From: Aminobacterium sp. MB27-C1 | GTDB lineage: Bacteria > Synergistota > Synergistia > Synergistales > Aminobacteriaceae | Assembly (NCBI RefSeq): GCF_030908405.1 | Contig: NZ_CP133089.1 | Location: forward strand, 2,170,001 to 2,234,000 | DNA: 64,000 nucleotides | Reading direction: 5' to 3' | Part shown: piece by piece, positions 1-64,000 of the stretch | How positions within the stretch are numbered: position 1 is the stretch's first letter | How the letters are laid out: each line of letters begins with the position of its first letter | Notes under the pieces: model-generated | The model's input: only the letters and a program-made list of their open reading frames with translations | The model's database searches: none | Told to the model about the DNA's origin: nothing | Made by a program: the position numbers and the translations under genes

Positions 1-646
1 GTTCGTCTGTTTCAGAAAAATCTACTAAACGACCATTTTTTAACCCTGTAACAGCTGTTAAAGCATTAATGCCAATATTGACAATCAACTTGCCCCAAAT
101 GAGTCCCATTACATTGGGCGATAATTTAACGTTAAAACCACCCTTTTTGAGTAAATCTCCTATCTTTTCAAGGCGCTCATCGATAAAACCAGAGAGCTCT
201 CCGATTACTGTGTCTCCTTGACCTGCATGGCGTATTTTTCCTGGTCCAAGCAATGTGGAACCATGTCCTGTTACACCTGCAATAACTTTTTCTTCGCCAA
301 CAACAGCACTTATTTTCTCTACATTACCAAGGCCGTTTTGAAGGGTTAAAACGCTTGTATGCGCCCCAATAATACCTTTCGCACTTTCCATCGCCTGAGA
401 TGTAAGCGTGGCCTTAACAAAAACAATAAGGAGGTCGCACTCCCCCGCCTCTTCAGGAGACGTAACAGCTCGAATAGAACGAATCGTACGCTCTCCTCCA
501 ATGCCCTCAATAAAGAGGCCGTGGGTATTAATGGCATCTACATGATCTTTCCAAACATCAATAAGCGTTACGTTAAAGCCTGCTTCAGCAAGCATTCCGC
601 CATAAAGGCATCCCATAGCTCCTGAGCCAAGAACAGCTATTTTCAT
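1..646 (-). CDS. panE: 2-dehydropantoate 2-reductase, 3' end cut by window
   Basis: NADPH-dependent reduction of ketopantoate to pantoate in pantothenate/CoA synthesis. The N-terminus MKIAVLGSGAMGCLYGGML carries the Rossmann GxGxxG motif, followed by the FVKA and LQNGLGN segments typical of the family. The start is the ATG at 646, preceded by GAGGTGA. Only the first 215 codons are present; the C-terminal domain lies outside. It follows panB by 16 bases on the minus strand, so the two consecutive pathway enzymes are co-transcribed. A second, divergent family member lies at 51899-52816. Confidence 0.85.
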   Translation of the reverse strand, partial: MKIAVLGSGAMGCLYGGMLAEAGFNVTLIDVWKDHVDAINTHGLFIEGIGGERTIRSIRAVTSPEEAGECDLLIVFVKATLTSQAMESAKGIIGAHTSVLTLQNGLGNVEKISAVVGEEKVIAGVTGHGSTLLGPGKIRHAGQGDTVIGELSGFIDERLEKIGDLLKKGGFNVKLSPNVMGLIWGKLIVNIGINALTAVTGLKNGRLVDFSETDE

Positions 647-662
647 ATTTTTCACCTCGGTC

Positions 663-1493
663 TTACTTGCGCAGATCTTTCAAATCGTCTCTGCTCAAAC
701 CTCCAAAGGTGTGTTTATCTTCCGGGAAAGAGCCTGAACGGACTTCTTCTTTGTATTCACCAAGAGCCTTTACAATTTCGTCTCCGATTTGAGCATACTG
801 TTTAACAAACTTGGGAAGGAATTTATCGAAGAGCCCCAACATATCGTGGAAAACCAAAACCTGACCGTCTGTATAACGTCCTGCTCCTATACCAATAATG
901 GGAATTGATACAGCTTCTGTAATTGCACGTCCTAATTCTTCAGGAACACACTCTACAACGATGGAAAATGCTCCGGCATCTTCTAGGGCTTTTGCTTCGT
1001 CAACAATTTTCTGAGCTGCTTCCAAACTTTTCCCCTGCACCTTAAAGCCACCGAGCATAGACGCCGTTTGAGGCGTAAGGCCAATATGTCCCTGAACGGG
1101 AATTCCTGCTTCAACAATGGCAGAAACGACTTCTGGGCGCCCGCCCTCAAGCTTGATCACATCGCAACCGCCTTCTTTCATGAGACGATTTGCACTGCGA
1201 ATGGCTTGAGAAATGCTTTCGTTATATGAGCCGAAAACCATATCGCCAACAATCATAGGTGTGGGAGCACCCTTTACAACGGGTTTGATGTGAGCAACCA
1301 TTTCGTCTGTGGTAAGAGGCACTGTCCCATCATTGCCAAGCATTGTCATAGAAAGAGAATCACCAACAAGAATGATCTCGATACCTGACTTCTCAACTAA
1401 AACAGCCTGAGCATAATCATACGCTGTAACCATCGATATTTTTTCGCCTTTTTGCTTCATTTCTTTGAGCTTTTGAATCGTTACCTTTGCCAT
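663..1493 (-). CDS. panB: 3-methyl-2-oxobutanoate hydroxymethyltransferase (PanB)
   Basis: First committed step of pantothenate synthesis: transfer of a hydroxymethyl group from methylene-tetrahydrofolate to ketoisovalerate, in the cytoplasm. The 276 residues match the usual family length. Visible signatures are MVTAYDYAQA near residue 22, VGDSLSM near 44, GGCDVIKLEGG near 108, GHIGLTPQ near 135 and the late IGIGAG near 200. The ATG at 1493 follows a GGGGG Shine-Dalgarno. It lies between the IclR regulator and panE on one strand. No panC or panD is visible in the window. Confidence 0.93.
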   Translation of the reverse strand: MAKVTIQKLKEMKQKGEKISMVTAYDYAQAVLVEKSGIEIILVGDSLSMTMLGNDGTVPLTTDEMVAHIKPVVKGAPTPMIVGDMVFGSYNESISQAIRSANRLMKEGGCDVIKLEGGRPEVVSAIVEAGIPVQGHIGLTPQTASMLGGFKVQGKSLEAAQKIVDEAKALEDAGAFSIVVECVPEELGRAITEAVSIPIIGIGAGRYTDGQVLVFHDMLGLFDKFLPKFVKQYAQIGDEIVKALGEYKEEVRSGSFPEDKHTFGGLSRDDLKDLRK

Positions 1494-1548
1494 TGCGAGA
1501 TTCCCCCTCTAGAGATATATAAAGTTTTTATACTTTTTCTTTGTCGAT

Positions 1549-2328
1549 TCAGGATTTGTACCCAAGGGTGGTCGAAAAACGTTTGGCCACATCTATAACC
1601 AAATCCCGAATGGCAATAAGACGTTCTGTATCTGCATAAAGGAATTTCGGCACTGCAACACTCAGAGCCGCGAACACTTCCCCAGAATGACCCCATACTG
1701 GAGCTGCTACACAAAAAAGGCCTTCAACGTACTCTTCGTTATCGATGCAATATCCTTGTTGGCGTATAGTCACAAGGTGCTCGAGTAATTCATCAAAATT
1801 GGTTACGGTATTTTCAGTAAAACGTATAAATGGTTCATCTTGAAGCAAGGCTCTAACTTGATGCTCAGGCATATAAGCCAACATGATCTTGCCAAGGCCA
1901 GTACAATAAGATGGCATTCGTTTTCCTATAGAAAGGTCTACTTTTATTGTTGATTGACTTTCGATTTTATCGATATAAATTACGTATTTTCCATCCATGA
2001 CAGCTAGATTTACCGCTTCGTTCGTTTTCTCTGAAAGCTCTCGCATAAAAGGCATTGCCTGTTTTCTCAGACCAAGAGATTTCACCACGTTATTTCCGAT
2101 TTCAAAAAGTTTAAAGCTATTGGAATATTTATGATTCGCCTGGTTTTGATTAACGTACCCCAAGCCTTTGAGGGTAGAAACAATTCGATGAACAGTACTC
2201 CGTTCTAAACTGAGCAAGTTACTCATTTCGGAAATACCTAACTCGCCACGTTCATCAAGTATTTCAATAATCGACATTGCTCTTTCTATAGACTGCACGT
2301 ACCCGGAACTTTTTTTGGAACCTGTCAC
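1549..2328 (-). CDS. IclR-family transcriptional regulator of the pantothenate genes
   Basis: Winged-helix N-terminus (VQSIERAMSIIEIL, then LSLERSTVHRIVSTLKGLGYV) plus an IclR effector-binding domain ending near DVAKRF. The reading frame is open upstream to 2406, but AAGGAGG sits nine bases before GTG 2328, which gives a 259-residue protein of normal family length. It heads the panB-panE unit. A TTCC-N7-GGAA dyad lies in its own leader at 2379-2393, suggesting autoregulation. Control of panB and panE is inferred from position; the effector is unknown. Confidence 0.85.
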   Translation of the reverse strand: MTGSKKSSGYVQSIERAMSIIEILDERGELGISEMSNLLSLERSTVHRIVSTLKGLGYVNQNQANHKYSNSFKLFEIGNNVVKSLGLRKQAMPFMRELSEKTNEAVNLAVMDGKYVIYIDKIESQSTIKVDLSIGKRMPSYCTGLGKIMLAYMPEHQVRALLQDEPFIRFTENTVTNFDELLEHLVTIRQQGYCIDNEEYVEGLFCVAAPVWGHSGEVFAALSVAVPKFLYADTERLIAIRDLVIDVAKRFSTTLGYKS

Positions 2329-2378
2329 GATAATCTGCCTCCTTCTTTGTAAGGGAGAAAACAGCCACCTCAGAAAGA

Positions 2379-2393
2379 TTCCATAATACGGAA
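2379..2393. promoter_or_regulatory. IclR-type operator dyad
   Basis: TTCCATAATACGGAA is a near-perfect 15-bp palindrome with TTCC/GGAA ends, the form typical of IclR-family operators. It lies just downstream of the predicted start of transcription and 51 bases upstream of the IclR start codon. Binding is inferred, not shown. Confidence 0.55.
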
Positions 2394-2423
2394 TAATATT
2401 CATCATTGTGGAAACGCAACTTA

Positions 2424-2451
2424 ATTATAAACATGCAGAATTGTATGTCAA
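2424..2451 (-). promoter_or_regulatory. sigma-70-type promoter of the iclR-panB-panE unit
   Basis: Read on the minus strand: TTGACA (2446-2451), 16-base spacer, TATAAT (2424-2429). Both hexamers are consensus. Transcription would start near 2417, upstream of the IclR-type dyad. Confidence 0.7.
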
Positions 2452-2527
2452 ACTAGAGAAGAAATACATTTTTGGTAGTTCCAATAATTATATTTTTCAC
2501 TTTTTATGTTACATGCGAGATTACAAC

Positions 2528-2567
2528 AAACAAGGGGGTGTCCAACGATGCGGACACCCCCTTGTTT
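2528..2567. terminator. hairpin terminator after panF
   Basis: Arms CAAGGGGGTGTCC (2531-2543) and GGACACCCCCTTG (2552-2564) pair perfectly around an 8-base loop, extended by flanking AAA/TTT. It lies 27 bases past the panF stop on the minus strand. The T run is short (TTTGTT). Confidence 0.75.
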
Positions 2568-2593
2568 ATTCTCGAAAAAATATCCGATACCTT

Positions 2594-4069
2594 TTATCCC
2601 CAAAAGAGTTCTATCGTCTTGTCGTCTGGCTTTTTACCTATATAAGCACCAATAATAAACGCTATAAGCCCTATAGCAATTGTAGGAACAATCTGATGAG
2701 CTCCCATCCATTTTACTTTTGTAATAGTGAAATAGATGAAAGACCCGCATCCTGCAACAATAGATAAAATAGCACCCGTAGCATTTGCACGTTTCCAATA
2801 AAGGCCCAAAATCGTTGGCCAAAGGAAAACCGCTTCAAGACCACCAAAAGCAAAAAGGTTTATCCAGACCAATAAAGAAGGAGGTCTAAGCGCTGCTAAA
2901 AAGACCATCACACCCAATATACCTGTCACAACAAAGCTCATACGTCCTATTGCCGCTGGATTAACTTTTTCAGGTTCTTTAGAAATATAGTTTAAATAGA
3001 GATCTTTAATAATGGCTGCCGATGCAAGAATAAGCATAGAGTCCACTGTAGACATAATAGCTGCAAGTGGTCCTGCTATAAATATTCCGGCCCAGAAAGG
3101 AGAAAGAAGATGGATCGTTAAGGTTGGAACTGCAAGGTCTCCCACTTCGATATTAGGAACGACAGCTCGTCCTAACGCCCCCACCATATGCATACAGAGC
3201 ATAAGAAACCCTACAATAAATGTTCCAACAATCATGGCATTGTGCATTGATCGGGCATCTTTATATCCCATACATTTTACTGTTGTTTGCGGAAGCCCTA
3301 GTATGGCAAATCCCACGAGAACCCAAAAGGAAAGAATAAAGGGTTTTGATATAAAATTATTGGGCCCAAATGGAGTTATCAGGGCAGGATCAATTTCATG
3401 AAGTTTCTGTATTACTGAGGTCATTCCTCCGCCTGCATGGACAACGCTCCAAAGTAAGGCAATTGATGCAACAACCATCATAGAACCCTGAATTGTATCG
3501 GTAAGGACAACAGCTCTAAAACCACCAACTGTCGTATATATAATAACCGTCACACCAAAGATAATCAGACCTACAAGGTAAGGATATCCTGTAATGCTCT
3601 GAAAAAGTCTCGCACCCCCAATAAACTGGGCGAGCATAGAAGCCATGAAAAAGACAAGCAATGCAATCGAAGAAAGAATAACAACGGCATCGTTGCGATA
3701 TCGTGCCCTTAAAAACTCTGTAACTGTTACTGCATTAATGCGGCGAGCAATAATAGCAAATTTTTTCCCCAAAACGCCTAACGTTAAAAAAGCAGTAGGG
3801 ACCTGAATCATAGCGAGAAGAATCCAGCCCAATCCCATTTTATAGGCAACCCCCGGGCCACCTACAAAGCTACTAGCGCTGGTATAGGTAGTTATAATCG
3901 CCATGGCTAAAACAAAACCGCCCATGGAGCGGCTTCCAAGAAAATACTCTTCAACAAAACTTTTTGTATCGTGAGTTTTTTTACCTATCTTTCGACTCCA
4001 GAGCGCTATAGCCATAACACCGGCAAGATAAAGGACGAGAGGTAAAATCATATAGAATCGTTGCGTCAT
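2594..4069 (-). CDS. panF: sodium:solute symporter, pantothenate type (PanF-like)
   Basis: SSS-family inner-membrane symporter of 491 residues with about 13 hydrophobic segments. FVEEYFLGSRSMGGFVLAM near residue 38 and the TTYTSASSFVGGPGVAYKMG region near 61 are family hallmarks. Assignment to pantothenate rests on family resemblance, on the small YhdT-like partner overlapping its start, and on the neighbouring panB and panE genes. The ATG at 4069 overlaps the end of the small gene by four bases. A strong hairpin terminator follows. Confidence 0.8.
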   Translation of the reverse strand: MTQRFYMILPLVLYLAGVMAIALWSRKIGKKTHDTKSFVEEYFLGSRSMGGFVLAMAIITTYTSASSFVGGPGVAYKMGLGWILLAMIQVPTAFLTLGVLGKKFAIIARRINAVTVTEFLRARYRNDAVVILSSIALLVFFMASMLAQFIGGARLFQSITGYPYLVGLIIFGVTVIIYTTVGGFRAVVLTDTIQGSMMVVASIALLWSVVHAGGGMTSVIQKLHEIDPALITPFGPNNFISKPFILSFWVLVGFAILGLPQTTVKCMGYKDARSMHNAMIVGTFIVGFLMLCMHMVGALGRAVVPNIEVGDLAVPTLTIHLLSPFWAGIFIAGPLAAIMSTVDSMLILASAAIIKDLYLNYISKEPEKVNPAAIGRMSFVVTGILGVMVFLAALRPPSLLVWINLFAFGGLEAVFLWPTILGLYWKRANATGAILSIVAGCGSFIYFTITKVKWMGAHQIVPTIAIGLIAFIIGAYIGKKPDDKTIELFWG

Positions 4070-4347
4070 AGTTCTTCACGACCTTCCTTGTCTGGTGATT
4101 CTTCAAGCGAAATATCTTTAAAGAATAATCTAACCACTCCCCAAACAAGAAAAGAAATTCCAATATATCCAACAATGCAACTATAAAAGAACCATGATGG
4201 CATGCCAAAAACATACGTATACGACGACGGGTCGCCACTTCCTAAACCGTAGGCTGTTCCATACCACCAAGCAAAAAAGACACCGTAAAGAGCAAGTGAA
4301 ATAAGAGCTTCTTTATTCGCTTGATTGTACCGGCCTGTTTTCTTCAC
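4066..4347 (-). CDS. YhdT/DUF997-type small subunit of the pantothenate symporter
   Basis: 93-residue membrane protein with two hydrophobic segments (LISLALYGVFFAWWYGTAYG and SWFFYSCIVGYIGISFLVWG) and a charged C-terminus, the plan of DUF997 proteins encoded beside panF. The GTG start at 4347 follows AAAGGAGG by nine bases. It ends inside the panF start, indicating translational coupling. Its role (assembly or stability of the symporter) is inferred from this constant pairing. Confidence 0.75.
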   Translation of the reverse strand: MKKTGRYNQANKEALISLALYGVFFAWWYGTAYGLGSGDPSSYTYVFGMPSWFFYSCIVGYIGISFLVWGVVRLFFKDISLEESPDKEGREEL

Positions 4348-4361
4348 TCTTATTGCCTCCT

Positions 4362-4880
4362 TTACTTTCCCTTCATTTTAAAATGGCCGCCCCAACACCC
4401 TTTGAGATCAGATATACACACAAAACCTTTTGCACCTATAATTTCTGAAATCTGAGGAATATCAGAACGATGACAAATGACTTTAACAACATAGCGAAGT
4501 CCCGCGCGACCTTGTCCAACGAGAACAGTTGCACCGAAACCGGCTTTGCGAATTTGCTCAATAACTAATCGGGTTTCTTGGTTTCGTTCTAAAATGATTT
4601 CAAGAGTAACGAAAGCATTAAGTAATTTTTCTTCCAAAAGAGAGCCCATAAAGTTACCTGCTCCATACCCTCCTGCGTAGGCGATAAGTTGAGGGAAGGT
4701 CAGGGAGCCACCTCCACCAAGAATATAACCGAGAACAGACATGTAGATCATTACTTCAAGAAAACCGATTGTTGCCGCAAGCCGCCGTCTTCCTCTCACA
4801 AGAAAAAGGATCCTCACCGTTCCAAGACTGACATCAAGAATACGAGCGCTAAAGATAAGTGCAAGTCCGAGCAAATCCAT
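4362..4880 (-). CDS. UPF0316 membrane protein (DUF5698 plus DUF2179)
   Basis: 172 residues. Three N-terminal hydrophobic segments include the arginine-bearing SLGTVRILFLVRGRRRLA stretch typical of UPF0316. A soluble C-terminal DUF2179-like domain (ETRLVIEQIRKAGFGATVLVGQG) resembles small-ligand sensor domains of YitT-type proteins. Function is unknown in the family. It ends 14 bases before the YhdT-like gene, so it may be co-transcribed with panF, which is not a known association. Confidence 0.75.
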   Translation of the reverse strand: MDLLGLALIFSARILDVSLGTVRILFLVRGRRRLAATIGFLEVMIYMSVLGYILGGGGSLTFPQLIAYAGGYGAGNFMGSLLEEKLLNAFVTLEIILERNQETRLVIEQIRKAGFGATVLVGQGRAGLRYVVKVICHRSDIPQISEIIGAKGFVCISDLKGCWGGHFKMKGK

Positions 4881-4912
4881 GACGCATCATTCTCCTAATT
4901 TTATGTAAAGGG

Positions 4913-4938
4913 AAGGCGGACAGCTCTCTGTCCGCCTT
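4913..4938 (-). terminator. hairpin terminator after the foldase gene
   Basis: Arms AAGGCGGACA (4913-4922) and TGTCCGCCTT (4929-4938) pair perfectly around GCTCTC. It lies 34 bases after the foldase stop on the minus strand and closes the operon that begins at 9746. The tail is only modestly T-rich. Confidence 0.65.
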
Positions 4939-4971
4939 ATGCTGTCTGCCAAACTCCGTTCGTAAGAAAAA

Positions 4972-5817
4972 TTACTTTTTCTCTATAATTTCTACCTTAT
5001 ATTCTTTGCGAAGACGCTCTGTTTCTTCAAGATATATTTTAGAACGTTTATCTTTAAGAATGTTAGCCTCTATCTGACCTTTCACGTCTTCAAAAGACTT
5101 TAACGAAGCAGGCTTTTTATCTTCAAGCCTGATAATGTGCCACCCAAACTGGCTCTGTACAGGAGCACTTATTTCGCCCTTTTTAAGGGCTTCTGTAGCT
5201 TTACTGAATTCAGGAACAACTTGATCACCTTGGAAATAACCTAAATCTCCCTTTTGTTGTTTTGAAGGGCAAGTTGAATACTTTTCAACGGCCTCTTCAA
5301 AAGAAAGCTTCTTTGTCTCTATCTCTTCTCGAATCTTTTTTGCTTCCTCTTCGCTTGCCACTAAAATATGGCTTGCTCTCATCTGTGCAGGGATATTAAA
5401 TTCTGTCAGATGCACAGCGTAATAATCTTTTGCTTCTTTTTCCGTTACGGCAGCTTTACTCAGCATCTTCTCCACGGCAGTCTGACGCAGTAACTCCCTT
5501 TTTATATTCTCAAGGCGCTCCATAAATACAGGATCTTTTTCAAGGTTATTATCCTTGGCCCAACGAGCAAAAACTTCGAGATTGATCAACTCGTCTAATA
5601 TAGCCTTACGTCCTTGCTCATTCTCGTAGTACATGCGCTGCTGAGGATCAAGAGAGTTGATTATATCGTCAACATTCTGTTCTTTTATCTCTACATCGCC
5701 TACCCGAGCCAATACGTTGTTCTTTTCATTTTTCGCTTCTTGAGCTCCCGCCATGCTTCCCCAAGCCATCATCACTATGACAGCCATTACACATAAAACT
5801 CTCATATTTTTTTTCAT
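4972..5817 (-). CDS. parvulin-type peptidyl-prolyl isomerase, exported (PrsA/SurA-like)
   Basis: Exported folding helper. The start is ATG 5817 with GGAGGG upstream; it gives 281 residues beginning MKKNMRVLCVMAVIVMMAWG, a signal peptide cleaved near AGA-QEA. Residues about 25-150 form a SurA_N-like chaperone region. A PpiC domain follows, with MRASHILVASEEEAKKI, the CPSKQQKGDLGYF turn and FGWHIIRLEDKKP. No lipobox is seen. It is the last gene of the serine-dehydratase operon and is followed by a hairpin. Confidence 0.85.
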   Translation of the reverse strand: MKKNMRVLCVMAVIVMMAWGSMAGAQEAKNEKNNVLARVGDVEIKEQNVDDIINSLDPQQRMYYENEQGRKAILDELINLEVFARWAKDNNLEKDPVFMERLENIKRELLRQTAVEKMLSKAAVTEKEAKDYYAVHLTEFNIPAQMRASHILVASEEEAKKIREEIETKKLSFEEAVEKYSTCPSKQQKGDLGYFQGDQVVPEFSKATEALKKGEISAPVQSQFGWHIIRLEDKKPASLKSFEDVKGQIEANILKDKRSKIYLEETERLRKEYKVEIIEKK

Positions 5818-5863
5818 ACATATCCCTCCAAACCATACGATGCACTGAAACGTTGCCAGTGTA

Positions 5864-7393
5864 TCACAGGCTCTCATCGTCGTCATTCAACAAAGACGAA
5901 AGAAAACATACTACATCTTCAGCTTGCATTTCCTTTGCATCTTCACCATAGTGAACTTCCACTATTCCTTCTGCCGCTTTGCGTCCTACAACGACTTTGA
6001 CAGGAATTCCGAAAAGTTCAAAATCAGCGAATTTTGCCCCCGCTCGTTCATTCCTATCATCAAAAAGGACAACAATCCCATTTTGTGCCATCTCCAGATA
6101 AAGATTGGTAGCCAGGTTCATTGCCACTTCATCTTTCACCGACGGAACAATAATATCTACATCGAATGGCGCCAAACCAAAGGGATATGTTTTCTCTCGT
6201 GCCAGAGCTGTTAGGATACTGTTAAGATCGATCCAGCCTTTCCATAATGTGCATTTCTCGGTTTGTCCCTGTTGATCCTGGTAAGGGATCCCCTCAATGT
6301 CACTCTTTTCGCTCCATACTGCTGCTACTTTGTTCCATAAAAAAGGTTGAAGCTCAAGCCCACAACGTGGACAATTCATTCCTTCACGAAGAAGAGCAAC
6401 ATCACCAATATGCTTTGTTTTAAAATCTCTTCCCCACGTAACTCCTGTGAGGTGATAGTTGGGTTTATTAGCTCCCGTAACAACACCGCTACATCCTTCT
6501 ATACTTATATCAGCGACTAGACAAACTCTTTCAGGAAGTCCTACAGGGCCAAGATAACCTGGTTTCTGCCCCATTACCGACATGAGTTCGTTCTCTTCTG
6601 CTATTCGAACCTTCTTGACCTTTAAAAAGAGAGCCAGCTTTTCTTCACTTATATGCAGATCTCCTCGAATAAGCACTGCTACAGGTCTCCAGCCATCATC
6701 AACTTCAGCCATATAAAACATGGTCTTTACTGTTTGTTCAGCAGGAATATGCAAAAATTCGCATAGTTCTTCTATAGAACTTGCATTTGGGGTATGAATT
6801 TCTTGCCGAACCATCTCTTTCTCTGTTCGATAAGGTTTGCTTTGTTCTATTCGTGCATTTTCAGTACCCGTCCAGCCACACGATGAGCAGGCAACTCCAT
6901 TTTCGACTGCAATATACTGATCTGAAGCCTTCAAAGCAACGTAACTTCCGTCAGTACCCAACGTTTCATCGCTCATAACGATGCTTGGAAGATTTAAATT
7001 TTGTAATATGTTATCTATAGTATGAACTATCTCCTGTTGCGCCTCTTTGCCAGAAGCAGTCTCTATTCCTCCTAGAAGAAGCAAACCTTGCCGAAGCTCC
7101 ATAAAGTTCAGAGGCAAATCTCGATAACTTTGTACTGCACGTTGGGCAAGGGCATATAAGCCATCTTTCTTGTAAAGGAGAGAGTCAAGTTGTTGAAAAT
7201 TTTCTTCCATTAACGCATGCAGAAAGGTCCAAGCAACATTTTCTCGCAATATGGAGCCAAGAGGCAGCAAGTTCCACTCTTCATTTTGAAAATCCAGGGC
7301 ATACCCACTTCTAATGAGACGAATAACACCTGGATCTTGCCAACCAGCTGGTGCTTTTTTTAATGTCGGCGTAAGCAAAGAAGTCATTTTCAT
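5864..7393 (-). CDS. prolyl-tRNA-synthetase-like protein with degraded catalytic core and intact editing domain
   Basis: 509 residues colinear with bacterial ProRS. The N-terminus resembles the family start (TSLLTPTLKKAPA). The expected class II motif 2 (FRDEIRPR...EF.MKDAYSF) is replaced by LRQGLLLLGGIETASGKEA at 100-118, and motif 3 (GIGRT) by GWIDLNSILTALAREKT at 386-402, so the ATP-binding arginines are absent. By contrast the INS/YbaK editing domain (about 185-345) keeps TVKT (Lys223), RGD, GPVG (282-285), GAN (307-309) and His314. Zinc-type cysteine pairs (169/172, 341/344) and the anticodon-binding domain (about 412-509) are intact. Aminoacylation looks impossible; trans-editing of mischarged tRNA(Pro) is the inference. 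A true proS should exist elsewhere. ATG 7393 follows GGGAGG. Confidence 0.8.
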   Translation of the reverse strand: MKMTSLLTPTLKKAPAGWQDPGVIRLIRSGYALDFQNEEWNLLPLGSILRENVAWTFLHALMEENFQQLDSLLYKKDGLYALAQRAVQSYRDLPLNFMELRQGLLLLGGIETASGKEAQQEIVHTIDNILQNLNLPSIVMSDETLGTDGSYVALKASDQYIAVENGVACSSCGWTGTENARIEQSKPYRTEKEMVRQEIHTPNASSIEELCEFLHIPAEQTVKTMFYMAEVDDGWRPVAVLIRGDLHISEEKLALFLKVKKVRIAEENELMSVMGQKPGYLGPVGLPERVCLVADISIEGCSGVVTGANKPNYHLTGVTWGRDFKTKHIGDVALLREGMNCPRCGLELQPFLWNKVAAVWSEKSDIEGIPYQDQQGQTEKCTLWKGWIDLNSILTALAREKTYPFGLAPFDVDIIVPSVKDEVAMNLATNLYLEMAQNGIVVLFDDRNERAGAKFADFELFGIPVKVVVGRKAAEGIVEVHYGEDAKEMQAEDVVCFLSSLLNDDDESL

Positions 7394-7431
7394 TGAAATA
7401 TCCTCCCAAAAATGTTGTGTAATCTAAATAC

Positions 7432-7605
7432 TTAATCCATAAAATATTGACTGTAAGCCAATATGAAAAGAGCAACCGCCCAAACAATATCAAGCATAGC
7501 ACGGCCAGTCTGCCCCATACGAAATCGCCGAAAAGAGATAAAAAGCAGGGCTACACCACATAAAATTACAATTATAGGAGCAAGCGTAGTAGCAAAAAAT
7601 TGCAT
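7432..7605 (-). CDS. 57-residue membrane protein of unknown function
   Basis: Two hydrophobic segments (LAPIIVILCGVALLFISF and LDIVWAVALFILAYSQYFM) are separated by a basic loop RRFRMGQTGR, so both ends probably face outward. AAGGTGG lies eight bases before ATG 7605; an upstream in-frame GTG at 7617 has no proper spacing. It starts five bases after the serine dehydratase alpha stop and sits within the operon. No family was recognised. Confidence 0.7.
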   Translation of the reverse strand: MQFFATTLAPIIVILCGVALLFISFRRFRMGQTGRAMLDIVWAVALFILAYSQYFMD

Positions 7606-7610
7606 AAGGG

Positions 7611-8480
7611 CTACCACCTTTCATGAAGGATTTCTGCCACAAGACGACGTGCAGTAGGAGTAATAGCTAAGCCGCCATGAGCAGTCTCTCGTAAAGATTC
7701 TGGCAGAGCACGTCCCACCTGAGCCATGGCATCAATAACTTCGTCAGCAGGAATAATAGATTTTATCCCTGCTAGAGCCATATCTGCCGCAAGAGCCGCC
7801 ACCGAAACAAGAAGTCCATTTCTCTTAATACATGGAGATTCTACTAAGCCTCCCACAGGATCGCAGACAAGTCCAAGCACTGATTTAAAAGTGAGAGCAA
7901 CGCTTTGTTCTATAGCTTCAGAAATACCTCCATGCATAGCAACCAAAGCGGCAGCTCCCATAGCCGCTGCGGCTCCACATTCAGCCTGACATCCACCTTC
8001 TGCTCCAGCCAACGTTGCTCTAGATGCTATAACAGACCCGATAGATCCGGCAACAATCAATCCGTCAAGAAGTGTCTTATCCTGCGTGGCAAAGATATCT
8101 TTATGGGCAAAAAGAAGCCCTGGCAAAATACCACAGCTTCCGGCAGTAGGAGCTGCAACAATACGCCCCATAGCTGCATTATATGTTGCTACCGCCAATG
8201 CAATCTCACTCGCTCGCAATATATATTGGCCTGAAAGATTCTTTTCTTTCTGAGCATACGAAGCTAATTTTCCTCGATCAGATCGAACTATTTTGCCATT
8301 CCATTCATGTTCAAGGGCATCGTGAACAGATTTTTCCATATCAACAAGACGGCTTTTCATCCTTTCACGAATGCGATCGACTGGAAGGCCTGTCTCTTGT
8401 TCCTCCTGCGACAAAACAACTTCAACAAAAGAGCTCTTTTGATTCAAGCTCTGGGCAACAAGTTCAGAAATAGACCTCAT
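7611..8480 (-). CDS. sdaAA: L-serine dehydratase, iron-sulfur type, alpha subunit
   Basis: Deaminates L-serine to pyruvate and ammonia using a [4Fe-4S] cluster. The 289 residues carry the APTAGSCGILPG motif near residue 110, the GGCQAECGAAAAMGAAALV stretch near 160 and SPCIKRN near 215, which together provide the cluster cysteines. It overlaps the beta-subunit gene (ATGA). The two-gene form is usual in Firmicutes-like anaerobes and central to amino-acid fermentation. Confidence 0.93.
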   Translation of the reverse strand: MRSISELVAQSLNQKSSFVEVVLSQEEQETGLPVDRIRERMKSRLVDMEKSVHDALEHEWNGKIVRSDRGKLASYAQKEKNLSGQYILRASEIALAVATYNAAMGRIVAAPTAGSCGILPGLLFAHKDIFATQDKTLLDGLIVAGSIGSVIASRATLAGAEGGCQAECGAAAAMGAAALVAMHGGISEAIEQSVALTFKSVLGLVCDPVGGLVESPCIKRNGLLVSVAALAADMALAGIKSIIPADEVIDAMAQVGRALPESLRETAHGGLAITPTARRLVAEILHERW

Positions 8481-9163
8481 TCTATGTTACCTCCCTGGTT
8501 ATAGAGAGCTAGGACTCGTTCCATTGATGGATGAGCCTTTTCTACGGCTTCTCTGACACTCTCATCGGGAGATGTCGGTAAATCCAATTCGATAACAAGA
8601 GAAGCTTTGCCACCTTTTGATTTTCTATGGAGACTTAATGTTGCAATATTAATTTTCATATCGGCAAAAAGTTTTGTAACAGCAGCTACAACCCCCTGAG
8701 TATCACGATGAAACGTTATGAGAGAGGGAAGCTCTCCAGAAACACTAACCTGAAAGCCATCTATCTGTTGTAATTCTACGGCCCCTCCTCCAATAGACGC
8801 ACCTATAATCTCTAGAGTTCGACCGTCTTTACCTGTAAAGACAAATCGAGCTGAGTTTGGATGGGCTCCATCTATATTTTCAGTATCGAAACGATAGTTA
8901 AATCCTCTTTCTTTTGCAATAGACAAAGCATCCCGCAAACGAATATCATCAGGAGCCATGTCGAGGAGTCCCGCAACAAGAGCCCTATCTGTACCATGAC
9001 CGTAACTTGTGTATGCAAAACTGCCCCTTAAAAAAATTTCAACACTCTCTAAAGGATCGTCTCCCCAGCAAGCCAAAGCCAACCGGCTTAAACGAGCCGC
9101 GCCTGCAGTATGGCTCGAAGAAGGCCCTATCATTACAGGGCCTATAATATCTGTAAGTGCCAT
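8477..9163 (-). CDS. sdaAB: L-serine dehydratase, iron-sulfur type, beta subunit
   Basis: 228 residues: an N-terminal domain with the diagnostic IGPVMIGPSSSHTAGAARL, and a C-terminal ACT domain (LITFHRDTQGVVAAVTKLFADMKINIATLSLHRKSKGG) that may sense serine. AAGGAGG lies seven bases before ATG 9163. It starts 13 bases after the deaminase gene and overlaps sdaAA by four bases. Confidence 0.93.
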   Translation of the reverse strand: MALTDIIGPVMIGPSSSHTAGAARLSRLALACWGDDPLESVEIFLRGSFAYTSYGHGTDRALVAGLLDMAPDDIRLRDALSIAKERGFNYRFDTENIDGAHPNSARFVFTGKDGRTLEIIGASIGGGAVELQQIDGFQVSVSGELPSLITFHRDTQGVVAAVTKLFADMKINIATLSLHRKSKGGKASLVIELDLPTSPDESVREAVEKAHPSMERVLALYNQGGNIE

Positions 9164-9176
9164 AAAACATCCTCCT

Positions 9177-9746
9177 TTATTTCAGAACCATCTTTTTCTC
9201 CCCAGCCTGATAAATATCAGACAATTCCTTATATATGCGATCTAATTTTTCAAGTCTCGCCATTGCCAACTCAGATTCACCCATAGCTGATGCTATTTCT
9301 TTCAAGGCAAAACTTTTAAAAAAGCTGTTACTTCGACTGGGATGGGGACAATTAAAAACTTCATTAAGAATTTGAATATCATAAGGGATATGGAAGGCAT
9401 CTCGTGTCTCTTCATACTCGAAAAGAAAATATATTTCTGGGAAACCAGACCAGGCGATAGAAGACAGGCACATTGAACATGGCTCGTGAGTGGAAAGAAA
9501 GAGACAATCTTCAGGATCTGGATGAGAGGGAAGTTCAAAAAATTTTTTTATTGTGTAGACTTCACCGTGCCATAATGGATTCCATCCTTCGTGGTTTGTT
9601 CCTGCTACTACGAGAGAAAGATCTGAGCGAAGTAAAATGGCCGCACCAAAAATTTTATGACCATGGCTGACTGCCAAACGAGTCTGAGGAACAATATCAT
9701 CTTCAATGACATTGAGCATTCTCCAAAATATCTTTTCTTTTTCCAT
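9177..9746 (-). CDS. nucleoside/guanine deaminase-family zinc enzyme
   Basis: Cytidine/deoxycytidylate-deaminase fold. The zinc motif is visible as WHGEVYTIKKF (His and catalytic Glu) and HEPCSMCLSSIAW (two Cys). The start is ATG 9746 behind GGAGGGAGG, giving 189 residues; the frame is open further upstream without a ribosome site. The C-terminal 70 residues are longer than in tRNA-adenosine deaminases and may define substrate. First gene of the operon running to 4972; its link to serine breakdown is unclear. Confidence 0.75.
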   Translation of the reverse strand: MEKEKIFWRMLNVIEDDIVPQTRLAVSHGHKIFGAAILLRSDLSLVVAGTNHEGWNPLWHGEVYTIKKFFELPSHPDPEDCLFLSTHEPCSMCLSSIAWSGFPEIYFLFEYEETRDAFHIPYDIQILNEVFNCPHPSRSNSFFKSFALKEIASAMGESELAMARLEKLDRIYKELSDIYQAGEKKMVLK

Positions 9747-9985
9747 TATCCTCCCTCCTTTGGCAACATTATATCCTGAAGTTCTCATCCCTGGATGCAA
9801 AGAAAGGTCTTATTAAATTTAAAGAAATTAATATTTGAAGTTTGAAGTTATTTGTGTTATTTTCAAATTGATAAGAATTATTTATTTATTCTTTAGATTT
9901 TGTTTTTTGTCGATTGCGCCACACAGGCGTGTCAGGAGTGCTCTCTTACAAAACAACCCCAAAAAGAATAGTGGAGGTGAACTAT

Positions 9986-10087
9986 ATGAACGCATTAACT
10001 ATAGTGTGGCTCCTTGTTGGCGTGGGTATGATCGCAGCAGTTCTAATCATCAAGAAAAAGCGGAACGACGAAGAAACAAATAACTAG
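9986..10087 (+). CDS. 33-residue single-span membrane protein
   Basis: Begins MNALTIVWLLVGVGMIAAV, one hydrophobic helix, then a charged tail (KKKRNDEETNN). A near-perfect Shine-Dalgarno GGAGGTGA ends six bases before ATG 9986. Its length is below the usual gene-calling limit. It lies 176 bases upstream of, and on the same strand as, the polyferredoxin membrane protein, so it may be a small subunit of that system. No homologue was recognised. Confidence 0.65.
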   Translation: MNALTIVWLLVGVGMIAAVLIIKKKRNDEETNN

Positions 10088-10263
10088 TACCAAACCCTTT
10101 TGGGCGTTGGAATTTATGGGTAGTATCTTCGTTATAGCTTGTTCCTGCGCCCCATAACTATTTCTTTTATACCCCCCCACAGTAAGCCTTTTTACCGATA
10201 GTCAAAAATTCTCTTTTGGAAGATAATACGATTAAAATATCGTTTAAAAGAGGAGGAATGCCC

Positions 10264-11613
10264 ATGAAATCTCAGAAGGTCCGTCTGATTGTTCAGATAA
10301 GCTTTCTTGCCTTTCTTACGTGGGTAGGATATCGACACCAACTTCTTGGAGGCGGCCCAGAAGGCGTGCCACCAGTTGATGCATTATGTCCCTTTGGCGG
10401 CATAGAGGGCCTTTACGCCTATTTAAAAACAGGAACGTGGCTTCGACGATTAGCACCAAGCTCTCTTATTTTGTTTATTGGTATTGTAGCCATAACAATT
10501 CTCGTAGGTCGCATCTTTTGTAGTTGGATATGTCCTTTGGGAACGTTAGGAGAACTTTCTGCCAAAGGTGCGAGAAAACTGGGTATTACTCAACGGGAAC
10601 TTCCTCCTTCTATCGATAAACCTGCACGGTATTTAAAATATATTGTTCTTTTCGTTATTATCTTCTTTACATGGCGTCTTGGTACTCTTGCTTGGCGAGA
10701 TTACGATCCATGGGTTGCCTGGATGCATTTAAGTGCCGGTTGGGGGGAAATGGTAGAAAAACCGTGGGCATTTATCATTCTCTTTGGCACAGTTATTATT
10801 GCCAGTTTCTGGATTGAACGGTTTTGGTGTCGTTATCTTTGTCCATTAGGAGCACTTCTCGCTATCGGACAAAAATTAAGTTTCGTCAAAGTTCGAAGAA
10901 ACGACTCTACGTGTATTCATTGCCATTTGTGTCATAAGACATGTCCTGTGAATCTTGATCCAGAATCTAAGGACGTTGAAAAGAGCGCAGAATGCATTTC
11001 GTGTGGACAATGTACCGACAAATGCCCTGTAGAGCAGACTCTCTATTTTGGAATCGGAAAGAAAAAGCTCTCCTCTTTCGCAATAGGAATAACAGGATTA
11101 CTTCTATTTTTTGCTATTTATGGAGGTGCCCGCATTTCTGGAATGTGGATGACATACGCACCCTCCACAGTTGAAGCACAAATCAATCCCGCCGGAGGTA
11201 TCTACGGCTGGATGACACTCAAACAAGTAGCAGAGACAGTAAAACTCTCTGAAGAAAAGGTCATAGAAATAGCGGAACTCCCGGCAGAGATTCCCCGAGA
11301 TGTTTCATTGAAAAACATTGAAGGAGTGAACGATGAAGAACTTCGTGCATCTCTTGAAGCATATTTCGAAAAACAAATGAAACAACCTGCTGTAGAGTCA
11401 GCTGCTCCTCCCCTAAATCCAGAAGAAATAAAGGGATCTATGACATTGGGTGATGTGGCAAAAATGTATGATCTTGAAGCTGAAAGCATTTTAAAAGAAG
11501 TAGGCTGGCCTCTTGATGCTTCCCCAGATAAACCGCTCAAGGAATTAGCAGCCGAATATCAGATGGAGGTAAGTGTTATTAGGGAAGCCGTAAAAAAACT
11601 TTTGCAGGAATAG
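10264..11613 (+). CDS. NapH/CcoG-like membrane iron-sulfur protein with C-terminal repeat domain
   Basis: 449 residues from ATG 10264 (AGGAGG seven bases upstream). Order: hydrophobic segment, CPFGG, two CxxxCPLG motifs (CSWICPLGT, CRYLCPLGA) set among further membrane helices, two [4Fe-4S] ferredoxin motifs (CIHCHLCHKTCP and CISCGQCTDKCP), a last helix near residues 270-290, then about 160 residues with two copies of an MTLxxVA unit (starting at about 317 and 393). Members pass electrons across or along the membrane. The partner is not visible; the C-terminal repeat is not a recognised part of NapH. Confidence 0.8.
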   Translation: MKSQKVRLIVQISFLAFLTWVGYRHQLLGGGPEGVPPVDALCPFGGIEGLYAYLKTGTWLRRLAPSSLILFIGIVAITILVGRIFCSWICPLGTLGELSAKGARKLGITQRELPPSIDKPARYLKYIVLFVIIFFTWRLGTLAWRDYDPWVAWMHLSAGWGEMVEKPWAFIILFGTVIIASFWIERFWCRYLCPLGALLAIGQKLSFVKVRRNDSTCIHCHLCHKTCPVNLDPESKDVEKSAECISCGQCTDKCPVEQTLYFGIGKKKLSSFAIGITGLLLFFAIYGGARISGMWMTYAPSTVEAQINPAGGIYGWMTLKQVAETVKLSEEKVIEIAELPAEIPRDVSLKNIEGVNDEELRASLEAYFEKQMKQPAVESAAPPLNPEEIKGSMTLGDVAKMYDLEAESILKEVGWPLDASPDKPLKELAAEYQMEVSVIREAVKKLLQE

Positions 11614-11642
11614 GCATATATAAACAATAGAGAACAAATACA

Positions 11643-11674
11643 AGGGAGCTTCTCTGTTTAAAGAGCGGCTCCCT
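11643..11674. terminator. bidirectional hairpin terminator
   Basis: Arms AGGGAGC (11643-11649) and GCTCCCT (11668-11674), with inner TCTCT/AGAG pairing. It serves both the Fe-S protein gene and the convergent mscS-like gene; the stop codon of the latter (11658) lies inside the loop region. Confidence 0.7.
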
Positions 11675-12629
11675 CTTCTTTTTCAAGAAAAGATTCTATT
11701 CTAAAGCGAGGCAATGCCTCCGGAACATTGTTTTGCATCCACACAAGAAGCTGCTCCCGAACTTCACATCGCAACTCCCACGCATCTGAAGAATTTGAAG
11801 CGCTCATCAGTGCACGAAGCTGCATTGTCTTTTCTGTGCAATCGACAACTTGTAAAACGTTTACACGATGATCCCACCATTCGGACTGTTCAAGAATGTC
11901 AGTTAAAACTTTTCGCATCTGGTCAATGCTTAAAGTGTAATCTGCATAGATATACACGTAGGCAAGAAGATCGGCTGATGTGCGTGTCCAATTCTGAAAT
12001 GGCTTTTCGAGAAAATACGTTGTGGGAAGAATAAGACGTCGCGAATCCCATATTTTAAGCACAACATATGTAAATGTAATTTCTTCAACGCGTCCCCATT
12101 CCCCCTCAACAATTAAGACGTCATCCATGCGAATAGGTTGTGATATGGCAAGATGTATTCCCGCAAAAAGAGTTCCCACCGTTTTTTGGGCAGCTAAACC
12201 GATAATCACTCCTGCTATTCCAACAGATGCAAGAAGAGCTGATCCAATTCGTCTAAAGTTTTCAAAACCCATCAGGACAAAACAAAAAGCAACAATAAAA
12301 ACAAGGATGATTAAGAGACGTTTAAAGACAAGAAATTGCGTCTGAATTTTACGGGCTCTTAGATTATCAGAAGAATCAAGGTTAAAATGCTTCGTGAATA
12401 CTTTCTCCAAAAGATAAACACCACGGATTAAAAACCAGCCGCATGTTGCAACGAAAGCTATTCTGAAAGCGCTCATTACAAATTGGAACAACGATTTGGG
12501 AACATTTACTCCAACGATCGGGAAAAAAACAAGAACAAGAAGAATCAACGTCATGAAAAAAGAAGGTTTAAGAAAGAATCGAATCAGATCTTCACGCCAC
12601 TCTGCGGAATCTTGATCATAACGATCCAT
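11658..12629 (-). CDS. MscS-family mechanosensitive channel
   Basis: 323 residues. Three or four N-terminal membrane segments end in the pore helix region SALLASVGIAGVIIGLAAQKTVGTLFAGIHLAISQPIRMDD, the family signature, followed by the beta domain (VEEITFTYVVLKIWDSRRLILP) and a C-terminal cytoplasmic domain. AGGAGG precedes ATG 12629 by seven bases. The usual role is ion release during osmotic downshift. The gene stands alone between two terminators. Confidence 0.9.
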   Translation of the reverse strand: MDRYDQDSAEWREDLIRFFLKPSFFMTLILLVLVFFPIVGVNVPKSLFQFVMSAFRIAFVATCGWFLIRGVYLLEKVFTKHFNLDSSDNLRARKIQTQFLVFKRLLIILVFIVAFCFVLMGFENFRRIGSALLASVGIAGVIIGLAAQKTVGTLFAGIHLAISQPIRMDDVLIVEGEWGRVEEITFTYVVLKIWDSRRLILPTTYFLEKPFQNWTRTSADLLAYVYIYADYTLSIDQMRKVLTDILEQSEWWDHRVNVLQVVDCTEKTMQLRALMSASNSSDAWELRCEVREQLLVWMQNNVPEALPRFRIESFLEKEEGAAL

Positions 12630-12647
12630 TACAAAATCCTCCTTCCA

Positions 12648-12683
12648 TAAAAAAAGCCCAGCTCCATAAGGAACCAGGCTTTT
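12648..12683 (-). terminator. hairpin terminator after the aminotransferase gene
   Basis: On the minus strand AAAAGCC-t-GGTTCC pairs with GGAGC-t-GGGCTTTT around TTAT and is followed by a run of T. It lies between the aminotransferase stop (12689) and the mscS-like start. Confidence 0.75.
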
Positions 12684-12688
12684 GAAAT

Positions 12689-13879
12689 TTATCGAAGATG
12701 TTCTTTTATCGCCTCTCCGAGAAGTTGAATACCTCGTATAATTCTCTCGGGTGGCATATTGGAATAATTCAGGCGTAACGTATTTTCGTGTCCCCCGTTA
12801 GGGAAGAAAGCACCGCCTGGCACAAAGGCAACTTTTTTCTCGAGACATGTCATAAGTAAATCTCTGGCACTAAGCGTCTCTGGCAAAATGGCCCAAGTGA
12901 AAAGTCCCCCTTCGGGAATTGTAAATGAAACGGAAGAAGGGAATTCCACCTTCATTGTTTCTATCATAACGTTACATCGTTTTTTATACACATCAATAAG
13001 ACGAGCTACATGAGCATCAAGATCATACATATCTATATAGGCGTTAATTTCATACTGGCTCAATGTTGGGGAATGAAGATCTGCTGCCTGTTTAAGATAC
13101 GCAAATTTTTCATAGATATCCCCATCAGCGCAAAGCCATGCAATTCTCATCCCGGGGCAAAAAATCTTTGAAAATGTTCCAAGCAAAACAACTTTGCCCT
13201 CTTTATCAAAAGACTTGAGAGATGGAGGGACCTCTCCCTTGAATCGAAGTTCTCCATAAGGGTTATCTTCAATAACAACAATATCATAACGGCTTATAAC
13301 ATCCATGAAAGCCTTTCTTCCCTCAACGGTCCATGTTTTGCCTGTTGGATTCTGAAAATCAGGAATAACATAGATTGCCTTCGCTCTTTTTTCTCTCGTC
13401 AAAGCTTCTTCAAGGGCTTCAGGAACCATGCCATAATCATCTGTTTCGACTTCGACATAACGTGGATTATATCCGTTAAAAGCACTGAGAGCACCGAGAT
13501 ATGTGGGACTCTCACACAACACAACATCTCCATCATCAATAAGCATTTTACCTAAAAGATCAAGAGATTGTTGTGACCCGGTGGTAATCATAATATTGCC
13601 ACTCTCCAAACGAGTCTGATATTTCCGGTTCATCCGGCTCGCAATCTTTTCCCGCAGAGGGGCGTATCCTTCTGTTGTCGAGTACTGCAAGGCTTTTGTT
13701 CCATCCTTCTCGAGAACCTGGGCAACAACCTCTTTCAACTCTTCTATCGGAAATAGTTCAGGAGCCGGAAGGCCACCAGCAAAAGAAATAATTTCAGGAT
13801 CAGCCGTCACTTTAAGAATGGCAGCAATATCCGATGCCTGGAAATTTTTCATTCGCTCTGCAAAGACACATTTGTTCAT
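12689..13879 (-). CDS. PLP-dependent aminotransferase, class I/II (aminoadipate/MocR-like)
   Basis: 396-residue fold-type I aminotransferase. The PLP lysine is in GTFSKIFCPGMRIAW near residue 230; the FQNPTGKTW and EDNPYGELRF segments and the C-terminal LRLNYSN arginine region match the 2-aminoadipate/LysN branch, which is broad for aromatic, branched or aminoadipate substrates. It lacks the GntR-type DNA-binding domain of MocR regulators. A TATAAT box and a 22-bp palindrome lie upstream; GGAGGG precedes ATG 13879. Confidence 0.85.
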   Translation of the reverse strand: MNKCVFAERMKNFQASDIAAILKVTADPEIISFAGGLPAPELFPIEELKEVVAQVLEKDGTKALQYSTTEGYAPLREKIASRMNRKYQTRLESGNIMITTGSQQSLDLLGKMLIDDGDVVLCESPTYLGALSAFNGYNPRYVEVETDDYGMVPEALEEALTREKRAKAIYVIPDFQNPTGKTWTVEGRKAFMDVISRYDIVVIEDNPYGELRFKGEVPPSLKSFDKEGKVVLLGTFSKIFCPGMRIAWLCADGDIYEKFAYLKQAADLHSPTLSQYEINAYIDMYDLDAHVARLIDVYKKRCNVMIETMKVEFPSSVSFTIPEGGLFTWAILPETLSARDLLMTCLEKKVAFVPGGAFFPNGGHENTLRLNYSNMPPERIIRGIQLLGEAIKEHLR

Positions 13880-13916
13880 AGTAGAGCCCTCCTGTCGTTT
13901 AAGAATTTTAGGGCGG

Positions 13917-13963
13917 ATTATACCAAGAAAGAGGGCTTAATGGAAATAGAAATTTCTATTTCC
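13917..13963 (-). promoter_or_regulatory. aminotransferase promoter overlapped by a 22-bp perfect palindrome
   Basis: Minus strand: TTTCCA (13941-13946), 18-base spacer, TATAAT (13917-13922). The -35 box lies inside a perfect palindrome at 13942-13963 made of GGAAATAGAAA and its complement TTTCTATTTCC with no spacer. Such placement suits a dimeric repressor or activator; its identity is not visible. Confidence 0.55.
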
Positions 13964-13986
13964 TATATATTTTTGAATTTTTCTTC

Positions 13987-15114
13987 TTATTCTTCTCTCA
14001 GATGAAGAATTTTATCTGTGGCCTTTAGCCCAGAACCGGAGAGGAAAGCCACCGTTTTTTCTCCCCGTGAAAGTTTTTCTTGTTGTTGTAATCTCCACAA
14101 AGCTGCCCCAACAACAGCACTTGTGGGTTCTACATAAAAACCCGCACGAGCCAAAGCATAAAAAGCTTTCTCTATTTCATTATCGTCTACAGCCATAATA
14201 ATCCCCTCTGTTTTTTTTATGGCATCAAGAACTTCTCGGCCACGAACAGGTTGTGACGAACTTATGCCTTCAGCAATAGTTTCTTCCTTATATATAGAGA
14301 CAGGCTCGTTTTTACCCTGAATAAACGCTTCATAAAGAGGCGCACATTTTTTTGCCTGAACGGCAATAATCTGGGGTAGCCTCTCAATTCTTCCCGCTTC
14401 ATAAAGATGCTGAAAAGCCAGATAGCACCCTATAACCAAGCTCCCTTGCCCTGCCGGAACAATAATCTTGTCGGGAATCTCATAGCCAAGTTGTTCCCAC
14501 ACTTCAAAGGCATACGTTTTTACTCCGTGAACAAAATAGGGGCTCCAATTATGGCTGGCATAATAGATATCATTTGCCGCCTGCTCTGCTGCCTTTGTCG
14601 TATCTTCTCGGCTTCCTGGAACACGAACAAGTTCTGCACCATAACTTTCGATTTGTACGCACTTCCCTGCTGACGTATAGCCAGGGACAAAAATCTGGCA
14701 GTGAATACCTGCCCTGGCCGCATAAGCTGCCATAGCCGCTCCAGCATTCCCTGAAGAGTCTTCTATAATGGAAGATATGCCAAGCTCCTTAAGTTTGGTC
14801 ATTTCATAGGCTATTCCCCTGTCTTTATATGAGCCTGAAGGGCAAACATAATCCAGCTTAAAAAAGATGGGAAAGCCCTCCCACTCTGAAAGGACAAGAG
14901 GAGTCATCCCTTCTCCAAAAGTAACAGGGCTTGTGTTCTTATTGAGGGGAAGAGCCTCTTCATAACGCCATAAAGAATGGGAACGAGAAGCAAGAAGTTC
15001 CGGAGAAGGGAAGGATGTCTGATCCACCTCTAAAAGGAGAGGCCCACCACATGAACATTTCCAAGGTTTTTCTTCCTCACTATAACGTTTTTGGCACCAT
15101 TGACATTGAAGCAT
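13987..15114 (-). CDS. threonine-synthase-like PLP enzyme (fold type II), paralogue A
   Basis: 375 residues: N-terminal zinc-ribbon-like CQWCQKRY...WKCSCGG, then a tryptophan-synthase-beta-type domain with the PLP lysine in GSYKDRG near residue 100, DSSGNAGAA near 120 and the C-terminal SGSGLK phosphate-binding end. ATG 15114 lies 13 bases after the upstream paralogue. The pair differ clearly in their active-site surroundings (GSYKDRG versus WSFKDRG), so at least one may not make threonine. Dehydratase or another beta/gamma-replacement activity is possible. Confidence 0.8.
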   Translation of the reverse strand: MLQCQWCQKRYSEEEKPWKCSCGGPLLLEVDQTSFPSPELLASRSHSLWRYEEALPLNKNTSPVTFGEGMTPLVLSEWEGFPIFFKLDYVCPSGSYKDRGIAYEMTKLKELGISSIIEDSSGNAGAAMAAYAARAGIHCQIFVPGYTSAGKCVQIESYGAELVRVPGSREDTTKAAEQAANDIYYASHNWSPYFVHGVKTYAFEVWEQLGYEIPDKIIVPAGQGSLVIGCYLAFQHLYEAGRIERLPQIIAVQAKKCAPLYEAFIQGKNEPVSIYKEETIAEGISSSQPVRGREVLDAIKKTEGIIMAVDDNEIEKAFYALARAGFYVEPTSAVVGAALWRLQQQEKLSRGEKTVAFLSGSGLKATDKILHLREE

Positions 15115-15127
15115 ATGCTATCACTCC

Positions 15128-16324
15128 CTATACGCGAACACAGTCTTCCAAAGAATCTATGTTTACATCCTCAGATGTAAGCTTATGAGCCTCAAAAGCA
15201 GCCGTATATTTCAATCCACTCCCCGTCAAAATACAAGCCACCTGTTGGTTGGATGTAACAATTCCACGTTCTATCAAAATAGGTATTGCCGCTAAAGAGA
15301 CAGCAGAAGCGGGCTGTACGAAGAGTCCCGTTCCAGCCAATTCCCGCTGGGCTTGAAGAATCTCCTTCTCAGGAACTGCCACAGCGACACCTTTTTGTCT
15401 GGATAAAACTCGCAAAACCTGATTTCCACTGGGTGGAAAAGGATTTTCAATAGCGTGGGCAATTGTATGGGGACTGGGAAACCTCTCTATGCTGTTAGCG
15501 TTTTTTTTATACGCTTCAACAATAGGGGCGCATCCTTCCGCCTGCGCCGCAACAATAAGAGGCATGTGGGGAATAAGACCTGACTTGTAAAATTCTCTAA
15601 AACCCTTTTCGATACCCCGTATATTTCCTCCCGCGCTTGTAGGGACAATAACCACATCGGGTACATTAAATTTTGTTTGTTCACAGATCTCAAAGGCTAT
15701 AGTTTTAGATCCTTCCACTCTGAAAGGGACATCTGAATTCATAAAATAAATGCCGTATTTTTCTCCCAAGCGAAGGCTCTCTTCGTAAAGTAGGCTATAA
15801 TCACCATAAACCTTAACGACTCGTGCATTATATATAGCTATAGGGTTGAGTTTCTCAATAGGAAGATCTTCTTTCACTAAAATGGTTGTTTCGAGATTCG
15901 CTCTTGCACCAAATGCAGCTACTGAGGCAGCCATATTTCCCGTAGATACTGTTCCAATACGATGGAATCCTAATTCCACAGCATGTCTTAGTGCCGATGC
16001 AGTTCCGCGGTCTTTAAAAGACCATGTTGGGTTAACTGTTTCGTTCTTTAAAAAGACGTTATGCACTCCTAATTTTTTGGATAAAGATGGTGATGAAAGA
16101 AGAGGTGTCATTCCTTCTCCTAAAGAAAAAGTATCACTGCAAGATTTGAATGGGAAAAAATTCTTGTACCGCTTAAAAATATCCGACGTTTCTTCAGCAC
16201 AAATTTCTGTTGAAAAAAACTCTTCAACTTCAAGAGGTTCATGACACTTAGGGCATCTGGAAATATTTTTTCGAATGGGGAAAGATGTTCCACAAGCTGT
16301 GCATATAAATTTTTTTTCAGACAT
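15128..16324 (-). CDS. threonine synthase-like PLP enzyme, paralogue B
   Basis: 398 residues, closest by eye to classical ThrC: a four-cysteine zinc ribbon (CTACGTSF...CPKCHEPL), PLP lysine in NPTWSFKDRGTASAL near residue 105, STGNMAASVAAFGARA near 132, and SGSGLKYTAAF near the end. It converts O-phosphohomoserine to threonine in typical members. AAGGAGG lies 12 bases before ATG 16324. No thrA or thrB is nearby, so the pathway context is missing; first gene of a two-gene unit. Confidence 0.82.
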   Translation of the reverse strand: MSEKKFICTACGTSFPIRKNISRCPKCHEPLEVEEFFSTEICAEETSDIFKRYKNFFPFKSCSDTFSLGEGMTPLLSSPSLSKKLGVHNVFLKNETVNPTWSFKDRGTASALRHAVELGFHRIGTVSTGNMAASVAAFGARANLETTILVKEDLPIEKLNPIAIYNARVVKVYGDYSLLYEESLRLGEKYGIYFMNSDVPFRVEGSKTIAFEICEQTKFNVPDVVIVPTSAGGNIRGIEKGFREFYKSGLIPHMPLIVAAQAEGCAPIVEAYKKNANSIERFPSPHTIAHAIENPFPPSGNQVLRVLSRQKGVAVAVPEKEILQAQRELAGTGLFVQPASAVSLAAIPILIERGIVTSNQQVACILTGSGLKYTAAFEAHKLTSEDVNIDSLEDCVRV

Positions 16325-16527
16325 GGAGACGATAAACCTCCTTTATATCTTTTTAAAAATTATAACGTAATGAGAATCTTTATTTTTCTCTTTTCCTCCT
16401 TTTTTATATCTTGCATCTCCAATTTTTTCTGTCATACTATGCCTGCTTGTAATCAAAATACTAAGACTCAAAACCAAATCGGGGAGAGTGAAATCACACA
16501 AAAAAATAGTAAGGGGGTTGAGACAGG

Positions 16528-17313
16528 TTGACACGTGCGGCTGAACCTTTGATTCACGTTGAAAATCTGTGCAAGAGCTTTGAGGATGGAGAAGTTTTAA
16601 ATGGAATCTCCATAGATATTAAAGAGGGAGATCTGGTCTCTATCATAGGACCGTCTGGATGTGGAAAATCAACGTTCTTACGGTGTCTCAACTGTCTCGA
16701 GTACATCGACTCAGGAACCATTACCATAGCCGGCGTTACAGTAAGCCGCACAGGTAAGGAAAAAAATCTGAACAAGAAGTTTCTAGAAGCATGCCATCTC
16801 ATGAGACAAGAAGTGGGAATGGTGTTTCAAAGTTTTAATCTTTTTCCTCACAAAACCGTTCTTGAAAATGTCATGCTGGCACCTATGGTTGTCAAAAAAG
16901 CCAGTGAAGAAGAAGCACGTGAAACAGCCTTAAGACTACTTGAAAAAGTAGGTCTATCTGAACACATTCACAAATATCCAGCCACTTTATCTGGCGGGCA
17001 AACACAACGTGGAGCTATTGCCCGTGCCCTTGCAATGAATCCCAAAGTCATGCTATATGATGAACCGACATCAGCTCTTGATCCTGAACTTGTAGGAGAG
17101 GTTCTTCAGGTTATGAAAGATCTTGATGCTGAAGGTATGACTCAAATTATCGTTACTCATCACATGCGTTTCGCTCGAAATGCCTCTGATTACATTGTTT
17201 TTATGGATGGTGGAGAGATTGTCGAGTTGGCTGATGGCGATATTTTATTCGAATCGCCTCAAAATAAAAGAACGAAAGATTTTCTTCGACACCTTACAGA
17301 GGATGTAGCATAA
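16528..17313 (+). CDS. amino-acid ABC transporter, ATP-binding subunit
   Basis: 261-residue PAAT-family ATPase. Walker A IIGPSGCGKST near residue 40, signature LSGGQTQRGAIARAL near 150, Walker B VMLYDEPTSALDPE near 170, and the H-loop VTHHM. The start is TTG 16528, behind AAGGGGG by about ten bases. It is followed without a gap by the fused binding protein/permease, so two genes make the whole importer. The substrate is a polar amino acid, not defined further. Confidence 0.9.
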   Translation: MTRAAEPLIHVENLCKSFEDGEVLNGISIDIKEGDLVSIIGPSGCGKSTFLRCLNCLEYIDSGTITIAGVTVSRTGKEKNLNKKFLEACHLMRQEVGMVFQSFNLFPHKTVLENVMLAPMVVKKASEEEARETALRLLEKVGLSEHIHKYPATLSGGQTQRGAIARALAMNPKVMLYDEPTSALDPELVGEVLQVMKDLDAEGMTQIIVTHHMRFARNASDYIVFMDGGEIVELADGDILFESPQNKRTKDFLRHLTEDVA

Positions 17314-18876
17314 ATGAAGCATATTACGCGTGTTTTCTTTTCTCTTTTTCTTTTAGTTGTGATATTGGCATCTCCTTTAAAGGCTTCTGAAAAGCCTTTA
17401 TTACGCTGGGGAGGAGACACTGAGGGCGGCGTTCCTTACATGTTCTACGATCCATTTAATATGGATCGCCTTATTGGATATGAAGTAGAAATTATGGATG
17501 CCATTGCCGATTATCTGGGGATGAAAGCTGAATTTGTTCAAAACGGCTGGGATAATCTCATCCCCGGGCTAGAAAGGCATCTATATGATGTAACCATAGA
17601 TGGTCTTGAAATTACACCGGAACATAAAGAAGTCGTAAACTTTTCTATTCCGTATTACTCTACGTTCCTGCAGCTTGCTGTTCGAAAGGGAACAAAAAAC
17701 ATAGAAACTCTGGAAGACTGCAAAGGTAAAGTTGTAGGAACACTGAAACAATCATATGCCTATTTCACTCTCGTTGAAGCTGGCATTCAAGACATTCGAA
17801 CATACGAAGACGAGATCAATGCTTTTAATGACCTCGAAAACGGACGATTGGACGCCACACTTTTTGACGATCCTATCGCCGTATACTATGCCGGTTTTAA
17901 TCCGGAGATTGTCTTTGTCGGATCTCCTGTCGGTCGCATGGACTACGGCATTGCCGTTCGCAAAGAAGATAAGGAACTACTCTCTAAAATCAATGAAGCT
18001 ATTGTCTACCTTCGAGATAGCGGAAAATTAAGAGAGATTTATGACCGCTGGAATCTCTGGAGTCCGATGATGGCTGAAATGTTTCAAGATTTTTCGCCAC
18101 GAAATGTTGAAGCCTCTATGTTTAATTACTGGGCAGAGCATCAAAAACCGGAAATTACATGGGAAAAGCGTATAAACAGATATACGAGTTTTCTCCCCAT
18201 TCTAGGAAAAGCAGCGCTGGTTACTATTAAGGTTTCTATTGCAGCTATGGTTTTGGCTATTTTACTTGGGCTGATCTTAGCCATGACTAAGATTTTTGGC
18301 CCTACGTTCTTTTCTCGTATTGCCATTGCCTATATAGAAGCCATTCGAGGAACACCTGTTTTAATACAGCTCTTTTTCATTTTCTACGGACTTCCTAATA
18401 TTGGGATTAAGTTAAGTCCATTTGTTGCAGGCGTTCTCGGCCTTGGTCTTAACTATGCAGCCTATGAAGCTGAAAACTACCGGGCAGGGTTACTTTCTGT
18501 TCCCCGTCAACAAATGGAAGGAGCACTTGCCCTCGGGATGACACGTTGGCAAGCATTAAAACATGTTGTTTTACCACAGGCAGTAAGGGTTGCCCTGCCT
18601 CCAGTAACCAACGACTTTATTTCTCTTTTAAAAGATTCTTCCTTGGTTTCGGTTATTACCATGGTTGATCTCACAAAAGCCTACGGCCAGCTTGCTACAA
18701 CTTATTATGACTATTTCGGAACGGGAATTATTGTCGCTGTTATATACTTTTTACTCGGCTTGCCCTTTGTTCGGCTCGCCCGGTGGACAGAGAAGAAAAT
18801 GGCTGTTGCTGTAAAGGGTGGAAAAACACAGAAAAATTCCAACTCCTTTGTTGGGAAAAAACCAGGAAGCTACTAA
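17314..18876 (+). CDS. amino-acid ABC transporter, fused substrate-binding protein and permease
   Basis: 520 residues. Signal/anchor segment (about 1-24), a SBP_bac_3 domain (about 28-255: GGVPYMFYD...MDRLIGYEVEIMDAIADYLG, then LEDCKGKVVGTLKQ), then a permease domain (about 295-500) with the ABC-coupling EAA-like loop around QQMEGALALGMTRWQALKHVVLPQA. Fusion of receptor to channel is known in GlnP-type systems. The first codon abuts the ATPase stop. A strong terminator follows. Confidence 0.9.
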   Translation: MKHITRVFFSLFLLVVILASPLKASEKPLLRWGGDTEGGVPYMFYDPFNMDRLIGYEVEIMDAIADYLGMKAEFVQNGWDNLIPGLERHLYDVTIDGLEITPEHKEVVNFSIPYYSTFLQLAVRKGTKNIETLEDCKGKVVGTLKQSYAYFTLVEAGIQDIRTYEDEINAFNDLENGRLDATLFDDPIAVYYAGFNPEIVFVGSPVGRMDYGIAVRKEDKELLSKINEAIVYLRDSGKLREIYDRWNLWSPMMAEMFQDFSPRNVEASMFNYWAEHQKPEITWEKRINRYTSFLPILGKAALVTIKVSIAAMVLAILLGLILAMTKIFGPTFFSRIAIAYIEAIRGTPVLIQLFFIFYGLPNIGIKLSPFVAGVLGLGLNYAAYEAENYRAGLLSVPRQQMEGALALGMTRWQALKHVVLPQAVRVALPPVTNDFISLLKDSSLVSVITMVDLTKAYGQLATTYYDYFGTGIIVAVIYFLLGLPFVRLARWTEKKMAVAVKGGKTQKNSNSFVGKKPGSY

Positions 18877-18892
18877 AATAAAAGATAAAAAG

Positions 18893-18918
18893 AAGGGGCT
18901 GCTTTTTTGCAGCCCCTT
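18893..18918 (+). terminator. intrinsic terminator
   Basis: Perfect arms AAGGGGCTGC (18893-18902) and GCAGCCCCTT (18909-18918) around TTTTTT, placed after the fused transporter and before the convergent phzF-like gene; it may act in both directions. Confidence 0.85.
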
Positions 18919-18931
18919 TGAAGTGTCTATC

Positions 18932-19810
18932 TTATATTAATTCGCCCTTTGCAACAAAAATAACGCTTCCTCCAACGTGAACATCAACTACTCCTCCATC
19001 ATGATCTCTAGCTGAAAGGAAGAGAAGAGAAGGTCTATTAATAGCGTATCCCTGTTCAACACGTATATTTTCTATGGAAGGCGTTCCTAAAACTTTATGA
19101 CGAACAAGATAGGCAGCTAGGCATCCCCCCGAACTTCCAGTTGCAGGATCTTCTTCCACTCCAAAGCAAGAGGTTAAAACCCGAACGTGAAGATGATTTT
19201 GACTATGAATAGGTTGTTTACAATAGATAGAAAGAGCAACTTTCCCCACTCTCTCTATAAAATCTTCATATGCATCACGATTTATACGAATACGAAGAAG
19301 AGTTTCTCTACGTTTTATAGGAATAATTACTGTAGGCAAACCTGTAGATACCCATTGAATAGGAGTCTGCGTATCAAAATCTTTCGCATTAAGACCTAAT
19401 ACTTTTGCCAAATCTTCAACAGGGTAAACTGGACCAAACTCCGGTTGATTCTGTTTCATAATATACAGTTGATCCTCGCGCATTACAGGAATAAGCCCAA
19501 CCTGGAGATTCAAAACAATAGAATCGGGGTTACCCGGTGCAATATCACGAGCAATAACAGCTGCCGTTCCCAATGTGGGGTGCCCTGCAAAAGGCACCTC
19601 TCCCCCCGGAGTAAAGATACGAACAGCATATCCACCATTAACTGGTGAATCGTTCATAATAAACGTCGTCTCTGAATAATTCATCTCTCGAGTAATACTC
19701 TGCATATCTTCTGTGGAAAAATCTTTTGCGTCACGCACAACGGCAAGCTGATTCCCTGAATACTTTTTTTCAGCAAAAACATCTACAATATAAAACTCAT
19801 GCTTTTTCAT
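18932..19810 (-). CDS. PhzF-family isomerase/epimerase-like protein
   Basis: 292 residues from ATG 19810 (GAGGGG upstream). The family hallmarks are visible: FYIVDVFAEKKYSGNQLAVV at the start, MNYSETTFI with the catalytic-type glutamate near residue 45, RIFTPGGEVPFAGHPTLGTA near 70, and EDPATGSSGGCLAAYL near 225. PhzF proteins isomerise small molecules; outside phenazine producers the substrate is unknown. Stands alone between a terminator and the nik operon. Confidence 0.88.
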   Translation of the reverse strand: MKKHEFYIVDVFAEKKYSGNQLAVVRDAKDFSTEDMQSITREMNYSETTFIMNDSPVNGGYAVRIFTPGGEVPFAGHPTLGTAAVIARDIAPGNPDSIVLNLQVGLIPVMREDQLYIMKQNQPEFGPVYPVEDLAKVLGLNAKDFDTQTPIQWVSTGLPTVIIPIKRRETLLRIRINRDAYEDFIERVGKVALSIYCKQPIHSQNHLHVRVLTSCFGVEEDPATGSSGGCLAAYLVRHKVLGTPSIENIRVEQGYAINRPSLLFLSARDHDGGVVDVHVGGSVIFVAKGELI

Positions 19811-19988
19811 TATTTCCCCTCCCCTCATTTTGTTTTTTCTCTAAAAATGCTTATACAAGCAAATCTATGGGCCACGGGAAATTATTGTAGGTTTGAAGCA
19901 AGCTCACTTGGGAAATTGTCAGGAAGTAAAAAGTGCTATTTATATATGTATTATACCTTTATTTAACTTGACAAACTAAGCACAAAGA

Positions 19989-20021
19989 GTAACACTATAA
20001 ACACAATTCGTAACACGATAA
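19989..20021 (+). promoter_or_regulatory. paired direct repeats upstream of the nickel importer
   Basis: GTAACACTATAA (19989-20000) and GTAACACGATAA (20010-20021) match in 11 of 12 positions with a 21-base period, two helical turns. They lie just before the Shine-Dalgarno of the nik operon, and a TTGACA lies at 19968-19973. A metal-responsive operator is the natural guess; no protein is identified. Confidence 0.45.
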
Positions 20022-20042
20022 TTTTTGAGGGGGTTTTTAGCA

Positions 20043-20834
20043 GTGAGAAACTGGAAAAAACAAATTATTGTTCCTCTTGTTATGGTTTGCTCTTTATTTA
20101 TTTTCGCTTCTCCATTATGGGCTCATTTTCAAGTTATTTTACCTAGCCAAAATATCGTATCGCAAGATGGAGAAAAAAAGGTGGAGCTCAATCTCCTCTT
20201 TACACATCCATTTGAACAACAGCTTATGAATATGGAAAAGCCCGTTCAATTTGGAGTTATGGCTCGCTCAGAAAAGACAGATCTTATGAAAACTCTTACT
20301 GAAGAAACATCAAAAGACGGTTTAAAAAGCTGGAAAGCTTCTTATGCAATAAAACGCCCAGGAGACCATATCTTTTACGTAGAACCTTCTCCGTACTGGG
20401 AACCAGCAGAAGATAAATATATTATTCATTACACAAAAACTGTTGTTAATGCTTTCGGAATGGAAGAAGGTTGGGATGAACCAGTAGGTCTTCGTGCAGA
20501 AATTATTCCTCTCACCCGCCCTTATGGCCTATGGGCTGGCAATGTTTTTCAGGGAAAAGTTGTGGTTGATGGAAAGCCTGTTTCTGGTGCAGATGTAGAA
20601 GTCGAGTTTTATAATGGGGAAAATGCTGTCAAAGCTCCTGCGGATCCTTTTATTACCCAGGTAGTACGCACAGATGATCAAGGTATTTTCACGTACGTAA
20701 TGCCATGGGAAGGATGGTGGGGTTTTGCAGCTCTTACAGATGCTCCTGAAACGATGAAAACCCCTGATGGCAAAAATGATGCCGCTATAGAATTAGGGGC
20801 AGTTTTGTGGGTAAAGACGGTGAATAAAAACTAA
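20043..20834 (+). CDS. nikK: NikK-like exported DUF4198 protein of the nickel ECF importer
   Basis: 263 residues from GTG 20043 (GAGGGGG upstream). The signal peptide ends near ASPLWA-HFQ, so the mature protein begins with histidine; the DUF4198 fold follows, with a late [18 protein letters not shown] Ig-like segment. DUF4198 proteins coded beside CbiM/NikM are thought to bind or hand over nickel or cobalt outside the membrane. It overlaps nikM by one base. Confidence 0.75.
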
Positions 20835-21436
20835 TGCATATTGCAGAAGGTGTACTTTCTCTTCCTGTTCTTCTTATTGGAGCTTCAGGAGCTGCTGCAG
20901 GTGTTGCAGTTGGTTTAAAAAAAATAAACATAGAGACGATTCCTCGTGCAGGAATCGTCTCTGCTGCTTTGTTCGTTTCATCTCTCATACACGTTAATAT
21001 TGGTCCAACAAGTGCTCACTTAATTCTGAATGGCATCGGAGGTCTTTTACTAGGATTAGGTCTTTTCCCCTCATATCTTGTTGCCCTCTTTCTTCAGGCT
21101 CTTCTTTTCCAGTTCGGGGGTCTTGTGGTGCTTGGGGTTAATACATGTACTATGGCTTTATCTGGCATATTGGGAGGGCTATTAGGACGGTACCTTCTAC
21201 GTCTTGGGAAACCTGTCTGGCTTGCCGGAGCTTTAGCTGGCGCCACTGGCGTAGCTGGTGCTGGCATCTTTACCGCTCTTGCTCTTGCGGGAAGTGGCGA
21301 AGCCTTTTTCATGACTGCCAAACTTATTCTTCTTGCCCATATTCCCGTTATAGGAATAGAATCACTTGTCGGGGCTTTTATCATGACATATATCTCTCGT
21401 GTTATGCCGTCTCTTTTGGAGGAATGGAAAAAATGA
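20834..21436 (+). CDS. nikM: CbiM/NikM substrate-specific component of the nickel/cobalt ECF importer
   Basis: 200 residues with about six membrane helices. The N-terminus MHIAEGVLS supplies the conserved metal-binding His2; a GGLLLGLGLFPSYL segment follows, with a conserved GVNT near residue 95. Choice of nickel over cobalt rests on the NikK and NikL neighbours, not on residues. Overlaps both neighbours. Confidence 0.88.
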   Translation: MHIAEGVLSLPVLLIGASGAAAGVAVGLKKINIETIPRAGIVSAALFVSSLIHVNIGPTSAHLILNGIGGLLLGLGLFPSYLVALFLQALLFQFGGLVVLGVNTCTMALSGILGGLLGRYLLRLGKPVWLAGALAGATGVAGAGIFTALALAGSGEAFFMTAKLILLAHIPVIGIESLVGAFIMTYISRVMPSLLEEWKK

Positions 21437-22044
21437 AAATAAGAACATTACTTGTTAAATTTTTGAGTATAACAATGATTCTTTTCATATGGGCTGGTGT
21501 AGCATCTGCTCATAAATTAAGTGTCTTTGCTTATATCGAAAACAATACTCTCGTCGGGGAAGCCTATTTCAATGATGGAGCGCCGGTTCGTCATTCTGCA
21601 ATACACGTTAGTGACACCGAAAATAATCTAATTGCCGAAGGAACTACTGACGAAAAGGGCCAATTTTCTATCCCCATTGATATAACAGACCTACAGTCTC
21701 TCTTGGTTTCAGTAAATGGCGGTATGGGGCATATGGGGCAAACTGTAGTAACCATAGACACAGCAGAACCAGATAAAGCTACAGAAAAAGCAGAAAAAGA
21801 AACTAATTCAAATGCAACAGAAAGTTCAAATTCAACAATCTCTCTCTCAGAAGAAAATATTTCTGCTCTTATGCAGGAAATCGTTCAAAAAGAAATGGCC
21901 CCTCTTCGAAACGAACTTTTTTTGCTTCGTAAGGAGATTTCAAAACCTAAATTGAGTGAAATTATTGGCGGGATAGGGTATATTGTAGGTCTTGTTGGAG
22001 TAGCCCTCTGGGTTGGAGGACGTAAAAAGTATGGGCAACAGTAA
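21433..22044 (+). CDS. nikL: NikL-like accessory protein of the nickel importer
   Basis: 203 residues: signal peptide (to about ASAHKLSV, mature histidine near the start), an Ig-like/carboxypeptidase-regulatory domain, an Asn/Ser/Thr/Glu-rich linker, a coiled-coil-like stretch (MAPLRNELFLLRKEI) and a C-terminal membrane helix (IGGIGYIVGLVGVALWVGG). That order is typical of NikL, encoded between NikM and NikQ. ATG 21433 overlaps nikM. Confidence 0.75.
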   Translation: MKIRTLLVKFLSITMILFIWAGVASAHKLSVFAYIENNTLVGEAYFNDGAPVRHSAIHVSDTENNLIAEGTTDEKGQFSIPIDITDLQSLLVSVNGGMGHMGQTVVTIDTAEPDKATEKAEKETNSNATESSNSTISLSEENISALMQEIVQKEMAPLRNELFLLRKEISKPKLSEIIGGIGYIVGLVGVALWVGGRKKYGQQ

Positions 22045-22753
22045 TTTTCCTTCTTTAAACTATCAAATTGATATTCCTGAAGGCTTTTTAAATCGAATTC
22101 CTGCTTCGATTAAAGTTGTGCTTGTCTTCATATTCGCTTTATGTGTCGCTTTTCTGCAATCTGTTGCAGCACAACTCTTTTTGCTTGTTTATGCTATTAT
22201 GCTCGTTGCTATTGCTCGTATTCCCATCAAGGTACTTAGTTCTCGTCTTCTTGCTCTTAATGGTTTTATTCTTATGATGTGGTTAACGCTTCCTTTCTCT
22301 TCTGAAAGTGGAACCCACCTTGCGTTGCTTATTACAATTAGAGCTCATGCAGCAACCTTGGCATTTATAGCTCTTTTGCGGACAACATCCATGCCAGACC
22401 TTCTACAGGCACTTCACCTTCTTCACGTTCCCCAAAAGCTTATTCTTTTGCTTCACTTCACATATAGATATGCTCACGTTTTGTCAGAAGAACTACAAAA
22501 AATTCATAAAAGCATGGTATTAAGAGGATTCCATCCTTCTTTATCCTTTACAACATTCAGCGCTTACGGTAACCTTGTCGGCATGTTGCTTATACGAAGT
22601 ATCATTCGTTCAGAGCGAGTTTCTAAAGCTATGGTATTACGTGGATTTAATGGATCTTTCCCGTTTTTCCCCTCTCATGTAATACCTTCGTCTCCTGATA
22701 CTCTTCGCATGGCAGCTCTCTATGTTCTGTTGGCGGGGTGTTTTATTGTATGA
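22031..22753 (+). CDS. nikQ: NikQ/CbiQ transmembrane component of the ECF importer
   Basis: 240 residues with five to six helices. Two copies of the coupling-helix motif are visible, SMVLRGFHP near residue 163 and AMVLRGFNG near 205, which dock on the ATPase. ATG 22031 lies inside the end of nikL, with GGAGGACG upstream; the stop overlaps nikO. Confidence 0.87.
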   Translation: MGNSNFPSLNYQIDIPEGFLNRIPASIKVVLVFIFALCVAFLQSVAAQLFLLVYAIMLVAIARIPIKVLSSRLLALNGFILMMWLTLPFSSESGTHLALLITIRAHAATLAFIALLRTTSMPDLLQALHLLHVPQKLILLLHFTYRYAHVLSEELQKIHKSMVLRGFHPSLSFTTFSAYGNLVGMLLIRSIIRSERVSKAMVLRGFNGSFPFFPSHVIPSSPDTLRMAALYVLLAGCFIV

Positions 22754-23406
22754 TGCCACTATTGCGCTTAGAAAATATTGCTTTTGCCTATCCCAGAAGT
22801 TTGCCTTTATTTACAAATCTCTCTTTTGAAATATTTGAAAAAGAAAAAATCTATATTCGAGGAAAAAATGGAGCAGGGAAAACCACTCTCTTTTCTCTGA
22901 TTATGGGATTGCTCCGCCCACAGCGAGGAGACATCCTTCTTAAGGGAAACGTGATTAAAACTTCAAAGGATCTTCGGTATTTACGCCAGAGAATAGGCTT
23001 CCTTTTTCAAGATCCCGATGATCAGCTTTTTTGCCCAACACTGCTTGATGACGTGCTCTTTGGCCCTCTCAATGCAGGCATCAATAAAGAAGAGGCCCAT
23101 AAACAAGCTATAGATGTTTTGGAAACCCTTAACATATCCAATCTTGCCCATACGCCTCCATATGCCCTGTCTGGGGGGCAAAAGAGACTAGGAGCCTTAG
23201 CAGCCGTTCTTGCAATGAAACCAGACCTATTGCTGCTTGACGAACCTTCAAGTGGTCTTGATGAAGATGCTTGGCACAATCTCGTAAATGTTCTAAATCA
23301 GCTTGATATGGCTCTTATTATCGCCTCGCATGACATCCCCTTTCTGGAACATGTAACTCACCAGGGATACGAACTCTCATCTGGAACGCTCACATTTTCA
23401 CAATAA
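22750..23406 (+). CDS. nikO: NikO/CbiO ATPase of the ECF importer
   Basis: 218 residues. Walker A RGKNGAGKTTLFSL near residue 40, Q-loop FLFQDPDDQLF, signature ALSGGQKRLGALAAVLAM, Walker B LLLLDEPSSGLD, and switch SHD. The FQDPDDQLF form is typical of ECF-type ATPases. Starts in an ATGATG that overlaps the nikQ stop. The protein is slightly short for the family. Confidence 0.88.
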   Translation: MMPLLRLENIAFAYPRSLPLFTNLSFEIFEKEKIYIRGKNGAGKTTLFSLIMGLLRPQRGDILLKGNVIKTSKDLRYLRQRIGFLFQDPDDQLFCPTLLDDVLFGPLNAGINKEEAHKQAIDVLETLNISNLAHTPPYALSGGQKRLGALAAVLAMKPDLLLLDEPSSGLDEDAWHNLVNVLNQLDMALIIASHDIPFLEHVTHQGYELSSGTLTFSQ

Positions 23407-23410
23407 GGTA

Positions 23411-23458
23411 TTGACATATATCCCTCCCTATGTGGTAATATTGCCACATAGGGAGGGA
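23411..23458 (+). promoter_or_regulatory. arsR promoter/operator: TTGACA followed by a 15-bp-arm dyad
   Basis: TTGACA (23411-23416) and TAATAT (23436-23441) form a promoter with a long 19-base spacer. The arms TCCCTCCCTATGTGG (23421-23435) and CCACATAGGGAGGGA (23444-23458) are perfectly complementary and cover the -10 box and the ribosome site. It fits an autoregulatory ArsR operator; as RNA it could also act as a stem after nikO. Confidence 0.6.
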
Positions 23459-23463
23459 TTGGT

Positions 23464-23838
23464 TTGGATGCAAAGCTACAACAAGAAAAGGCCGCCATTT
23501 TTAAAGCGTTAGGACATCCCGTACGCCTTTCCATTGTGGAAGCCCTAGCCAAGAAAGAAATGTGTGCCTGCGAAATCGCTGATCTTTTCCACTTTGATAG
23601 AACAACCATCAGCAAGCACCTCGCCCTTCTTCGGGATCTTGATATTATAGATGACCGTAAAGAGGGTTTGCATATTTATTACTCTTTGAAAATGCGTTGT
23701 CTCTTCTCTATGTTGCAATGTGTTGAACATACTATTCAGGGACATCCGATTCATAAAGAGCATTATGCTTCGTGCTTGTGCATGATGGGAAAGGAGACAA
23801 AAAATGAAGATACAGATACTGGGAACAGGCTGCCCTAA
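23464..23838 (+). CDS. ArsR/SmtB-family metal-responsive repressor
   Basis: 124 residues from TTG 23464 (GGGAGGGA upstream, inside the dyad). Winged helix: IFKALGHPVRLSIVEAL, recognition helix DRTTISKHLALLRDLDII, wing RKEGLHIYYSL. MCACEI at the position of the ELCVCDL metal site (helix alpha-3) and a C-terminal HYASCLCM offer thiol ligands, suggesting a soft or thiophilic metal(loid). Overlaps the next gene by 35 bases. Confidence 0.85.
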   Translation: MDAKLQQEKAAIFKALGHPVRLSIVEALAKKEMCACEIADLFHFDRTTISKHLALLRDLDIIDDRKEGLHIYYSLKMRCLFSMLQCVEHTIQGHPIHKEHYASCLCMMGKETKNEDTDTGNRLP

Positions 23839-24046
23839 GTGTAAAAAACTTGCGGAAATGACTGAAAAAGCAGCACATGATTTGAACATTGATTATGAGC
23901 TTGAAAAGGTAACAGATATTAAGGATATTATGTCTTTCGGGGTCATTGGTACTCCGGGACTCGTAGTAGACGGGAAAGTGCTTCTTGCAGGTCGAGTGCC
24001 AACAGAAAATGCTCTAAAAGACCTCCTCCGCAACGAAATAAAGTAA
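23804..24046 (+). CDS. thioredoxin-like small redox protein (MTH895/TM0996 type)
   Basis: 80 residues with GTGCPKCKKLAEM (CPKC redox pair) near residue 8 and the cis-proline loop IGTPGLVVDG, ending in a short helix. Proteins of this family are usually coded beside ArsR regulators and PF03773 permeases, as here. It starts within the arsR coding region, so translation is coupled. A terminator follows. Confidence 0.88.
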   Translation: MKIQILGTGCPKCKKLAEMTEKAAHDLNIDYELEKVTDIKDIMSFGVIGTPGLVVDGKVLLAGRVPTENALKDLLRNEIK

Positions 24047-24053
24047 GAAACTA

Positions 24054-24079
24054 CCCCGATTTTTCAATCGGGGTTTATT
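24054..24079 (+). terminator. intrinsic terminator
   Basis: CCCCGATT (24054-24061) pairs with AATCGGGG (24066-24073), loop TTTC, followed by TTTATTT. It separates the arsR-redox pair from the permease, so the permease needs readthrough or its own promoter. Confidence 0.8.
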
Positions 24080-24132
24080 TAAGAGGCTTATGTGAAGTAT
24101 TCGCCACTTACTAACGAAAGGACGCAAACAGT

Positions 24133-25296
24133 ATGAGTGATCGAAAAAAATTTCTATGGATTGTTTCAGCATTTTTGTTATTTTATTTTCTACCGGCAGA
24201 CGCCCCTCGCATTCACGGAGCAGCGATAGAAGCTCTGGCCATGCTCCATGAGTATGCCAGAGAACACGTTCTACTATGTCTTGTACCGGCCTTTTTTATT
24301 GCCGGAGCTATTTCTGTTTTTGTCAGTCAACAATCTGTCATGAAATATTTAGGCAGTCAGGCAAAAAAGATTGTTTCGTACTCTGTTGCAGCCGTTTCAG
24401 GAACAATTCTTGCTGTCTGTTCATGTACTGTTCTTCCGCTCTTCGCCGGAATCTACGCTCGGGGAGCTGGAATTGGGCCTGCCTCAGCTTTCCTCTATTC
24501 AGGACCAGCCATAAATGTTTTGGCAATTATCCTGACAGCAAGGGTTCTCGGTTTTGAAATGGGTTTGGCACGTGCCATTGGAGCCATTGTCTTCAGCATT
24601 CTTATAGGGCTCGCCATGGCTTTTATTTTTAGAAAAGAGGAAGAGAAACGTCAGGAAGGTTTCGCATCCGTACCCATAGAAGAGCCAACACGACCTCTGT
24701 GGCAAACTGTATGGACTATGGCCAGTATGGTTATTTTTCTTGTCTTTGCCAACTGGGCTGCTCCTAAACTGGAATCTGGAACGTGGGCAGCAATATATAA
24801 CGTAAAGTGGGTTTTAGCCGGTCTCGCTCTGCTTTCCACTATCTGGGCCACCGTGAAATGGTTCTCCAGAGATGAACAAAGTGAATGGCTTGGCGCAACA
24901 TGGGGATATGGCCTTCAGGTTTTACCACTACTTTTCTCAGGAGTGCTGCTCGCTGGTTTCCTGTTGGGACGCCCGGGGCATGAAGCTCTTATTCCGAGTC
25001 AATATGTTGCAGCTCTCGTCGGAGGGAATTCCATCTTCTCAAACTTCTTTGCCTCAATCGCCGGAGCTTTCATGTATTTTGCCACACTAACTGAAGTTCC
25101 TATTCTTCAGGGGCTTATGGGGGCAGGAATGGGGAAAGGTCCCGCTTTAGCCCTTCTTTTAGCTGGACCCGCTCTTTCTCTCCCTAATATGTTAGTTATT
25201 CGAAGCATCATGGGGACTAAAAAAACAATTGCCTATGTCTCTCTTGTCGTTATTCTATCCACTTTAGCAGGAATTATTTACGGAACCTTTTTTTAA
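24133..25296 (+). CDS. PF03773-family permease (ArsP-like)
   Basis: 387 residues with about ten helices. The signature VCSCTVLPLFAGIYARGAGIGPASAFLYSGP is split as CSCTVLPLF near residue 96 and GPASAFLYSGPAINVLA near 118; a second half repeats the plan (MGAGMGKGPALALLLAGPAL). Relatives export organoarsenicals or metals. The setting among ArsR, CPxC protein and a P-type ATPase points to metal(loid) efflux. Confidence 0.83.
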   Translation: MSDRKKFLWIVSAFLLFYFLPADAPRIHGAAIEALAMLHEYAREHVLLCLVPAFFIAGAISVFVSQQSVMKYLGSQAKKIVSYSVAAVSGTILAVCSCTVLPLFAGIYARGAGIGPASAFLYSGPAINVLAIILTARVLGFEMGLARAIGAIVFSILIGLAMAFIFRKEEEKRQEGFASVPIEEPTRPLWQTVWTMASMVIFLVFANWAAPKLESGTWAAIYNVKWVLAGLALLSTIWATVKWFSRDEQSEWLGATWGYGLQVLPLLFSGVLLAGFLLGRPGHEALIPSQYVAALVGGNSIFSNFFASIAGAFMYFATLTEVPILQGLMGAGMGKGPALALLLAGPALSLPNMLVIRSIMGTKKTIAYVSLVVILSTLAGIIYGTFF

Positions 25297-25363
25297 CGGC
25301 TCTGTTTAGCATTTATACATTTGCGCAGGGCTTCGAGAGCAAGCGAAAAGGATGTGAATATAT

Positions 25364-27499
25364 ATGCAACACTACAAGCTTAAAGAACTTAACTGCCATG
25401 GCTGCGCTTCTCTTATCGAGGCTGAAATATCGAATATTCCTGGCGTTACAGGTGCTCTCTTTGATTTTGATACCAAAATACTGAGAGTTGAAACTGCCAG
25501 TAATAATCTCGAAGACCAAGTCAAAGCTATCGTTAATCGTATTGAACCCGGAGTCACCGTGGAATCTCTTGATGAAGAACCTTTTCTTCAGACAAAAAGT
25601 TTAACTTCAACATGGAGAGTTCTCTATGAGCGATTTCAAGAAGAAGGAAAAAGCTTAGTTGCAGGAGCGTTACTTTTCGCCATTGGTCTCATTTTCAGAA
25701 AACAACTTTCATCAACGCCATACGCTATAGGAGAATATGGCGTTTTCCTCCTTGCCTATTTTCTGAGCGGCCAAGAAGTACTCTGGAACACTCTCAAAAA
25801 TTTAAAAGCTCGAAAAGGTATGGACGAATTCTTCCTGATGTCTATCGCCACAATTGCTGCCATTCTTATTGGGGAACTTCCAGAGGCTGTAGCAGTTATG
25901 CTTTTTTATAGAACAGGAGAACTCTTTCAAGAGATTTCTGCCTCTCGTTCTAGAAGTTCTATCAAGTCTCTTCTGGCTGCCCGCCCTCAACACGCGCAAG
26001 TCCTCAGAGATGGGGAGGAAATAGAGCTAAAACCAGAAGATGTCCGCATAGACGATCTTATTATCGTCAGGCCAGGAGAAAAGATACCTCTTGATGGAAT
26101 GATCGAATCGGGGTTTTCTCAAATCGATCAATCGCCTCTTACCGGAGAACCTGTTCCTATACAAGCCGAACCAGGCAAAAACGTCTATGGAGGAAGCATC
26201 AATTTACGCGGTGTTCTTACGATTCGAGTTACATCTCTCTTTGAGGAAACAGCCATAGCTAAAATACTCGAAATGGTAGAATTTGCCGTTGCCCGAAAGT
26301 CTCCGACAGAGCGTTTTATTACGACCTTTGCGAAGTATTACACACCAGCGGTTGTTATAGGAGCCGCAGCTGTTGCTATCATTCCACCCCTCGTAGGAAA
26401 TGGCACATTCGCAAGCTGGCTATACAGAGCCCTTGTACTTCTCGTTATTTCGTGTCCCTGCGCTCTGGTAATCAGTATTCCACTCGGTTATTTTGGAGGA
26501 ATCGGAGCGGGGTCACGCCAGGGGATTCTTATCAAAGGCGGTAACGTTCTCGATGCTCTTACTTCGGTAAAAACCGTTGCTTTCGATAAAACGGGAACCC
26601 TGACACAAGGAGTTTTTTCCGTAACCCAAATTGTTCCTCAAGAGGGCATTGAAGCAAAAGAACTTCTTACACTTGCTGCATCTTTAGAGCAAGGATCAAA
26701 TCACCCTATAGCCCGTTCTATAACAGATGCTGTTAAAGAAAACAATCTTATCACTCCAGAATCTCTTGAAGAATTTGCCGGCAAGGGGTTACACGGTGTT
26801 ATAGAAGGAGAAATTATAAACGTAGGAAATTCAAAGCTACTTGATGAAGAGGGCTTCAAAAACATTACAACACCTGAGCAGGGAACGATTGTTCATGTAA
26901 CTCGCGGTAATCATTATCTCGGCTATATTGTTGTTTCAGACGTTATTCGTTCTGACGCTTATCAAACATTACAAGCTTTAAAAAAAGCTGGCGTAGAAAA
27001 AACCGTTATGTTAACAGGCGATTCAGAAAGCGGAGCAAAATGGGTGGCAAATAAAGTAGGAGTCGACACCTATGCAGCGAACTTGTTGCCTCAAGACAAA
27101 GTTACTGAACTCAACAAGTTGAAATCGGAGTTGCCCATCAAAAATACAACAATCTTTGTCGGAGACGGCCTTAATGATGCTCCTGCGCTGGCAGCATCCG
27201 ACATCGGCATAGCCATGGGGGGGTTGGGATCTGAAGCTGCCATAGAAACAGCCGACGTGGTCATTTTAGACGATGCTCCTTCTAAAGTGGCAGACGCTCT
27301 TCTTCTCGCACGGAGAACTCGGCATATAGTGTGGCAAAACATTGTTCTTGCCCTTGCTACGAAAGGATTTTTCATAGCCCTCGGAATAGCAGGCATAGCA
27401 GGGATGTGGGAAGCCGTATTTGCTGATGTAGGAGTTGCCCTTCTGGCTGTGTTGAATTCGACGCGGACAATGAACTTCACCTCGGCGAATACGAGATGA
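25364..27499 (+). CDS. heavy-metal-translocating P-type ATPase (Cd/Zn/Pb type)
   Basis: 711 residues. N-terminal HMA-like domain (LNCHGCASLIEAEI, metal pair CHGC near residue 11), membrane helices, actuator TGEP at about 260, CPC metal site in SCPCALVIS, phosphorylation DKTGTLTQG near 407, SNHPIA histidine-proline pair, and GDGLNDAPALAASDIGIAMGG near 600. It exports a thiophilic divalent metal by ATP hydrolysis. HMA uses NCHGC in place of the common GMTCxxC. Followed after 43 bases by a BFD-like gene. Confidence 0.9.
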   Translation: MQHYKLKELNCHGCASLIEAEISNIPGVTGALFDFDTKILRVETASNNLEDQVKAIVNRIEPGVTVESLDEEPFLQTKSLTSTWRVLYERFQEEGKSLVAGALLFAIGLIFRKQLSSTPYAIGEYGVFLLAYFLSGQEVLWNTLKNLKARKGMDEFFLMSIATIAAILIGELPEAVAVMLFYRTGELFQEISASRSRSSIKSLLAARPQHAQVLRDGEEIELKPEDVRIDDLIIVRPGEKIPLDGMIESGFSQIDQSPLTGEPVPIQAEPGKNVYGGSINLRGVLTIRVTSLFEETAIAKILEMVEFAVARKSPTERFITTFAKYYTPAVVIGAAAVAIIPPLVGNGTFASWLYRALVLLVISCPCALVISIPLGYFGGIGAGSRQGILIKGGNVLDALTSVKTVAFDKTGTLTQGVFSVTQIVPQEGIEAKELLTLAASLEQGSNHPIARSITDAVKENNLITPESLEEFAGKGLHGVIEGEIINVGNSKLLDEEGFKNITTPEQGTIVHVTRGNHYLGYIVVSDVIRSDAYQTLQALKKAGVEKTVMLTGDSESGAKWVANKVGVDTYAANLLPQDKVTELNKLKSELPIKNTTIFVGDGLNDAPALAASDIGIAMGGLGSEAAIETADVVILDDAPSKVADALLLARRTRHIVWQNIVLALATKGFFIALGIAGIAGMWEAVFADVGVALLAVLNSTRTMNFTSANTR

Positions 27500-27542
27500 G
27501 ATAAAGAAGAAAATTTTTGAATTTATAGAGGAGAGGAGACAG

Positions 27543-27797
27543 ATGATGGACTGGGAAAAAGCACCTCGTGATACTGTCGTTTGTTACTGCAAAAATATCA
27601 ATAAACAACAAATATTGCGTGCCGTAACAGATGGAGCAAAAACCTTGAAAGATATTCAGAATATAACCGGAGCCTGTACTGGAAATCAATGCGAGACATT
27701 GAATCCTTCTGGGAAATGTTGTTCAAGTGATATTAACGAACTTCTGCGTATCTATGTACCTGTTTTTGAACGACTTTCAAGTGGCAACTGTGGTTGA
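27543..27797 (+). CDS. BFD-like [2Fe-2S]-binding small protein
   Basis: 84 residues. VCYCKNI near residue 13 and GACTGNQCETLNPSGKCC near 48 make a C-x-C / C-x4-C plus CC set, as in bacterioferritin-associated-ferredoxin-like domains. GGAGAGGAGACAG precedes the tandem ATG codons. It follows the P-type ATPase on the same strand, suggesting a metal- or redox-sensing partner in efflux. The CC and a C-terminal NCG give more thiols than a plain [2Fe-2S] protein needs. Confidence 0.75.
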   Translation: MMDWEKAPRDTVVCYCKNINKQQILRAVTDGAKTLKDIQNITGACTGNQCETLNPSGKCCSSDINELLRIYVPVFERLSSGNCG

Positions 27798-27849
27798 AAA
27801 AAATAGCGATTATGTCTCGTGGAGACAACAAAGATAAAATCGCATACTA

Positions 27850-27885
27850 AAGTAAGAGGGGAACAATATCGTTTCCCTCTTACTT
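27850..27885. terminator. bidirectional terminator
   Basis: Arms AAGTAAGAGGGGAA (27850-27863) and TTTCCCTCTTACTT (27872-27885), one G-T pair, loop of 8, then TTT on the plus strand. The stop codon of the minus-strand gene (27880) lies within the second arm. Confidence 0.85.
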
Positions 27886-28485
27886 TTTGACGGCTTCAAT
27901 ACATCGCGTCAAAGCACGATCATATATCTCTTTATCAGGACAATAGAGACGGAGAACCGTTTTATTTTTTTTCTTTAAGCCAATAACACGCCACTTTTCA
28001 AAGGGTTCTATTGTGTCAACACGATTCCAATATACTCTTTTCTCGGCTCTTTTCGTTACATCCAGGTCAGAAACAGGAAATGGACGAGTGGCAAAAAGAG
28101 GGGCATGAGAAACGGCACGTCCACGTACAGTTACATACAAAACGCCCTCTCTGTCGAGATAAAAGCGCCCATAGAAACGATTGCTGAAAAATAAAAGAGA
28201 AACGAGAACAAAAACACCACTAAACATTAAAGCGGCAAATCCCCCAACCTTAATAGCCAGCCATAAAGCATAAATGGTAAAAACGCCACTCAAACCAAAA
28301 ATAGCAATAACGCCTATTCCCGTTACTACAATCCAAATAAAGAGGGCAAATATGATAAATTCTATAAGAACAAAAGGATTGGAAAGCATGGGAATTCCCG
28401 TTTCCCATGAAAGGGGCTTTTCTTCCCTTTCATTCCGATCACTTCCAGGTTCACGCAATAAAACATCTTTCATGTGCCGAGTCAT
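27880..28485 (-). CDS. membrane protein of unknown function, photosystem/PH-like C-terminal domain
   Basis: 201 residues: a charged 30-residue N-terminus, two hydrophobic spans (IEFIIFALFIWIVVTGIGVI and VGGFAALMFSGVFVLVSLLF), then a mainly beta, basic cytoplasmic domain (RFYLDREGVLYVTVRG...EPFEKWRVIGLKKKNKTVLRLYC), reminiscent of bacterial PH-like domains, ending in a helix. The family was not identified. GGGAGGA precedes ATG 28485. It lies 14 bases after the VIT1-like gene, so they are co-transcribed. Confidence 0.65.
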   Translation of the reverse strand: MTRHMKDVLLREPGSDRNEREEKPLSWETGIPMLSNPFVLIEFIIFALFIWIVVTGIGVIAIFGLSGVFTIYALWLAIKVGGFAALMFSGVFVLVSLLFFSNRFYGRFYLDREGVLYVTVRGRAVSHAPLFATRPFPVSDLDVTKRAEKRVYWNRVDTIEPFEKWRVIGLKKKNKTVLRLYCPDKEIYDRALTRCIEAVKK

Positions 28486-28499
28486 GATCTTCCTCCCTT

Positions 28500-29627
28500 C
28501 TATCCTCCCAAACTTACTCCTATGAGCCTTCCTATAACATAGGTAACGCCAGCAGCACTAAGCCCAAAGAAAATCTGGCGCAATCCAGAGAAAAGAAGGC
28601 TCTTACCTGTAACAAGAGTAATACCGGCACCAATAAGGAAAAGGCCAATGGTACTTAATAGAGCGCTCAATATAATAGCAGCGGTTCCTTCAAGAAAAAA
28701 GAAGGGAAAAACGGGAAATATCGCCCCTATAGAAAACAAGAAAAAGGATGTTAAAGCTGCCTCCCATGCGGAACCGCCAAGTTCGTCGGGATCTATACCA
28801 AGTTCTTCGCGAGCAAGAGTGTCGAGAGCTGTATTAGGATCAGAAATCATATGATGTGCCATTTGACGGGCTTTTTCTGGAGCAATACCTTTGGCCTGAT
28901 AGATAAGAGCCAACTCTTCCATTTCTTCTTCAGGACTCTCTTCAAGTTCTTCCTGTTCAATACCAATCTGATTCTCATAAAGTTCTCTGGAACTCTGAAC
29001 AGAGAGCCATTCACCTAAAGCCATGGAAATAGCTCCTGCTAAAAGGCCTGCCAAACCTGTTATGAGAATAGTATGAGCACTCATTTCTGCACCAGCAACC
29101 CCCATAACAAGGCTTAAATTAGAGACGAGACCATCATTCGCTCCAAGTACGGCAGCACGCAGAGCATTGCCTCCTGTTGCCGGGTGGCGACCTTCAAGGC
29201 GGGCTACTGCCCCACCTTCAAGACCTTTACCTTCTTTAGATAAAACACGGAAAATTCGAGAGTGAGATCGCTCCTGAGCAGCCATGGATTGGGCAAGTGG
29301 ATCGTTCTGCTCTGAATATGATGAACCGGCTTTACTTTCTATAGCTGCTACAGAGGGAAGAATAAAAGAGGTGCCCAATACTTTAGAAAGAAAGGTATAT
29401 GTGCGTAAACGCCATCCTTTTTTGAATACGGGAACCACGCCGCCGGATTCTTCTATTTTTTTCACCCATTTGGCAGCGTGGCTCCGTTCAGTTTCTGCTA
29501 AGCGTTTATAAATATCTGCTAAAGACTCATTTTTTTCATGGAGAGTCATTATATCGTAAAGTTCTGCTGCTTCTAGTTCTTCTAAAAGATTTCGTTTATA
29601 TCGTTTAAGATCATCTGATGCTGTCAA
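28500..29627 (-). CDS. ferritin-like domain fused to VIT1/CCC1-type iron/manganese transporter
   Basis: 375 residues from TTG 29627, which has AAGGAGAGG six bases upstream; an ATG eight codons earlier overlaps that site. Residues about 10-140 form a rubrerythrin-like four-helix domain with metal-type ELEAAELYDIMT...ETERSHA and AAQERSHSR. Residues about 155-375 are a VIT1 domain (LRAAVLGANDGLVSNLSLVMGVAGA, then GALAGAISMALGEWLSVQS-like). Relatives (MbfA type) export iron. Lead gene of a two-gene unit. Confidence 0.85.
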   Translation of the reverse strand: MTASDDLKRYKRNLLEELEAAELYDIMTLHEKNESLADIYKRLAETERSHAAKWVKKIEESGGVVPVFKKGWRLRTYTFLSKVLGTSFILPSVAAIESKAGSSYSEQNDPLAQSMAAQERSHSRIFRVLSKEGKGLEGGAVARLEGRHPATGGNALRAAVLGANDGLVSNLSLVMGVAGAEMSAHTILITGLAGLLAGAISMALGEWLSVQSSRELYENQIGIEQEELEESPEEEMEELALIYQAKGIAPEKARQMAHHMISDPNTALDTLAREELGIDPDELGGSAWEAALTSFFLFSIGAIFPVFPFFFLEGTAAIILSALLSTIGLFLIGAGITLVTGKSLLFSGLRQIFFGLSAAGVTYVIGRLIGVSLGG

Positions 29628-29697
29628 TTTTTTCCTCTCCTTCCAGTACATAAAAAGACGCTTCCATTGTACATTCTGGAGAGAAAAGAGAAAAAGA

Positions 29698-30240
29698 TTA
29701 TTCTTTAAAAACGGGTAATTTTTCGAGATAAATTACATCTTTCCCATCGTAGCCACCCTCTTCGAGTAATACAGCCACCTTAGCCACAACTGTGCAATTG
29801 ACATGAGAGAGAAGGTTTTCAAGTGCCTTTAATGATCCGCCAGTAGAAACAACATCGTCTACAATGCAAACTTTTTTATTTTCAAGTTTCGCTGCATCAA
29901 GTCCATCAAGAACGATAACCTGTGGTTCCCTAGTGGTTATAGACTGTACTTTCTCAATAACAGGATTCTCCATATATCCCTTAACTGACTTGCGGACAAT
30001 AACATAATTTATACCTAAACGTCTGGCTATAGCATGAGTTAAAGGAATACCCTTTGCCTCGGGACAAACAAGGTAATCTACGCCTTCCGGCAATTTTCGA
30101 TACAAGTCTTCAGCTGTTCGTTCTATAAGTTCAGTATCGCCAAGCATAACAAAAGAAGCAATAACAAGATCATCTGCAACACGTACTTTTTTTAAATTTC
30201 TGGTCAAGCCAGAAAGATGTAATTCGTAAATGTCTTTCAC
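29698..30240 (-). CDS. purine phosphoribosyltransferase (APRT/XPRT type)
   Basis: 180 residues of type I PRTase fold. The PRPP-binding motif VCIVDDVVSTGGSLKALENL is near residue 118, with a CPEAKGIPLTHAIARRLG hood-type loop near 60. It joins a base to PRPP. It follows the purine-type permease by seven bases, so import and salvage are coupled. Adenine, xanthine or hypoxanthine cannot be distinguished by eye. Start is GTG 30240, with GGAGTG at the permease stop. Confidence 0.82.
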   Translation of the reverse strand: MKDIYELHLSGLTRNLKKVRVADDLVIASFVMLGDTELIERTAEDLYRKLPEGVDYLVCPEAKGIPLTHAIARRLGINYVIVRKSVKGYMENPVIEKVQSITTREPQVIVLDGLDAAKLENKKVCIVDDVVSTGGSLKALENLLSHVNCTVVAKVAVLLEEGGYDGKDVIYLEKLPVFKE

Positions 30241-30247
30241 TTTATCA

Positions 30248-31351
30248 TCACACTCCGAAGAAAAATTTGATCGCTAATCCTGCAAGCAAGCCGAAGAAGG
30301 GGTTCCAACGGGCAGAGACAAGGGTTGTCGCTGCAATGACCATACCCCATGGGCCAAAGCCAAAAGGCCCAGCAAATTCAGGTGCAGAAACAATAGCTCC
30401 CTGGATATTTGTTGCAAAAGTAACGAAAGTTCCAAGAATAAAAAGGAAACCGGCAATGGAAGAACGGTGCACATATCGTCCAATGACAGGAAGAAGTTTG
30501 AGAAGCAGAATCAACGCCATAAGAGCCATCATAATAACGGAGGCAAGAATGGGATTGGGGGCTGTTGCCGTTCCGGAAATAATAGCCTCTACAGGTCCAC
30601 CGCCAAAAAGAGACGAGCCCATATCCGCCAAGCTGGAGTAAATAGCAAGGTCATCAATGTTGGTGTTAACTCCCGCAATATTGCCCGTAATTTTTCCAAA
30701 ACTGATATTAGCTCCTATGTTGAGACAGGCAAGGGCAAGTCCACCAACTAGGATTCGAGGGTGTTTCCAAATTTGCCACTCGATATTTCCAAAATGGAAG
30801 CGTTCACGTGAAAGGTCGACCTTTACCTCTTCAAGGGCTACTTTTTTGCTGACTCGAAGATAGTTATATATAGCTGTGGAAACAAGAACTGAAATAATAA
30901 TCGTCCAGGCCAGGTCTTTCGTTATAAGCCAAACGGCAAAGCCTGATATCATTGACGCTGTTCCGGACCAACGCTCAGAGTTCAGAAGTTCAACAGCGAC
31001 ATAGGCCAACATAATGCCGACACCGGCCATCATAGATGAAACGATGGTGGGGCCAATAAATTGCACAATGGCTTCATTCAAACCCAGAACTGAAGGAATT
31101 ATAAGAAAGGCTGCACCCCAGAAAACGAGGCTTAAACGTTCTTTAACGTTACGTCCCATAGTTCCAGCCAGGGTAATCGTCTCTGCCTGAAAGGAAATTG
31201 TTGCGACAGAATTAAATGTAAGGGAACCTGCAATACCTATGATAAAAGCGATTGCCGTAGGAAAAGCGGCAAAACCAAAACTTAAAGCGAGTAATCCTTG
31301 AGGAATTCCGTTTACTACAACAGCTAGAGCTGTAAGAATATTGGTAAGCAT
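30248..31351 (-). CDS. NCS2/AzgA-type purine permease
   Basis: 367 residues from ATG 31351, about 12 hydrophobic segments (GLLALSFGFAAFPTAIAFIIG, FGPTIVSSMMAGVG-like, GPFGFGPWGMVIAATTLVSARW). AAGGAG lies 12 bases upstream; GTG 31360 is an alternative start. It is short for the family (usually 420-460). The phosphoribosyltransferase downstream supports a nucleobase substrate. Its leader contains two hairpins. Confidence 0.75.
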   Translation of the reverse strand: MLTNILTALAVVVNGIPQGLLALSFGFAAFPTAIAFIIGIAGSLTFNSVATISFQAETITLAGTMGRNVKERLSLVFWGAAFLIIPSVLGLNEAIVQFIGPTIVSSMMAGVGIMLAYVAVELLNSERWSGTASMISGFAVWLITKDLAWTIIISVLVSTAIYNYLRVSKKVALEEVKVDLSRERFHFGNIEWQIWKHPRILVGGLALACLNIGANISFGKITGNIAGVNTNIDDLAIYSSLADMGSSLFGGGPVEAIISGTATAPNPILASVIMMALMALILLLKLLPVIGRYVHRSSIAGFLFILGTFVTFATNIQGAIVSAPEFAGPFGFGPWGMVIAATTLVSARWNPFFGLLAGLAIKFFFGV

Positions 31352-31482
31352 AATGATCACGTTCTCCTTGTATAAGAGTTCAACTTCCGGGGGACCCCGA
31401 ATGCAAACATTTTTACCCAAAAAGTGTTTTTTGTAAAGGTATAAAGGCAATATTCAGCTTTTCCCCTATTTATTGTTTAAGA

Positions 31483-31488
31483 TATAAT
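31483..31488 (+). promoter_or_regulatory. probable -10 box for the FmdE gene
   Basis: TATAAT at 31483-31488 lies 46 bases upstream of the fmdE-like start; the matching -35 (TTTCCC, 31460-31465) is weak. Confidence 0.4.
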
Positions 31489-31534
31489 AGTGTTATGATT
31501 TTAAAAATTAGTAGCACGAAAAAGGAGGCAAAGC

Positions 31535-32152
31535 ATGACTCTACCGACCATAACATCCGAAAATCTTGAACAGATTATCTCCTTTCACGGACACTGGTGT
31601 CCTGGTCTGGCTATCGGAATACGAGCTGCCCAGATTGCCCTTTCTCAAATTGGGCACAGTTCTGACGAAGAGATGGTCGCTTTGTGTGAAACTGATATGT
31701 GCGGAATAGACGCCGTCCAATTCCTTACGGGATGTACTCTGGGGAAAGGGAACCTTATTGTCCGACCATATGGGAAGATGGCCTTTTCTTTTTACAGAAG
31801 GAAAGATGGAAAAGCGATTCGTCTCGTTTTAAAAAAAGATTCCGGAAAGGGAACAGGCAGCTCCGACTATCGGGAACTTCAAAAAAAAGTCAACATGAAC
31901 ACTATTACAGAAGAAGAACGTCTTCACTTTGAAGAACTTAGAAAAGAACGATGTAACGCGATCATGACAATGCCCATCGACGAACTTTTCGAAATAAAAG
32001 AAGTACGAGAACCTGTTCCTGCTCACGCTCCAATGACAGGAAGTCTTACATGTGCTCTTTGCGGAGAAAGCGTTATGGAAACAAAGGCACGATTTTTTCA
32101 AGGAAATAGCTACTGCCTTCCCTGTTTCGAAAAAATCGTACCTCGTCCATAA
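31535..32152 (+). CDS. FmdE/FwdE-family protein with C-terminal zinc ribbon
   Basis: 205 residues. The FmdE signature FHGHWCPGLAIGIRAAQIAL is at about 18-37, CETDMCGIDAVQFLTGCTLGKGN near 57, and a four-cysteine ribbon CALCGES...YCLPCFEK at the end. FmdE proteins are coded near molybdenum/tungsten enzymes or metal importers; the reaction is unknown. AAGGAGG precedes ATG 31535. It faces a FecBCD-type importer with no intergenic base between the stops. Confidence 0.85.
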   Translation: MTLPTITSENLEQIISFHGHWCPGLAIGIRAAQIALSQIGHSSDEEMVALCETDMCGIDAVQFLTGCTLGKGNLIVRPYGKMAFSFYRRKDGKAIRLVLKKDSGKGTGSSDYRELQKKVNMNTITEEERLHFEELRKERCNAIMTMPIDELFEIKEVREPVPAHAPMTGSLTCALCGESVMETKARFFQGNSYCLPCFEKIVPRP

Positions 32153-32908
32153 TCACCATGCAGGGATAATAACTGGAGTTCCATGAATAAATTCAATATC
32201 CACGTCAATATCGTAAATATCGGCAATAACAGAGGGAGAAATTTCTTTTTTACCTAAAACGTAGCGAATTTCTCCCTTTTTCATAAAAATAAAGCGATCT
32301 CCATATCTCAAAGCCATTGTAAGATCATGAATTGACATCACTGCCGAAAGACCATGTCCTTGAATTATATGCTTTAAGGTTTCCATAATTTCAATCTGAT
32401 TTCGTACATCAAGACTGCTGATGGGCTCGTCAAGCAATAAAATCTGGGGCTCTTGCACCAAAGCCCTGGCAATCGTTACCTTTTGCAGTTCTCCACCGCT
32501 CATTTCATCAAGATAGCGAAGAGCGAGGTCATCAAGACCGAGAGTGTGAATAATTGCATCAACCTTTTTGATGTCACTCTCTGCAAGACGCCACCCAACG
32601 TACGGCCGACGGCCAAGGAGAATAGCATCAAAAGCCGTCAGACGAACTTTTTCGCAACTTTGAGGAACATATCCAATACGCCTGGCAATGTCTCGTCCCG
32701 ACATATGAAGCATATCTTTCTTTTCTAAATGAATAGTTCCTTTTTGAGGTCGATTAATACCATTTAAACAACGAAGAAGCGTTGTTTTTCCAGATCCGTT
32801 AGGTCCAAGGATCATTACCATCTCCTGTCTTCCTACAGACAACGATATATCTTTTAAAATAAGATGTTGCCCATAAGCAAAATGGAGATCCTCAACCGAA
32901 AGAATCAT
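32153..32908 (-). CDS. FecE/BtuD-type metal-chelate ABC transporter ATPase
   Basis: 251 residues. Walker A ILGPNGSGKTTLLRCLNG, Q-loop YVPQS, signature EMSGGELQKVTIARALVQ, Walker B ILLLDEPISSLD, switch SIHD. Cytosolic engine of the importer; overlaps the permease gene (ATGA). Its stop abuts the fmdE-like stop directly. Confidence 0.88.
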   Translation of the reverse strand: MILSVEDLHFAYGQHLILKDISLSVGRQEMVMILGPNGSGKTTLLRCLNGINRPQKGTIHLEKKDMLHMSGRDIARRIGYVPQSCEKVRLTAFDAILLGRRPYVGWRLAESDIKKVDAIIHTLGLDDLALRYLDEMSGGELQKVTIARALVQEPQILLLDEPISSLDVRNQIEIMETLKHIIQGHGLSAVMSIHDLTMALRYGDRFIFMKKGEIRYVLGKKEISPSVIADIYDIDVDIEFIHGTPVIIPAW

Positions 32909-33975
32909 GAACGGCCCCTCCTCAGAACAAGCCAGATAAAAAGAGGAGCTCCCAAGAAAGACGTCAGCACAGAAACAGGAAGGATACGAGGAGCGAGAAT
33001 AAGCCTTGCAGCCGTATCAGCTCCCAAAAGAAGAAGGGCACCGAAAATAGCAGTTCCTGGAATAAGAAATCGATGGTCATCACCGATAATCAATCGAACC
33101 ATATGTGGACATACGAGACCGACGAAACCTATAACACCTACGAAGGCAACTATTACGGCCGAGACAAGGGAAGCACAGAGCATTCCCATAAGACGAATTC
33201 GCTGCACCTGAACTCCCAGCCCCAATGCGGCCTCTTCCCCTGCATCAATAGCGTTGTAATCCCATCGATGAATAAAGAAATAAATGAGCACTATACCGAT
33301 AAAAAGGCTCATAATCCGGAGTTCTTTCCATCCTGCCCTGGCCACATCTCCAAAGGTCCAAAAAACCATAGCCGCCAGCTGGGCATCATCAGCAAAATAC
33401 TGCAATAACATTGTAGCTGCCGTAAAAAGCGAGGCAAGGGCCACTCCTGTCAAAGCCATTGATTCAGGTGAAGCTCCCCTCATTCTTGAAAGCAAAATAA
33501 TAATTCCCGTAGCTATCAAGCTCGATAAAAAAGCGGCTCCAGTAGCAGCGAAGGGGCTAAAAATAGCAATAGCATCTGCTTGACTACTATGCATTTTCCC
33601 TGCCCCAAGAACCATAACAGAAAGTGCTGCTCCAAAAGCCGCTGCATTTGAAATACCTAAGGTAAAGGGAGATCCCAAAGGATTTCGCAAAATAGATTGC
33701 ATTACGACACCAGCAACAGAAAGGGCCGCACCTGCAACAAGAGCAGCTAATGTCTGTGGAAGACGGACGTTCCAAATAATCAATCGCCACTTGCTCATTT
33801 CTCCTCTTCCTGTGAGTGTAGCAAGAACATCCATCGGAGGAATACGAACGGCCCCTAACGAAATTGACATAACCACCGTTACCGCCAGTAAGACAAGCCC
33901 CATACCAAGCCATAACCTTTTTTTAACCTGATATTCTTTATAGACTGGTGAAAGTGTTCCTTCTTCCAAATGCAC
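32905..33975 (-). CDS. FecCD-family ABC permease
   Basis: 356 residues with about ten helices. LGAVRIPPMDVLATL near residue 45, LAALVAGAALSVAGVVMQSILRNPLG near 83, GFVGLVCPHMVRLIIGDDHRFLIP near 280 are family marks. GTG 33975 with AGGGA upstream. The substrate class is an iron chelate, cobalamin or oxyanion; the FmdE neighbour hints at molybdate or tungstate but does not prove it. Confidence 0.88.
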   Translation of the reverse strand: MHLEEGTLSPVYKEYQVKKRLWLGMGLVLLAVTVVMSISLGAVRIPPMDVLATLTGRGEMSKWRLIIWNVRLPQTLAALVAGAALSVAGVVMQSILRNPLGSPFTLGISNAAAFGAALSVMVLGAGKMHSSQADAIAIFSPFAATGAAFLSSLIATGIIILLSRMRGASPESMALTGVALASLFTAATMLLQYFADDAQLAAMVFWTFGDVARAGWKELRIMSLFIGIVLIYFFIHRWDYNAIDAGEEAALGLGVQVQRIRLMGMLCASLVSAVIVAFVGVIGFVGLVCPHMVRLIIGDDHRFLIPGTAIFGALLLLGADTAARLILAPRILPVSVLTSFLGAPLFIWLVLRRGRS

Positions 33976-33984
33976 GATTTGTCC

Positions 33985-35109
33985 CTACTTTAACGGAATT
34001 TTTTTGAATGCCATGTGGCTAAAGAGAGCGTTTATCTCTTCAAAAACACCTTTTCCTACAAGAAATGTATATATTTCATCAGCCTTTTGTGCTGGATCAA
34101 TATCTTCAAAATGGTCAGGATAAAGAATCTTTCCTACAAAATATGCATCAGCAAGTATGGAACCGAAATTTTGAGTGTACCAATTATATGGAAGAACGCC
34201 GTACACATTTCCGCTCTTTACAGCCCGAAGCTCTTTGTAGACGGGGTCATTTTTTAATTCCCACACTGCATTTGTCTGCTCACCGCCGTTCAGAGTAGAG
34301 AGATCAACGAAAATGATATCGGGGTCCCATTCAAGAAGCTTTTCTCGCGCAATATCGGCGTGAGTATTTTTATTGGAAACACCGTGATCTGGAGAAGCTA
34401 CATGGCGTGCTTTGGTAAAGATAAAAGGAGGATAGGCCAATTCTGTCGACCTAAATCCATGAGCACCCCGAGAAGCAACTCCACCGACATAACATGTTTT
34501 CCGTTCGGAATCGGCAATATTTTGTGTTCTTTGCTCCAGGTCAGCAATACTCTTTTCAAAATATTCAATAATCGCTTCAGCCCGATCGGCACGATCTACA
34601 ATTTTGCCCATAATACGTAAAGAAGCATAGAGGTCTTCACGCAAATGTGCCAGATTACCATAATTTAGTCCAACAACGGGAATACCCGTCTTTTCTTGTA
34701 AAACCCGAGCCGGAATGCCAGCATCAGGATAGGTTTTAAAGATTACCTCAGGCAAGGGACTTAAACCAAGAATAAGTTCGGGATGGGCATTACCTCGAAA
34801 CTCTCCCATAAGAGGCATATCTCTAAATTGAGGATTAGCTAAAGCGTAAGGGCGCGGTCCGAAATCTTTTCTTTTTTCATTATCTTCCACAGCAACTACG
34901 AGATCTTGCGCCTGCAAATATGTAAGAAGTCTGAGACATCCAGAACCAGAACAGACAACATGTTGAATTGAACTCGGAACCTCAATTTGCTGCCCGGTTC
35001 CGTCAGTAATAATCTGCAATGTGTCACTTTTTTCGGAAGCCATTCCTTGGAGAGGGAAAATTACTATACAAAAGAGAAGCATACTACACAACGTCTTGCG
35101 CCACTTCAT
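33985..35109 (-). CDS. FecB/BtuF-type substrate-binding protein
   Basis: 374 residues from ATG 35109, with AAGGGGTG six bases upstream; a GTG three codons earlier overlaps that site. Signal peptide (MKWRKTLCSMLLFCIVIF...GMAS), then a two-lobed PeriplasmicBinding-2 fold: TDGTGQQIEVPSSIQHVVCSG-type opening, LILGLSP, the long linker helix, DIIFVDLSTLNGG. No clear lipobox. The ribosome site would be paired by a 12-base upstream complement in the leader RNA. Confidence 0.83.
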   Translation of the reverse strand: MKWRKTLCSMLLFCIVIFPLQGMASEKSDTLQIITDGTGQQIEVPSSIQHVVCSGSGCLRLLTYLQAQDLVVAVEDNEKRKDFGPRPYALANPQFRDMPLMGEFRGNAHPELILGLSPLPEVIFKTYPDAGIPARVLQEKTGIPVVGLNYGNLAHLREDLYASLRIMGKIVDRADRAEAIIEYFEKSIADLEQRTQNIADSERKTCYVGGVASRGAHGFRSTELAYPPFIFTKARHVASPDHGVSNKNTHADIAREKLLEWDPDIIFVDLSTLNGGEQTNAVWELKNDPVYKELRAVKSGNVYGVLPYNWYTQNFGSILADAYFVGKILYPDHFEDIDPAQKADEIYTFLVGKGVFEEINALFSHMAFKKIPLK

Positions 35110-35212
35110 AAATAACACCCCTTCTTCATAAAAAAGCTAAATGATAGCACGAACTTTGTAAATCGTAGCACATATAGGGTGAAAGAGCAAAATCATCTCT
35201 GGGGTGTTATTT
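35110..35212 (-). promoter_or_regulatory. 12-bp inverted repeat able to sequester the fecB-like ribosome site
   Basis: AAATAACACCCC (35110-35121) and GGGGTGTTATTT (35201-35212) are perfect complements 79 bases apart. In the minus-strand RNA the second arm covers the Shine-Dalgarno AAGGGGTG and reaches the ATG. A riboswitch-like or translational control element is inferred. A competing reading is that TACGAT with an extended TGC acts as promoter inside the interval. Confidence 0.5.
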
Positions 35213-35232
35213 CCCCTTTTCAATGCAACCTG

Positions 35233-36348
35233 CTAATGGTTATTCAAAGAAAGCAGAACAGTATCGGCAATCATCTTGGCAGCCTGAGGAGAGGCTAATT
35301 TCCGTGTCTCACAGCGCAACTCAAAAAGACGATTATGAGCTGTATGTAACTCCCTCACATGATGCACAACATCAGCAGCTGACCTCGCCCAAATTCCCGC
35401 TCCACACGATTCGATATACCGGGCATTATTTATTTCCTGCTTCGGAATAGGATTAATCATGAGCATGGGAACGCCGACGCAAAAAGCTTCACTCACGGTA
35501 AGACCTCCCGGCTTAGTAATCATAAGGTCGGCTTCCTTCATATAATGATCCAGATTATTGACAAACCCAAGAAGTTTGCAATGAAGCCTTTCTGGAATCT
35601 GTCGGCGTTTCAACTGATCAATAAGATCTTCATTTCGACCAGCAACGAGGGTAAGAGAAAGATGCAATCCCGTTTCAATCAATCCTTCAACAATATCCAA
35701 AACGATAGAATTAGGCACACTGCTTGCAACAAACAGAAGGGAAAATGGCGTTTGCGGTAATTTTTTACCAGTAAAAGTATTAAAGCAATCTGCGTATTTC
35801 TTCATTACGGGAATACCGGAAATTATAATTTTATTTTCAGGAATTCCGGCCCCTATAAGCTCTTTTTTTACAATATCTCCTCCGACAAAATATGTATCAA
35901 CACCTTCATTCACCCACATTCTATGAAGGCCATAATCTGTCACCACTCCATAAATTTTCCCATCATACATACCTTGTTCTCTCATATAAGAAAGTACCGT
36001 GAGAGGAAAAAAGTGCGTACCCACACAAACATCGGGTTGATTTTCTGTAAGATAACGCATGAATTTCTTAACGTTTTCCATATTGATTTTCTCAAGTAAC
36101 CGAAGAACGGCACTCTCTTCCCGATCCTGATCGGTTAATTCATACATGACTTTACAAGCGATATGGGCGTGTTCACTCACAAAAGCATAAACATCGCTAT
36201 ATGACCATTTAAAAAGATCACTTGAAAAATCAAGTAAATCCATAACTACATTTGGCACCTTCCGACTATCAAGTTCTTCTTGAATAGCCCTAGCCGCCGT
36301 TCTGTGTCCACTGCCGGCCGATACATAAACCAGATGAACCGGTCTCAC
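35233..36348 (-). CDS. MGDG-synthase/UgtP-type glycolipid glycosyltransferase
   Basis: 371 residues from GTG 36348 (AAGGAGG nine bases upstream). GT-B fold: N-terminal HLVYVSAGSGHRTAARAIQEEL (the GSGH sugar-lipid motif), central HFFPLTVLSYM region, C-terminal ADLMITKPGGLTVSEAFCVGVPMLMINPIPKQE donor site. Relatives transfer glucose or galactose to diacylglycerol, or GlcNAc (MurG clan). A membrane-lipid role is inferred. Confidence 0.82.
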   Translation of the reverse strand: MRPVHLVYVSAGSGHRTAARAIQEELDSRKVPNVVMDLLDFSSDLFKWSYSDVYAFVSEHAHIACKVMYELTDQDREESAVLRLLEKINMENVKKFMRYLTENQPDVCVGTHFFPLTVLSYMREQGMYDGKIYGVVTDYGLHRMWVNEGVDTYFVGGDIVKKELIGAGIPENKIIISGIPVMKKYADCFNTFTGKKLPQTPFSLLFVASSVPNSIVLDIVEGLIETGLHLSLTLVAGRNEDLIDQLKRRQIPERLHCKLLGFVNNLDHYMKEADLMITKPGGLTVSEAFCVGVPMLMINPIPKQEINNARYIESCGAGIWARSAADVVHHVRELHTAHNRLFELRCETRKLASPQAAKMIADTVLLSLNNH

Positions 36349-36477
36349 AGTTTTCAACCTCCTTGTTTAATACAACCTCTTAGTGAATAAAAATAACTTT
36401 TGTGTATTATTATATCGTTTCTCTACAACGTGTTTTCTGTAAAAACACTGGTTTTAATAGTGAGGAGTTGAGTACAT

Positions 36478-36891
36478 ATGCTTGAAAAATTAGAAGGATC
36501 ACACGGTTGTTTCGTTTGTGATACAAGCGGCACAAACCCTCGTTCGCTAATGCTTGAAATTTATTGGGATGAAGAAAGACATAATACCGTTATTTCCTTT
36601 ACCCCCGATATTTCTCATTGCGGGTATGAGGGGGTTGTGCATGGTGGAATAATTGCCTCGATTTTCGATGACTCTATGGCATGGGCTATAAAAAAAGAAA
36701 CTGGGAGCTGGGCGGTGACTGCCACGTTCGAAATACGATATAAAATGCCAGTGAAAGTAGGTGAGACCTATACTTTTCAAGGGAAAATAGAGACAGCACG
36801 AGGAAAAAAGATATGCACATCTGCGCTGGTCAAAGATTGCGATGAAAAGATATTGGCAACAGCATCTGCCTTGTTTATATTAAAAATCTAA
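36478..36891 (+). CDS. PaaI-type hot-dog thioesterase
   Basis: 137 residues of the hot-dog fold. HGGIIASIFDDSMAWAI near residue 60 holds the catalytic-type histidine-glycine-glycine and aspartate. An N-terminal GCFVCDTSGTNP cysteine pair is seen in some members. Acts on an acyl-CoA or similar thioester. GAGGAG lies ten bases before ATG 36478. Its stop overlaps the convergent msrA stop by four bases. Confidence 0.83.
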   Translation: MLEKLEGSHGCFVCDTSGTNPRSLMLEIYWDEERHNTVISFTPDISHCGYEGVVHGGIIASIFDDSMAWAIKKETGSWAVTATFEIRYKMPVKVGETYTFQGKIETARGKKICTSALVKDCDEKILATASALFILKI

Positions 36892-37514
36892 CGACTGAGC
36901 ACAATATTTCTTAATCGTCTTTGTCCCTCTTCTGAAAGTTCTAACGAGGAAAGCTCTTTATCAAATGTTTCAATAGTTCCATATCCACCAAGGTAGCCAT
37001 TGACTCTCGAGACAGCGGTTGACTTAAGAAATTCCTCAAGAGAGGAATAACGATGCTCATATTCACGAAAAAGCTCTCGGTTGAGCCTGAGCCAGTATTT
37101 CTGATGATATGCTTCAGCTAAATAAAAAGTTTGTAAGGGAAGAATCTGCGTTTTGACAGATCGTCCTGTTTCTTTTTCTATTCTCTCTTTCCAAGCTAAG
37201 GCAGCCTTTTGTTGTTTCTCGTTCGCATAAAAAATAGCAGACATATATTGTCTTGAAAAAAACATGCGTGTGGGATCGTGTCCTTGGGAAAACACATCAA
37301 GCAAATGTTCATACGAAATTTGTTCAGGATCATACTCGACCTGAATACTTTCTGTATGATCTCCAATATTGTGATATGTAGGATTCAATGTCGTTCCACC
37401 GGTATATCCCACGCGTGTACTTACGACACCTGGAAGGATCCCAAACTGGGCATCTGGCCCCCAAAATCACCCTAAAGCAAAAACAGCCCAAGCCAATACA
37501 TTCAAGACTCCCAT
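36888..37514 (-). CDS. msrA: peptide methionine-S-sulfoxide reductase MsrA, selenocysteine form (in-frame UGA)
   Basis: Reduces methionine-S-sulfoxide. From ATG 37514 (AAGGAGG nine bases upstream) the frame reads MGVLNVLAWAVFALG, UGA (37467-37469), FWGPDAQFGILPG, then VGYTGGTTLNPTYH onward: the UGA falls exactly where the catalytic cysteine of GCFWG stands. All else is intact over 208 residues, including the Glu/Asp pattern and the YHQKYW motif. No cysteine exists anywhere in the protein, so there is no resolving thiol. Conventional callers start at GTG 37412 and lose the active site. Sec insertion is inferred; it needs selA, selB, selC and selD elsewhere. Confidence 0.85.
37432..37462 (-). 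promoter_or_regulatory. SECIS-like hairpin just after the msrA UGA
   Basis: In the mRNA, four bases past the UGA, GGGGG pairs with CUUCC (two G-U), GAU with AUC, CCCA with UGGG, leaving a three-base GUU apical loop, a CCA bulge and a single bulged G. The loop G-U lies 21-22 bases after the UGA, within the usual bacterial SECIS window. Confidence 0.55.
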
Positions 37515-37635
37515 TTTATCGGCCTCCTTTATAGCTACCTAGGCCTACCCCCCATCCCTATTTTCACTATAATACACTAAATAAACTATATTTTGTTAAT
37601 CTCTGCGCCAAGCACAACACTATTAATTTTTGGCA

Positions 37636-37664
37636 TTGCATTTATTCCTTTAGAAGTGTAATAT
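37636..37664 (+). promoter_or_regulatory. promoter of the YfcC carrier gene
   Basis: TTGCAT (37636-37641), 17-base spacer, TAATAT (37659-37664), about 100 bases before the start codon. Confidence 0.5.
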
Positions 37665-37764
37665 GACAAAATTGCAAAAAGTAGCAGAGAAAGGGGCCAT
37701 CAAATTGTAGGTTTATGGTCAGGCATTTTCAAACTTAATTTTTTCATGAAAGGTGGTAAACAAA

Positions 37765-39168
37765 GTGGAGATATCGACAAAAAAGAAATGGTATGAACGC
37801 ATTCCTCATCCCTACATCCTTCTCTTCTTTATCGTTGTTTTAGCTGGCATTATGACATATCTTGTGCCTGCCGGTGAATTTGAAAGAACTAAAATTGCCG
37901 GACGTATGGCCGTTGTTCCTGGAACATTTCATTATATTGCTCAATCACCAGTCAGCTTCTTCGATCTTTTTAAAGCAATACCCCTCGGGATGATCGCTTC
38001 ATCGAGCATTATCTTTATTACCTTTATATCAGGAGCCCTTTTCAATGTTCTCGAATCTACAGGCGCTCTTGAAAACGGTGTTGGTGTTACGGTTAAAAAA
38101 CTTGGAGCAGAGAGCTACAAGAAACTTATCTGGATTGTTACTCTTATTTTCGGCTTTTTGGGTGCAACAGTAGGTTTTGAAAATAATATCGCTCTTGTTC
38201 CTATCGCTGTTTTCGTAGCTATTGCTCTTGGCGGTGACTTGATGGTCGGCGCTGGTATGGCTGTTGCTGGAATAGGCATGGGGTTTGCTACATCCCCAAT
38301 CAACCCTTATACAATTGGTACATCAGACATGATCGCCCAGCTTCCCATGTTCTCTGGCGCCGGTTTGCGATCTCTTTTCTGTTTTACAGCTGTAGCTATT
38401 ACTGCTCATCACACTTGCCGCTACATGGCTCGTATTCTCGACGATCCAAGTCAAAGCCTTGTCGCCGATATTAGTACTGAAGGCCTTCGACTTACTCATC
38501 CTATTGAAGAGTATCACTTGAAAAAGTCGGATAAATTAGTGCTTACAAGCTTCCTTATCGGCCTTGGCATTATACTCTACGGCGTTTTTAAATGGAAATG
38601 GTACATCAATGAAATGTCAGCTATCTTTATAATGATTGCCATAGCAGCTGGTCTTTTCGCAAAAATGTCTCCTAGCGATATTATTAATAAGATGATTCAG
38701 GGAGCAGGGAATATAGCAGGAGGAGCGCTCGTCATAGGTGTAGCGCGAGGAATTCAGGTGCTTCTTGATATGGGACACGTCAGTGACACGATCGTTAATG
38801 CACTTGCTTCCCCATTACAGCATCTTCCTACAATTCTTTCAGCTATCCTCATGACACTTGTTCATAGCGTAATCAACTTCTTCATTCCTTCTGGAAGTGG
38901 TCAGGCTATGGCGACAATGCCTATTATGATTCCTCTCAGCGATCTCATTGGTATGACTCGTCAGACAGCTATTATGGCCTTCCAGGTTGGAGATGGAATT
39001 ATGAATCTTATCTTCCCAACAGTCGGTGGTCTCCTTGCTATGCTTGCATTAGCTCGGGTTCCTTTTGATAGATGGTTCCGATTCTGCTTCCCTCTCATTA
39101 TCAAAATCTTGTTGGCAAGCTGGATATTCTTGACCATTGCTGTTCTCATTAATTGGGGGCCAGCGTAA
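37765..39168 (+). CDS. YfcC/ArcD-superfamily carrier (C4-dicarboxylate/amino-acid type)
   Basis: 467 residues from GTG 37765, eight bases after AAGGTGG. About 12 helices; family marks are IPHPYILLFFIVVLAGIMTYLVPAGEF near the start, GATVGFENNIALVPIAV near 140 and SVINFFIPSGSGQAMATMPIM near 375. YfcC proteins are linked to amino acids, peptides or C4 acids. The following M20 amidohydrolase starts five bases after the stop, suggesting uptake of an N-acyl or peptide substrate that is then hydrolysed. Confidence 0.85.
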   Translation: MEISTKKKWYERIPHPYILLFFIVVLAGIMTYLVPAGEFERTKIAGRMAVVPGTFHYIAQSPVSFFDLFKAIPLGMIASSSIIFITFISGALFNVLESTGALENGVGVTVKKLGAESYKKLIWIVTLIFGFLGATVGFENNIALVPIAVFVAIALGGDLMVGAGMAVAGIGMGFATSPINPYTIGTSDMIAQLPMFSGAGLRSLFCFTAVAITAHHTCRYMARILDDPSQSLVADISTEGLRLTHPIEEYHLKKSDKLVLTSFLIGLGIILYGVFKWKWYINEMSAIFIMIAIAAGLFAKMSPSDIINKMIQGAGNIAGGALVIGVARGIQVLLDMGHVSDTIVNALASPLQHLPTILSAILMTLVHSVINFFIPSGSGQAMATMPIMIPLSDLIGMTRQTAIMAFQVGDGIMNLIFPTVGGLLAMLALARVPFDRWFRFCFPLIIKILLASWIFLTIAVLINWGPA

Positions 39169-39172
39169 AGAA

Positions 39173-40378
39173 ATGAAAGAAAAATTGATATATCGGGCCA
39201 AGGAAATAGAAAAAAATATTATTGAATGGCGTCGTCACCTTCACGCCTGGCCTGAACTTTCCTTCAAAGAGGAAGAGACAAGTAAGTATATTGCTTCTTT
39301 ACTCACGTCTATGGGATATGAGCATATTCACATTGGCACTGCCGGTAGACCCACCGGAGTCGTAGCTGAACTTAACAGTGATCATTCCGGACTCTGTGTT
39401 GCACTGCGAGCTGACATAGACGCGTTGCCTATAACTGAAAAGACAGGGCTCTCCTTCGCTTCAAAAAACGAAGGCGTTATGCATGCCTGCGGTCATGATG
39501 CACATATAGCTATCCTTTTAGGAGCTGCTCAGCTACTTTCCGAAATTCGAGAAGAACTTCCTGGTAAAGTAAAGCTCATCTTTCAGCCTTCAGAAGAATC
39601 GGCCGATTACATTCAAGGAGCACGAGCCGTTATTGATGAACATGCTTTAGACGGAGTAGACGCAATTTTCGGTTTACATGTATGGCAACCTACCCCCAGC
39701 GGCGTTCTTGCATGGAAGGAAGGTTCTATTATGGCCTGTTCCGATCGTTGGAAACTAACCATACGAGGAAAAGGCGGACACGGGGCTTCTCCTCATCAAA
39801 CAAATGACCCTACGATTGCAGCTGCTCATTTTATCGCAATGGCCCAGTCATTTGTAAGCAGAGAACTGGATCCTCTTAAAACAGCCGTTGTTTCTGTCGG
39901 AGAAATGAAAGCCGGGAATGCCTTTAATGTCATTCCAGATTATGTATCTCTTATAGGAACAGCTCGAGCCTTCGAACCTGAAGTCAGAGAAGCCATGGCT
40001 GGTAGTCTTGAACGAGTAGCAGAACATTGTTGCGCCGCGTTACGCTGCAAAGCAGAATTCATATATGAGAGGAATCTGCCTCCAACAGTTAACGATCCTG
40101 AGATGACACGTTTTGGGGTAAAGGCTGCTACGCTGGTTTTCGGAGAAAAGAATGTGATGGAAACTCAACCTACCATGGGGGGAGAGGACTTTAGCTACTA
40201 TCTGGACAAAGTTCCGGGAGCGTTTTTCTTTCTCGGTATTGGGAATAAAGAAAAAGGCTTTACGTACCCTCATCATCATCCTCGTTTTATGGTAGATGAA
40301 GATGTTCTTTCCGCAGGATCTGCTTTTGAAGCCATTCTGGCATTCAATTATCTCAATTCCTGTTCGAAAAAGTTATAA
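39173..40378 (+). CDS. M20-family amidohydrolase/aminoacylase
   Basis: 401 residues. Metal-binding and catalytic pieces: LRADIDALPI (Asp), HACGHDAHIAILLGAA (His/Asp), FQPSEESADYIQGARAVID (Glu pair), dimerisation domain with GKGGHGASPHQTNDP, and the late MGGEDFSYYLDKVPGAFFFLG. Hydrolyses N-acyl amino acids, aminobenzoyl-type amides or dipeptides. ATG 39173 lies five bases past the carrier stop. Confidence 0.9.
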   Translation: MKEKLIYRAKEIEKNIIEWRRHLHAWPELSFKEEETSKYIASLLTSMGYEHIHIGTAGRPTGVVAELNSDHSGLCVALRADIDALPITEKTGLSFASKNEGVMHACGHDAHIAILLGAAQLLSEIREELPGKVKLIFQPSEESADYIQGARAVIDEHALDGVDAIFGLHVWQPTPSGVLAWKEGSIMACSDRWKLTIRGKGGHGASPHQTNDPTIAAAHFIAMAQSFVSRELDPLKTAVVSVGEMKAGNAFNVIPDYVSLIGTARAFEPEVREAMAGSLERVAEHCCAALRCKAEFIYERNLPPTVNDPEMTRFGVKAATLVFGEKNVMETQPTMGGEDFSYYLDKVPGAFFFLGIGNKEKGFTYPHHHPRFMVDEDVLSAGSAFEAILAFNYLNSCSKKL

Positions 40379-40380
40379 AA

Positions 40381-40430
40381 AATAGAGGAACGAAGCTCCT
40401 TATTCAATTTAAAAGCGTCGTTCCTCTATT
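40381..40430. terminator. bidirectional terminator
   Basis: AATAGAGGAACGA (40381-40393) and TCGTTCCTCTATT (40418-40430) are perfect complements with a 24-base middle. The stop of the convergent transporter gene lies within the second arm. Confidence 0.75.
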
Positions 40431-41295
40431 CATATTTTGCTCTTTGAACACAAGCAACCCCGCCAATAGCCAATGCTCCTCCAACAAGAGAAAGAACGGA
40501 AGGATTTTCTCCTAACCAAAACCATCCTAAGGAAATTGCTATGACAGGCGAAAGATAAAGCAAGCTTGCAACCCTGGAAACAGGAAATTTGCATAAATCA
40601 TAGGCCCATAATACATAGGCAATAGCTGTTGGGAAAATTCCTAAATACAAAACTGCACATGAAGAAGAGATTGAAGCAGAAATAACACTCTCAAACAAGT
40701 TTCCACTAAACGGAAGCATCATCAATGCTCCAAACCATATAACATATGTAGTTAAAGGAAGGGCTCCGTATTTGGAAAGAAGTTTTTTCTGATATATGAA
40801 ATAAAAGCTTTCTGAAAAAGCAGCAAAGAGTATCCAGAGAGCACCAAATGAGAAAGAAATACCTCCCCCAATATTGAAAGCAAGAATTCCAGCTCCTAAA
40901 AAACTGATGGAAATACCTACCCAACCCTTTCCCCTCATCTTTTCCCTTACAATAAAAAAAGAAAGAATGGCTGTAAATACAGGTGCAGTGGCATTTAATA
41001 GGCTTATTGTCCCTGCAGTAACAGTCTTTGCTCCTGTATTGAGAGGAAGATGATAGAGCACCACACCCGTCAGTGAAAAGAATAAAATCATCGGCAGGTC
41101 TCGTATTTCAGGAAGACCGAATTTCTTTATCTTAGAGTAAATAACAAGTAACAGCGAGGCAATAATAAAGCGTAATGTTGCTATCTCCATGGGAGTATAT
41201 CCAGAAAGAGCATATCGTATACTAGGAAAGGCTGATCCCCAGAAGAGAATTGGTAATGCTAAAGCAATAAAGGCCAAGAAATTCTGCTTCTTCAC
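40426..41295 (-). CDS. DMT/EamA-family transporter
   Basis: 289 residues from GTG 41295 (GAGGAG eight bases upstream), ten helices in two EamA repeats (IALALPILFWGSAFPSIRYALSG...; ALWILFAAFSESFYFIYQKKLL...). Members export amino acids or metabolites. It may relieve amino-acid overload, but the substrate cannot be read from sequence. Single gene between two terminators. Confidence 0.87.
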   Translation of the reverse strand: MKKQNFLAFIALALPILFWGSAFPSIRYALSGYTPMEIATLRFIIASLLLVIYSKIKKFGLPEIRDLPMILFFSLTGVVLYHLPLNTGAKTVTAGTISLLNATAPVFTAILSFFIVREKMRGKGWVGISISFLGAGILAFNIGGGISFSFGALWILFAAFSESFYFIYQKKLLSKYGALPLTTYVIWFGALMMLPFSGNLFESVISASISSSCAVLYLGIFPTAIAYVLWAYDLCKFPVSRVASLLYLSPVIAISLGWFWLGENPSVLSLVGGALAIGGVACVQRAKYE

Positions 41296-41327
41296 AGACA
41301 AAACTCCTCTACTTATAAAAAATAAAA

Positions 41328-41373
41328 GGAACTCTTTTTATCAACAATTGAAAATGTTGATAAAAAGAGTTCC
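41328..41373 (-). terminator. strong intrinsic terminator of the TRAP/opine operon
   Basis: 19-bp perfect arms (41328-41346 and 41355-41373), loop of eight, followed on the minus strand by CCTTTTATTTTTT. It lies 11 bases after the last gene of the operon. Confidence 0.9.
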
Positions 41374-41383
41374 TCTCAGATTG

Positions 41384-42469
41384 CTATGATATTAGCTTTA
41401 TAATCTCATCAATTGACAGATTTGCTACTCCAAGGGATTCGGGAGTCGTTCCCTTTTCAATATAATCCGTGCCATGAAGGAAAGAAGTCATACGGATAGC
41501 TAGATCTGAAACAGGAGTTTCCATTCCAGCTTTATTTGCAAAAAGGCTTATTGGAACCAAGACGCCAGGAACATCTTCAGTTAAATATCTTCCTTTTACA
41601 TTTTGGCCTACCAAATCTCTATAAGGTGTATCTTCACTATTTACATACTCGTAAATAGATTGGGAATCATTTTGACCGTAATACATCTTCAACTGAGAAA
41701 GGCACGTTTGTAAGTTAAGACCTAACTTTGCACCAATAGCCATTCGTTCATCATCTAGCTCTTTCATTTTTTCAGAGATAGATGGGGTTATTCCGTCCAT
41801 ATAATGTCTGTAAGTCTTACCATTTTTTTCAATTTCCCCATAATTGAAAAGAACTGGAAATGGGTGAAGTGTATAGTTTATGTTATCAAAATCTATTTCA
41901 AGAAGGTTTTGGGCCGGAAGATATTCTACATATCCCTTGAATACATCATTCATTACATCAAGCATTTCGGCATTCATAGATTGAGGAGAAGTTCCCATTT
42001 TCATTTGAAACTTTTTTTTGTAAACCATGACCGTATTATATGTATCAATTCTGCAGGCATATGGCATTGAAGCTGTCTCTGAGATAGATATTTTCTTTTC
42101 GACTCCAGCTTCTTTCATCATTTTTTTAAGACGCAAACCACTAAAGTTGCCAGGAACAACAATCACATTCTGACCATCTTCAAGATAAGGAATCATCTTT
42201 CTAAAAATAGGCTCATGGGCAAAAGATGGAACAATAACAAGGATATAATCGGCACCATCCATAGCCTCTTTGATATCCATGGTTACTCCTGCCAACTTGC
42301 CACCTACCTGTATATCACCTTCAAGGAACATCTCTTTTTCTTCTCTCAATTTGAGATAGTCTTCTGTTGCTTCAAGGGGTTCCCACATGACGACAGGATA
42401 CCCTTTGGCTGCTATTTGAGCACACCACGCTCTGGCGCCGTTGCCACTTCCAAGAATAGTAAATTTCAT
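41384..42469 (-). CDS. opine-dehydrogenase-family oxidoreductase, copy 2
   Basis: 361 residues. N-terminal Rossmann fold (FTILGSGNGARAWCAQIAAKGYPVVMWE), IVPSFAHEPIFRKMIPYL and VVPGNFSGLRLKK loops, and the opine-dehydrogenase C-terminal domain with NYTLHPFPVLFNYGEIE (catalytic-type histidine). The family (octopine/nopaline dehydrogenase, PF02317 type) makes or breaks secondary-amine dicarboxylates from an amino acid and a keto acid. Last gene of the TRAP operon; about 161 bases with a stem follow dctP. Confidence 0.83.
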   Translation of the reverse strand: MKFTILGSGNGARAWCAQIAAKGYPVVMWEPLEATEDYLKLREEKEMFLEGDIQVGGKLAGVTMDIKEAMDGADYILVIVPSFAHEPIFRKMIPYLEDGQNVIVVPGNFSGLRLKKMMKEAGVEKKISISETASMPYACRIDTYNTVMVYKKKFQMKMGTSPQSMNAEMLDVMNDVFKGYVEYLPAQNLLEIDFDNINYTLHPFPVLFNYGEIEKNGKTYRHYMDGITPSISEKMKELDDERMAIGAKLGLNLQTCLSQLKMYYGQNDSQSIYEYVNSEDTPYRDLVGQNVKGRYLTEDVPGVLVPISLFANKAGMETPVSDLAIRMTSFLHGTDYIEKGTTPESLGVANLSIDEIIKLIS

Positions 42470-42574
42470 TTGGATTTCCCCCTATAATGAATTTAAAAAA
42501 TTATCCTAATTTCATAACATCCTATATTTGATCAGTTTCAAAAAAAGAAGAAGCTTCATTACCTTATTCTTGTC

Positions 42575-42617
42575 GCAGTTACAGTAGGAATCTGTGCCCG
42601 ACCTACTGTAACTGCGT
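42575..42617 (-). repeat. intercistronic stem between dctP and opine dehydrogenase 2
   Basis: CGCAGTTACAGTAGG (42575-42589) and CCTACTGTAACTGCG (42603-42617) are perfect 15-bp arms around 13 bases. There is no T run, so it is more likely an RNA-stabilising or processing stem that favours the binding-protein message than a terminator. Confidence 0.6.
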
Positions 42618-42630
42618 ATATCACAAGAAC

Positions 42631-43638
42631 TTACTGTATTATCGAGTCAACTACTTCCTGGGCCCACTCTTCTCCAAGATCTTTCATTATTTCGGGCCAG
42701 GCTTCAGCCTGAACTTTTTCAGCTATGACAGAAAGTTCCTCATCTGTAGGACGAACAATCTTAATGCCATAATCTTCAAGTTTTTTCTCGTTAGCAGCCT
42801 GATCTTTTTCTGCCTGAATAGCTCTCTTTGCTTCAAACTCAGCGGCAGCATCACGAACAACCTTTTTATCCTCATCGTTAAGCTTGCTGAAAAGCTCCAT
42901 ATTCATGTAAAGGTACCATTGCTCAAAATGAGTGTTCATAGGCAAATAATACTTAATAACATCTCTAAAGTTTGCATAGTATCCTTCCGCACCTGAACCA
43001 ATAACACCATCCACAATGCCTGTCTGAATAGCTGTAAAAGCTTCAGAGAAAGGAATAGGAGTAGCTTGATACCCCTGAACATTGGCAAGAAGCTGGAATG
43101 ATTTCAACGGCGGGACACGAACTTTTATCCCCTTTTTAACGTTAGGATCACCAGGTGAAACTGGATCTGCTTTTAAAGCTATACCGCCAAAATAAACCGG
43201 ATAGGCAGCAAGATATTGAATATCCTGTTTTGCAAAGAGCTCTGCAGCTACATTCATAAGAGGACTTCCTGTTGCGTAATTTTTCTTTGCGCCTTCCCAG
43301 TTCTTTACAAGGTAGGGAAGATTAAGAATCTGAATTCTCTTGTCTGCGGCTACTCCAGGTGGCTGACAAGCCATCTCTATAGCGCCAACTCCTACGCGCT
43401 CGTGTACAACGGTATAGTCACCAAGCTGGCTAGCCGGATAGATTTCAATTTTTATACGCCCATTGGAATCTTCGAAAACCTTATCAGCAAACCAATGAAG
43501 GTCATTATCAATAGCCGTCCCCTGGGGACGTACGTGAGATAATTTCCAGACATACTTGGGTTTGTTCGCTGCAACACTTGCTGTCGCCATTGCAAAAATC
43601 ATTGCAAAAATGGTCAAAGACATTACAAGTTTCTTCAC
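42631..43638 (-). CDS. TRAP transporter substrate-binding protein (DctP family)
   Basis: 335 residues from GTG 43638, nine bases after GGAGGAGG. Signal peptide VKKLVMSLTIFAMIFAMATA, then the DctP fold (WKLSHVRPQGTAIDNDLHWFADKV, RIKIEIYPASQLGD, IRVP-like KVRVPPLKSFQL with the substrate-binding arginine, PFSEAFTAIQTGIVDG). Binds a carboxylate outside the membrane. Its place between two opine dehydrogenases suggests an opine-like carboxylate. Confidence 0.87.
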   Translation of the reverse strand: MKKLVMSLTIFAMIFAMATASVAANKPKYVWKLSHVRPQGTAIDNDLHWFADKVFEDSNGRIKIEIYPASQLGDYTVVHERVGVGAIEMACQPPGVAADKRIQILNLPYLVKNWEGAKKNYATGSPLMNVAAELFAKQDIQYLAAYPVYFGGIALKADPVSPGDPNVKKGIKVRVPPLKSFQLLANVQGYQATPIPFSEAFTAIQTGIVDGVIGSGAEGYYANFRDVIKYYLPMNTHFEQWYLYMNMELFSKLNDEDKKVVRDAAAEFEAKRAIQAEKDQAANEKKLEDYGIKIVRPTDEELSVIAEKVQAEAWPEIMKDLGEEWAQEVVDSIIQ

Positions 43639-43713
43639 TGCATATCGCCTCCTCCAAATTTTTTGCTCTCTCGTTTTCATTTTTTGAAAACGTTACGGCC
43701 CTTTCATAAATTC

Positions 43714-44817
43714 TTACCTGCGTTCCCCACAATTCACGAAATTCAAAACTTCCTGAGCTCCCAAGCCTTGTAATCCGAGGCAAGAGAAATTTCGACCAAT
43801 CTCTAAATAATCTTCATCTGTTAAAGATGAAAGAAGTGTGATAACACTATCGATAATGGGTGTTTCAACGCCTGCAGCACGTGCAAAACTTACAACAGGT
43901 ACCAAAAGATTTGGAACATCTTCTGTAATATACCGATGCCTTACCTGTTTGGGAGCGTCTGCTCCGTGCCCCGCATAAATGGGGTTTTTCGAAAGAAGTT
44001 CATGCATGGAATTGCCCTGCACAGGATACGTTTTTTTAACCCATTCTGTAGCTCTTTCAAGATTCATGCCATAAGCCTTACCAACGGCAACTCTTTCCGA
44101 ATCCATAAGTTCTTGAAGTTTGCCTACAGTGGGAGTAACGCCATCACAATAAAATCTGAAATCTCCCTGAGTCGACTCAATCCTGCCTATATTGAGAAGA
44201 ACAGCTGCACAATGAACAATCATATTAAGATTTGAAAAAGCTATAGGAAGTACATTCTCCATTGTCCAAAGAGGAATAGGGAAAACATCACGTATCTCCT
44301 GCACAAGAGTTTCTGTTTTTTTACCAGGCAAAGCTGCAATAGAAAGCCCCTCTTTTAACCCCCAAACCTGAACCTTTCCAGGCTCAACCATCCTGCAGGC
44401 ATATGGCAATGTATCAGTCTCCGCAAGGGTTACATCAGAAGTGACGCCTTCATCTTTTAAGAGCTTAAAAGCCTCAAGAGATCCAAAGTTCCCAGGGATA
44501 AAAACAACTTTCATCCCATCTGCAAGAAAAGGAAGAACTTCTTTCATAATTGGAATTTGGCCAAATGAAGGAACAACAATATATACGATTTCAGCTCCCT
44601 CTAAAACTTTGCCCATATCAGAAGAGGCTAACCGCAACTTTCCAAAACCTTCAATAGCTCCTGTTAATTGAATGCCTCCCGCTTTTTGAATGGGAATAAG
44701 TTTGTCAACAAATGATGGATGCTCATAAAGACTTACTTTATTACCCATCATAGCTAAGTGAGCACTTAAAGTTTGCCCCCCGTTACCTGCTCCTAAAACT
44801 GCGATTGATCTGTGCAT
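43714..44817 (-). CDS. opine-dehydrogenase-family oxidoreductase, copy 1
   Basis: 367 residues from ATG 44817, ten bases after GGAGG; an ATG six codons earlier is possible. Rossmann motif VLGAGNGGQTLSAHLAMMG, VPSFGQIPIMKEVLPFL, IPGNFGSLEAFK, then the C-terminal domain with IVHCAAVLLNIGRIE, FYCDGVTPTVGKL and YITEDVPNLLVPVVSFARAAG. It shares the whole plan with copy 2 but clearly differs around the active site (HC versus HP), so the two probably act on different opines or stereoisomers. Confidence 0.83.
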   Translation of the reverse strand: MHRSIAVLGAGNGGQTLSAHLAMMGNKVSLYEHPSFVDKLIPIQKAGGIQLTGAIEGFGKLRLASSDMGKVLEGAEIVYIVVPSFGQIPIMKEVLPFLADGMKVVFIPGNFGSLEAFKLLKDEGVTSDVTLAETDTLPYACRMVEPGKVQVWGLKEGLSIAALPGKKTETLVQEIRDVFPIPLWTMENVLPIAFSNLNMIVHCAAVLLNIGRIESTQGDFRFYCDGVTPTVGKLQELMDSERVAVGKAYGMNLERATEWVKKTYPVQGNSMHELLSKNPIYAGHGADAPKQVRHRYITEDVPNLLVPVVSFARAAGVETPIIDSVITLLSSLTDEDYLEIGRNFSCLGLQGLGAQEVLNFVNCGERR

Positions 44818-44836
44818 TTGATTTTTAGCCTCCATT

Positions 44837-46141
44837 CTAATGAACGAATCCTAATAGCGTAGGAAGAAACATTGATAGATCAGGCCAAAACGATGTAAGG
44901 AAAACGACTGGAACATACCCTAAAAGTAACAACACCATCGCTGGTTTTATAATATCCATGAACTCAACATTACCTATTCTCATTCCCAAATACAGGATGC
45001 TCGCATAAGGAGGGGTAACGCCACCCATAGCAAGGTTTACTCCCATGATGGCAGCAAATTGTATGGGGTTGATCCCAATGCTCTGTGCCAAAGGCAGAAG
45101 AAGTGGTGCAACCAAAATAATCCCTGTTATATCGTTTACGATCATTCCTACAAAGAAAAGGAGAATATTTATGAGTATGAGAAGAATAACTTTGTTCTGT
45201 GTAACACCAAAGAGAAGTTCTACAAGGGCCTGAGGAACTCGCATCATGACAAAGGTCTGGCTCAACATGAGGCAGAAGAAAATCATTATCATAATGGCAC
45301 CAACGGCCGTCGCAGAATTCCACGCAATCTTGAAGAAATTATTTTTATTAAGTCCTTTATAGATGAAAAAACCTACTGGGATAGAGTAAACAACAGCAAC
45401 TCCAGCTGCTTCTGTAGGAGTCATTATTCCGCCATAAATTCCACCCAATATAATGAAAGGCATCATGAGAGCTGGCAAAGCCATCCACGTGCGACTTTTA
45501 ATCTGTTTAAGTTTCTCCTGAGTAGAAAGTTTGGGTTCAATTTTAAGGTCAAACTTTTTCGCCCAAATGACATTGATAAAAGAGAAAAGAAAGGTTACGA
45601 GCAGGCCTGGTCCTATCGTAGCAAGGAAACAAGCAAGAATAGACGTTTCTGTAACCCATCCATACACAATCATGACAACACTTGGAGGGATAAGAAGACC
45701 AAGAATGGATGAATTTGTAACGAGAGCTGTAGCATATCCCCGAGGATATCCTTCCTGCTCCATTCTCGGAATAAGGATCGGGCCAACTGCGGCAACTCCG
45801 GTAAATCCACTTCCAGATATAGCACCTATAATCGCACAGCTCACAGAAGCTACAACACCAAGCCCACCACGTTTTCTCCCGACAAAGACATTTACAAAAT
45901 CAAGCAGATATTTAGCTATTCCACTCTCACTCATAAGCGTTCCTGCTAATATAAATAAAGGCACACAGAGTAATACCGGGTTCGTTATTTGCCCCAATCC
46001 CCACAACATCATGCCCTTCATATTCACTCCGCCTATTAGTGCCATGTACATAAGACTTCCACCAAAACAGAAAGGAAGAGAGACACCTAATGTCAATAAA
46101 ACGACAAGAACTACCAGCGCTCCAATTGCTACACTCATCAT
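44837..46141 (-). CDS. TRAP transporter large permease (DctM)
   Basis: 434 residues, about 12 helices. Marks: LCVPLFILAGTLMSESGIA near residue 56, AIIGAISGSGFTGVAAVGPILIP near 105, GVVTPTEA-like GGIMTPTEAAGVAVVYS near 240, and VNLAMGGVTPPYA near 375. It moves substrate with sodium. Starts two bases after dctQ; GGAGGAG lies in the end of dctQ. Confidence 0.92.
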   Translation of the reverse strand: MMSVAIGALVVLVVLLTLGVSLPFCFGGSLMYMALIGGVNMKGMMLWGLGQITNPVLLCVPLFILAGTLMSESGIAKYLLDFVNVFVGRKRGGLGVVASVSCAIIGAISGSGFTGVAAVGPILIPRMEQEGYPRGYATALVTNSSILGLLIPPSVVMIVYGWVTETSILACFLATIGPGLLVTFLFSFINVIWAKKFDLKIEPKLSTQEKLKQIKSRTWMALPALMMPFIILGGIYGGIMTPTEAAGVAVVYSIPVGFFIYKGLNKNNFFKIAWNSATAVGAIMIMIFFCLMLSQTFVMMRVPQALVELLFGVTQNKVILLILINILLFFVGMIVNDITGIILVAPLLLPLAQSIGINPIQFAAIMGVNLAMGGVTPPYASILYLGMRIGNVEFMDIIKPAMVLLLLGYVPVVFLTSFWPDLSMFLPTLLGFVH

Positions 46142-46142
46142 G

Positions 46143-46688
46143 TTAAATTTCTCCTCCCTCTACTTCAGCTTCAAGAAGATCCTGGCCGCCGCCATTTTTA
46201 AAGATATTAAAGTTATGGAAAATTTCGATAGCCGTATAGAACGTCATGACGATCATTCCAATGAAAACAGCAGCTTCCGAATAGATCAGGGGGATATACA
46301 ACGTAGCGCTTACCTTCTGCATTCTGAGAGAATATTTGAGGAAATCGTATGCCCAATAGTTGAGCCACAAAATAATGACAAAAGATAATACTGATGCCAA
46401 CATTCTGATGAAGAAGATCGTCTTTTCTTTTTTAACAAAGACTTCAAGAACTCTAGCTACAATCTGTGTTCTCTCACTTGAAGCGTTGATCGCGCCAATA
46501 AAATAGAGCCAGACTGTGGGGAAAAGAAGTATTTCCTCTATTCCCATGAGAGGAGCCTTAAAAACGTATCGCAAAAGTACCTGCGCAAAAACCAGAGCCG
46601 TTACAATCATCATCAAGATAAATAGTAAGAGATGCTGAATTGACTCTAATTTTCCGAGTAAGCCTGAGCCGTTATTGCTTCCTAACAA
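46143..46688 (-). CDS. TRAP transporter small permease (DctQ)
   Basis: 181 residues with four helices (LLLFILMMIVTALVFAQVLLRYVF; LFPTVWLYFIGAINAS with the DctQ tryptophan-leucine plan; MLASVLSFVIILW; SEAAVFIGMIVMTFYTAIEI). Start is TTG 46688, five bases after AGGAGGGGG. First gene of the five-gene operon dctQ, dctM, opine dehydrogenase 1, dctP, opine dehydrogenase 2. Confidence 0.85.
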   Translation of the reverse strand: MLGSNNGSGLLGKLESIQHLLLFILMMIVTALVFAQVLLRYVFKAPLMGIEEILLFPTVWLYFIGAINASSERTQIVARVLEVFVKKEKTIFFIRMLASVLSFVIILWLNYWAYDFLKYSLRMQKVSATLYIPLIYSEAAVFIGMIVMTFYTAIEIFHNFNIFKNGGGQDLLEAEVEGGEI

Positions 46689-46764
46689 AATTACCCCCTC
46701 CTTATTTATTAAGAAATATCCCCATTTATTTGTGCAGAAAATAACAATGTACTATCTTCATGTT

Positions 46765-46779
46765 ATCCTAATGTAGGAT
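46765..46779. promoter_or_regulatory. candidate operator for the FadR-type regulator
   Basis: ATCCTA-ATG-TAGGAT is a perfect 6-3-6 palindrome about 10-25 bases downstream of the predicted start of the TRAP operon transcript. Position fits a repressor site. Confidence 0.45.
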
Positions 46780-46795
46780 GATTGGAATAGTTGAC

Positions 46796-46824
46796 ATAAT
46801 AGTATCAGCTCTGAAAAGTGTCAA
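46796..46824 (-). promoter_or_regulatory. sigma-70 promoter of the TRAP/opine operon
   Basis: Minus strand: TTGACA (46819-46824), 17-base spacer, TATTAT (46796-46801). The intergenic stretch 46689-46986 otherwise holds only AT-rich sequence and the ATCCTA palindrome. Confidence 0.7.
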
Positions 46825-46986
46825 TATCACAAACTTTGGATAATGTATACCTATGTTATTTTAATACGATTATTCTGATCTAGAAGATGGGATATTCATA
46901 TCTTGATATTTTCACATCTTTATGTTTTAGTTTTCACTTCCTAATGATATATTTATGACAATACATCTTCGAGAGGTGTGACTTCA

Positions 46987-47709
46987 GTGATAAAACCAGC
47001 AAGCAGAACAACTCTTTACCAAGAGGTCCTCAAACAAATGGTAGCGGCCATAAAAGAGGGCATATGGGTGGCAGGGGAGAAAATTCCTAGCGAAATGGAA
47101 CTGGCAGAACTGTTTCAGGTTGGAAGAAATAGTATAAGGGAAGCAACAAAAGCTTTAGCCATCTTTGGCATTGTAGAGTCAAAACCTGGGCAAGGGACAT
47201 TTGTTTCTCCAGACGCATTGCGAAAGATAAGCAATAACGAACTCATGAACTATATCTCTGATGATTCTTCATGGAAGGAGCTCATGCAAGTTCGGCTTTT
47301 GCTTGAGGTGCAAGCTGCCTATTGGGCTGCTGAAAATGCTACCGATGAAGATATTCAAAAGCTTTATACGATTATGGATTTAAGTACAGATGGGGGAACA
47401 AACGTTCGCCCCAGAGATCTAGATCACTTAAAGTATCATAGTGATTTCCATGAAGCTATTGCTGAAATAGGTGGAAATAGTCTTGTTTTGAAGTTACTAC
47501 GATCTATTCGAAATGAAATAGACACGCAACGGCATAAATATCTTGATATAACAGAAGAAGACTGGAATAGAATGATGGAAGAACATAGGCAAATTGTGGA
47601 ATATATACGAAACCATGAACCTCAAAAAGCAAGTCAGGCCATGCGTGAACACTTACTTAAAGGTTTATATAACGTAATACGCAATGAAGAGGAAGAAGAT
47701 AAAGAATAG
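46987..47709 (+). CDS. FadR/GntR-family regulator (FCD domain)
   Basis: 240 residues from GTG 46987 (GAGAGG ten bases upstream; a GTG at 46978 is too close). Winged helix LYQEVLKQMVAAIKEG...KIPSEMELAELFQVGRNSIREATKALAIFGIVESKPGQGTFV in pieces, then an all-helical FCD domain with histidines of the metal/ligand site (FHEAIAE, EHRQIVEYI, REHLLKG). Effectors of this family are often carboxylic acids. It sits between the divergent TRAP operon and the co-directional ABC operon and may control both. Confidence 0.87.
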   Translation: MIKPASRTTLYQEVLKQMVAAIKEGIWVAGEKIPSEMELAELFQVGRNSIREATKALAIFGIVESKPGQGTFVSPDALRKISNNELMNYISDDSSWKELMQVRLLLEVQAAYWAAENATDEDIQKLYTIMDLSTDGGTNVRPRDLDHLKYHSDFHEAIAEIGGNSLVLKLLRSIRNEIDTQRHKYLDITEEDWNRMMEEHRQIVEYIRNHEPQKASQAMREHLLKGLYNVIRNEEEEDKE

Positions 47710-47787
47710 TTCAATATGCACAATACATGCCATTTTTTATAATTCATTTTTGTTGATACCCCCAACCCATCTTGTCTGTGCCTTTGG

Positions 47788-47816
47788 TTGACAGCTTTTT
47801 ATTCTTTCACTATAAT
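47788..47816 (+). promoter_or_regulatory. consensus sigma-70 promoter of the second amino-acid ABC operon
   Basis: TTGACA (47788-47793), 17-base spacer, TATAAT (47811-47816): a full consensus match. A GATGA-ATTA-TCATC dyad lies at 47842-47855, between promoter and start codon. Confidence 0.85.
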
Positions 47817-47890
47817 CTTTATTCGACTGGCACTTTAGCGTGATGAATTATCATCGAGAAAAATAATTATTTCGTTGAGGGGGTATAAGG

Positions 47891-48646
47891 ATGAAGAAGT
47901 TAAGTGCTCTTTTTTTATGTTGTCTCTTCATAGTTTTAGGTGCAAGTGGCTTACTTGCCGCTGAGAAAAAAACCTATATTGTGGGAATTGATGGGGATTA
48001 CTATCCCTACTCTTTTGTCGGACAAGACGGTAAGCCTACCGGTTTTGATGTGGAATCTATTGAGTGGATCGCTAATGAGATGGGGTTCGAAGTAAAAGTT
48101 CAACCTATGGCGTGGGATGGAATTATCCCTGCTCTTCTTGCAAAAAAAATTGATATGGTTTATTCAGGCATGACAGCCTCCCCCGAACGTAGAGAAGTCG
48201 TTACATTCAGCAAAGTTTACTGGATTATCAACCAGGCTGTCTGTGTCCAAAATAAATCTGATATCCACATGGGAAATCTTTTTGATGGCAAACATACCAT
48301 TGGTACTCAGCGCGGTTGTACTGCTGCCATGTGGCTTGAAGACAACCTTGTAAAGACTGGAATTATTCCGAAAGAAAACCTTAAACTTTATGACAATTTC
48401 CCTCTGGCAGCCAAAGATCTCGAAAATGGTCGAATCGACGCAGCTATGATGGATGATGTTATCGTTGCCAAGGCTGTGGAAGGTAAGTCTCTCAAGGTTA
48501 TTGGAACAATCTCCACTGGAGAGGAATATGCTGTTGCAATGCGAAAAGAAGACAAAGATCTTCAGGCTCTCATCAATGAGGGACTCGATAAGTTGATGAC
48601 TTCCCCAAAATGGAACGAGCTTAAAGTAAAATATAAAATGTTTTAA
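47891..48646 (+). CDS. amino-acid ABC transporter substrate-binding protein
   Basis: 251 residues: signal peptide (MKKLSALFLCCLFIVLGASGLLA split at about residue 23), then SBP_bac_3 (YPYSFVGQDGKPTGFDVE, MDAVLAGM-like MVYSGMTASPERREVVTFS, DLENGRIDAAMMDD). First gene of an importer with two separate permeases and an ATPase, the same make-up as octopine/nopaline and histidine systems. A terminator-like attenuator follows, which should keep its level above the membrane parts. Confidence 0.9.
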   Translation: MKKLSALFLCCLFIVLGASGLLAAEKKTYIVGIDGDYYPYSFVGQDGKPTGFDVESIEWIANEMGFEVKVQPMAWDGIIPALLAKKIDMVYSGMTASPERREVVTFSKVYWIINQAVCVQNKSDIHMGNLFDGKHTIGTQRGCTAAMWLEDNLVKTGIIPKENLKLYDNFPLAAKDLENGRIDAAMMDDVIVAKAVEGKSLKVIGTISTGEEYAVAMRKEDKDLQALINEGLDKLMTSPKWNELKVKYKMF

Positions 48647-48679
48647 TCCGCTTTACCTCTGTTCATCATTATTTGAGCT

Positions 48680-48710
48680 AAAAGGGGAATGTCTTTCATT
48701 CCCCTTTTTT
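48680..48710 (+). terminator. attenuator between binding protein and permease
   Basis: AAAAGGGGAATG (48680-48691) and CATTCCCCTTTT (48697-48708) pair perfectly around TCTTT and run into T residues. It lies 34 bases past the binding-protein stop, inside the operon. Confidence 0.85.
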
Positions 48711-48743
48711 ATGTTACGATTTAGATAAGGGAGAATTTTAAAA

Positions 48744-49415
48744 ATGGAAAGTATTACCGTAGTCATTGAATCCTTACCCTATTTGCTTCAAGGAACTCTC
48801 GTTACGTTACGAATAGTTGCCCTGGCCTTGGCTCTAGGACTCTGCATGGGGCTTCCTTTAGCTGTTGCCCAAGTTTATGGTTCTCTCTTTTTACAGAGAA
48901 TCGTAAAGGGATATGTATGGATTTTTCGCGGTCTCCCTAATCTTGTTCTTCTCTTCTTATTTTTCTTCGGCATTTTCCCCTCTCTCGGAATAGACGCTTC
49001 CGCGTTCTTTACAGCTGTCGTTGTTTTGGGACTGCGAAGTGCTGCTTATCAATCGCAGATATTCAGAGGAAGCATCCTCTCTCTCGGAGAGGGACAAATG
49101 TTAGCTGCCCGTTCATTGGGGATGAGCAAAATACAGGCTGTTACATGGATTATTTTGCCCCAGGCCATTCGCTTAGCCCTGCCTGGTTGGTCAAATGAAT
49201 ATCCCATTCTACTGACTGATTCTTCTGTAACATACGCTATAGGCGTTCTTGAAATTTTGACACGGGCAAACCTTGTTGTCTCTCGAACATATCAGCCCAT
49301 GCCTATATTTTTAACATGTGCCATTATATTTATTCTTCTTAATTATGGCGGAATGCGGCTGCTTCACTTTGTAGAAAATAAATTAAGAATTCCCGGATAT
49401 GGAAATGGAGAATAA
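48744..49415 (+). CDS. amino-acid ABC transporter permease 1
   Basis: 223 residues, HisMQ type with five helices; the coupling loop GEGQMLAARSLGMSKIQAVTWIILPQAIRLALP lies near residues 118-150 (shown in parts). GGGAG ten bases before ATG 48744. Two bases separate it from the ATPase gene. Works as a heterodimer with the second permease. Confidence 0.9.
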   Translation: MESITVVIESLPYLLQGTLVTLRIVALALALGLCMGLPLAVAQVYGSLFLQRIVKGYVWIFRGLPNLVLLFLFFFGIFPSLGIDASAFFTAVVVLGLRSAAYQSQIFRGSILSLGEGQMLAARSLGMSKIQAVTWIILPQAIRLALPGWSNEYPILLTDSSVTYAIGVLEILTRANLVVSRTYQPMPIFLTCAIIFILLNYGGMRLLHFVENKLRIPGYGNGE

Positions 49416-49417
49416 TC

Positions 49418-50200
49418 ATGATGAGTGATAAAACAGAAAATGTTATTTTACGTGTAGAAAATATCCATAAAACATACGGTGGAATAGAAGTGTTGAAAGG
49501 CATTTCTTTCTCTGTCAAAAAAGGAGAAACAAAGGTTTTTATCGGTCCTTCAGGTACTGGTAAAAGTACTTTGCTACGCTGTATCAATCAGCTCACGATT
49601 CCTGATTCTGGACAAATCTGGCTCCACGGGGAAGAAGTCACTCATTCAAAAAAGAACATTAATCTTTTTCGCCAAAAAATGGGAATGGTCTTCCAAAACT
49701 TTTATCTTTTTGACCATCTCACAGCACTTCGTAATGTAGAGATAGCCCTTATAAAGGTCAAAGGAATGGATAAAAAAACTGCACGGGAAAAGGCTATGCA
49801 GGAACTTGAGCGTGTCGGAATGGCTGCTTTTACTGACCACTATCCCTCCCAGCTTTCTGGTGGGCAAGCTCAGAGGGTTTCTATAGCAAGGGCATTAGCT
49901 ATGGATCCTGACGTTATGCTGTTTGACGAACCAACATCAGCGCTAGACCCCGAACTTATCGGCGAAGTGCTTGAAGTTATGCGTGATCTTGCAAAAGCTG
50001 GCATGACAATGCTCGTTGTTACCCATGAAATGGGCTTTGCCTGTTCCGTAGCAAATGAAATTATGTTTATGGAAGAAGGAAAAATCTTAGAAAGCGGATC
50101 GCCAGAAACGTTACTTAATACGCCTCAATACGAACGAACTCGTCAATTTTTACGGAAATTGATGGATTTATATGGAGAGCTGGGGAAAAGCAATGAATAG
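49418..50200 (+). CDS. amino-acid ABC transporter ATP-binding subunit
   Basis: 260 residues. Walker A FIGPSGTGKSTLLRCIN, Q-loop MVFQNFYLF, signature QLSGGQAQRVSIARALAM, Walker B VMLFDEPTSALDPE, switch VTHEM. GGAG precedes the tandem ATG start. It overlaps the second permease by eight bases. Confidence 0.92.
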   Translation: MMSDKTENVILRVENIHKTYGGIEVLKGISFSVKKGETKVFIGPSGTGKSTLLRCINQLTIPDSGQIWLHGEEVTHSKKNINLFRQKMGMVFQNFYLFDHLTALRNVEIALIKVKGMDKKTAREKAMQELERVGMAAFTDHYPSQLSGGQAQRVSIARALAMDPDVMLFDEPTSALDPELIGEVLEVMRDLAKAGMTMLVVTHEMGFACSVANEIMFMEEGKILESGSPETLLNTPQYERTRQFLRKLMDLYGELGKSNE

Positions 50201-50864
50201 TCTGCTTTTTATTCAACAGGATGTGTTGCCAGCCTTACTAGAAGGGCTCGTAATGACCGTAAAGCTTATAATCGCCTCAATCCCCTTTGGATTAGTTACA
50301 GGAACATGTGTAGCTCTTGGACGTATTTACGGCAATAAGCCTATATCATTTCTCTGTAAGCTCTACGTTATTTTTTTTAAGGGAACTCCCCTCTTAATAC
50401 TTCTTTTTATGCTCTATTTCGGCCTTCCATCCTTTGGTATTGCTTTAAGTCCTTTTGCTGCGTCTGTTTTGGGCTTTGTCCTCTGCAACGGAGCATATAA
50501 CTCCGAATATATCCGCGGAGCTATTCAATCTGTTAAAGGCGGACAACTTATTGCGGCCCAGGCACTAGGCATGACTCGTCGACAGGCAATATGGAATATC
50601 ATTTTGCCGCAAGCGCTTAGACGCGCCATTCCAGGCTGTTCAAATGAAATGATTTACCTTATAAAATACTCTTCGTTAGCCTATATGCTTACTTACATTG
50701 AACTTACAGGCGCCGGAAAGATCGTAGCTGCCAGATCATTTAGATATACCCTTGTCTTCACCGTTGTTGGCATCATGTATCTCATAATGGTCTCTTTCGC
50801 AAGCTGGCTCCTCTCTCTTTTAGAAAAAAAGCTATATATACCAGGCTGGAGTCAGCATCGTTAA
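50193..50864 (+). CDS. amino-acid ABC transporter permease 2
   Basis: 223 residues from ATG 50193, inside the end of the ATPase gene. HisMQ type with coupling loop GGQLIAAQALGMTRRQAIWNII followed by LPQALRRAIPG. Last gene of the operon; its stop overlaps the convergent MoeA-like stop by four bases. Confidence 0.9.
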   Translation: MNSLLFIQQDVLPALLEGLVMTVKLIIASIPFGLVTGTCVALGRIYGNKPISFLCKLYVIFFKGTPLLILLFMLYFGLPSFGIALSPFAASVLGFVLCNGAYNSEYIRGAIQSVKGGQLIAAQALGMTRRQAIWNIILPQALRRAIPGCSNEMIYLIKYSSLAYMLTYIELTGAGKIVAARSFRYTLVFTVVGIMYLIMVSFASWLLSLLEKKLYIPGWSQHR

Positions 50865-51886
50865 TGCATTCTTGAAGCAAAAGAGCAAACTGGATAAAAA
50901 CATGTTGTGCAACTTCGGCATAGTCCTCCTACGCCCCAACGGCGTATCTCTTTCTGAATAGGAACAACTCCCGCAAACAGACGATCAAGAATGAGGTCTA
51001 AAGATGTGTGATGACAAGCGACAACACATGCCGGAGCACCGATAATATATGATTCATTTGTTCTGGCCAACATTAGGTTCGATCCTGGCAGTACGGGTAT
51101 TCCTCGGAAAATGACATCATCGGCAATGTTGACAATTGCCTCTGGAGTTCGATCTTCAACATCAATACTCATTCCGCCAGTACAAATAATAATAGACGTC
51201 TCTTCTGCTAAAAAGCTGCGCACGGCTTTTGTTATTTCATCTTTTGAATCTCCCACTACAGAGTGCCCCGCAAAAGAAGCCCCATAAAACTGAATTTTCT
51301 TCCTTAATTGAGGTTCAAAAGCATCTTGCACAAGACCTTCAGCAATTTCTTTACCTGTAGTTACAAGGGCAACAGAATATGGTCTGAAGGGTAACACAGA
51401 GACAGGAGTCGCTAGTTTTTCTACTCGAGCAACCTGATCTTCCTTAACAATAAGAGGAGCAATTCTGAAGGAAGCCACACGCTCGCCTTTTTCTACAGAA
51501 ATATTTGGCGGTAATGTAGCAAGAACCCAATCGGTATCTTCATTAATGGCATGTACAACCTCTTCATCAAAGGAAAGCAACCCTCTGTGAGTTGCAAAAA
51601 GAGAACATTTTCCCTCACTTGGTCCCTCTAACATCAGTCCAGATCCTTGTAGGCATCTTGCAAGGCGAAGAGACGCATCATCTTCATGAACCTCTCCTTC
51701 TTCAAGCAAGAGAACTGCCAGTTCCTCCCGCCCCATTGATCGAAGAATTGGAACATCTTCTTTTCTTATCTGGTGTCCCCGACAAAAACGAGCCCCCTTA
51801 AAACCATTTACCACATCCACTTGCGTTACATCATGAGATAAATGAAGCCCAACTGATTCAGAAACAGGAACTGTATGTACCTTCAT
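50861..51886 (-). CDS. MoeA/MoCF-domain molybdopterin-binding-like protein with C-terminal cysteine cluster
   Basis: 341 residues. The MoCF-type domain is seen as SVALVTTGKEIAEG near residue 195 and IICTGGMSIDVEDRTPEAI near 235, as in proteins coded with molybdenum hydroxylases. The C-terminus LCRSCTTCFYPVCSFA holds four cysteines (CxxCxxCxxxxC), possibly a metal or cluster site. It follows the PanE-like gene by 12 bases. No molybdoenzyme is visible in the window. Confidence 0.75.
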   Translation of the reverse strand: MKVHTVPVSESVGLHLSHDVTQVDVVNGFKGARFCRGHQIRKEDVPILRSMGREELAVLLLEEGEVHEDDASLRLARCLQGSGLMLEGPSEGKCSLFATHRGLLSFDEEVVHAINEDTDWVLATLPPNISVEKGERVASFRIAPLIVKEDQVARVEKLATPVSVLPFRPYSVALVTTGKEIAEGLVQDAFEPQLRKKIQFYGASFAGHSVVGDSKDEITKAVRSFLAEETSIIICTGGMSIDVEDRTPEAIVNIADDVIFRGIPVLPGSNLMLARTNESYIIGAPACVVACHHTSLDLILDRLFAGVVPIQKEIRRWGVGGLCRSCTTCFYPVCSFASRMH

Positions 51887-51898
51887 GGGGTTCCTCCT

Positions 51899-52816
51899 CT
51901 ACATTTTCAGCAATTCCTCATATACTCTCTCATAAACAGGAAGGGAAATTCCTTCATCTTGCGCCAAACGGACTACCGCTCCGACAAAAGTTTCCAATTC
52001 TGTAGAGCGACCTTTTGAAGCATCAAGTTCCATGGAAGAACGTGTATGAGGCGGAAAAGATTCTGCCTGAGCCAGAGCTTTGGCTACTGCATCATCGGGA
52101 AGGGCAACATTCCTTTTCTTTGCAAGATAACATATTTCCTTCATAAGATCGACAACCAGGTCACGACTTGTCTTCGCAGAAAGCACCGTTCCAAAATTCT
52201 CTGCTTTAAGAGTTGTAACAATCGCCATAGGACTCATAAAAATAAACTTTGTCCAAACTGCCCGATCTATGTCTTTGACCAATTCAAATAAAATGCCGGC
52301 GTTTTTCATCATATTTTCAAAAGGTAAATGCTTTTCAATGTCTCTATCTAATGGGCCTACTACCATTTTGCAGCTGCCCCCAACTTGCCTGATCACACCA
52401 GGGGATTCGATATATGCAGAAATGTAGACACATCCATTAAAGGGAATGCCCGTGAGTTTTTCTTTCTGAAGAATATCTACATTGTCTACACCATTCCCAA
52501 GTGGAATCAAAAGTGTTTTATCATGACACAAGGGATATACACTCTTTGCCAGAGAGGGCAAATCGTAGCCTTTGACAGCGAAAAAAATGACATCCACGAG
52601 ACCTATCTCTTGAGGGCAATCCGAAATAATGTGAGGATGAGCGATAAAAGATTCATGAGGCGTTGTCACTTTTAGCCCTTTTTTCTGAATACTTTCCATA
52701 TGCTCTCCCCGACATAAAAAGCAAATCTCGTGCTCCGATGACGCTGAGTAAGCAGCAGCAAGACGTCCTCCGAAATATCCTCCTACTCCGCCTAGTCCGG
52801 CAATACAGATACGCAT
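51899..52816 (-). CDS. ketopantoate-reductase-family protein (PanE paralogue)
   Basis: 305 residues. Rossmann start MRICIAGLGGVGGYFGGRLA, FFAVKGYDL and LIPLGNGVDNVD loops, and the C-terminal helix bundle with the conserved lysine/serine area KFIFMSPMAIVTTLKA and SSMELDASKGRSTELETFVG. As panE proper lies at 1-646, this copy may reduce another 2-keto acid; co-transcription with a MoeA-like gene supports a non-CoA role. Confidence 0.82.
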   Translation of the reverse strand: MRICIAGLGGVGGYFGGRLAAAYSASSEHEICFLCRGEHMESIQKKGLKVTTPHESFIAHPHIISDCPQEIGLVDVIFFAVKGYDLPSLAKSVYPLCHDKTLLIPLGNGVDNVDILQKEKLTGIPFNGCVYISAYIESPGVIRQVGGSCKMVVGPLDRDIEKHLPFENMMKNAGILFELVKDIDRAVWTKFIFMSPMAIVTTLKAENFGTVLSAKTSRDLVVDLMKEICYLAKKRNVALPDDAVAKALAQAESFPPHTRSSMELDASKGRSTELETFVGAVVRLAQDEGISLPVYERVYEELLKM

Positions 52817-52958
52817 AGAGAGACACTCCCTTCATTAATTTGCCTTTTTCATTCTATTATATTCGACATTATTGTGATCACATAGACAAAGTTATCTTTA
52901 CAGATTACAATAGTCCAACATAAACTATAGGCATACTATTTATAGGAGGGAATTATAA

Positions 52959-53840
52959 TTGAATAAGATTTTTCGTTTTTTATTCGCTTCTGTCATGATT
53001 ATGAGTCTTATTATTGCGGGAAACCAGCTCGCTGTAGCCGCAGATGGTCAGATTTTCTTTAAAGGGTCATCTACTCTTGCCCCAGTTGTTTCACAAGTGG
53101 CACAGCAGTTTATGGGAAAATATGGTACATGGAATAAAGTTGAGGCATCTCTTCCCGACGCCAAAATCGAAATTTTTGTCTCCGGGGGCGGTTCTGGAGA
53201 AGGGGTAAAAGCCGTTCTTGATGGAACAAGTAATTTTGGTATGACAGCTCGTGCCGTTAAAGCAGAAGAGAAAGAAGCAATCGGAGATTATCACGAGTTC
53301 CATATTGGGACAGACGCTCTGACCATTTCGGTTCACCCTGACAATAAGGTCTGTCAGATAAAGCCCAACCTCACTAAAGATGAATTGATTAAAATCTTTA
53401 GCGGCGAATACAAAACATGGAACGATCTTGATCCGACATTACCTAAAGAAGAAATTGTTGTTGTTATTCGAGATATTGGCGGTGGAGCTCACGAAGTCTT
53501 CCAGAAAAGTGTTATGGGAAAAGTAGATGTAACACCCAATGCGATTCAATCTCCATCTATGGGAGCTCTCGTTACCAAAGTCATGGAAAACAAAAATGCC
53601 ATCGGTTACGCTTCTTTTGGCATGGTTAATGTAAACAAAGGGAAAATTATTCCTCTTAAAGTTGATGGAGTGGAACCTACCGTTGAAAATATTCTTAATG
53701 GAACATATTATGTTTCACGGCCACTTCTTATCGTCAAGAAAGGGAATATGTCTCCTATAGAAAAGGCTTTTATTGATGAACTACTTTCTGCTGAAGGCAT
53801 GAAAATTGTGGAGCAGATGGGATTCGTACCTGCAAAGTAA
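52959..53840 (+). CDS. pstS: phosphate ABC transporter substrate-binding protein
   Basis: 293 residues from TTG 52959 (GGAGGG upstream). Signal peptide, then the PstS-type ligand loop FKGSSTLAPVVSQVAQQF, SGGGSGEGVKAVLDGTSNFGMTAR (the S-G-G-G-S/T phosphate site) and RDIGGGAHEVFQ. Leads pstSCAB. No phoU or phoBR genes are adjacent, but the Na/Pi transporter at 61918 has a PhoU domain. Confidence 0.87.
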   Translation: MNKIFRFLFASVMIMSLIIAGNQLAVAADGQIFFKGSSTLAPVVSQVAQQFMGKYGTWNKVEASLPDAKIEIFVSGGGSGEGVKAVLDGTSNFGMTARAVKAEEKEAIGDYHEFHIGTDALTISVHPDNKVCQIKPNLTKDELIKIFSGEYKTWNDLDPTLPKEEIVVVIRDIGGGAHEVFQKSVMGKVDVTPNAIQSPSMGALVTKVMENKNAIGYASFGMVNVNKGKIIPLKVDGVEPTVENILNGTYYVSRPLLIVKKGNMSPIEKAFIDELLSAEGMKIVEQMGFVPAK

Positions 53841-53869
53841 AATGTGCCTTTGGTCATTAAGGTTTTCTC

Positions 53870-53900
53870 AAGGCCGGGGGGAATCCTCTCCGGCCTTTTC
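53870..53900 (+). terminator. attenuator between pstS and pstC
   Basis: AAGGCCGG (53870-53877) and CCGGCCTT (53890-53897) form a GC-rich hairpin followed by TTC. It lies 30 bases after pstS and should lower expression of the membrane genes. Confidence 0.7.
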
Positions 53901-53930
53901 TCATAGCTATGCGAGGAGGCTTTTGAGAGC

Positions 53931-54797
53931 GTGAAAAAAGAACGAATTTTTGTATGGACTTGCAAGGCTATTACATTGCTGGCTATTTCTTTTTTATTCT
54001 TTATCTTTCTTTTTATTGCAAAAGAAAGCTTTATATTTTTTCAGAAGACGTCACTCCTTCATTTTTTAACGGGGTCACGATGGAATCCTATTGCAGATCC
54101 ACCAGCTTTCGGCCTTCAACCGATGATATGCGCCACTGTTTATGTTTCTCTTCTTGCAGCACTTATTGCTCTTCCTATCGGTGTCGGAATGGCTATTTTC
54201 CTATCGGTTTTAGCCCCACAAAAAATCCAACGGATACTTCTTCCTCTTATTGATCTCATGGCCGGTATCCCATCTGTTGTCTATGGTTTTGTAGGCCTTA
54301 TGATTATTGTAAAGTTTTTTGAGACTCATTTTTCATGGTCCTCTGGAGAATCCGTACTTACCGGTTCAATTCTTTTAGCCATCATGATCTTGCCTTATAT
54401 CGTCTCTACGTGCTGTGAGTCTATGACCAAAGTTCTTCATCATTATCAACAAACATCACGAGCCCTAAGTGTCTCAAAATGGCATATGATACGTTATTTA
54501 GTTATTCCTTCAGCAAAAAAGGCAATTCTAGCGGCACTAATCTTATCCCTTTCTAGAGCCATGGGCGAAACTATGGCTGTAATGATGGTGATTGGGAACA
54601 GCCCAATATTTCCTCATCTTTTTCGAAAAGCTGAGACTATACCTGCTCTCATCGCTTTGGAAATGGGGGGCGCTGCCGTTGGTAGCTTACACTATCAGGC
54701 TCTTTTCGCAGCTGGATTTATTCTCATGTTTGTACTCTTTGCCTTTAATTCTTTTTTCTTTTTTATCCGCAAGCGTATTGAGGAGGGAATAAAATGA
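53931..54797 (+). CDS. pstC: phosphate ABC transporter permease PstC
   Basis: 288 residues with six helices; the coupling-loop region YQQTSRALSVSKWHMIRYLVIPSAKKAIL near 190 (in parts) and ALSRAMGETMAVMMVIGNSP match PstC. GTG 53931 follows AGGAGG. Overlaps pstA by four bases. Confidence 0.9.
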   Translation: MKKERIFVWTCKAITLLAISFLFFIFLFIAKESFIFFQKTSLLHFLTGSRWNPIADPPAFGLQPMICATVYVSLLAALIALPIGVGMAIFLSVLAPQKIQRILLPLIDLMAGIPSVVYGFVGLMIIVKFFETHFSWSSGESVLTGSILLAIMILPYIVSTCCESMTKVLHHYQQTSRALSVSKWHMIRYLVIPSAKKAILAALILSLSRAMGETMAVMMVIGNSPIFPHLFRKAETIPALIALEMGGAAVGSLHYQALFAAGFILMFVLFAFNSFFFFIRKRIEEGIK

Positions 54798-55636
54798 GAA
54801 ATAATAACGGCAAAACTTCTCACCTATCCCTTCGGCTCTGGCTTTTTTTAAGCGTCTTTCTTGTTATGGCGTCTTTATGCGTTATTTTTGGATATATTTT
54901 TATTCAGGGAGGAAGCGAACTTTCCCTTTCTTTCCTTACAAATATGCCACAGGGTTTTCCTTTAGGCATAGATGGAGGAATATGGCCCGCTATTGTGGGG
55001 AGTTTCTGGTTTACTACGATTGCCTGCATATTCGCCTCCTTTCTGGCTCTTCCTACAGCAATCTTTCTTGCCTTTTACGCTAAAACAACACGAATTGTAT
55101 CTCTTTGCCATTTTTTCATTCACTCTATGGCTGGAATACCTTCGATTATTCTGGGGCTATTTGGTTATACGTTTTTCGTCGTTACACTTAATTTCGGCGT
55201 ATCGATCTTGTCAGGAGGACTTATTCTTGGAATCATGATCTTTCCATTTATTGAGGTGCGCGTCGAAAAAACTCTTTTGGAGTTCCCCAAGAATATTATG
55301 CAGGCCTCTATTAGTTTGGGCATTACAAAAACGTGGACACTTTTTCACCTGATCCTTCCAGGGTGCATTGGCAATATTGCCAGTGCCATTGCTCTTGGAG
55401 GAAGTTTTGCTATGGGTGCAACTGCTCCTATTCTCTTCACTGGGGCAGTTCTCTTCGCTCCATCCCCCCGTTCTATTTTTTCTCCAGCAATGGCTTTGCC
55501 CAACCATCTTTATATTCTTGTAGGGCAGGGGGTATCGATTTCCAAAGCATATGGAACCGCTCTCGTGCTTATTATTCTTTTACTCGTTCTCAACATAGTG
55601 CCCCTTGTTATAAAAATGTACAGAAAGGAGAGGTAA
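54794..55636 (+). CDS. pstA: phosphate ABC transporter permease PstA
   Basis: 280 residues with six helices. FSLGGLWPAIVGT-like GIDGGIWPAIVGSFWFT, MAGIPSIILGLFGYTFFV, and the coupling region MQASISLGITKTWTLFHLILPG are diagnostic. ATGA overlap with pstC. Confidence 0.9.
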   Translation: MRNNNGKTSHLSLRLWLFLSVFLVMASLCVIFGYIFIQGGSELSLSFLTNMPQGFPLGIDGGIWPAIVGSFWFTTIACIFASFLALPTAIFLAFYAKTTRIVSLCHFFIHSMAGIPSIILGLFGYTFFVVTLNFGVSILSGGLILGIMIFPFIEVRVEKTLLEFPKNIMQASISLGITKTWTLFHLILPGCIGNIASAIALGGSFAMGATAPILFTGAVLFAPSPRSIFSPAMALPNHLYILVGQGVSISKAYGTALVLIILLLVLNIVPLVIKMYRKER

Positions 55637-55638
55637 AA

Positions 55639-56397
55639 ATGCTCCCTATTCTCGAAATTCGTCAGCTTGCCGTTGCATTCGATAATAAAAAAATTCTTAA
55701 AAAGATCGACGCAAATTTCTACCCGCATCAAATTACAGCTATTATCGGCCCTTCCGGATGTGGAAAATCCACATTTCTCAAAAGCCTTAATCGTCTCATA
55801 GAAGACGAACGAGGGGTGTCTCTGAGCGGTCAGATTCATCTTGATGGGGAGGATACTTTTACGCTAAGTCCTGAGGAAGTACGTCGTCGTATCGGCATGG
55901 TCTTTCAATCACCTACCCCCTTTCCTCTCTCTATTTACGACAATATGGCGTACCCTTTGCGTTATCATGGACACGGCGCGAAAAAAAATAAGAAAAGCTT
56001 TGATAGCATAATTCGTAATAAACTTGAGGATGTAGGGCTTTTCGAAGAGGTCAAAGATAATCTGGCGATGAACGCGACTCTTCTTTCTGGAGGACAGCAA
56101 CAAAGACTCTGTATCGCCCGAGCTCTCACTGTAGAGCCAGAAATACTGCTTCTGGACGAACCCTGTTCCTCCCTTGACGTTAAGAACACACAAAATATAG
56201 AGATGATGCTTCGCACTCTATGCCAACAATATTCTATTATCATTGTTACCCATAATCTTTTTCAGGCACGTCGTATTTCTCATCAAACACTTTTCATGCT
56301 TGATGGGGAAATTATAGAAGCAGGTTCCACAAAAGATCTTTTTGAAAATCCTCGCGATAGTAGAACAGCGGAGTATATTTCTGGCATTTACGGCTAA
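55639..56397 (+). CDS. pstB: phosphate ABC transporter ATPase PstB
   Basis: 252 residues from ATG 55639 (AAGGAGAGG upstream), two bases after pstA; the open frame extends upstream but that part lies inside pstA. Walker A IIGPSGCGKSTFLKSLNR, MVFQSPTPFPLSIYDNMAYPLR typical of PstB, signature LLSGGQQQRLCIARALT, Walker B ILLLDEPCSSLD. Confidence 0.92.
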   Translation: MLPILEIRQLAVAFDNKKILKKIDANFYPHQITAIIGPSGCGKSTFLKSLNRLIEDERGVSLSGQIHLDGEDTFTLSPEEVRRRIGMVFQSPTPFPLSIYDNMAYPLRYHGHGAKKNKKSFDSIIRNKLEDVGLFEEVKDNLAMNATLLSGGQQQRLCIARALTVEPEILLLDEPCSSLDVKNTQNIEMMLRTLCQQYSIIIVTHNLFQARRISHQTLFMLDGEIIEAGSTKDLFENPRDSRTAEYISGIYG

Positions 56398-56468
56398 AGT
56401 GTTATATAATACTCGCCTATAAGAATTGGTGATGGAGTTCACCATAAATGCTATAAACGACAAAGCTG

Positions 56469-56510
56469 ATGACTCCTACAAGTGTAAGTGCTTGTAGGAG
56501 TCATTTTTGT
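56469..56510 (+). terminator. intrinsic terminator of the pst operon
   Basis: ATGACTCCTACAAG (56469-56482) and CTTGTAGGAGTCAT (56491-56504), loop of eight, then TTTTTG. It sits 71 bases past pstB. Confidence 0.9.
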
Positions 56511-56535
56511 ATTCTATATGAAGGAGTGTTTTCTC

Positions 56536-57705
56536 ATGGCTTTTAGTCTCGCTGTTATTTTATTATTCGCTCTACCAACAAATAAAATTTTTGAAACATT
56601 GAAAATGCCCGGTTTATTGGGAACCCTACTTTTAGGTATTGCTATAGGCCCATATGGTTTAGATTGGCTTCAACCTGAACTTCTAAATGTATCAGGAGAT
56701 CTAAGAAGAATCGCCCTCATTATTATTTTGTTGCGCGCAGGATTGGGAATAAATAGAGATGACTTGAAGCAGAATGGGATCGCAGCCTTAAAGATGAGTT
56801 GTTTGCCTGGTTTACTAGAAGGAGCAACCATAGCATTTATCTCAGTAAAGCTATTAGATTTTTCTTTAATTCAAGGAGGCATACTTGGTTTTATTCTTGC
56901 AGCAGTATCCCCTGCTGTAGTTGTCCCTTCTATGCTTAATTTAATTAAAAGTAAAATCGGGACAGAAAAAAGAGTTCCAAGTCTCATTATTGCAGGAGCA
57001 TCCATCGACGATGTTTTTGCTATCACAATGTTAAGTGTCTTTTTAGGTTTATATAGTGGAGCAAGCATAAATATTGGCATAAAAATATTGAGTATTCCAA
57101 TTTCCATATTACTAGGTTTCATGGTAGGTATTGTAGGTTTTGTTGTAGTACATATTTTTAAGAAATATCAGATGAGAGATACCCAAAAAGTCTTATTAAT
57201 TTTAGCTCTTGCCGTATTGATTTCCGAACTTGAATTTCTATTTAAAACCAAAATTGAAATTGCATCATTACTTGGCGTTATGACTATGGGGTTTATCATA
57301 TCGGAGAAAATACCTTCTGTTGGAGAACGTTTAGCCCAAAAACTTAACAAAATATGGATTTTTGCCGAAATCTTGCTTTTCGTCCTTGTAGGTGCCCAAG
57401 TAGACGTAACATTAGCGCTTAAAGCAGGAGGAGTAGGTATTGTTATAATTGGAATTGGATTGATCGGTAGGAGTATCGGCGTTCTTTTTTCTCTTTTGGG
57501 AACAAATCTCAATTGGAAAGAACGGCTCTTTTGCATAATTTCTTATTCCCCGAAGGCTACTGTACAAGCAGCTATGGGAGCAATACCGCTATCATTAGGG
57601 GTTGAGTCAGGAGATATTATCTTAGCTATAGCCGTATTATCTATACTTATTACTGCTCCATTAGGGGCCATCGGTATTCGATACTCCGCTAAAAAGCTTT
57701 TATAA
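56536..57705 (+). CDS. CPA1-type cation:proton antiporter
   Basis: 389 residues from ATG 56536, nine bases after AAGGAG. About 12 helices; the membrane core has LRRIALIIILLRAGLGINRDDLK near residue 70 and IAGASIDDVFAITMLSVFLG near 165, where the DD pair is the ion site of Na+/H+ antiporters. No C-terminal regulatory domain. Follows the pst terminator, so separately transcribed. Confidence 0.86.
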   Translation: MAFSLAVILLFALPTNKIFETLKMPGLLGTLLLGIAIGPYGLDWLQPELLNVSGDLRRIALIIILLRAGLGINRDDLKQNGIAALKMSCLPGLLEGATIAFISVKLLDFSLIQGGILGFILAAVSPAVVVPSMLNLIKSKIGTEKRVPSLIIAGASIDDVFAITMLSVFLGLYSGASINIGIKILSIPISILLGFMVGIVGFVVVHIFKKYQMRDTQKVLLILALAVLISELEFLFKTKIEIASLLGVMTMGFIISEKIPSVGERLAQKLNKIWIFAEILLFVLVGAQVDVTLALKAGGVGIVIIGIGLIGRSIGVLFSLLGTNLNWKERLFCIISYSPKATVQAAMGAIPLSLGVESGDIILAIAVLSILITAPLGAIGIRYSAKKLL

Positions 57706-57738
57706 GAAAACTAATTAAAAATTGAAGGAGCGATCCTT

Positions 57739-58710
57739 TTGAAAAAACACATTTTAACTCTCTTAAAACAAGCTCAGGGAAACTATGTTTCTGGACAAGA
57801 CCTCTGTGAATATCTTGGTGTAAGTCGAACTGCCGTGTGGAAACATATCAATCAACTTCGTGAAGAAGGCTACGCCATCGATTCTTCTGCCCGAAAGGGG
57901 TATAGGCTTATTGATGTTCCTGATCTCTTAAACGAATATGAAGTTGAACCGTTACTAACTACAGAAAATATTGGTCATCCTATTATTCATCTAGATGAAG
58001 TCACTTCAACGAATATCGAAGCCAAAAAGCAGGCTCGTGAAGGGATAAAAGAAGGAACCGTTATCGTTGCTGAGCACCAAACCGAAGGACGGGGCCGTTC
58101 GGGAAGATCCTGGTTCTCTTCTCCTGAGTGGGCTATTCAAATGTCTTTAGTCCTTCGACCTAAAGTATCACCAGCCTTTGCCGCATCAATTACCCAGGTT
58201 GGAGCTGCTGCAGTAGCAAAAGCATTGGAAAGCCTTGGGCTTTCCCCTCAGATAAAGTGGCCCAACGACGTTCTTATTGGGGGGAAAAAAATCTGTGGAA
58301 TTCTCACAGAGATGAGTTGCGAACTTGATCATATAAGCCATATTGTTATAGGAATCGGGATCAATGTAAATACTCCCTCATTCCCTGAGGAAATCGCATC
58401 TGTCGCAACGTCCGTTCGTATAGAACTGGGGGGGAAACACTGCAACAGAAAAGAGCTTATGGCTGCCGTTCTGAACGCCTTCGAGCCTCTTTATATCGAC
58501 TTTTTAAAAGGGGGATCCCAGCCAGAATATCTTTCTATTTGCCGCCACCTTTCAAATCTCATGGGACAATTCATTACATATGAGACATCACAAGGAATAC
58601 GTTCCGCCCAAGCTGTCGACATCGACAATATGGGACGCCTTATCATTCGTCACGAGGATGAAACAACGGAAGCTCTGCTTTCCGGAGAAGTTCATATATT
58701 AAGATCGTGA
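57739..58710 (+). CDS. birA: bifunctional biotin-protein ligase and biotin-operon repressor
   Basis: 323 residues from TTG 57739 (AAGGAG nine bases upstream). An N-terminal winged helix (VSGQDLCEYLGVSRTAVWKHINQLREEGY in parts) shows it is the repressor type. The ligase core has TSTNIEAK, the biotin/AMP loop TEGRGRSGRSW, KWPNDVLIGGKKICGILTE and GIGINVN, and an SH3-like C-terminus. A matching operator lies before bioB. Its 3' end overlaps bioB by 19 bases, tail to tail. Confidence 0.93.
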   Translation: MKKHILTLLKQAQGNYVSGQDLCEYLGVSRTAVWKHINQLREEGYAIDSSARKGYRLIDVPDLLNEYEVEPLLTTENIGHPIIHLDEVTSTNIEAKKQAREGIKEGTVIVAEHQTEGRGRSGRSWFSSPEWAIQMSLVLRPKVSPAFAASITQVGAAAVAKALESLGLSPQIKWPNDVLIGGKKICGILTEMSCELDHISHIVIGIGINVNTPSFPEEIASVATSVRIELGGKHCNRKELMAAVLNAFEPLYIDFLKGGSQPEYLSICRHLSNLMGQFITYETSQGIRSAQAVDIDNMGRLIIRHEDETTEALLSGEVHILRS

Positions 58711-59672
58711 GAACGGATTTTCAACGCTGAGTCTTGAAGCATTTTCATATCGCTTTCAACTGACTCTCCTGCTGTTGTTAAATAGTCACCAGTCAAAAGG
58801 CCGTTAATTCCTCCCCGCAATCCCAAGAAGACTTTTGTGCCAAGAGCCTTTCGCCCTCCTGCATAACGGATTGTAGCTTGAGGAAGTAAAAAACGAATAA
58901 GAGCTCCCGTAAGCAAAATTTCGTCTTGGTTAAGCAATGGATTTTTTGCGAAGGGAGTTCCTTCTATAGGAGAGAGAATATTTAAAGGAAAGGAGCTCAC
59001 TCCTATGTCGGCAGCTAGAGAAGCCATTTCAAGCCTATCCCGCAAGCTTTCACCTAAGCCAATAATGCCACCAGAACAAAGTTCAAGATGTGCAGAACGG
59101 GCAAAAGAAAGGCTTTTCAACTTATCTTCAATAGAATGGGTTGTACAAATAGAAGGGAAAAAACGGGGGCTCGTTTCAAGATTGCAATGATATCGTGTAA
59201 GGCCAGCCTGGGCAAGCTTTTTTGCTTGCCTTTCCGTAATAAGCCCATGGGAACCACAAAGTTTGAGAGATGTTTCTTTACTCAAACGCTGATATATACG
59301 ACATAAATGTTCAAGATCACTATCGCTTAAACCTCGTCCACTTGTAACAAGTGAAAAACGATAAACACCAAGCTTTTCATAATATTTAGCAGCTCTTAAG
59401 ACTTCTTCCTCGCTAATAAGAGGTGTAACATTACAAGACGTATTCCAATGAACTGATTGGGCACAAAATGCACAATTTTCGCTGCATTTTCCTGAGCGAG
59501 CATTAACAATAGAGCATAACTCGACATCTGAATGTGAACAATTTTTCGTCACTTGATCCGCTGCAGAAAGAAGAGCTGAAAGAGGTTCCTTTGAGGATAA
59601 TAAAAGAAGGTCTTTTATAGGAATAGGTTTTCCAGAATATATATTGTCCAAATACACATGAAGAATACTCAT
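58692..59672 (-). CDS. bioB: biotin synthase
   Basis: Radical-SAM insertion of sulfur into dethiobiotin. 326 residues from ATG 59672; the frame is open to 59708 but that part precedes the predicted transcript start. CSENCAFCAQSVHW holds the [4Fe-4S] cysteines near residue 55; later CGSHG, CNLETSPRFF and GGR segments fit BioB. The protein looks somewhat divergent. No bioA, bioD or bioF is in the window. Confidence 0.85.
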   Translation of the reverse strand: MSILHVYLDNIYSGKPIPIKDLLLLSSKEPLSALLSAADQVTKNCSHSDVELCSIVNARSGKCSENCAFCAQSVHWNTSCNVTPLISEEEVLRAAKYYEKLGVYRFSLVTSGRGLSDSDLEHLCRIYQRLSKETSLKLCGSHGLITERQAKKLAQAGLTRYHCNLETSPRFFPSICTTHSIEDKLKSLSFARSAHLELCSGGIIGLGESLRDRLEMASLAADIGVSSFPLNILSPIEGTPFAKNPLLNQDEILLTGALIRFLLPQATIRYAGGRKALGTKVFLGLRGGINGLLTGDYLTTAGESVESDMKMLQDSALKIRSHDLNI

Positions 59673-59676
59673 AGTT

Positions 59677-59708
59677 CTGTCAACCCCTAACAAAATATTA
59701 GTTGACAA
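59677..59708. promoter_or_regulatory. BirA operator
   Basis: CTGTCAAC (59677-59684), 16 bases, GTTGACAA (59701-59708). This matches the BirA box plan (TTGTnAAC-N14-17-GTTnACAA) with one mismatch. It covers the predicted transcription start of bioB, and birA is the neighbouring gene. Confidence 0.75.
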
Positions 59709-59709
59709 A

Positions 59710-59738
59710 ACTATAAAGGCTTCATCTACCTATGTCAA
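59710..59738 (-). promoter_or_regulatory. bioB promoter
   Basis: Minus strand: TTGACA (59733-59738), 17-base spacer, TATAGT (59710-59715). The BirA box follows directly, so repressor binding would block initiation. Confidence 0.75.
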
Positions 59739-59749
59739 TTCATTTTTAA

Positions 59750-59778
59750 TTGGGCTAATAAGAGAGAAAAGATATAAT
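59750..59778 (+). promoter_or_regulatory. promoter of the radical-SAM/DUF4130 pair
   Basis: TTGGGC (59750-59755), 17-base spacer, TATAAT (59773-59778). The resulting leader contains a GC-rich hairpin: CCCCGGGAAT (59799-59808) with ATTCCCGGGG (59823-59832). Confidence 0.55.
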
Positions 59779-59889
59779 TGAGTCTGGGAGAGGAGACTCC
59801 CCGGGAATACCCCCGAAATCGCATTCCCGGGGCTGCAGCCGTCCCCAAACCATAATAACAGTATCCTCAAAGAATGGAAGAGGAGAAAT

Positions 59890-61137
59890 ATGAACACGGA
59901 AGGAAAACTTGCAATTCTTGCTGATGCAGCCAAATATGACGTGTCGTGTTCTTCCAGCGGGAGCCGGCGTAAAAATACCACAGGTGTTGGAAACGCGAGC
60001 CTGGGCGGTATCTGTCATACATGGACTTCCGATGGGAGATGCGTTTCTCTATTAAAAGTTCTCTTCTCAAATGATTGTATCTTCGACTGTGCCTACTGTG
60101 TAAACCGACGGAGTGTCGATCGCCCCAGAGCAACATTTACGCCCGAAGAACTTGCAGAACTCACCATCAATTTCTATCGTCGTAACTATATTGAAGGCCT
60201 TTTTTTGAGTTCTGGCGTTTATAAATCTCCCAACTACACAATGGAATGTCTTATACGAACATTACTTTTGCTACGGAAAAAATACAACTTCGGAGGCTAT
60301 ATTCATACTAAGGCTATTCCAGGTGCTGATCCGCAACTTCTTGAAATTGCAGGACAATATGCCGATCGTATGAGCGTCAATATTGAGCTTCCATCAGAAA
60401 AAAGCTTAAAACTTCTGGCTCCTCAAAAAAGTAAACAAGCCATTCTCAAACCCATGAGTTACCTTTCATCACGCATAGAGGAAAGCCTAGAAGAAAAACC
60501 CACATGGAGAGGAAAAAAGAAGCCTCTTTTTGTCCCTGCAGGGCAAAGTACCCAATTGATTGTAGGAGCAACTCCTGAAAGCGACCTTTCTATTCTTCGT
60601 CTTTCAGAAAATTTGTACTCCCGCTTTAACTTGAAAAGAGTCTATTACTCTGCCTATGTTCCAGTGTCATCAAATCCTTTGTTGCCAGCTCTTTCTTCCC
60701 CTCCACTTCTTCGAGAAAATCGAATATATCAAGCCGATTGGCTTTTGAGATTTTATAAGTTTAAAGCTGAAGAGCTGCTTGATGAAAAACAACCTCACTT
60801 TAATCTGAATATTGATCCAAAAACGGATTGGGCATTAAGAAATCTTCATTTTTTCCCTGTAGAAATCAATAAAGCTTCCTACGAGATGCTGCTCCGCATT
60901 CCTGGTATTGGCGTCATATCTGCTAAACGTATTATGACAGCCCGTAAAAATGGAATTATTCGCTTCGACCTACTCGCACGATTTGGTGTCGTTATGAAAA
61001 GAGCCCAATATTTCATTACATGTAATGGTGTCTTTCATGGAGATCGCTCTATGAATGAAAATCACCTTCGCGCACACTTTGAAGCGCCGTCAAAGAGTGA
61101 TTTTGTGAAGAGGCAGCTTTTCTTATTTCAGCTATGA
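59890..61137 (+). CDS. radical-SAM protein of the putative DNA modification/repair family
   Basis: 415 residues. The radical-SAM triad is CIFDCAYC (about residue 60) followed by NRRS; a C-terminal helix-hairpin-helix (LLRIPGIGVISAKRIMTARKNG, near 340) suggests DNA contact. The protein matches the TIGR03916 family, always paired with a TIGR03915/DUF4130 protein, as here (ATGA overlap). A nucleic-acid repair or modification role is proposed from the family, without a known reaction. Confidence 0.85.
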   Translation: MNTEGKLAILADAAKYDVSCSSSGSRRKNTTGVGNASLGGICHTWTSDGRCVSLLKVLFSNDCIFDCAYCVNRRSVDRPRATFTPEELAELTINFYRRNYIEGLFLSSGVYKSPNYTMECLIRTLLLLRKKYNFGGYIHTKAIPGADPQLLEIAGQYADRMSVNIELPSEKSLKLLAPQKSKQAILKPMSYLSSRIEESLEEKPTWRGKKKPLFVPAGQSTQLIVGATPESDLSILRLSENLYSRFNLKRVYYSAYVPVSSNPLLPALSSPPLLRENRIYQADWLLRFYKFKAEELLDEKQPHFNLNIDPKTDWALRNLHFFPVEINKASYEMLLRIPGIGVISAKRIMTARKNGIIRFDLLARFGVVMKRAQYFITCNGVFHGDRSMNENHLRAHFEAPSKSDFVKRQLFLFQL

Positions 61138-61934
61138 CAACGTATATTTATGACGGCTCATTTAATGGCATGCTTTGCCTTATATTCGAAGCTGCATTAC
61201 GGCAAAAAAGACCTCAAAATATTATTGCTCGGTCAAAAGAGGGACAACAAAAAAACCTTTTTGAAGGAGTTGAAGTTGAGACACGATCAAAAATTGCTCA
61301 AGCGGTCTATCACGTTCTAGAAGAACACACAAACGGGGAGACATTAATCACCGTTTTTTACGCACTTCATGCTCACCTTTCCCATATCGATTTAAGCGTC
61401 TTCAATTATCTAGAGCTTGCGTGGCAAAAAAGGAAAAACATTAACGGTCTTCTCTCTGACGAACGCGTTCTTTATATACTTGACGCACGTCGAAAAGTTT
61501 CACGTGAACGCCACATGTTCTGTGGGGTTCTTCGCTTTCGTGATGTAGGCGGTATTTACTACGCAACGATAGAACCAGAACACTATATCCTTCCCCTGCT
61601 TGGAGGGCACTTCGAAAAGCGCTTCCCTCACCAGAATTGGATTATTCATGATGTAAAACGAAGCAAAGCTCTCATATATGACCAAAGGGAATGGTATGAA
61701 ACTGAATTTTCACCACGATCCATTCCTCAAAATACAAGTGACGAACAAACATACCAAGAGCTATGGAAAACCTTTTTCCATAGCGTCACTATTACCTCGC
61801 GGACTAATCGTGGCCTTCAAAAAAGAAATATGCCATTGAAATATTGGAAATATCTGACTGAAATGGAAGAAAAAATCCCGGAAACTTCACAAGAAGTCCC
61901 CGGGCAAGAAAATCTACCTAATGATGAGTTTTAG
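61134..61934 (+). CDS. DUF4130/TIGR03915-type DNA-metabolism protein
   Basis: 266 residues. Opening YIYDGSFNGMLCLIFEA is the family mark, with a central RERHMFCGVLRFRDVGG and FEKRFPHQNWIIHD, related to uracil-DNA-glycosylase-fold companions. It overlaps the radical-SAM gene by four bases. Its last 17 bases overlap the convergent Na/Pi gene, and its 3' coding region contains the terminator of that gene. Confidence 0.83.
   Translation: MTTYIYDGSFNGMLCLIFEAALRQKRPQNIIARSKEGQQKNLFEGVEVETRSKIAQAVYHVLEEHTNGETLITVFYALHAHLSHIDLSVFNYLELAWQKRKNINGLLSDERVLYILDARRKVSRERHMFCGVLRFRDVGGIYYATIEPEHYILPLLGGHFEKRFPHQNWIIHDVKRSKALIYDQREWYETEFSPRSIPQNTSDEQTYQELWKTFFHSVTITSRTNRGLQKRNMPLKYWKYLTEMEEKIPETSQEVPGQENLPNDEF
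61871..61904 (-). terminator. terminator of the Na/Pi gene inside a convergent coding region
   Basis: Minus strand: CCCGG-GG-ACTTC, loop TTGT, GAAGT-TT-CCGGG, then ATTTTTT. It starts 14 bases after the Na/Pi stop codon and lies wholly within the DUF4130 gene. Confidence 0.75.
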
Positions 61935-63531
61935 CAATATCCAACGCTATAAAAGACAAATTGTGAGCATGATCTCCTATTCGTTCGAGATTGCTCAGTA
62001 TATCAATAAAGATAACACCTGCAGAAGGATTGCATTCCCCCCTGTTTAGCCGTCGAATATGGCTCTTTCGAAGGGTTTTTTCCTTTCTGTCCACTTCGAC
62101 CTCTAAAACATCAATAACTTCGTGAGCTTTCTTTACATCTTCATCAGCAACCGATTCCAAACTCAATGTCACCGAAGTAAAGACGGTATTGAACATATCT
62201 TCGAATTCCGCCATAGCGACAGGAGAGAAATCGAGTCGATGTTCCTTCTTGTAATCATAGAGCTCTATCAAGTTCTGACAATGGTCTCCCACGCGTTCTA
62301 TGTCACTAATGCCATTTACATAAGCAGAAAGGACAACTGATAGCTCGCTTGACAGCCCTTCTTGCCATATTTCTGCGGAATATCTGGCTATGGCATGAGT
62401 TAGTTCATTCAATATTTTTTCAGACTCATTCACTTGCTCAATCATTTTGGGATCGTCGTTCATAAAAGCTCTTTTTACATCCTGCAGCATTGAGAGCGCG
62501 ATAGCTCCCATATGGGCAATTTCTTTTTTTATGGCGTCTATTGCTGCTGCTGGGGAGGCTGAAACAAGTTTGGGATCGAGAAACTGGGGACCGACACTGA
62601 GCGCGCTGCTTTTCCCTGGAACAAGTTTTTGAATGAGTTTTACAAAAGGAGAAGTAAACGGAAGGAACAAACATGTATTTGTCACATTAAAAAGAGTATG
62701 AGCATTGGCTAATTGCCTTGCAATATCTGGTGATGTTAGTGAAACTACTGTTTTAAAAAGAGGTAAGGCCATCATAAAAACGCTAACACCTATAAGGTTG
62801 AACATTACGTGAGCGGCAGCCGCTTGTTTCGCAGATCTGTTTGACCCCAAAGAAGCAATGACTGCAGTGATTGTCGTTCCTATATTATCGCCAAGAAGAA
62901 TCGGAATAGCAGCGTCTAATGATAAGAGACCTTGGCTCGCCATGGCTATTGTAAGGCCGATGGTAGCGGAACTTGCCTGAACAACCATAGTTACAATTGT
63001 TCCGACTAGAACTCCAAGAAGAGGATTATGACTAAACATCATGAAAAGGTCTTGTCTCCCCCTCAAGAAATCCATTGCCCCTTCCATTGTTTGCATGCCA
63101 AGGAACAAAAGACCAAAACCAACTAAACCATTGCCTATGTACTTCTGCTTTCTGGATTTGCCAAAAACAGCCAAAATCATTCCAATACCGATAACAGGAA
63201 GGGCGAAATTTTTAATCTTAAACGCTATAATCTGAGCGATAACCGTCGTTCCTATGTTGGCTCCCATAATAACGCCTACAGCTTGCTTCAGGGTCATGAG
63301 ACCCGCATGTACAAAGCTTACAGTCATTATGGTTGTTCCGCTACTGCTTTGAATAAGAACTGTTACCAATGTCCCAATAAGAACCCCACGAACAGGGGTG
63401 CTCGTGAGAGAACCTACTAACTGGCGCATTCTGTCTCCTGCCAGATCTTGCAAAGCATCGCTCATAAGCTTGATGCCAAACAAGAACAGACCAACGCCCC
63501 CTAAAACCTGAAATGCATTTGAGAGTGGCAC
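61918..63531 (-). CDS. Na/Pi cotransporter family protein with PhoU-like domain
   Basis: 537 residues from GTG 63531, nine bases after GGAGGG. Two inverted Na/Pi repeats with LIQSSSGTTIMTVSFV (about residue 45) and VVQASSATIGLTIAMAS (about 185), the SLC34-type binding motifs, then a C-terminal PhoU-like helical domain (about 335-530: VNESEKILNELTHAIARY, ISDIERVGDHCQNLIEL, LSNLERIGDHAHNLSF). Sodium-driven phosphate transport; the PhoU part may regulate it. Confidence 0.88.
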   Translation of the reverse strand: MPLSNAFQVLGGVGLFLFGIKLMSDALQDLAGDRMRQLVGSLTSTPVRGVLIGTLVTVLIQSSSGTTIMTVSFVHAGLMTLKQAVGVIMGANIGTTVIAQIIAFKIKNFALPVIGIGMILAVFGKSRKQKYIGNGLVGFGLLFLGMQTMEGAMDFLRGRQDLFMMFSHNPLLGVLVGTIVTMVVQASSATIGLTIAMASQGLLSLDAAIPILLGDNIGTTITAVIASLGSNRSAKQAAAAHVMFNLIGVSVFMMALPLFKTVVSLTSPDIARQLANAHTLFNVTNTCLFLPFTSPFVKLIQKLVPGKSSALSVGPQFLDPKLVSASPAAAIDAIKKEIAHMGAIALSMLQDVKRAFMNDDPKMIEQVNESEKILNELTHAIARYSAEIWQEGLSSELSVVLSAYVNGISDIERVGDHCQNLIELYDYKKEHRLDFSPVAMAEFEDMFNTVFTSVTLSLESVADEDVKKAHEVIDVLEVEVDRKEKTLRKSHIRRLNRGECNPSAGVIFIDILSNLERIGDHAHNLSFIALDIAKTHH

Positions 63532-63667
63532 CGCACAAATCCCTCCGAAAATAAAATTATAAAAACATCGCTTAGTGAACGTATAGTAAAAATCCACGCT
63601 AACTCTAACATACTCTACTCTAAGAATGCTAGTTTTTTCTGCTAAAAGCTACAAATCAAAAAAATTT

Positions 63668-64000
63668 CTACTTTAAAAATCTGCTGATAAAACTCTGCAA
63701 TTCTGTATGTATCAATTTATTTGTGCAAAGAATATGCTGGTTATCGAGATCTTGTATGGGTAATCCTTTCCAATTAGACGCTTTTCCGCCAGCTTCTTCC
63801 ATAAGCAAAAGTCCCGCATAAAAATCCCACGGTTTCAAATCCATTTCGAGATAGCCGTCCAAACGTCCACAAGCCACATAAGCCATGTCAAGGGAAGCAG
63901 CCCCTCGCCGCCGTACATCGTGGCACTTCTCGTAAATTTTTGTCACAATGGAAATTTCTTCTTTGCCCAATTTTTTATCGTAGGCAGTACCAAAGCCAAT
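63668..64000 (-). CDS. inositol-monophosphatase-family protein, 5' end outside window
   Basis: The C-terminal 110 residues are present, beginning IGFGTAYDKKLGKEE. The RRRGAASLDMAYVACGRLDGYLE and LKPWDFYAGLLLMEEAGG segments (second metal aspartate in PWD) are diagnostic. It hydrolyses inositol phosphate or related sugar phosphates. The remainder lies past 64000. Confidence 0.85.
   Translation of the reverse strand: MGFGTAYDKKLGKEEISIVTKIYEKCHDVRRRGAASLDMAYVACGRLDGYLEMDLKPWDFYAGLLLMEEAGGKASNWKGLPIQDLDNQHILCTNKLIHTELQSFISRFLK

Follow-up and report, generated by a model that had tools for sequence, protein, structure and literature searches.

The gene on the minus strand at positions 5864 to 7393 of the window (the whole 64,000-nucleotide stretch of the Aminobacterium sp. 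MB27-C1 genome analysed here) encodes a protein that resembles a prolyl-tRNA synthetase (ProRS) whose synthetic core has decayed, which raises the question of what the protein is and what it may be kept for. A preliminary description of the locus had proposed a stand-alone editor that clears mischarged tRNAPro by means of an intact editing (INS) domain and ProRS's own anticodon-binding domain. The features of the locus are collected in Table 1, and we refer to the protein as the relic.

Table 1. The relic gene, its domains and key sites, and its neighbours. Positions are those of the window; column counts refer to invariant alignment columns as defined in the text.
Feature	Position	Strand	Basis
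ProRS-derived trans-editor candidate (relic), 509 aa	5864..7393	-	ORF, Pfam tRNA_edit and HGTP_anticodon, fold match to 2j3l
N-terminal class II core remnant, residues 1-195; 12/92 invariant columns kept	6809..7393	-	
Site of motif 2 loop deletion, between residues 99 and 100	7094..7099	-	Alignment gap, 66/66 homologues
INS editing domain, residues 196-332; 19/21 invariant columns kept	6398..6808	-	Pfam and column count
INS lysine codon (TVKT, residue 223)	6725..6727	-	66/66 homologues; aligns with E. faecalis ProRS lysine
INS histidine 314 codon (GAN....H)	6452..6454	-	66/66 homologues
C-terminal core remnant, residues 333-403; 8/32 invariant columns kept	6185..6397	-	
Former motif 3: LWKGWIDLN here, GCYGIGVGR in true ProRS	6218..6247	-	Alignment
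Anticodon-binding domain, residues 404-500; 13/17 invariant columns kept	5894..6184	-	Pfam, columns, dN
PpiC-type peptidyl-prolyl isomerase, downstream neighbour	4972..5886	-	ORF, Pfam, conserved order
L-serine dehydratase alpha, upstream neighbour	7611..8480	-	Family match; order in two other genomes of the genus
Serine dehydratase beta-like ORF (presumably; named by position), neighbour	8477..9163	-	ORF, conserved order

The open reading frame begins with an ATG, and the upstream sequence places a GGAGG-like site 5' of this start. A Pfam scan of the product returns tRNA_edit (residues 201-323, E 1.5e-24) and HGTP_anticodon (residues 412-484, E 1.1e-11), both above cut-off, and no match to the class II synthetase core family tRNA-synt_2b. 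Against TIGR00409, the NCBIfam model of family II ProRS, the relic scores 148.8 bits where the cut-off is 306.7, and the alignment begins at INS with nothing before it. Among PDB entries, E. faecalis ProRS (2j3l) is the closest to it by sequence (E 7.7e-47), almost the whole score coming from shortly before INS onward. An AlphaFold2 model, computed from the relic of the window and 20 relatives, has a mean pLDDT of 87.1 and a pTM of 0.82. Overlaid on ProRS, a check that the preliminary description had suggested, the predicted fold matches 2j3l along its length with TM-scores of 0.82 (query) and 0.75 (target) at 23% identity. A split or frameshifted true proS was considered and rejected, as the frame has no internal stop and the complete genome holds no family II ProRS above cut-off.

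To compare the synthetic core, five true ProRSs from the same phylum were aligned with the relic and 65 other homologues. The relic lacks the motif 2 segment FRDEIRPRFG through a deletion, and motif 2, with its ATP-binding arginine and RPR loop, is absent from all 66 proteins. The preliminary description had noted missing arginines at this site; the loss is in fact greater, since the whole loop is deleted and not mutated. Its observation that motif 3 lacks the GIGR element also holds, as a different segment stands in place of the GIGxxR pattern (Table 1). About 35 residues downstream of motif 1 are missing as well, and the N-terminal core remnant shares 19% identity with the true ProRSs of the phylum. 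When columns at least 97% invariant among 69 true ProRSs are counted, those that the relic keeps lie mainly in INS and the anticodon-binding domain, with few in the core on either side of INS. Cysteines 169, 172, 341 and 344 are present in most homologues and probably form a structural zinc site. Judged by these losses, the ATP- and proline-binding core of the relic is destroyed.

Within INS, the TVKT lysine 223, GPVG, GAN and histidine 314 are all present, and the lysine, the histidine and the GPV proline occur in 66 of 66 homologues. The relic thus has the INS fold with a conserved lysine (PF04073 above cut-off) that marks the trans-editors of the INS superfamily; the single-domain build that also marks them is lacking, the relic being multidomain. 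We take lysine 223 to correspond to K279 of E. coli ProRS. Excerpts of PMC3973320 describe the K279A variant of the E. coli enzyme as editing-defective. The anticodon-binding domain carries the sequence DDRNERAGAKF, and both domains are intact, as the preliminary description had judged. Because the same pattern recurs in all 66 fetched homologues and is accompanied by a predicted ProRS-like fold, it is not a product of chance, and at the level of sequence the relic is confirmed as a bacterial-type ProRS homologue with a lost synthetic core and intact INS and anticodon-binding domains.

Charging of tRNAPro falls to a separate enzyme. The genome is a single contig of 2,427,830 bases and encodes, at 1933205-1934626, a full-length family I (archaeal/eukaryotic-type) ProRS that scores 550.7 bits against a cut-off of 437; inspected by eye, its class II motifs are intact and it has no INS. 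A profile search of this complete genome found no family II ProRS above cut-off. The preliminary description would have been refuted had the relic been the only proS in the genome, and it is not. Three tRNAPro genes were located by a pattern scan and ARAGORN, and all three, read by eye, have C1:G72, A73 and G35/G36. INS-type genes number two, that of the relic and one for a 162-residue protein. The best PDB match of the latter is 2cx5, a structure that excerpts of PMC11295145 assign to ProXp-x. YbaK was not found in the genome, this ProXp-x-type protein being the sole other INS protein, and a ProXp-ala profile gave no match at E 1e-20.

Relic-like matches occur in 73 of 185 genomes of the phylum Synergistota. 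True family II ProRSs account for five of these, in families f11 and f12; no other genome of the phylum has a match above the family II cut-off, and the best family I scores in the same five genomes are weak, with none above cut-off. Of the 180 genomes of one order, 68 carry the relic itself, across eight families. Family I ProRS exceeds its cut-off in 155 of the 185 genomes, some of the remainder being fragmentary. Residue counts given here refer to 66 relics, that of the window and 65 others, and exclude the fragmentary G110, G130 and G143, which are nevertheless counted among the 68. A scan of named genomes returned relatives in Synergistota (Thermovirga, Acetomicrobium, Synergistaceae). 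Among the best 80 of 450 such relatives, all 16 that lack motifs 2 and 3 belong to Synergistota, and the other 64 keep both motifs and include none from this phylum; on these best 80 of 450, a spread of relics beyond Synergistota was rejected, though rare ones may exist elsewhere. In a tree of 55 proteins, including 37 of the 66 relics and 13 of the 64 non-Synergistota ProRSs, the relics form one clade (support 100/100) separate from all true ProRSs. One genome, G119, carries two paralogues: L027 retains much of the ProRS-like anticodon motif, and L060, which sits in the other branch of the relic tree, has a degenerate one. No description of a relic-type protein was found in openly licensed PMC papers.

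What the retained domains may do together can be framed by work on E. coli ProRS, whose INS editing, according to excerpts of PMC3973320, needs G35/G36 read through the anticodon-binding domain and not the acceptor stem; by the same excerpts, ProXp-ala reads G72/A73 and YbaK alone reads nothing. Retention in the relic is concentrated in the two modules that ProRS editing needs on this account. The RPR sequence conserved in bacterial ProRS sits in motif 2, and the motif 2 loop is the acceptor-stem reader (excerpts of PMC12152171). Its loss would leave editing unharmed, since INS editing in E. coli is independent of the acceptor stem. We propose that the family II ProRS was retired once charging had passed to an archaeal-type (family I) ProRS, and that it was kept as a trans-editor. 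The anticodon-binding domain would grip G35/G36 of tRNAPro, the CCA end would thereby reach INS, and INS would remove by hydrolysis the amino acid wrongly attached by the family I enzyme, most likely Ala. We consider it likely that the relic edits mischarged tRNAPro in trans using its own anticodon-binding domain, with Ala as the likeliest target. The stand-alone editor of the preliminary description gains support from the retention in INS and the anticodon-binding domain and from the separate INS-less ProRS.

The same architecture and action could be sustained by a substrate other than Ala: Cys- or Ser-tRNAPro, or tRNAPro charged with a non-protein amino acid. The genome lacks YbaK and so has no other known Cys-tRNAPro editor, and INS-like domains often take several amino acids (excerpts of PMC11295145). 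However, INS of the parental bacterial ProRS is described as Ala-specific in excerpts of PMC3973320 and its invariant columns are kept in the relic, and YbaK is present in other relic genomes (e.g. G179, G021 and G017). We regard a non-Ala substrate as unlikely.

The distribution of ProXp-ala, a single-domain protein with its own best PDB match in 5vxb, bears on the same point. Using motifs and matches to references, we assigned 87 loci whose INS is free-standing or embedded to ProXp-ala, YbaK or ProXp-x. A ProXp-ala profile was run against 185 genomes, with matches at E <= 1e-50 called strong (57 genomes). Of the 68 relic genomes, 7 have strong ProXp-ala, against 50 of the 112 genomes of the order that have no relic (Fisher p 1e-6, with kinship ignored); adding seven weaker matches gives 12 of 68 versus 52 of 112. 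At genus level, five genera have both proteins, 21 the relic only, 19 ProXp-ala only and 13 neither (p 0.003, kinship again ignored). By family, ProXp-ala is present in 0/3 relic genomes versus 39/78 relic-less genomes of f1, in 1/32 versus 10/20 of f8 and in 5/12 versus 1/2 of f6, and in none of the 13 genomes of the window genus and f10; G119, with its two relics, does carry it. The co-occurrence in f6 counts against the proposed reading, as does the possibility, raised in excerpts of PMC11295145, that ProXp-x, also present in the genome of the window, has some Ala-tRNAPro activity. A kinship-corrected test used a proxy tree of 87 of the 180 genomes of the order, hand-chosen and built from the family I ProRS, which is not a neutral marker. 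Its result was not significant (nine independent pairs: 1.1 same, 2.6 opposite, 5.3 no difference; median p 1), with the direction as expected, opposite outnumbering same. The anticorrelation is therefore no more than suggestive. Neither protein was found in 62 of the 112 relic-less genomes, which can thus do without Ala editing by the two.

Several further observations concern INS proteins in the phylum. No INS-type domain at all was found in 15 of 185 genomes, including G081 (99% complete); since G060, G061, G063, G074, G080 and G081 are at least 96% complete, tRNAPro editing by the INS family can be lost. A ProXp-ala gene directly adjoins family I proS in two relic-less genomes of the same family (G078:C2:306404-308339 and G067:C9:5868-7834), possibly as an operon of synthetase and editor. 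Several genomes, relic-bearing ones among them, have weaker ProXp-ala-like hits that form a divergent subgroup (E 1e-23 to 1e-33; e.g. G126, G130, G166 and G134), and one free-standing INS protein (L200, in G184) has motifs that match none of the three types.

Purifying selection on the relic is evident: both dN and dS were measurable in 15 of 19 pairs, and in these the whole-protein dN/dS ranges from 0.04 to 0.44 (the other four comprise two saturated pairs, one identical pair and one with a dN of 0). The fate of the anticodon-binding domain differs between lineages. It is the most conserved and slowest-evolving relic domain in the window genus (82% identity to G030, versus 63% for INS), whereas in family f6 it can be the least conserved (dN 0.109 versus 0.010 for INS in the pair L062/L063). 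The region is present in 36 of 66 relics, and the other 30, all of family f8, end before it. Both the E and the K of the NERxGxK motif are kept in all 13 relics of the window genus and family f10; among the other 23 relics with the region, six keep the K and the E is mostly replaced. Since the domain is degenerate in families f2 and f4-f6 and gone in f8, it is unnecessary for the function of those versions. The INS lysine and histidine persist in 66 of 66 relics, including those without the domain. The role that the preliminary description gave to the anticodon-binding domain fits Aminobacterium, where the domain is kept, but does not extend to family f8, which has since lost it.

Around the relic, the order of serine dehydratase genes, relic and PpiC, all on the same strand, recurs in two other genomes of the genus, and its neighbours had no match at the other 52 relic loci compared. 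The true start of the PpiC-type ORF is probably internal, at a signal peptide. A short hydrophobic ORF of about 56 aa, noticed by eye, lies on the minus strand at approximately 7433-7604, between serine dehydratase alpha and the relic. A promoter and terminator scan of the locus found no excess over shuffled sequences. Excerpts of PMC3035294 describe A. colombiense as a fermenter of serine, glycine and threonine that oxidises alanine syntrophically. The neighbourhood is a functional hint of an amino-acid-fermenting life and of nothing beyond that; that high alanine would favour mischarging is speculation.

Other roles can be weighed against these data. The relic might be no independent enzyme but an accessory subunit, either to the family I ProRS or within a ProRS-EF-Tu assembly, that binds ProRS and tRNA together as YbaK does. 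The class II frame persists in the predicted fold, although the catalytic residues were lost long ago, and f8 versions retain it in sequence without an anticodon-binding domain; the relic is, however, unlinked to family I proS in its own genome, some 240 kb away, and we regard such a role as improbable. HisZ and Gcn2 provide analogies for a role in sensing tRNA or in regulation that involves no hydrolysis. Binding of this kind would account for the intact anticodon-binding domain, and the conserved gene order with serine dehydratase genes would suit a regulator, but the INS lysine, histidine and GPV proline are kept 66/66 even where the anticodon-binding domain is lost, so that the editing site is the only one left there to select, and we hold this role to be very improbable. 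That the gene is a decaying pseudogene of the replaced ProRS, as the destroyed core, the progressive loss of the anticodon-binding domain in other lineages and the absence of the relic from 112 of 180 genomes of the order might suggest, is scarcely credible given a frame open in all 66 fetched copies, persistence across eight families, dN/dS values well below one and a retention strongly uneven by domain.

If the relic is a trans-editor, the ProRS displaced in an ancestor of the order would have become the proofreader of its own replacement. We lean towards this view, and towards the order recording a stepwise shrinkage to a smaller editor, in which the anticodon-binding domain would pass from intact (Aminobacterium, and f10 with Thermovirga) through degenerate (f2, f4-f6) to lost (f8).

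Family II (P-type) ProRSs such as 2j3l are homologous to the relic over its whole length, with INS and the anticodon-binding domain conserved; unlike them, the relic has neither motif 2 nor motif 3, scores below the family cut-off and is accompanied by a separate charging ProRS. Alphaproteobacterial ProRS of the 2i4l type charges without INS and depends on trans-editing. The two situations are alike in having a charging synthetase without INS, but in alphaproteobacteria the synthetase lost INS, whereas here the old synthetase would have lost synthesis and a foreign ProRS taken over. With ProXp-ala, YbaK and ProXp-x the relic shares the conserved lysine and, as proposed from its sequence, INS-type editing in trans beside an INS-less ProRS. 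Those proteins are described as single-domain in excerpts of PMC11295145, whereas the relic is multidomain and has an anticodon reader.

ThrRS-ed, a free-standing threonyl editor of some archaea, offers a precedent. It is a synthetase paralogue that edits in trans beside a separate synthetase without an editing domain (excerpts of PMC11295145 and PMC7373986), as the relic is proposed to do, and like the relic it joins an editing domain to an anticodon-binding domain (PMC11295145, in excerpt). Features of the ThrRS-ed type are found here, namely editing and anticodon-binding domains, no functional core, and a separate charging synthetase without an editing domain. Unlike ThrRS-ed, which is archaeal, has a DTD-like editing fold and acts on tRNAThr, the relic has INS (PF04073), would serve another tRNA and still contains the degenerate class II core. 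It may best be called a protein that works like ThrRS-ed and is built from ProRS, the editing domains not being homologous. The preliminary description had set the relic apart from known free-standing editors; this distinction stands for single-domain YbaK and ProXp but not for ThrRS-ed, which has an anticodon-binding domain according to excerpts of PMC11295145.

For annotation, the risk is that relic genes are taken for a second proline--tRNA ligase. For the biology of the family, one order contains a synthetase without charging and, as proposed, with editing, in which the anticodon reader is present, waning or lost by lineage. Control of the INS editing site by anticodon contact about 70 Å away is presented as an open question in excerpts of PMC3973320, and the relics make it directly testable, with no synthetic site to complicate the assay. 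If the proposal is true, the relic would be the first INS-family trans-editor to carry an anticodon reader of its own, and it would offer a visible route from cis-editing domains to free-standing editors.

Follow-up and report, generated by a model that had tools for sequence, protein, structure and literature searches.

A predicted cysteine-free selenoprotein MsrA of the Clostridium oremlandii type in Aminobacterium sp. MB27-C1

Relationship to the MsrA of Clostridium oremlandii

The closest described system is the selenocysteine (Sec)-containing MsrA of Clostridium oremlandii (CoMsrA), a chain of 209 residues with one Sec and no Cys, in which the helical domain is essential for activity and glutaredoxin, not thioredoxin, serves as the reductant (PMC4333827, PMC4479559). 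The Grx1 tested as its reductant is itself a selenoprotein, with U at position 13 (PMC4479559). A Sec-MsrA is also listed for Syntrophobacter fumaroxidans (PMC1794560). In the case of Aminobacterium sp. MB27-C1, whose genome is one contig of 2,427,830 bp with 41.58% G+C (PMC11008193), 13 genes of known selenoprotein families were counted in the deep-Sep paper of 2025 (PMC12013277). Since MsrA is a known selenoprotein family, the gene described here is probably among those 13, and in principle it is already covered by such genome-wide selenoprotein counts. It lies in a stretch of 64,000 nucleotides (positions 2,170,001 to 2,234,000 of contig NZ_CP133089.1, G+C 39–44%), hereafter the window, in which a fluoride riboswitch (54.3 bits) was also found at 56419-56485 on the plus strand, directly before an ORF at 56488-57705.

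We hold it as very nearly certain that the gene (Table 1) encodes a Sec-containing peptide-methionine (S)-S-oxide reductase of the 1-Cys, two-domain type of C. oremlandii, with SelB- and hairpin-dependent insertion of Sec16. In the Pfam search, the product matches PF01625 (PMSR) with 143.9 bits and PF20939 (MsrA_helical) with 34 bits, the cut-off being 23.7 in both cases, the latter family being, by its Pfam description, the selenoprotein MsrA helical domain. Moreover, the NCBIfam model msrA (TIGR00401) is matched above its cut-off. The original prediction had described a single TGA in the frame from ATG 37514, situated at the Cys of GCFWG, together with a good Shine-Dalgarno sequence and no other Cys in the product, and all of this was borne out: the only internal stop in the frame from 37514 to 36888 is the TGA at codon 16 (ALGUFWG), AGGAGG stands upstream of the ATG, and the number of Cys residues in the product is zero when the TGA is read as U.

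Table 1. Coordinates in the window of the Sec-MsrA gene and its features
Feature	Position	Strand	Evidence
Sec-MsrA gene, 208 aa + TAG stop, UGA = Sec at codon 16	36888..37514	-	Frame reading; PMSR 5.9e-42; MsrA_helical 2.5e-08; CoMsrA structures, E about 1e-60
In-frame TGA, selenocysteine 16, catalytic position of GUFWG	37467..37469	-	A single TGA at this codon in all 26 homologues
Shine-Dalgarno AGGAGG, 8 bases before ATG 37514	37523..37528	-	Sequence
Predicted SECIS-like hairpin: GAU / bulged G / CCCA / GUU loop / UGGG / AUC; starts 12 bases after UGA	37437..37454	-	Fold, pairs, compensating changes, synonymous conservation
Catalytic domain, residues 1-144	37083..37514	-	Pfam match and residue numbers compared with CoMsrA (PMC4479559)
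Tyr47	37376-37374	-	Numbering compared with CoMsrA (PMC4479559)
Glu55	37352-37350	-	Numbering compared with CoMsrA (PMC4479559)
Arg88-Gln89	37253-37248	-	Numbering compared with CoMsrA (PMC4479559)
C-terminal helical domain	36891..37082	-	PF20939 match at residues 160-196; limits from PMC4333827

Among solved structures, the best matches are near-identical MsrA chains that belong to one set (PDB 4LWJ, 4LWK, 4LWL, 4LWM, 4U66 and 4W8C), of which 4LWJ and 4W8C are named as CoMsrA (PMC4333827). The alignment to them, which had been proposed as a check, covers residues 7-205 without a gap and runs unbroken across both sides of the TGA. Sec16 in GUFWG, the absence of Cys and the C-terminal helical domain are common to both enzymes, Tyr47, Glu55, Arg88 and Gln89 are identically numbered, and the chains differ in length by one residue. 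The Sec-only enzyme lacking a resolving thiol that had been suggested is exactly the 1-Cys type of CoMsrA (PMC4333827, PMC4479559). However, the Aminobacterium enzyme comes from another phylum and its sequence has clearly diverged. The enzyme type itself has been crystallised before, from another anaerobe, and the Aminobacterium protein adds a clear new example. The canonical Cys MsrA (TIGR00401) shares the catalytic fold and the reaction, but has a catalytic Cys, further Cys residues in many members and no helical domain.

As had been anticipated for automated calling, a mechanical ORF under table 11 starts at GTG 37412 and comprises 174 aa without the active site. It could be argued from the mere existence of this ORF that a functional short protein (residues 35-208) is made, the upstream part being regulatory. 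Neither Sec16 nor the beginning of the catalytic domain would be present in such a protein, whereas the alignment to CoMsrA continues in one gapless piece from one side of the TGA to the other, and we give this reading almost no credence.

Conservation of the in-frame TGA in the phylum

A search of 188 genomes of the phylum gave 26 best matches with 45–100% identity, the Aminobacterium gene included, and each of them contains exactly one in-frame stop, which is a TGA. It stands at the same codon, in GUFWG, in the 25 genes extracted for base-level analyses and in the 26th (L096), which was read by eye from its translation. The other Synergistota Sec-MsrAs share with the window gene the SECIS-like hairpin and the helical domain, but several have an N-terminal extension, possibly a signal peptide or a membrane anchor, and a few contain one or two Cys residues; the catalytic Sec encoded by TGA is also a feature of the Sec-MsrA of S. 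fumaroxidans. Furthermore, dN in the coding sequence after the TGA is 0.23–0.34 among three congeners (0.23–0.30 for the window gene versus the two others) with dS saturated, and therefore the coding sequence beyond the TGA is under purifying selection. One further Sec-MsrA-like gene (L099, G074:C146), whose match begins at residue 33 and does not include the TGA region, is probably either a truncated copy or cut off by the end of its contig.

These data bear on whether the TGA arose from TGT or TGC by a nonsense mutation or a sequencing error, so that only a pseudogene, or a truncated protein from GTG 37412, remains. A single base separates TGA from either Cys codon, and the same genome holds an MsrB remnant, so that decay of Msr genes in this strain is possible. 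Nevertheless, the TGA is common to 26 homologues over many genera in an otherwise intact frame, purifying selection acts after it, and a conserved RNA element follows it (see below), which together make such an origin exceedingly improbable. Because the TGA recurs in independent genomes, a misread TGT or TGC at this codon can in practice be ruled out.

A tree of 58 proteins unites the window gene with its congeners (support 100/98); the long branch of CoMsrA lies close by, but this position is not strongly supported. A search with Cys-containing peptide patterns, which cannot reach TGA orthologues, recovered canonical MsrAs and Cys homologues from haloarchaea, and these proteins were used as a control. 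The latter (L022-L050) are 39–49% identical to the Aminobacterium Sec-MsrA, with a match spanning residues 10-178 or more in most of them, past the catalytic domain, and they fall among the Synergistota Sec forms (97/81), but on a long branch. Most of the degenerate relatives within the same bacterial family are more distant from the Sec-MsrA than these.

These degenerate relatives (L077-L085) form one clade and have a C-terminus of helical-domain length, while their active site reads ECFLC, SCFLS, GCFRR, GSFLR, GSFQD and similar. Some of the genes adjoin an S9-type peptidase gene and a ketopantoate-reductase-like gene. In a narrow motif scan of flanking genes, the latter was seemingly also present after the Sec-MsrA gene in L068-L070, and in some genomes the degenerate gene precedes the same ketopantoate-reductase-like gene as the Sec form does. 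Having lost FWG and sometimes the Cys but kept the two-domain length, they could perhaps be non-catalytic or differently acting MsrA descendants, a tentative reading, with most hosts possessing SelA. The idea that they arose when the Sec pathway was lost was not supported, since SelA is present in most of their hosts; it was not detected in two of them (G009 and G025).

SECIS-like hairpin and selenocysteine machinery

The folding energy of the region after the UGA is unremarkable in the Aminobacterium sequence (z = -0.10 for a 61-base stretch and -1.17 for the hairpin), and the case for a hairpin rests on comparison, not on single-sequence energy. Among the 25 orthologues, the greatest excess of synonymous identity is found at residues 22, 23, 25, 24 and 26, the top five of 162 codon sites, and codons 22-26 are the hairpin itself. 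The apical loop bases G24-U25 are invariant in the 25 sequences, and compensating changes occur at two pairs: in the window gene pair 23-27 has become AU instead of GC, and pair 19-31, the outer pair of the core, is GC in ten sequences, UA in nine and UG in one, with five unpaired, G19 being the bulged base in the window gene. In none of 500 shuffles was the covariation score or the percentage paired as high as observed, although related rows inflate this test. In addition, the codon for Gly25 is GGG in 24 of the 25 Sec genes, whereas GGC, GGT, GGG and GGA all occur in the 28 haloarchaeal Cys homologues. With a hairpin just 3' of the UGA and a G in its apical loop, as in a SECIS element, binding of SelB is predicted from the sequence.

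The original prediction depended on selenocysteine machinery in the genome, and the search for it recovered tRNA-Sec (73.2 bits; anticodon TCA according to ARAGORN), SelA (486 bits), SelB (362 bits, directly after SelA) and SelD (331 bits), the last carrying its own in-frame TGA in SGU. As no RNA element had been claimed, the finding of a SECIS-like element beside a complete pathway indicates that the prediction was too modest. Reading of UGA generally as another amino acid (e.g. Trp, as in code 4) or ordinary read-through would also leave the frame open, and an open frame alone does not tell which residue is inserted. However, the genome contains tRNA-Sec and the full Sec pathway, the TGA occupies the catalytic chalcogen position, and the genes of the window read as long, ordinary ORFs with code 11, so either alternative is hardly conceivable, and there is almost no doubt that the in-frame UGA specifies selenocysteine.

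Proposed reaction and significance for the strain

Both the incorporation of Sec and the methionine-S-sulfoxide reductase activity are predicted. Judging from the parts present, SelB with Sec-tRNA-Sec would bind the hairpin downstream of the UGA and insert Sec at residue 16. By analogy with CoMsrA, the selenolate of Sec16 would attack methionine-S-sulfoxide in a site shaped and protonated by Tyr47 and Glu55; methionine would leave, and, as a resolving Cys is absent from the protein, the oxidised selenium would be reduced by an outside thiol, most likely that of a glutaredoxin. The only glutaredoxin detected in the genome has a CPWC active site, unlike the Sec-containing Grx1 tested with CoMsrA, and we therefore only infer that it may act as the electron donor.

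The genome search detected this Sec-MsrA gene as the only MsrA gene. The only MsrB match corresponds to the C-terminal quarter in a short frame of 51 codons (44 aa from a TTG start; L087:1269-1599, near 1702784-1702876 of G000:C1), which looks like a decayed msrB, while both congeners have a full-length MsrB.

The Sec-MsrA gene opens no new category, as the enzyme type is already characterised. Nevertheless, it encodes a selenoenzyme that naturally lacks Cys, and since 26 relatives allow the UGA, the hairpin and the machinery to be compared, it is useful for annotation and for defining the constraints on a SECIS element within a coding sequence. Furthermore, as the Sec-MsrA is the only MsrA detected and MsrB is a remnant, the repair of methionine-S-sulfoxide by MsrA in this strain would depend on selenium.
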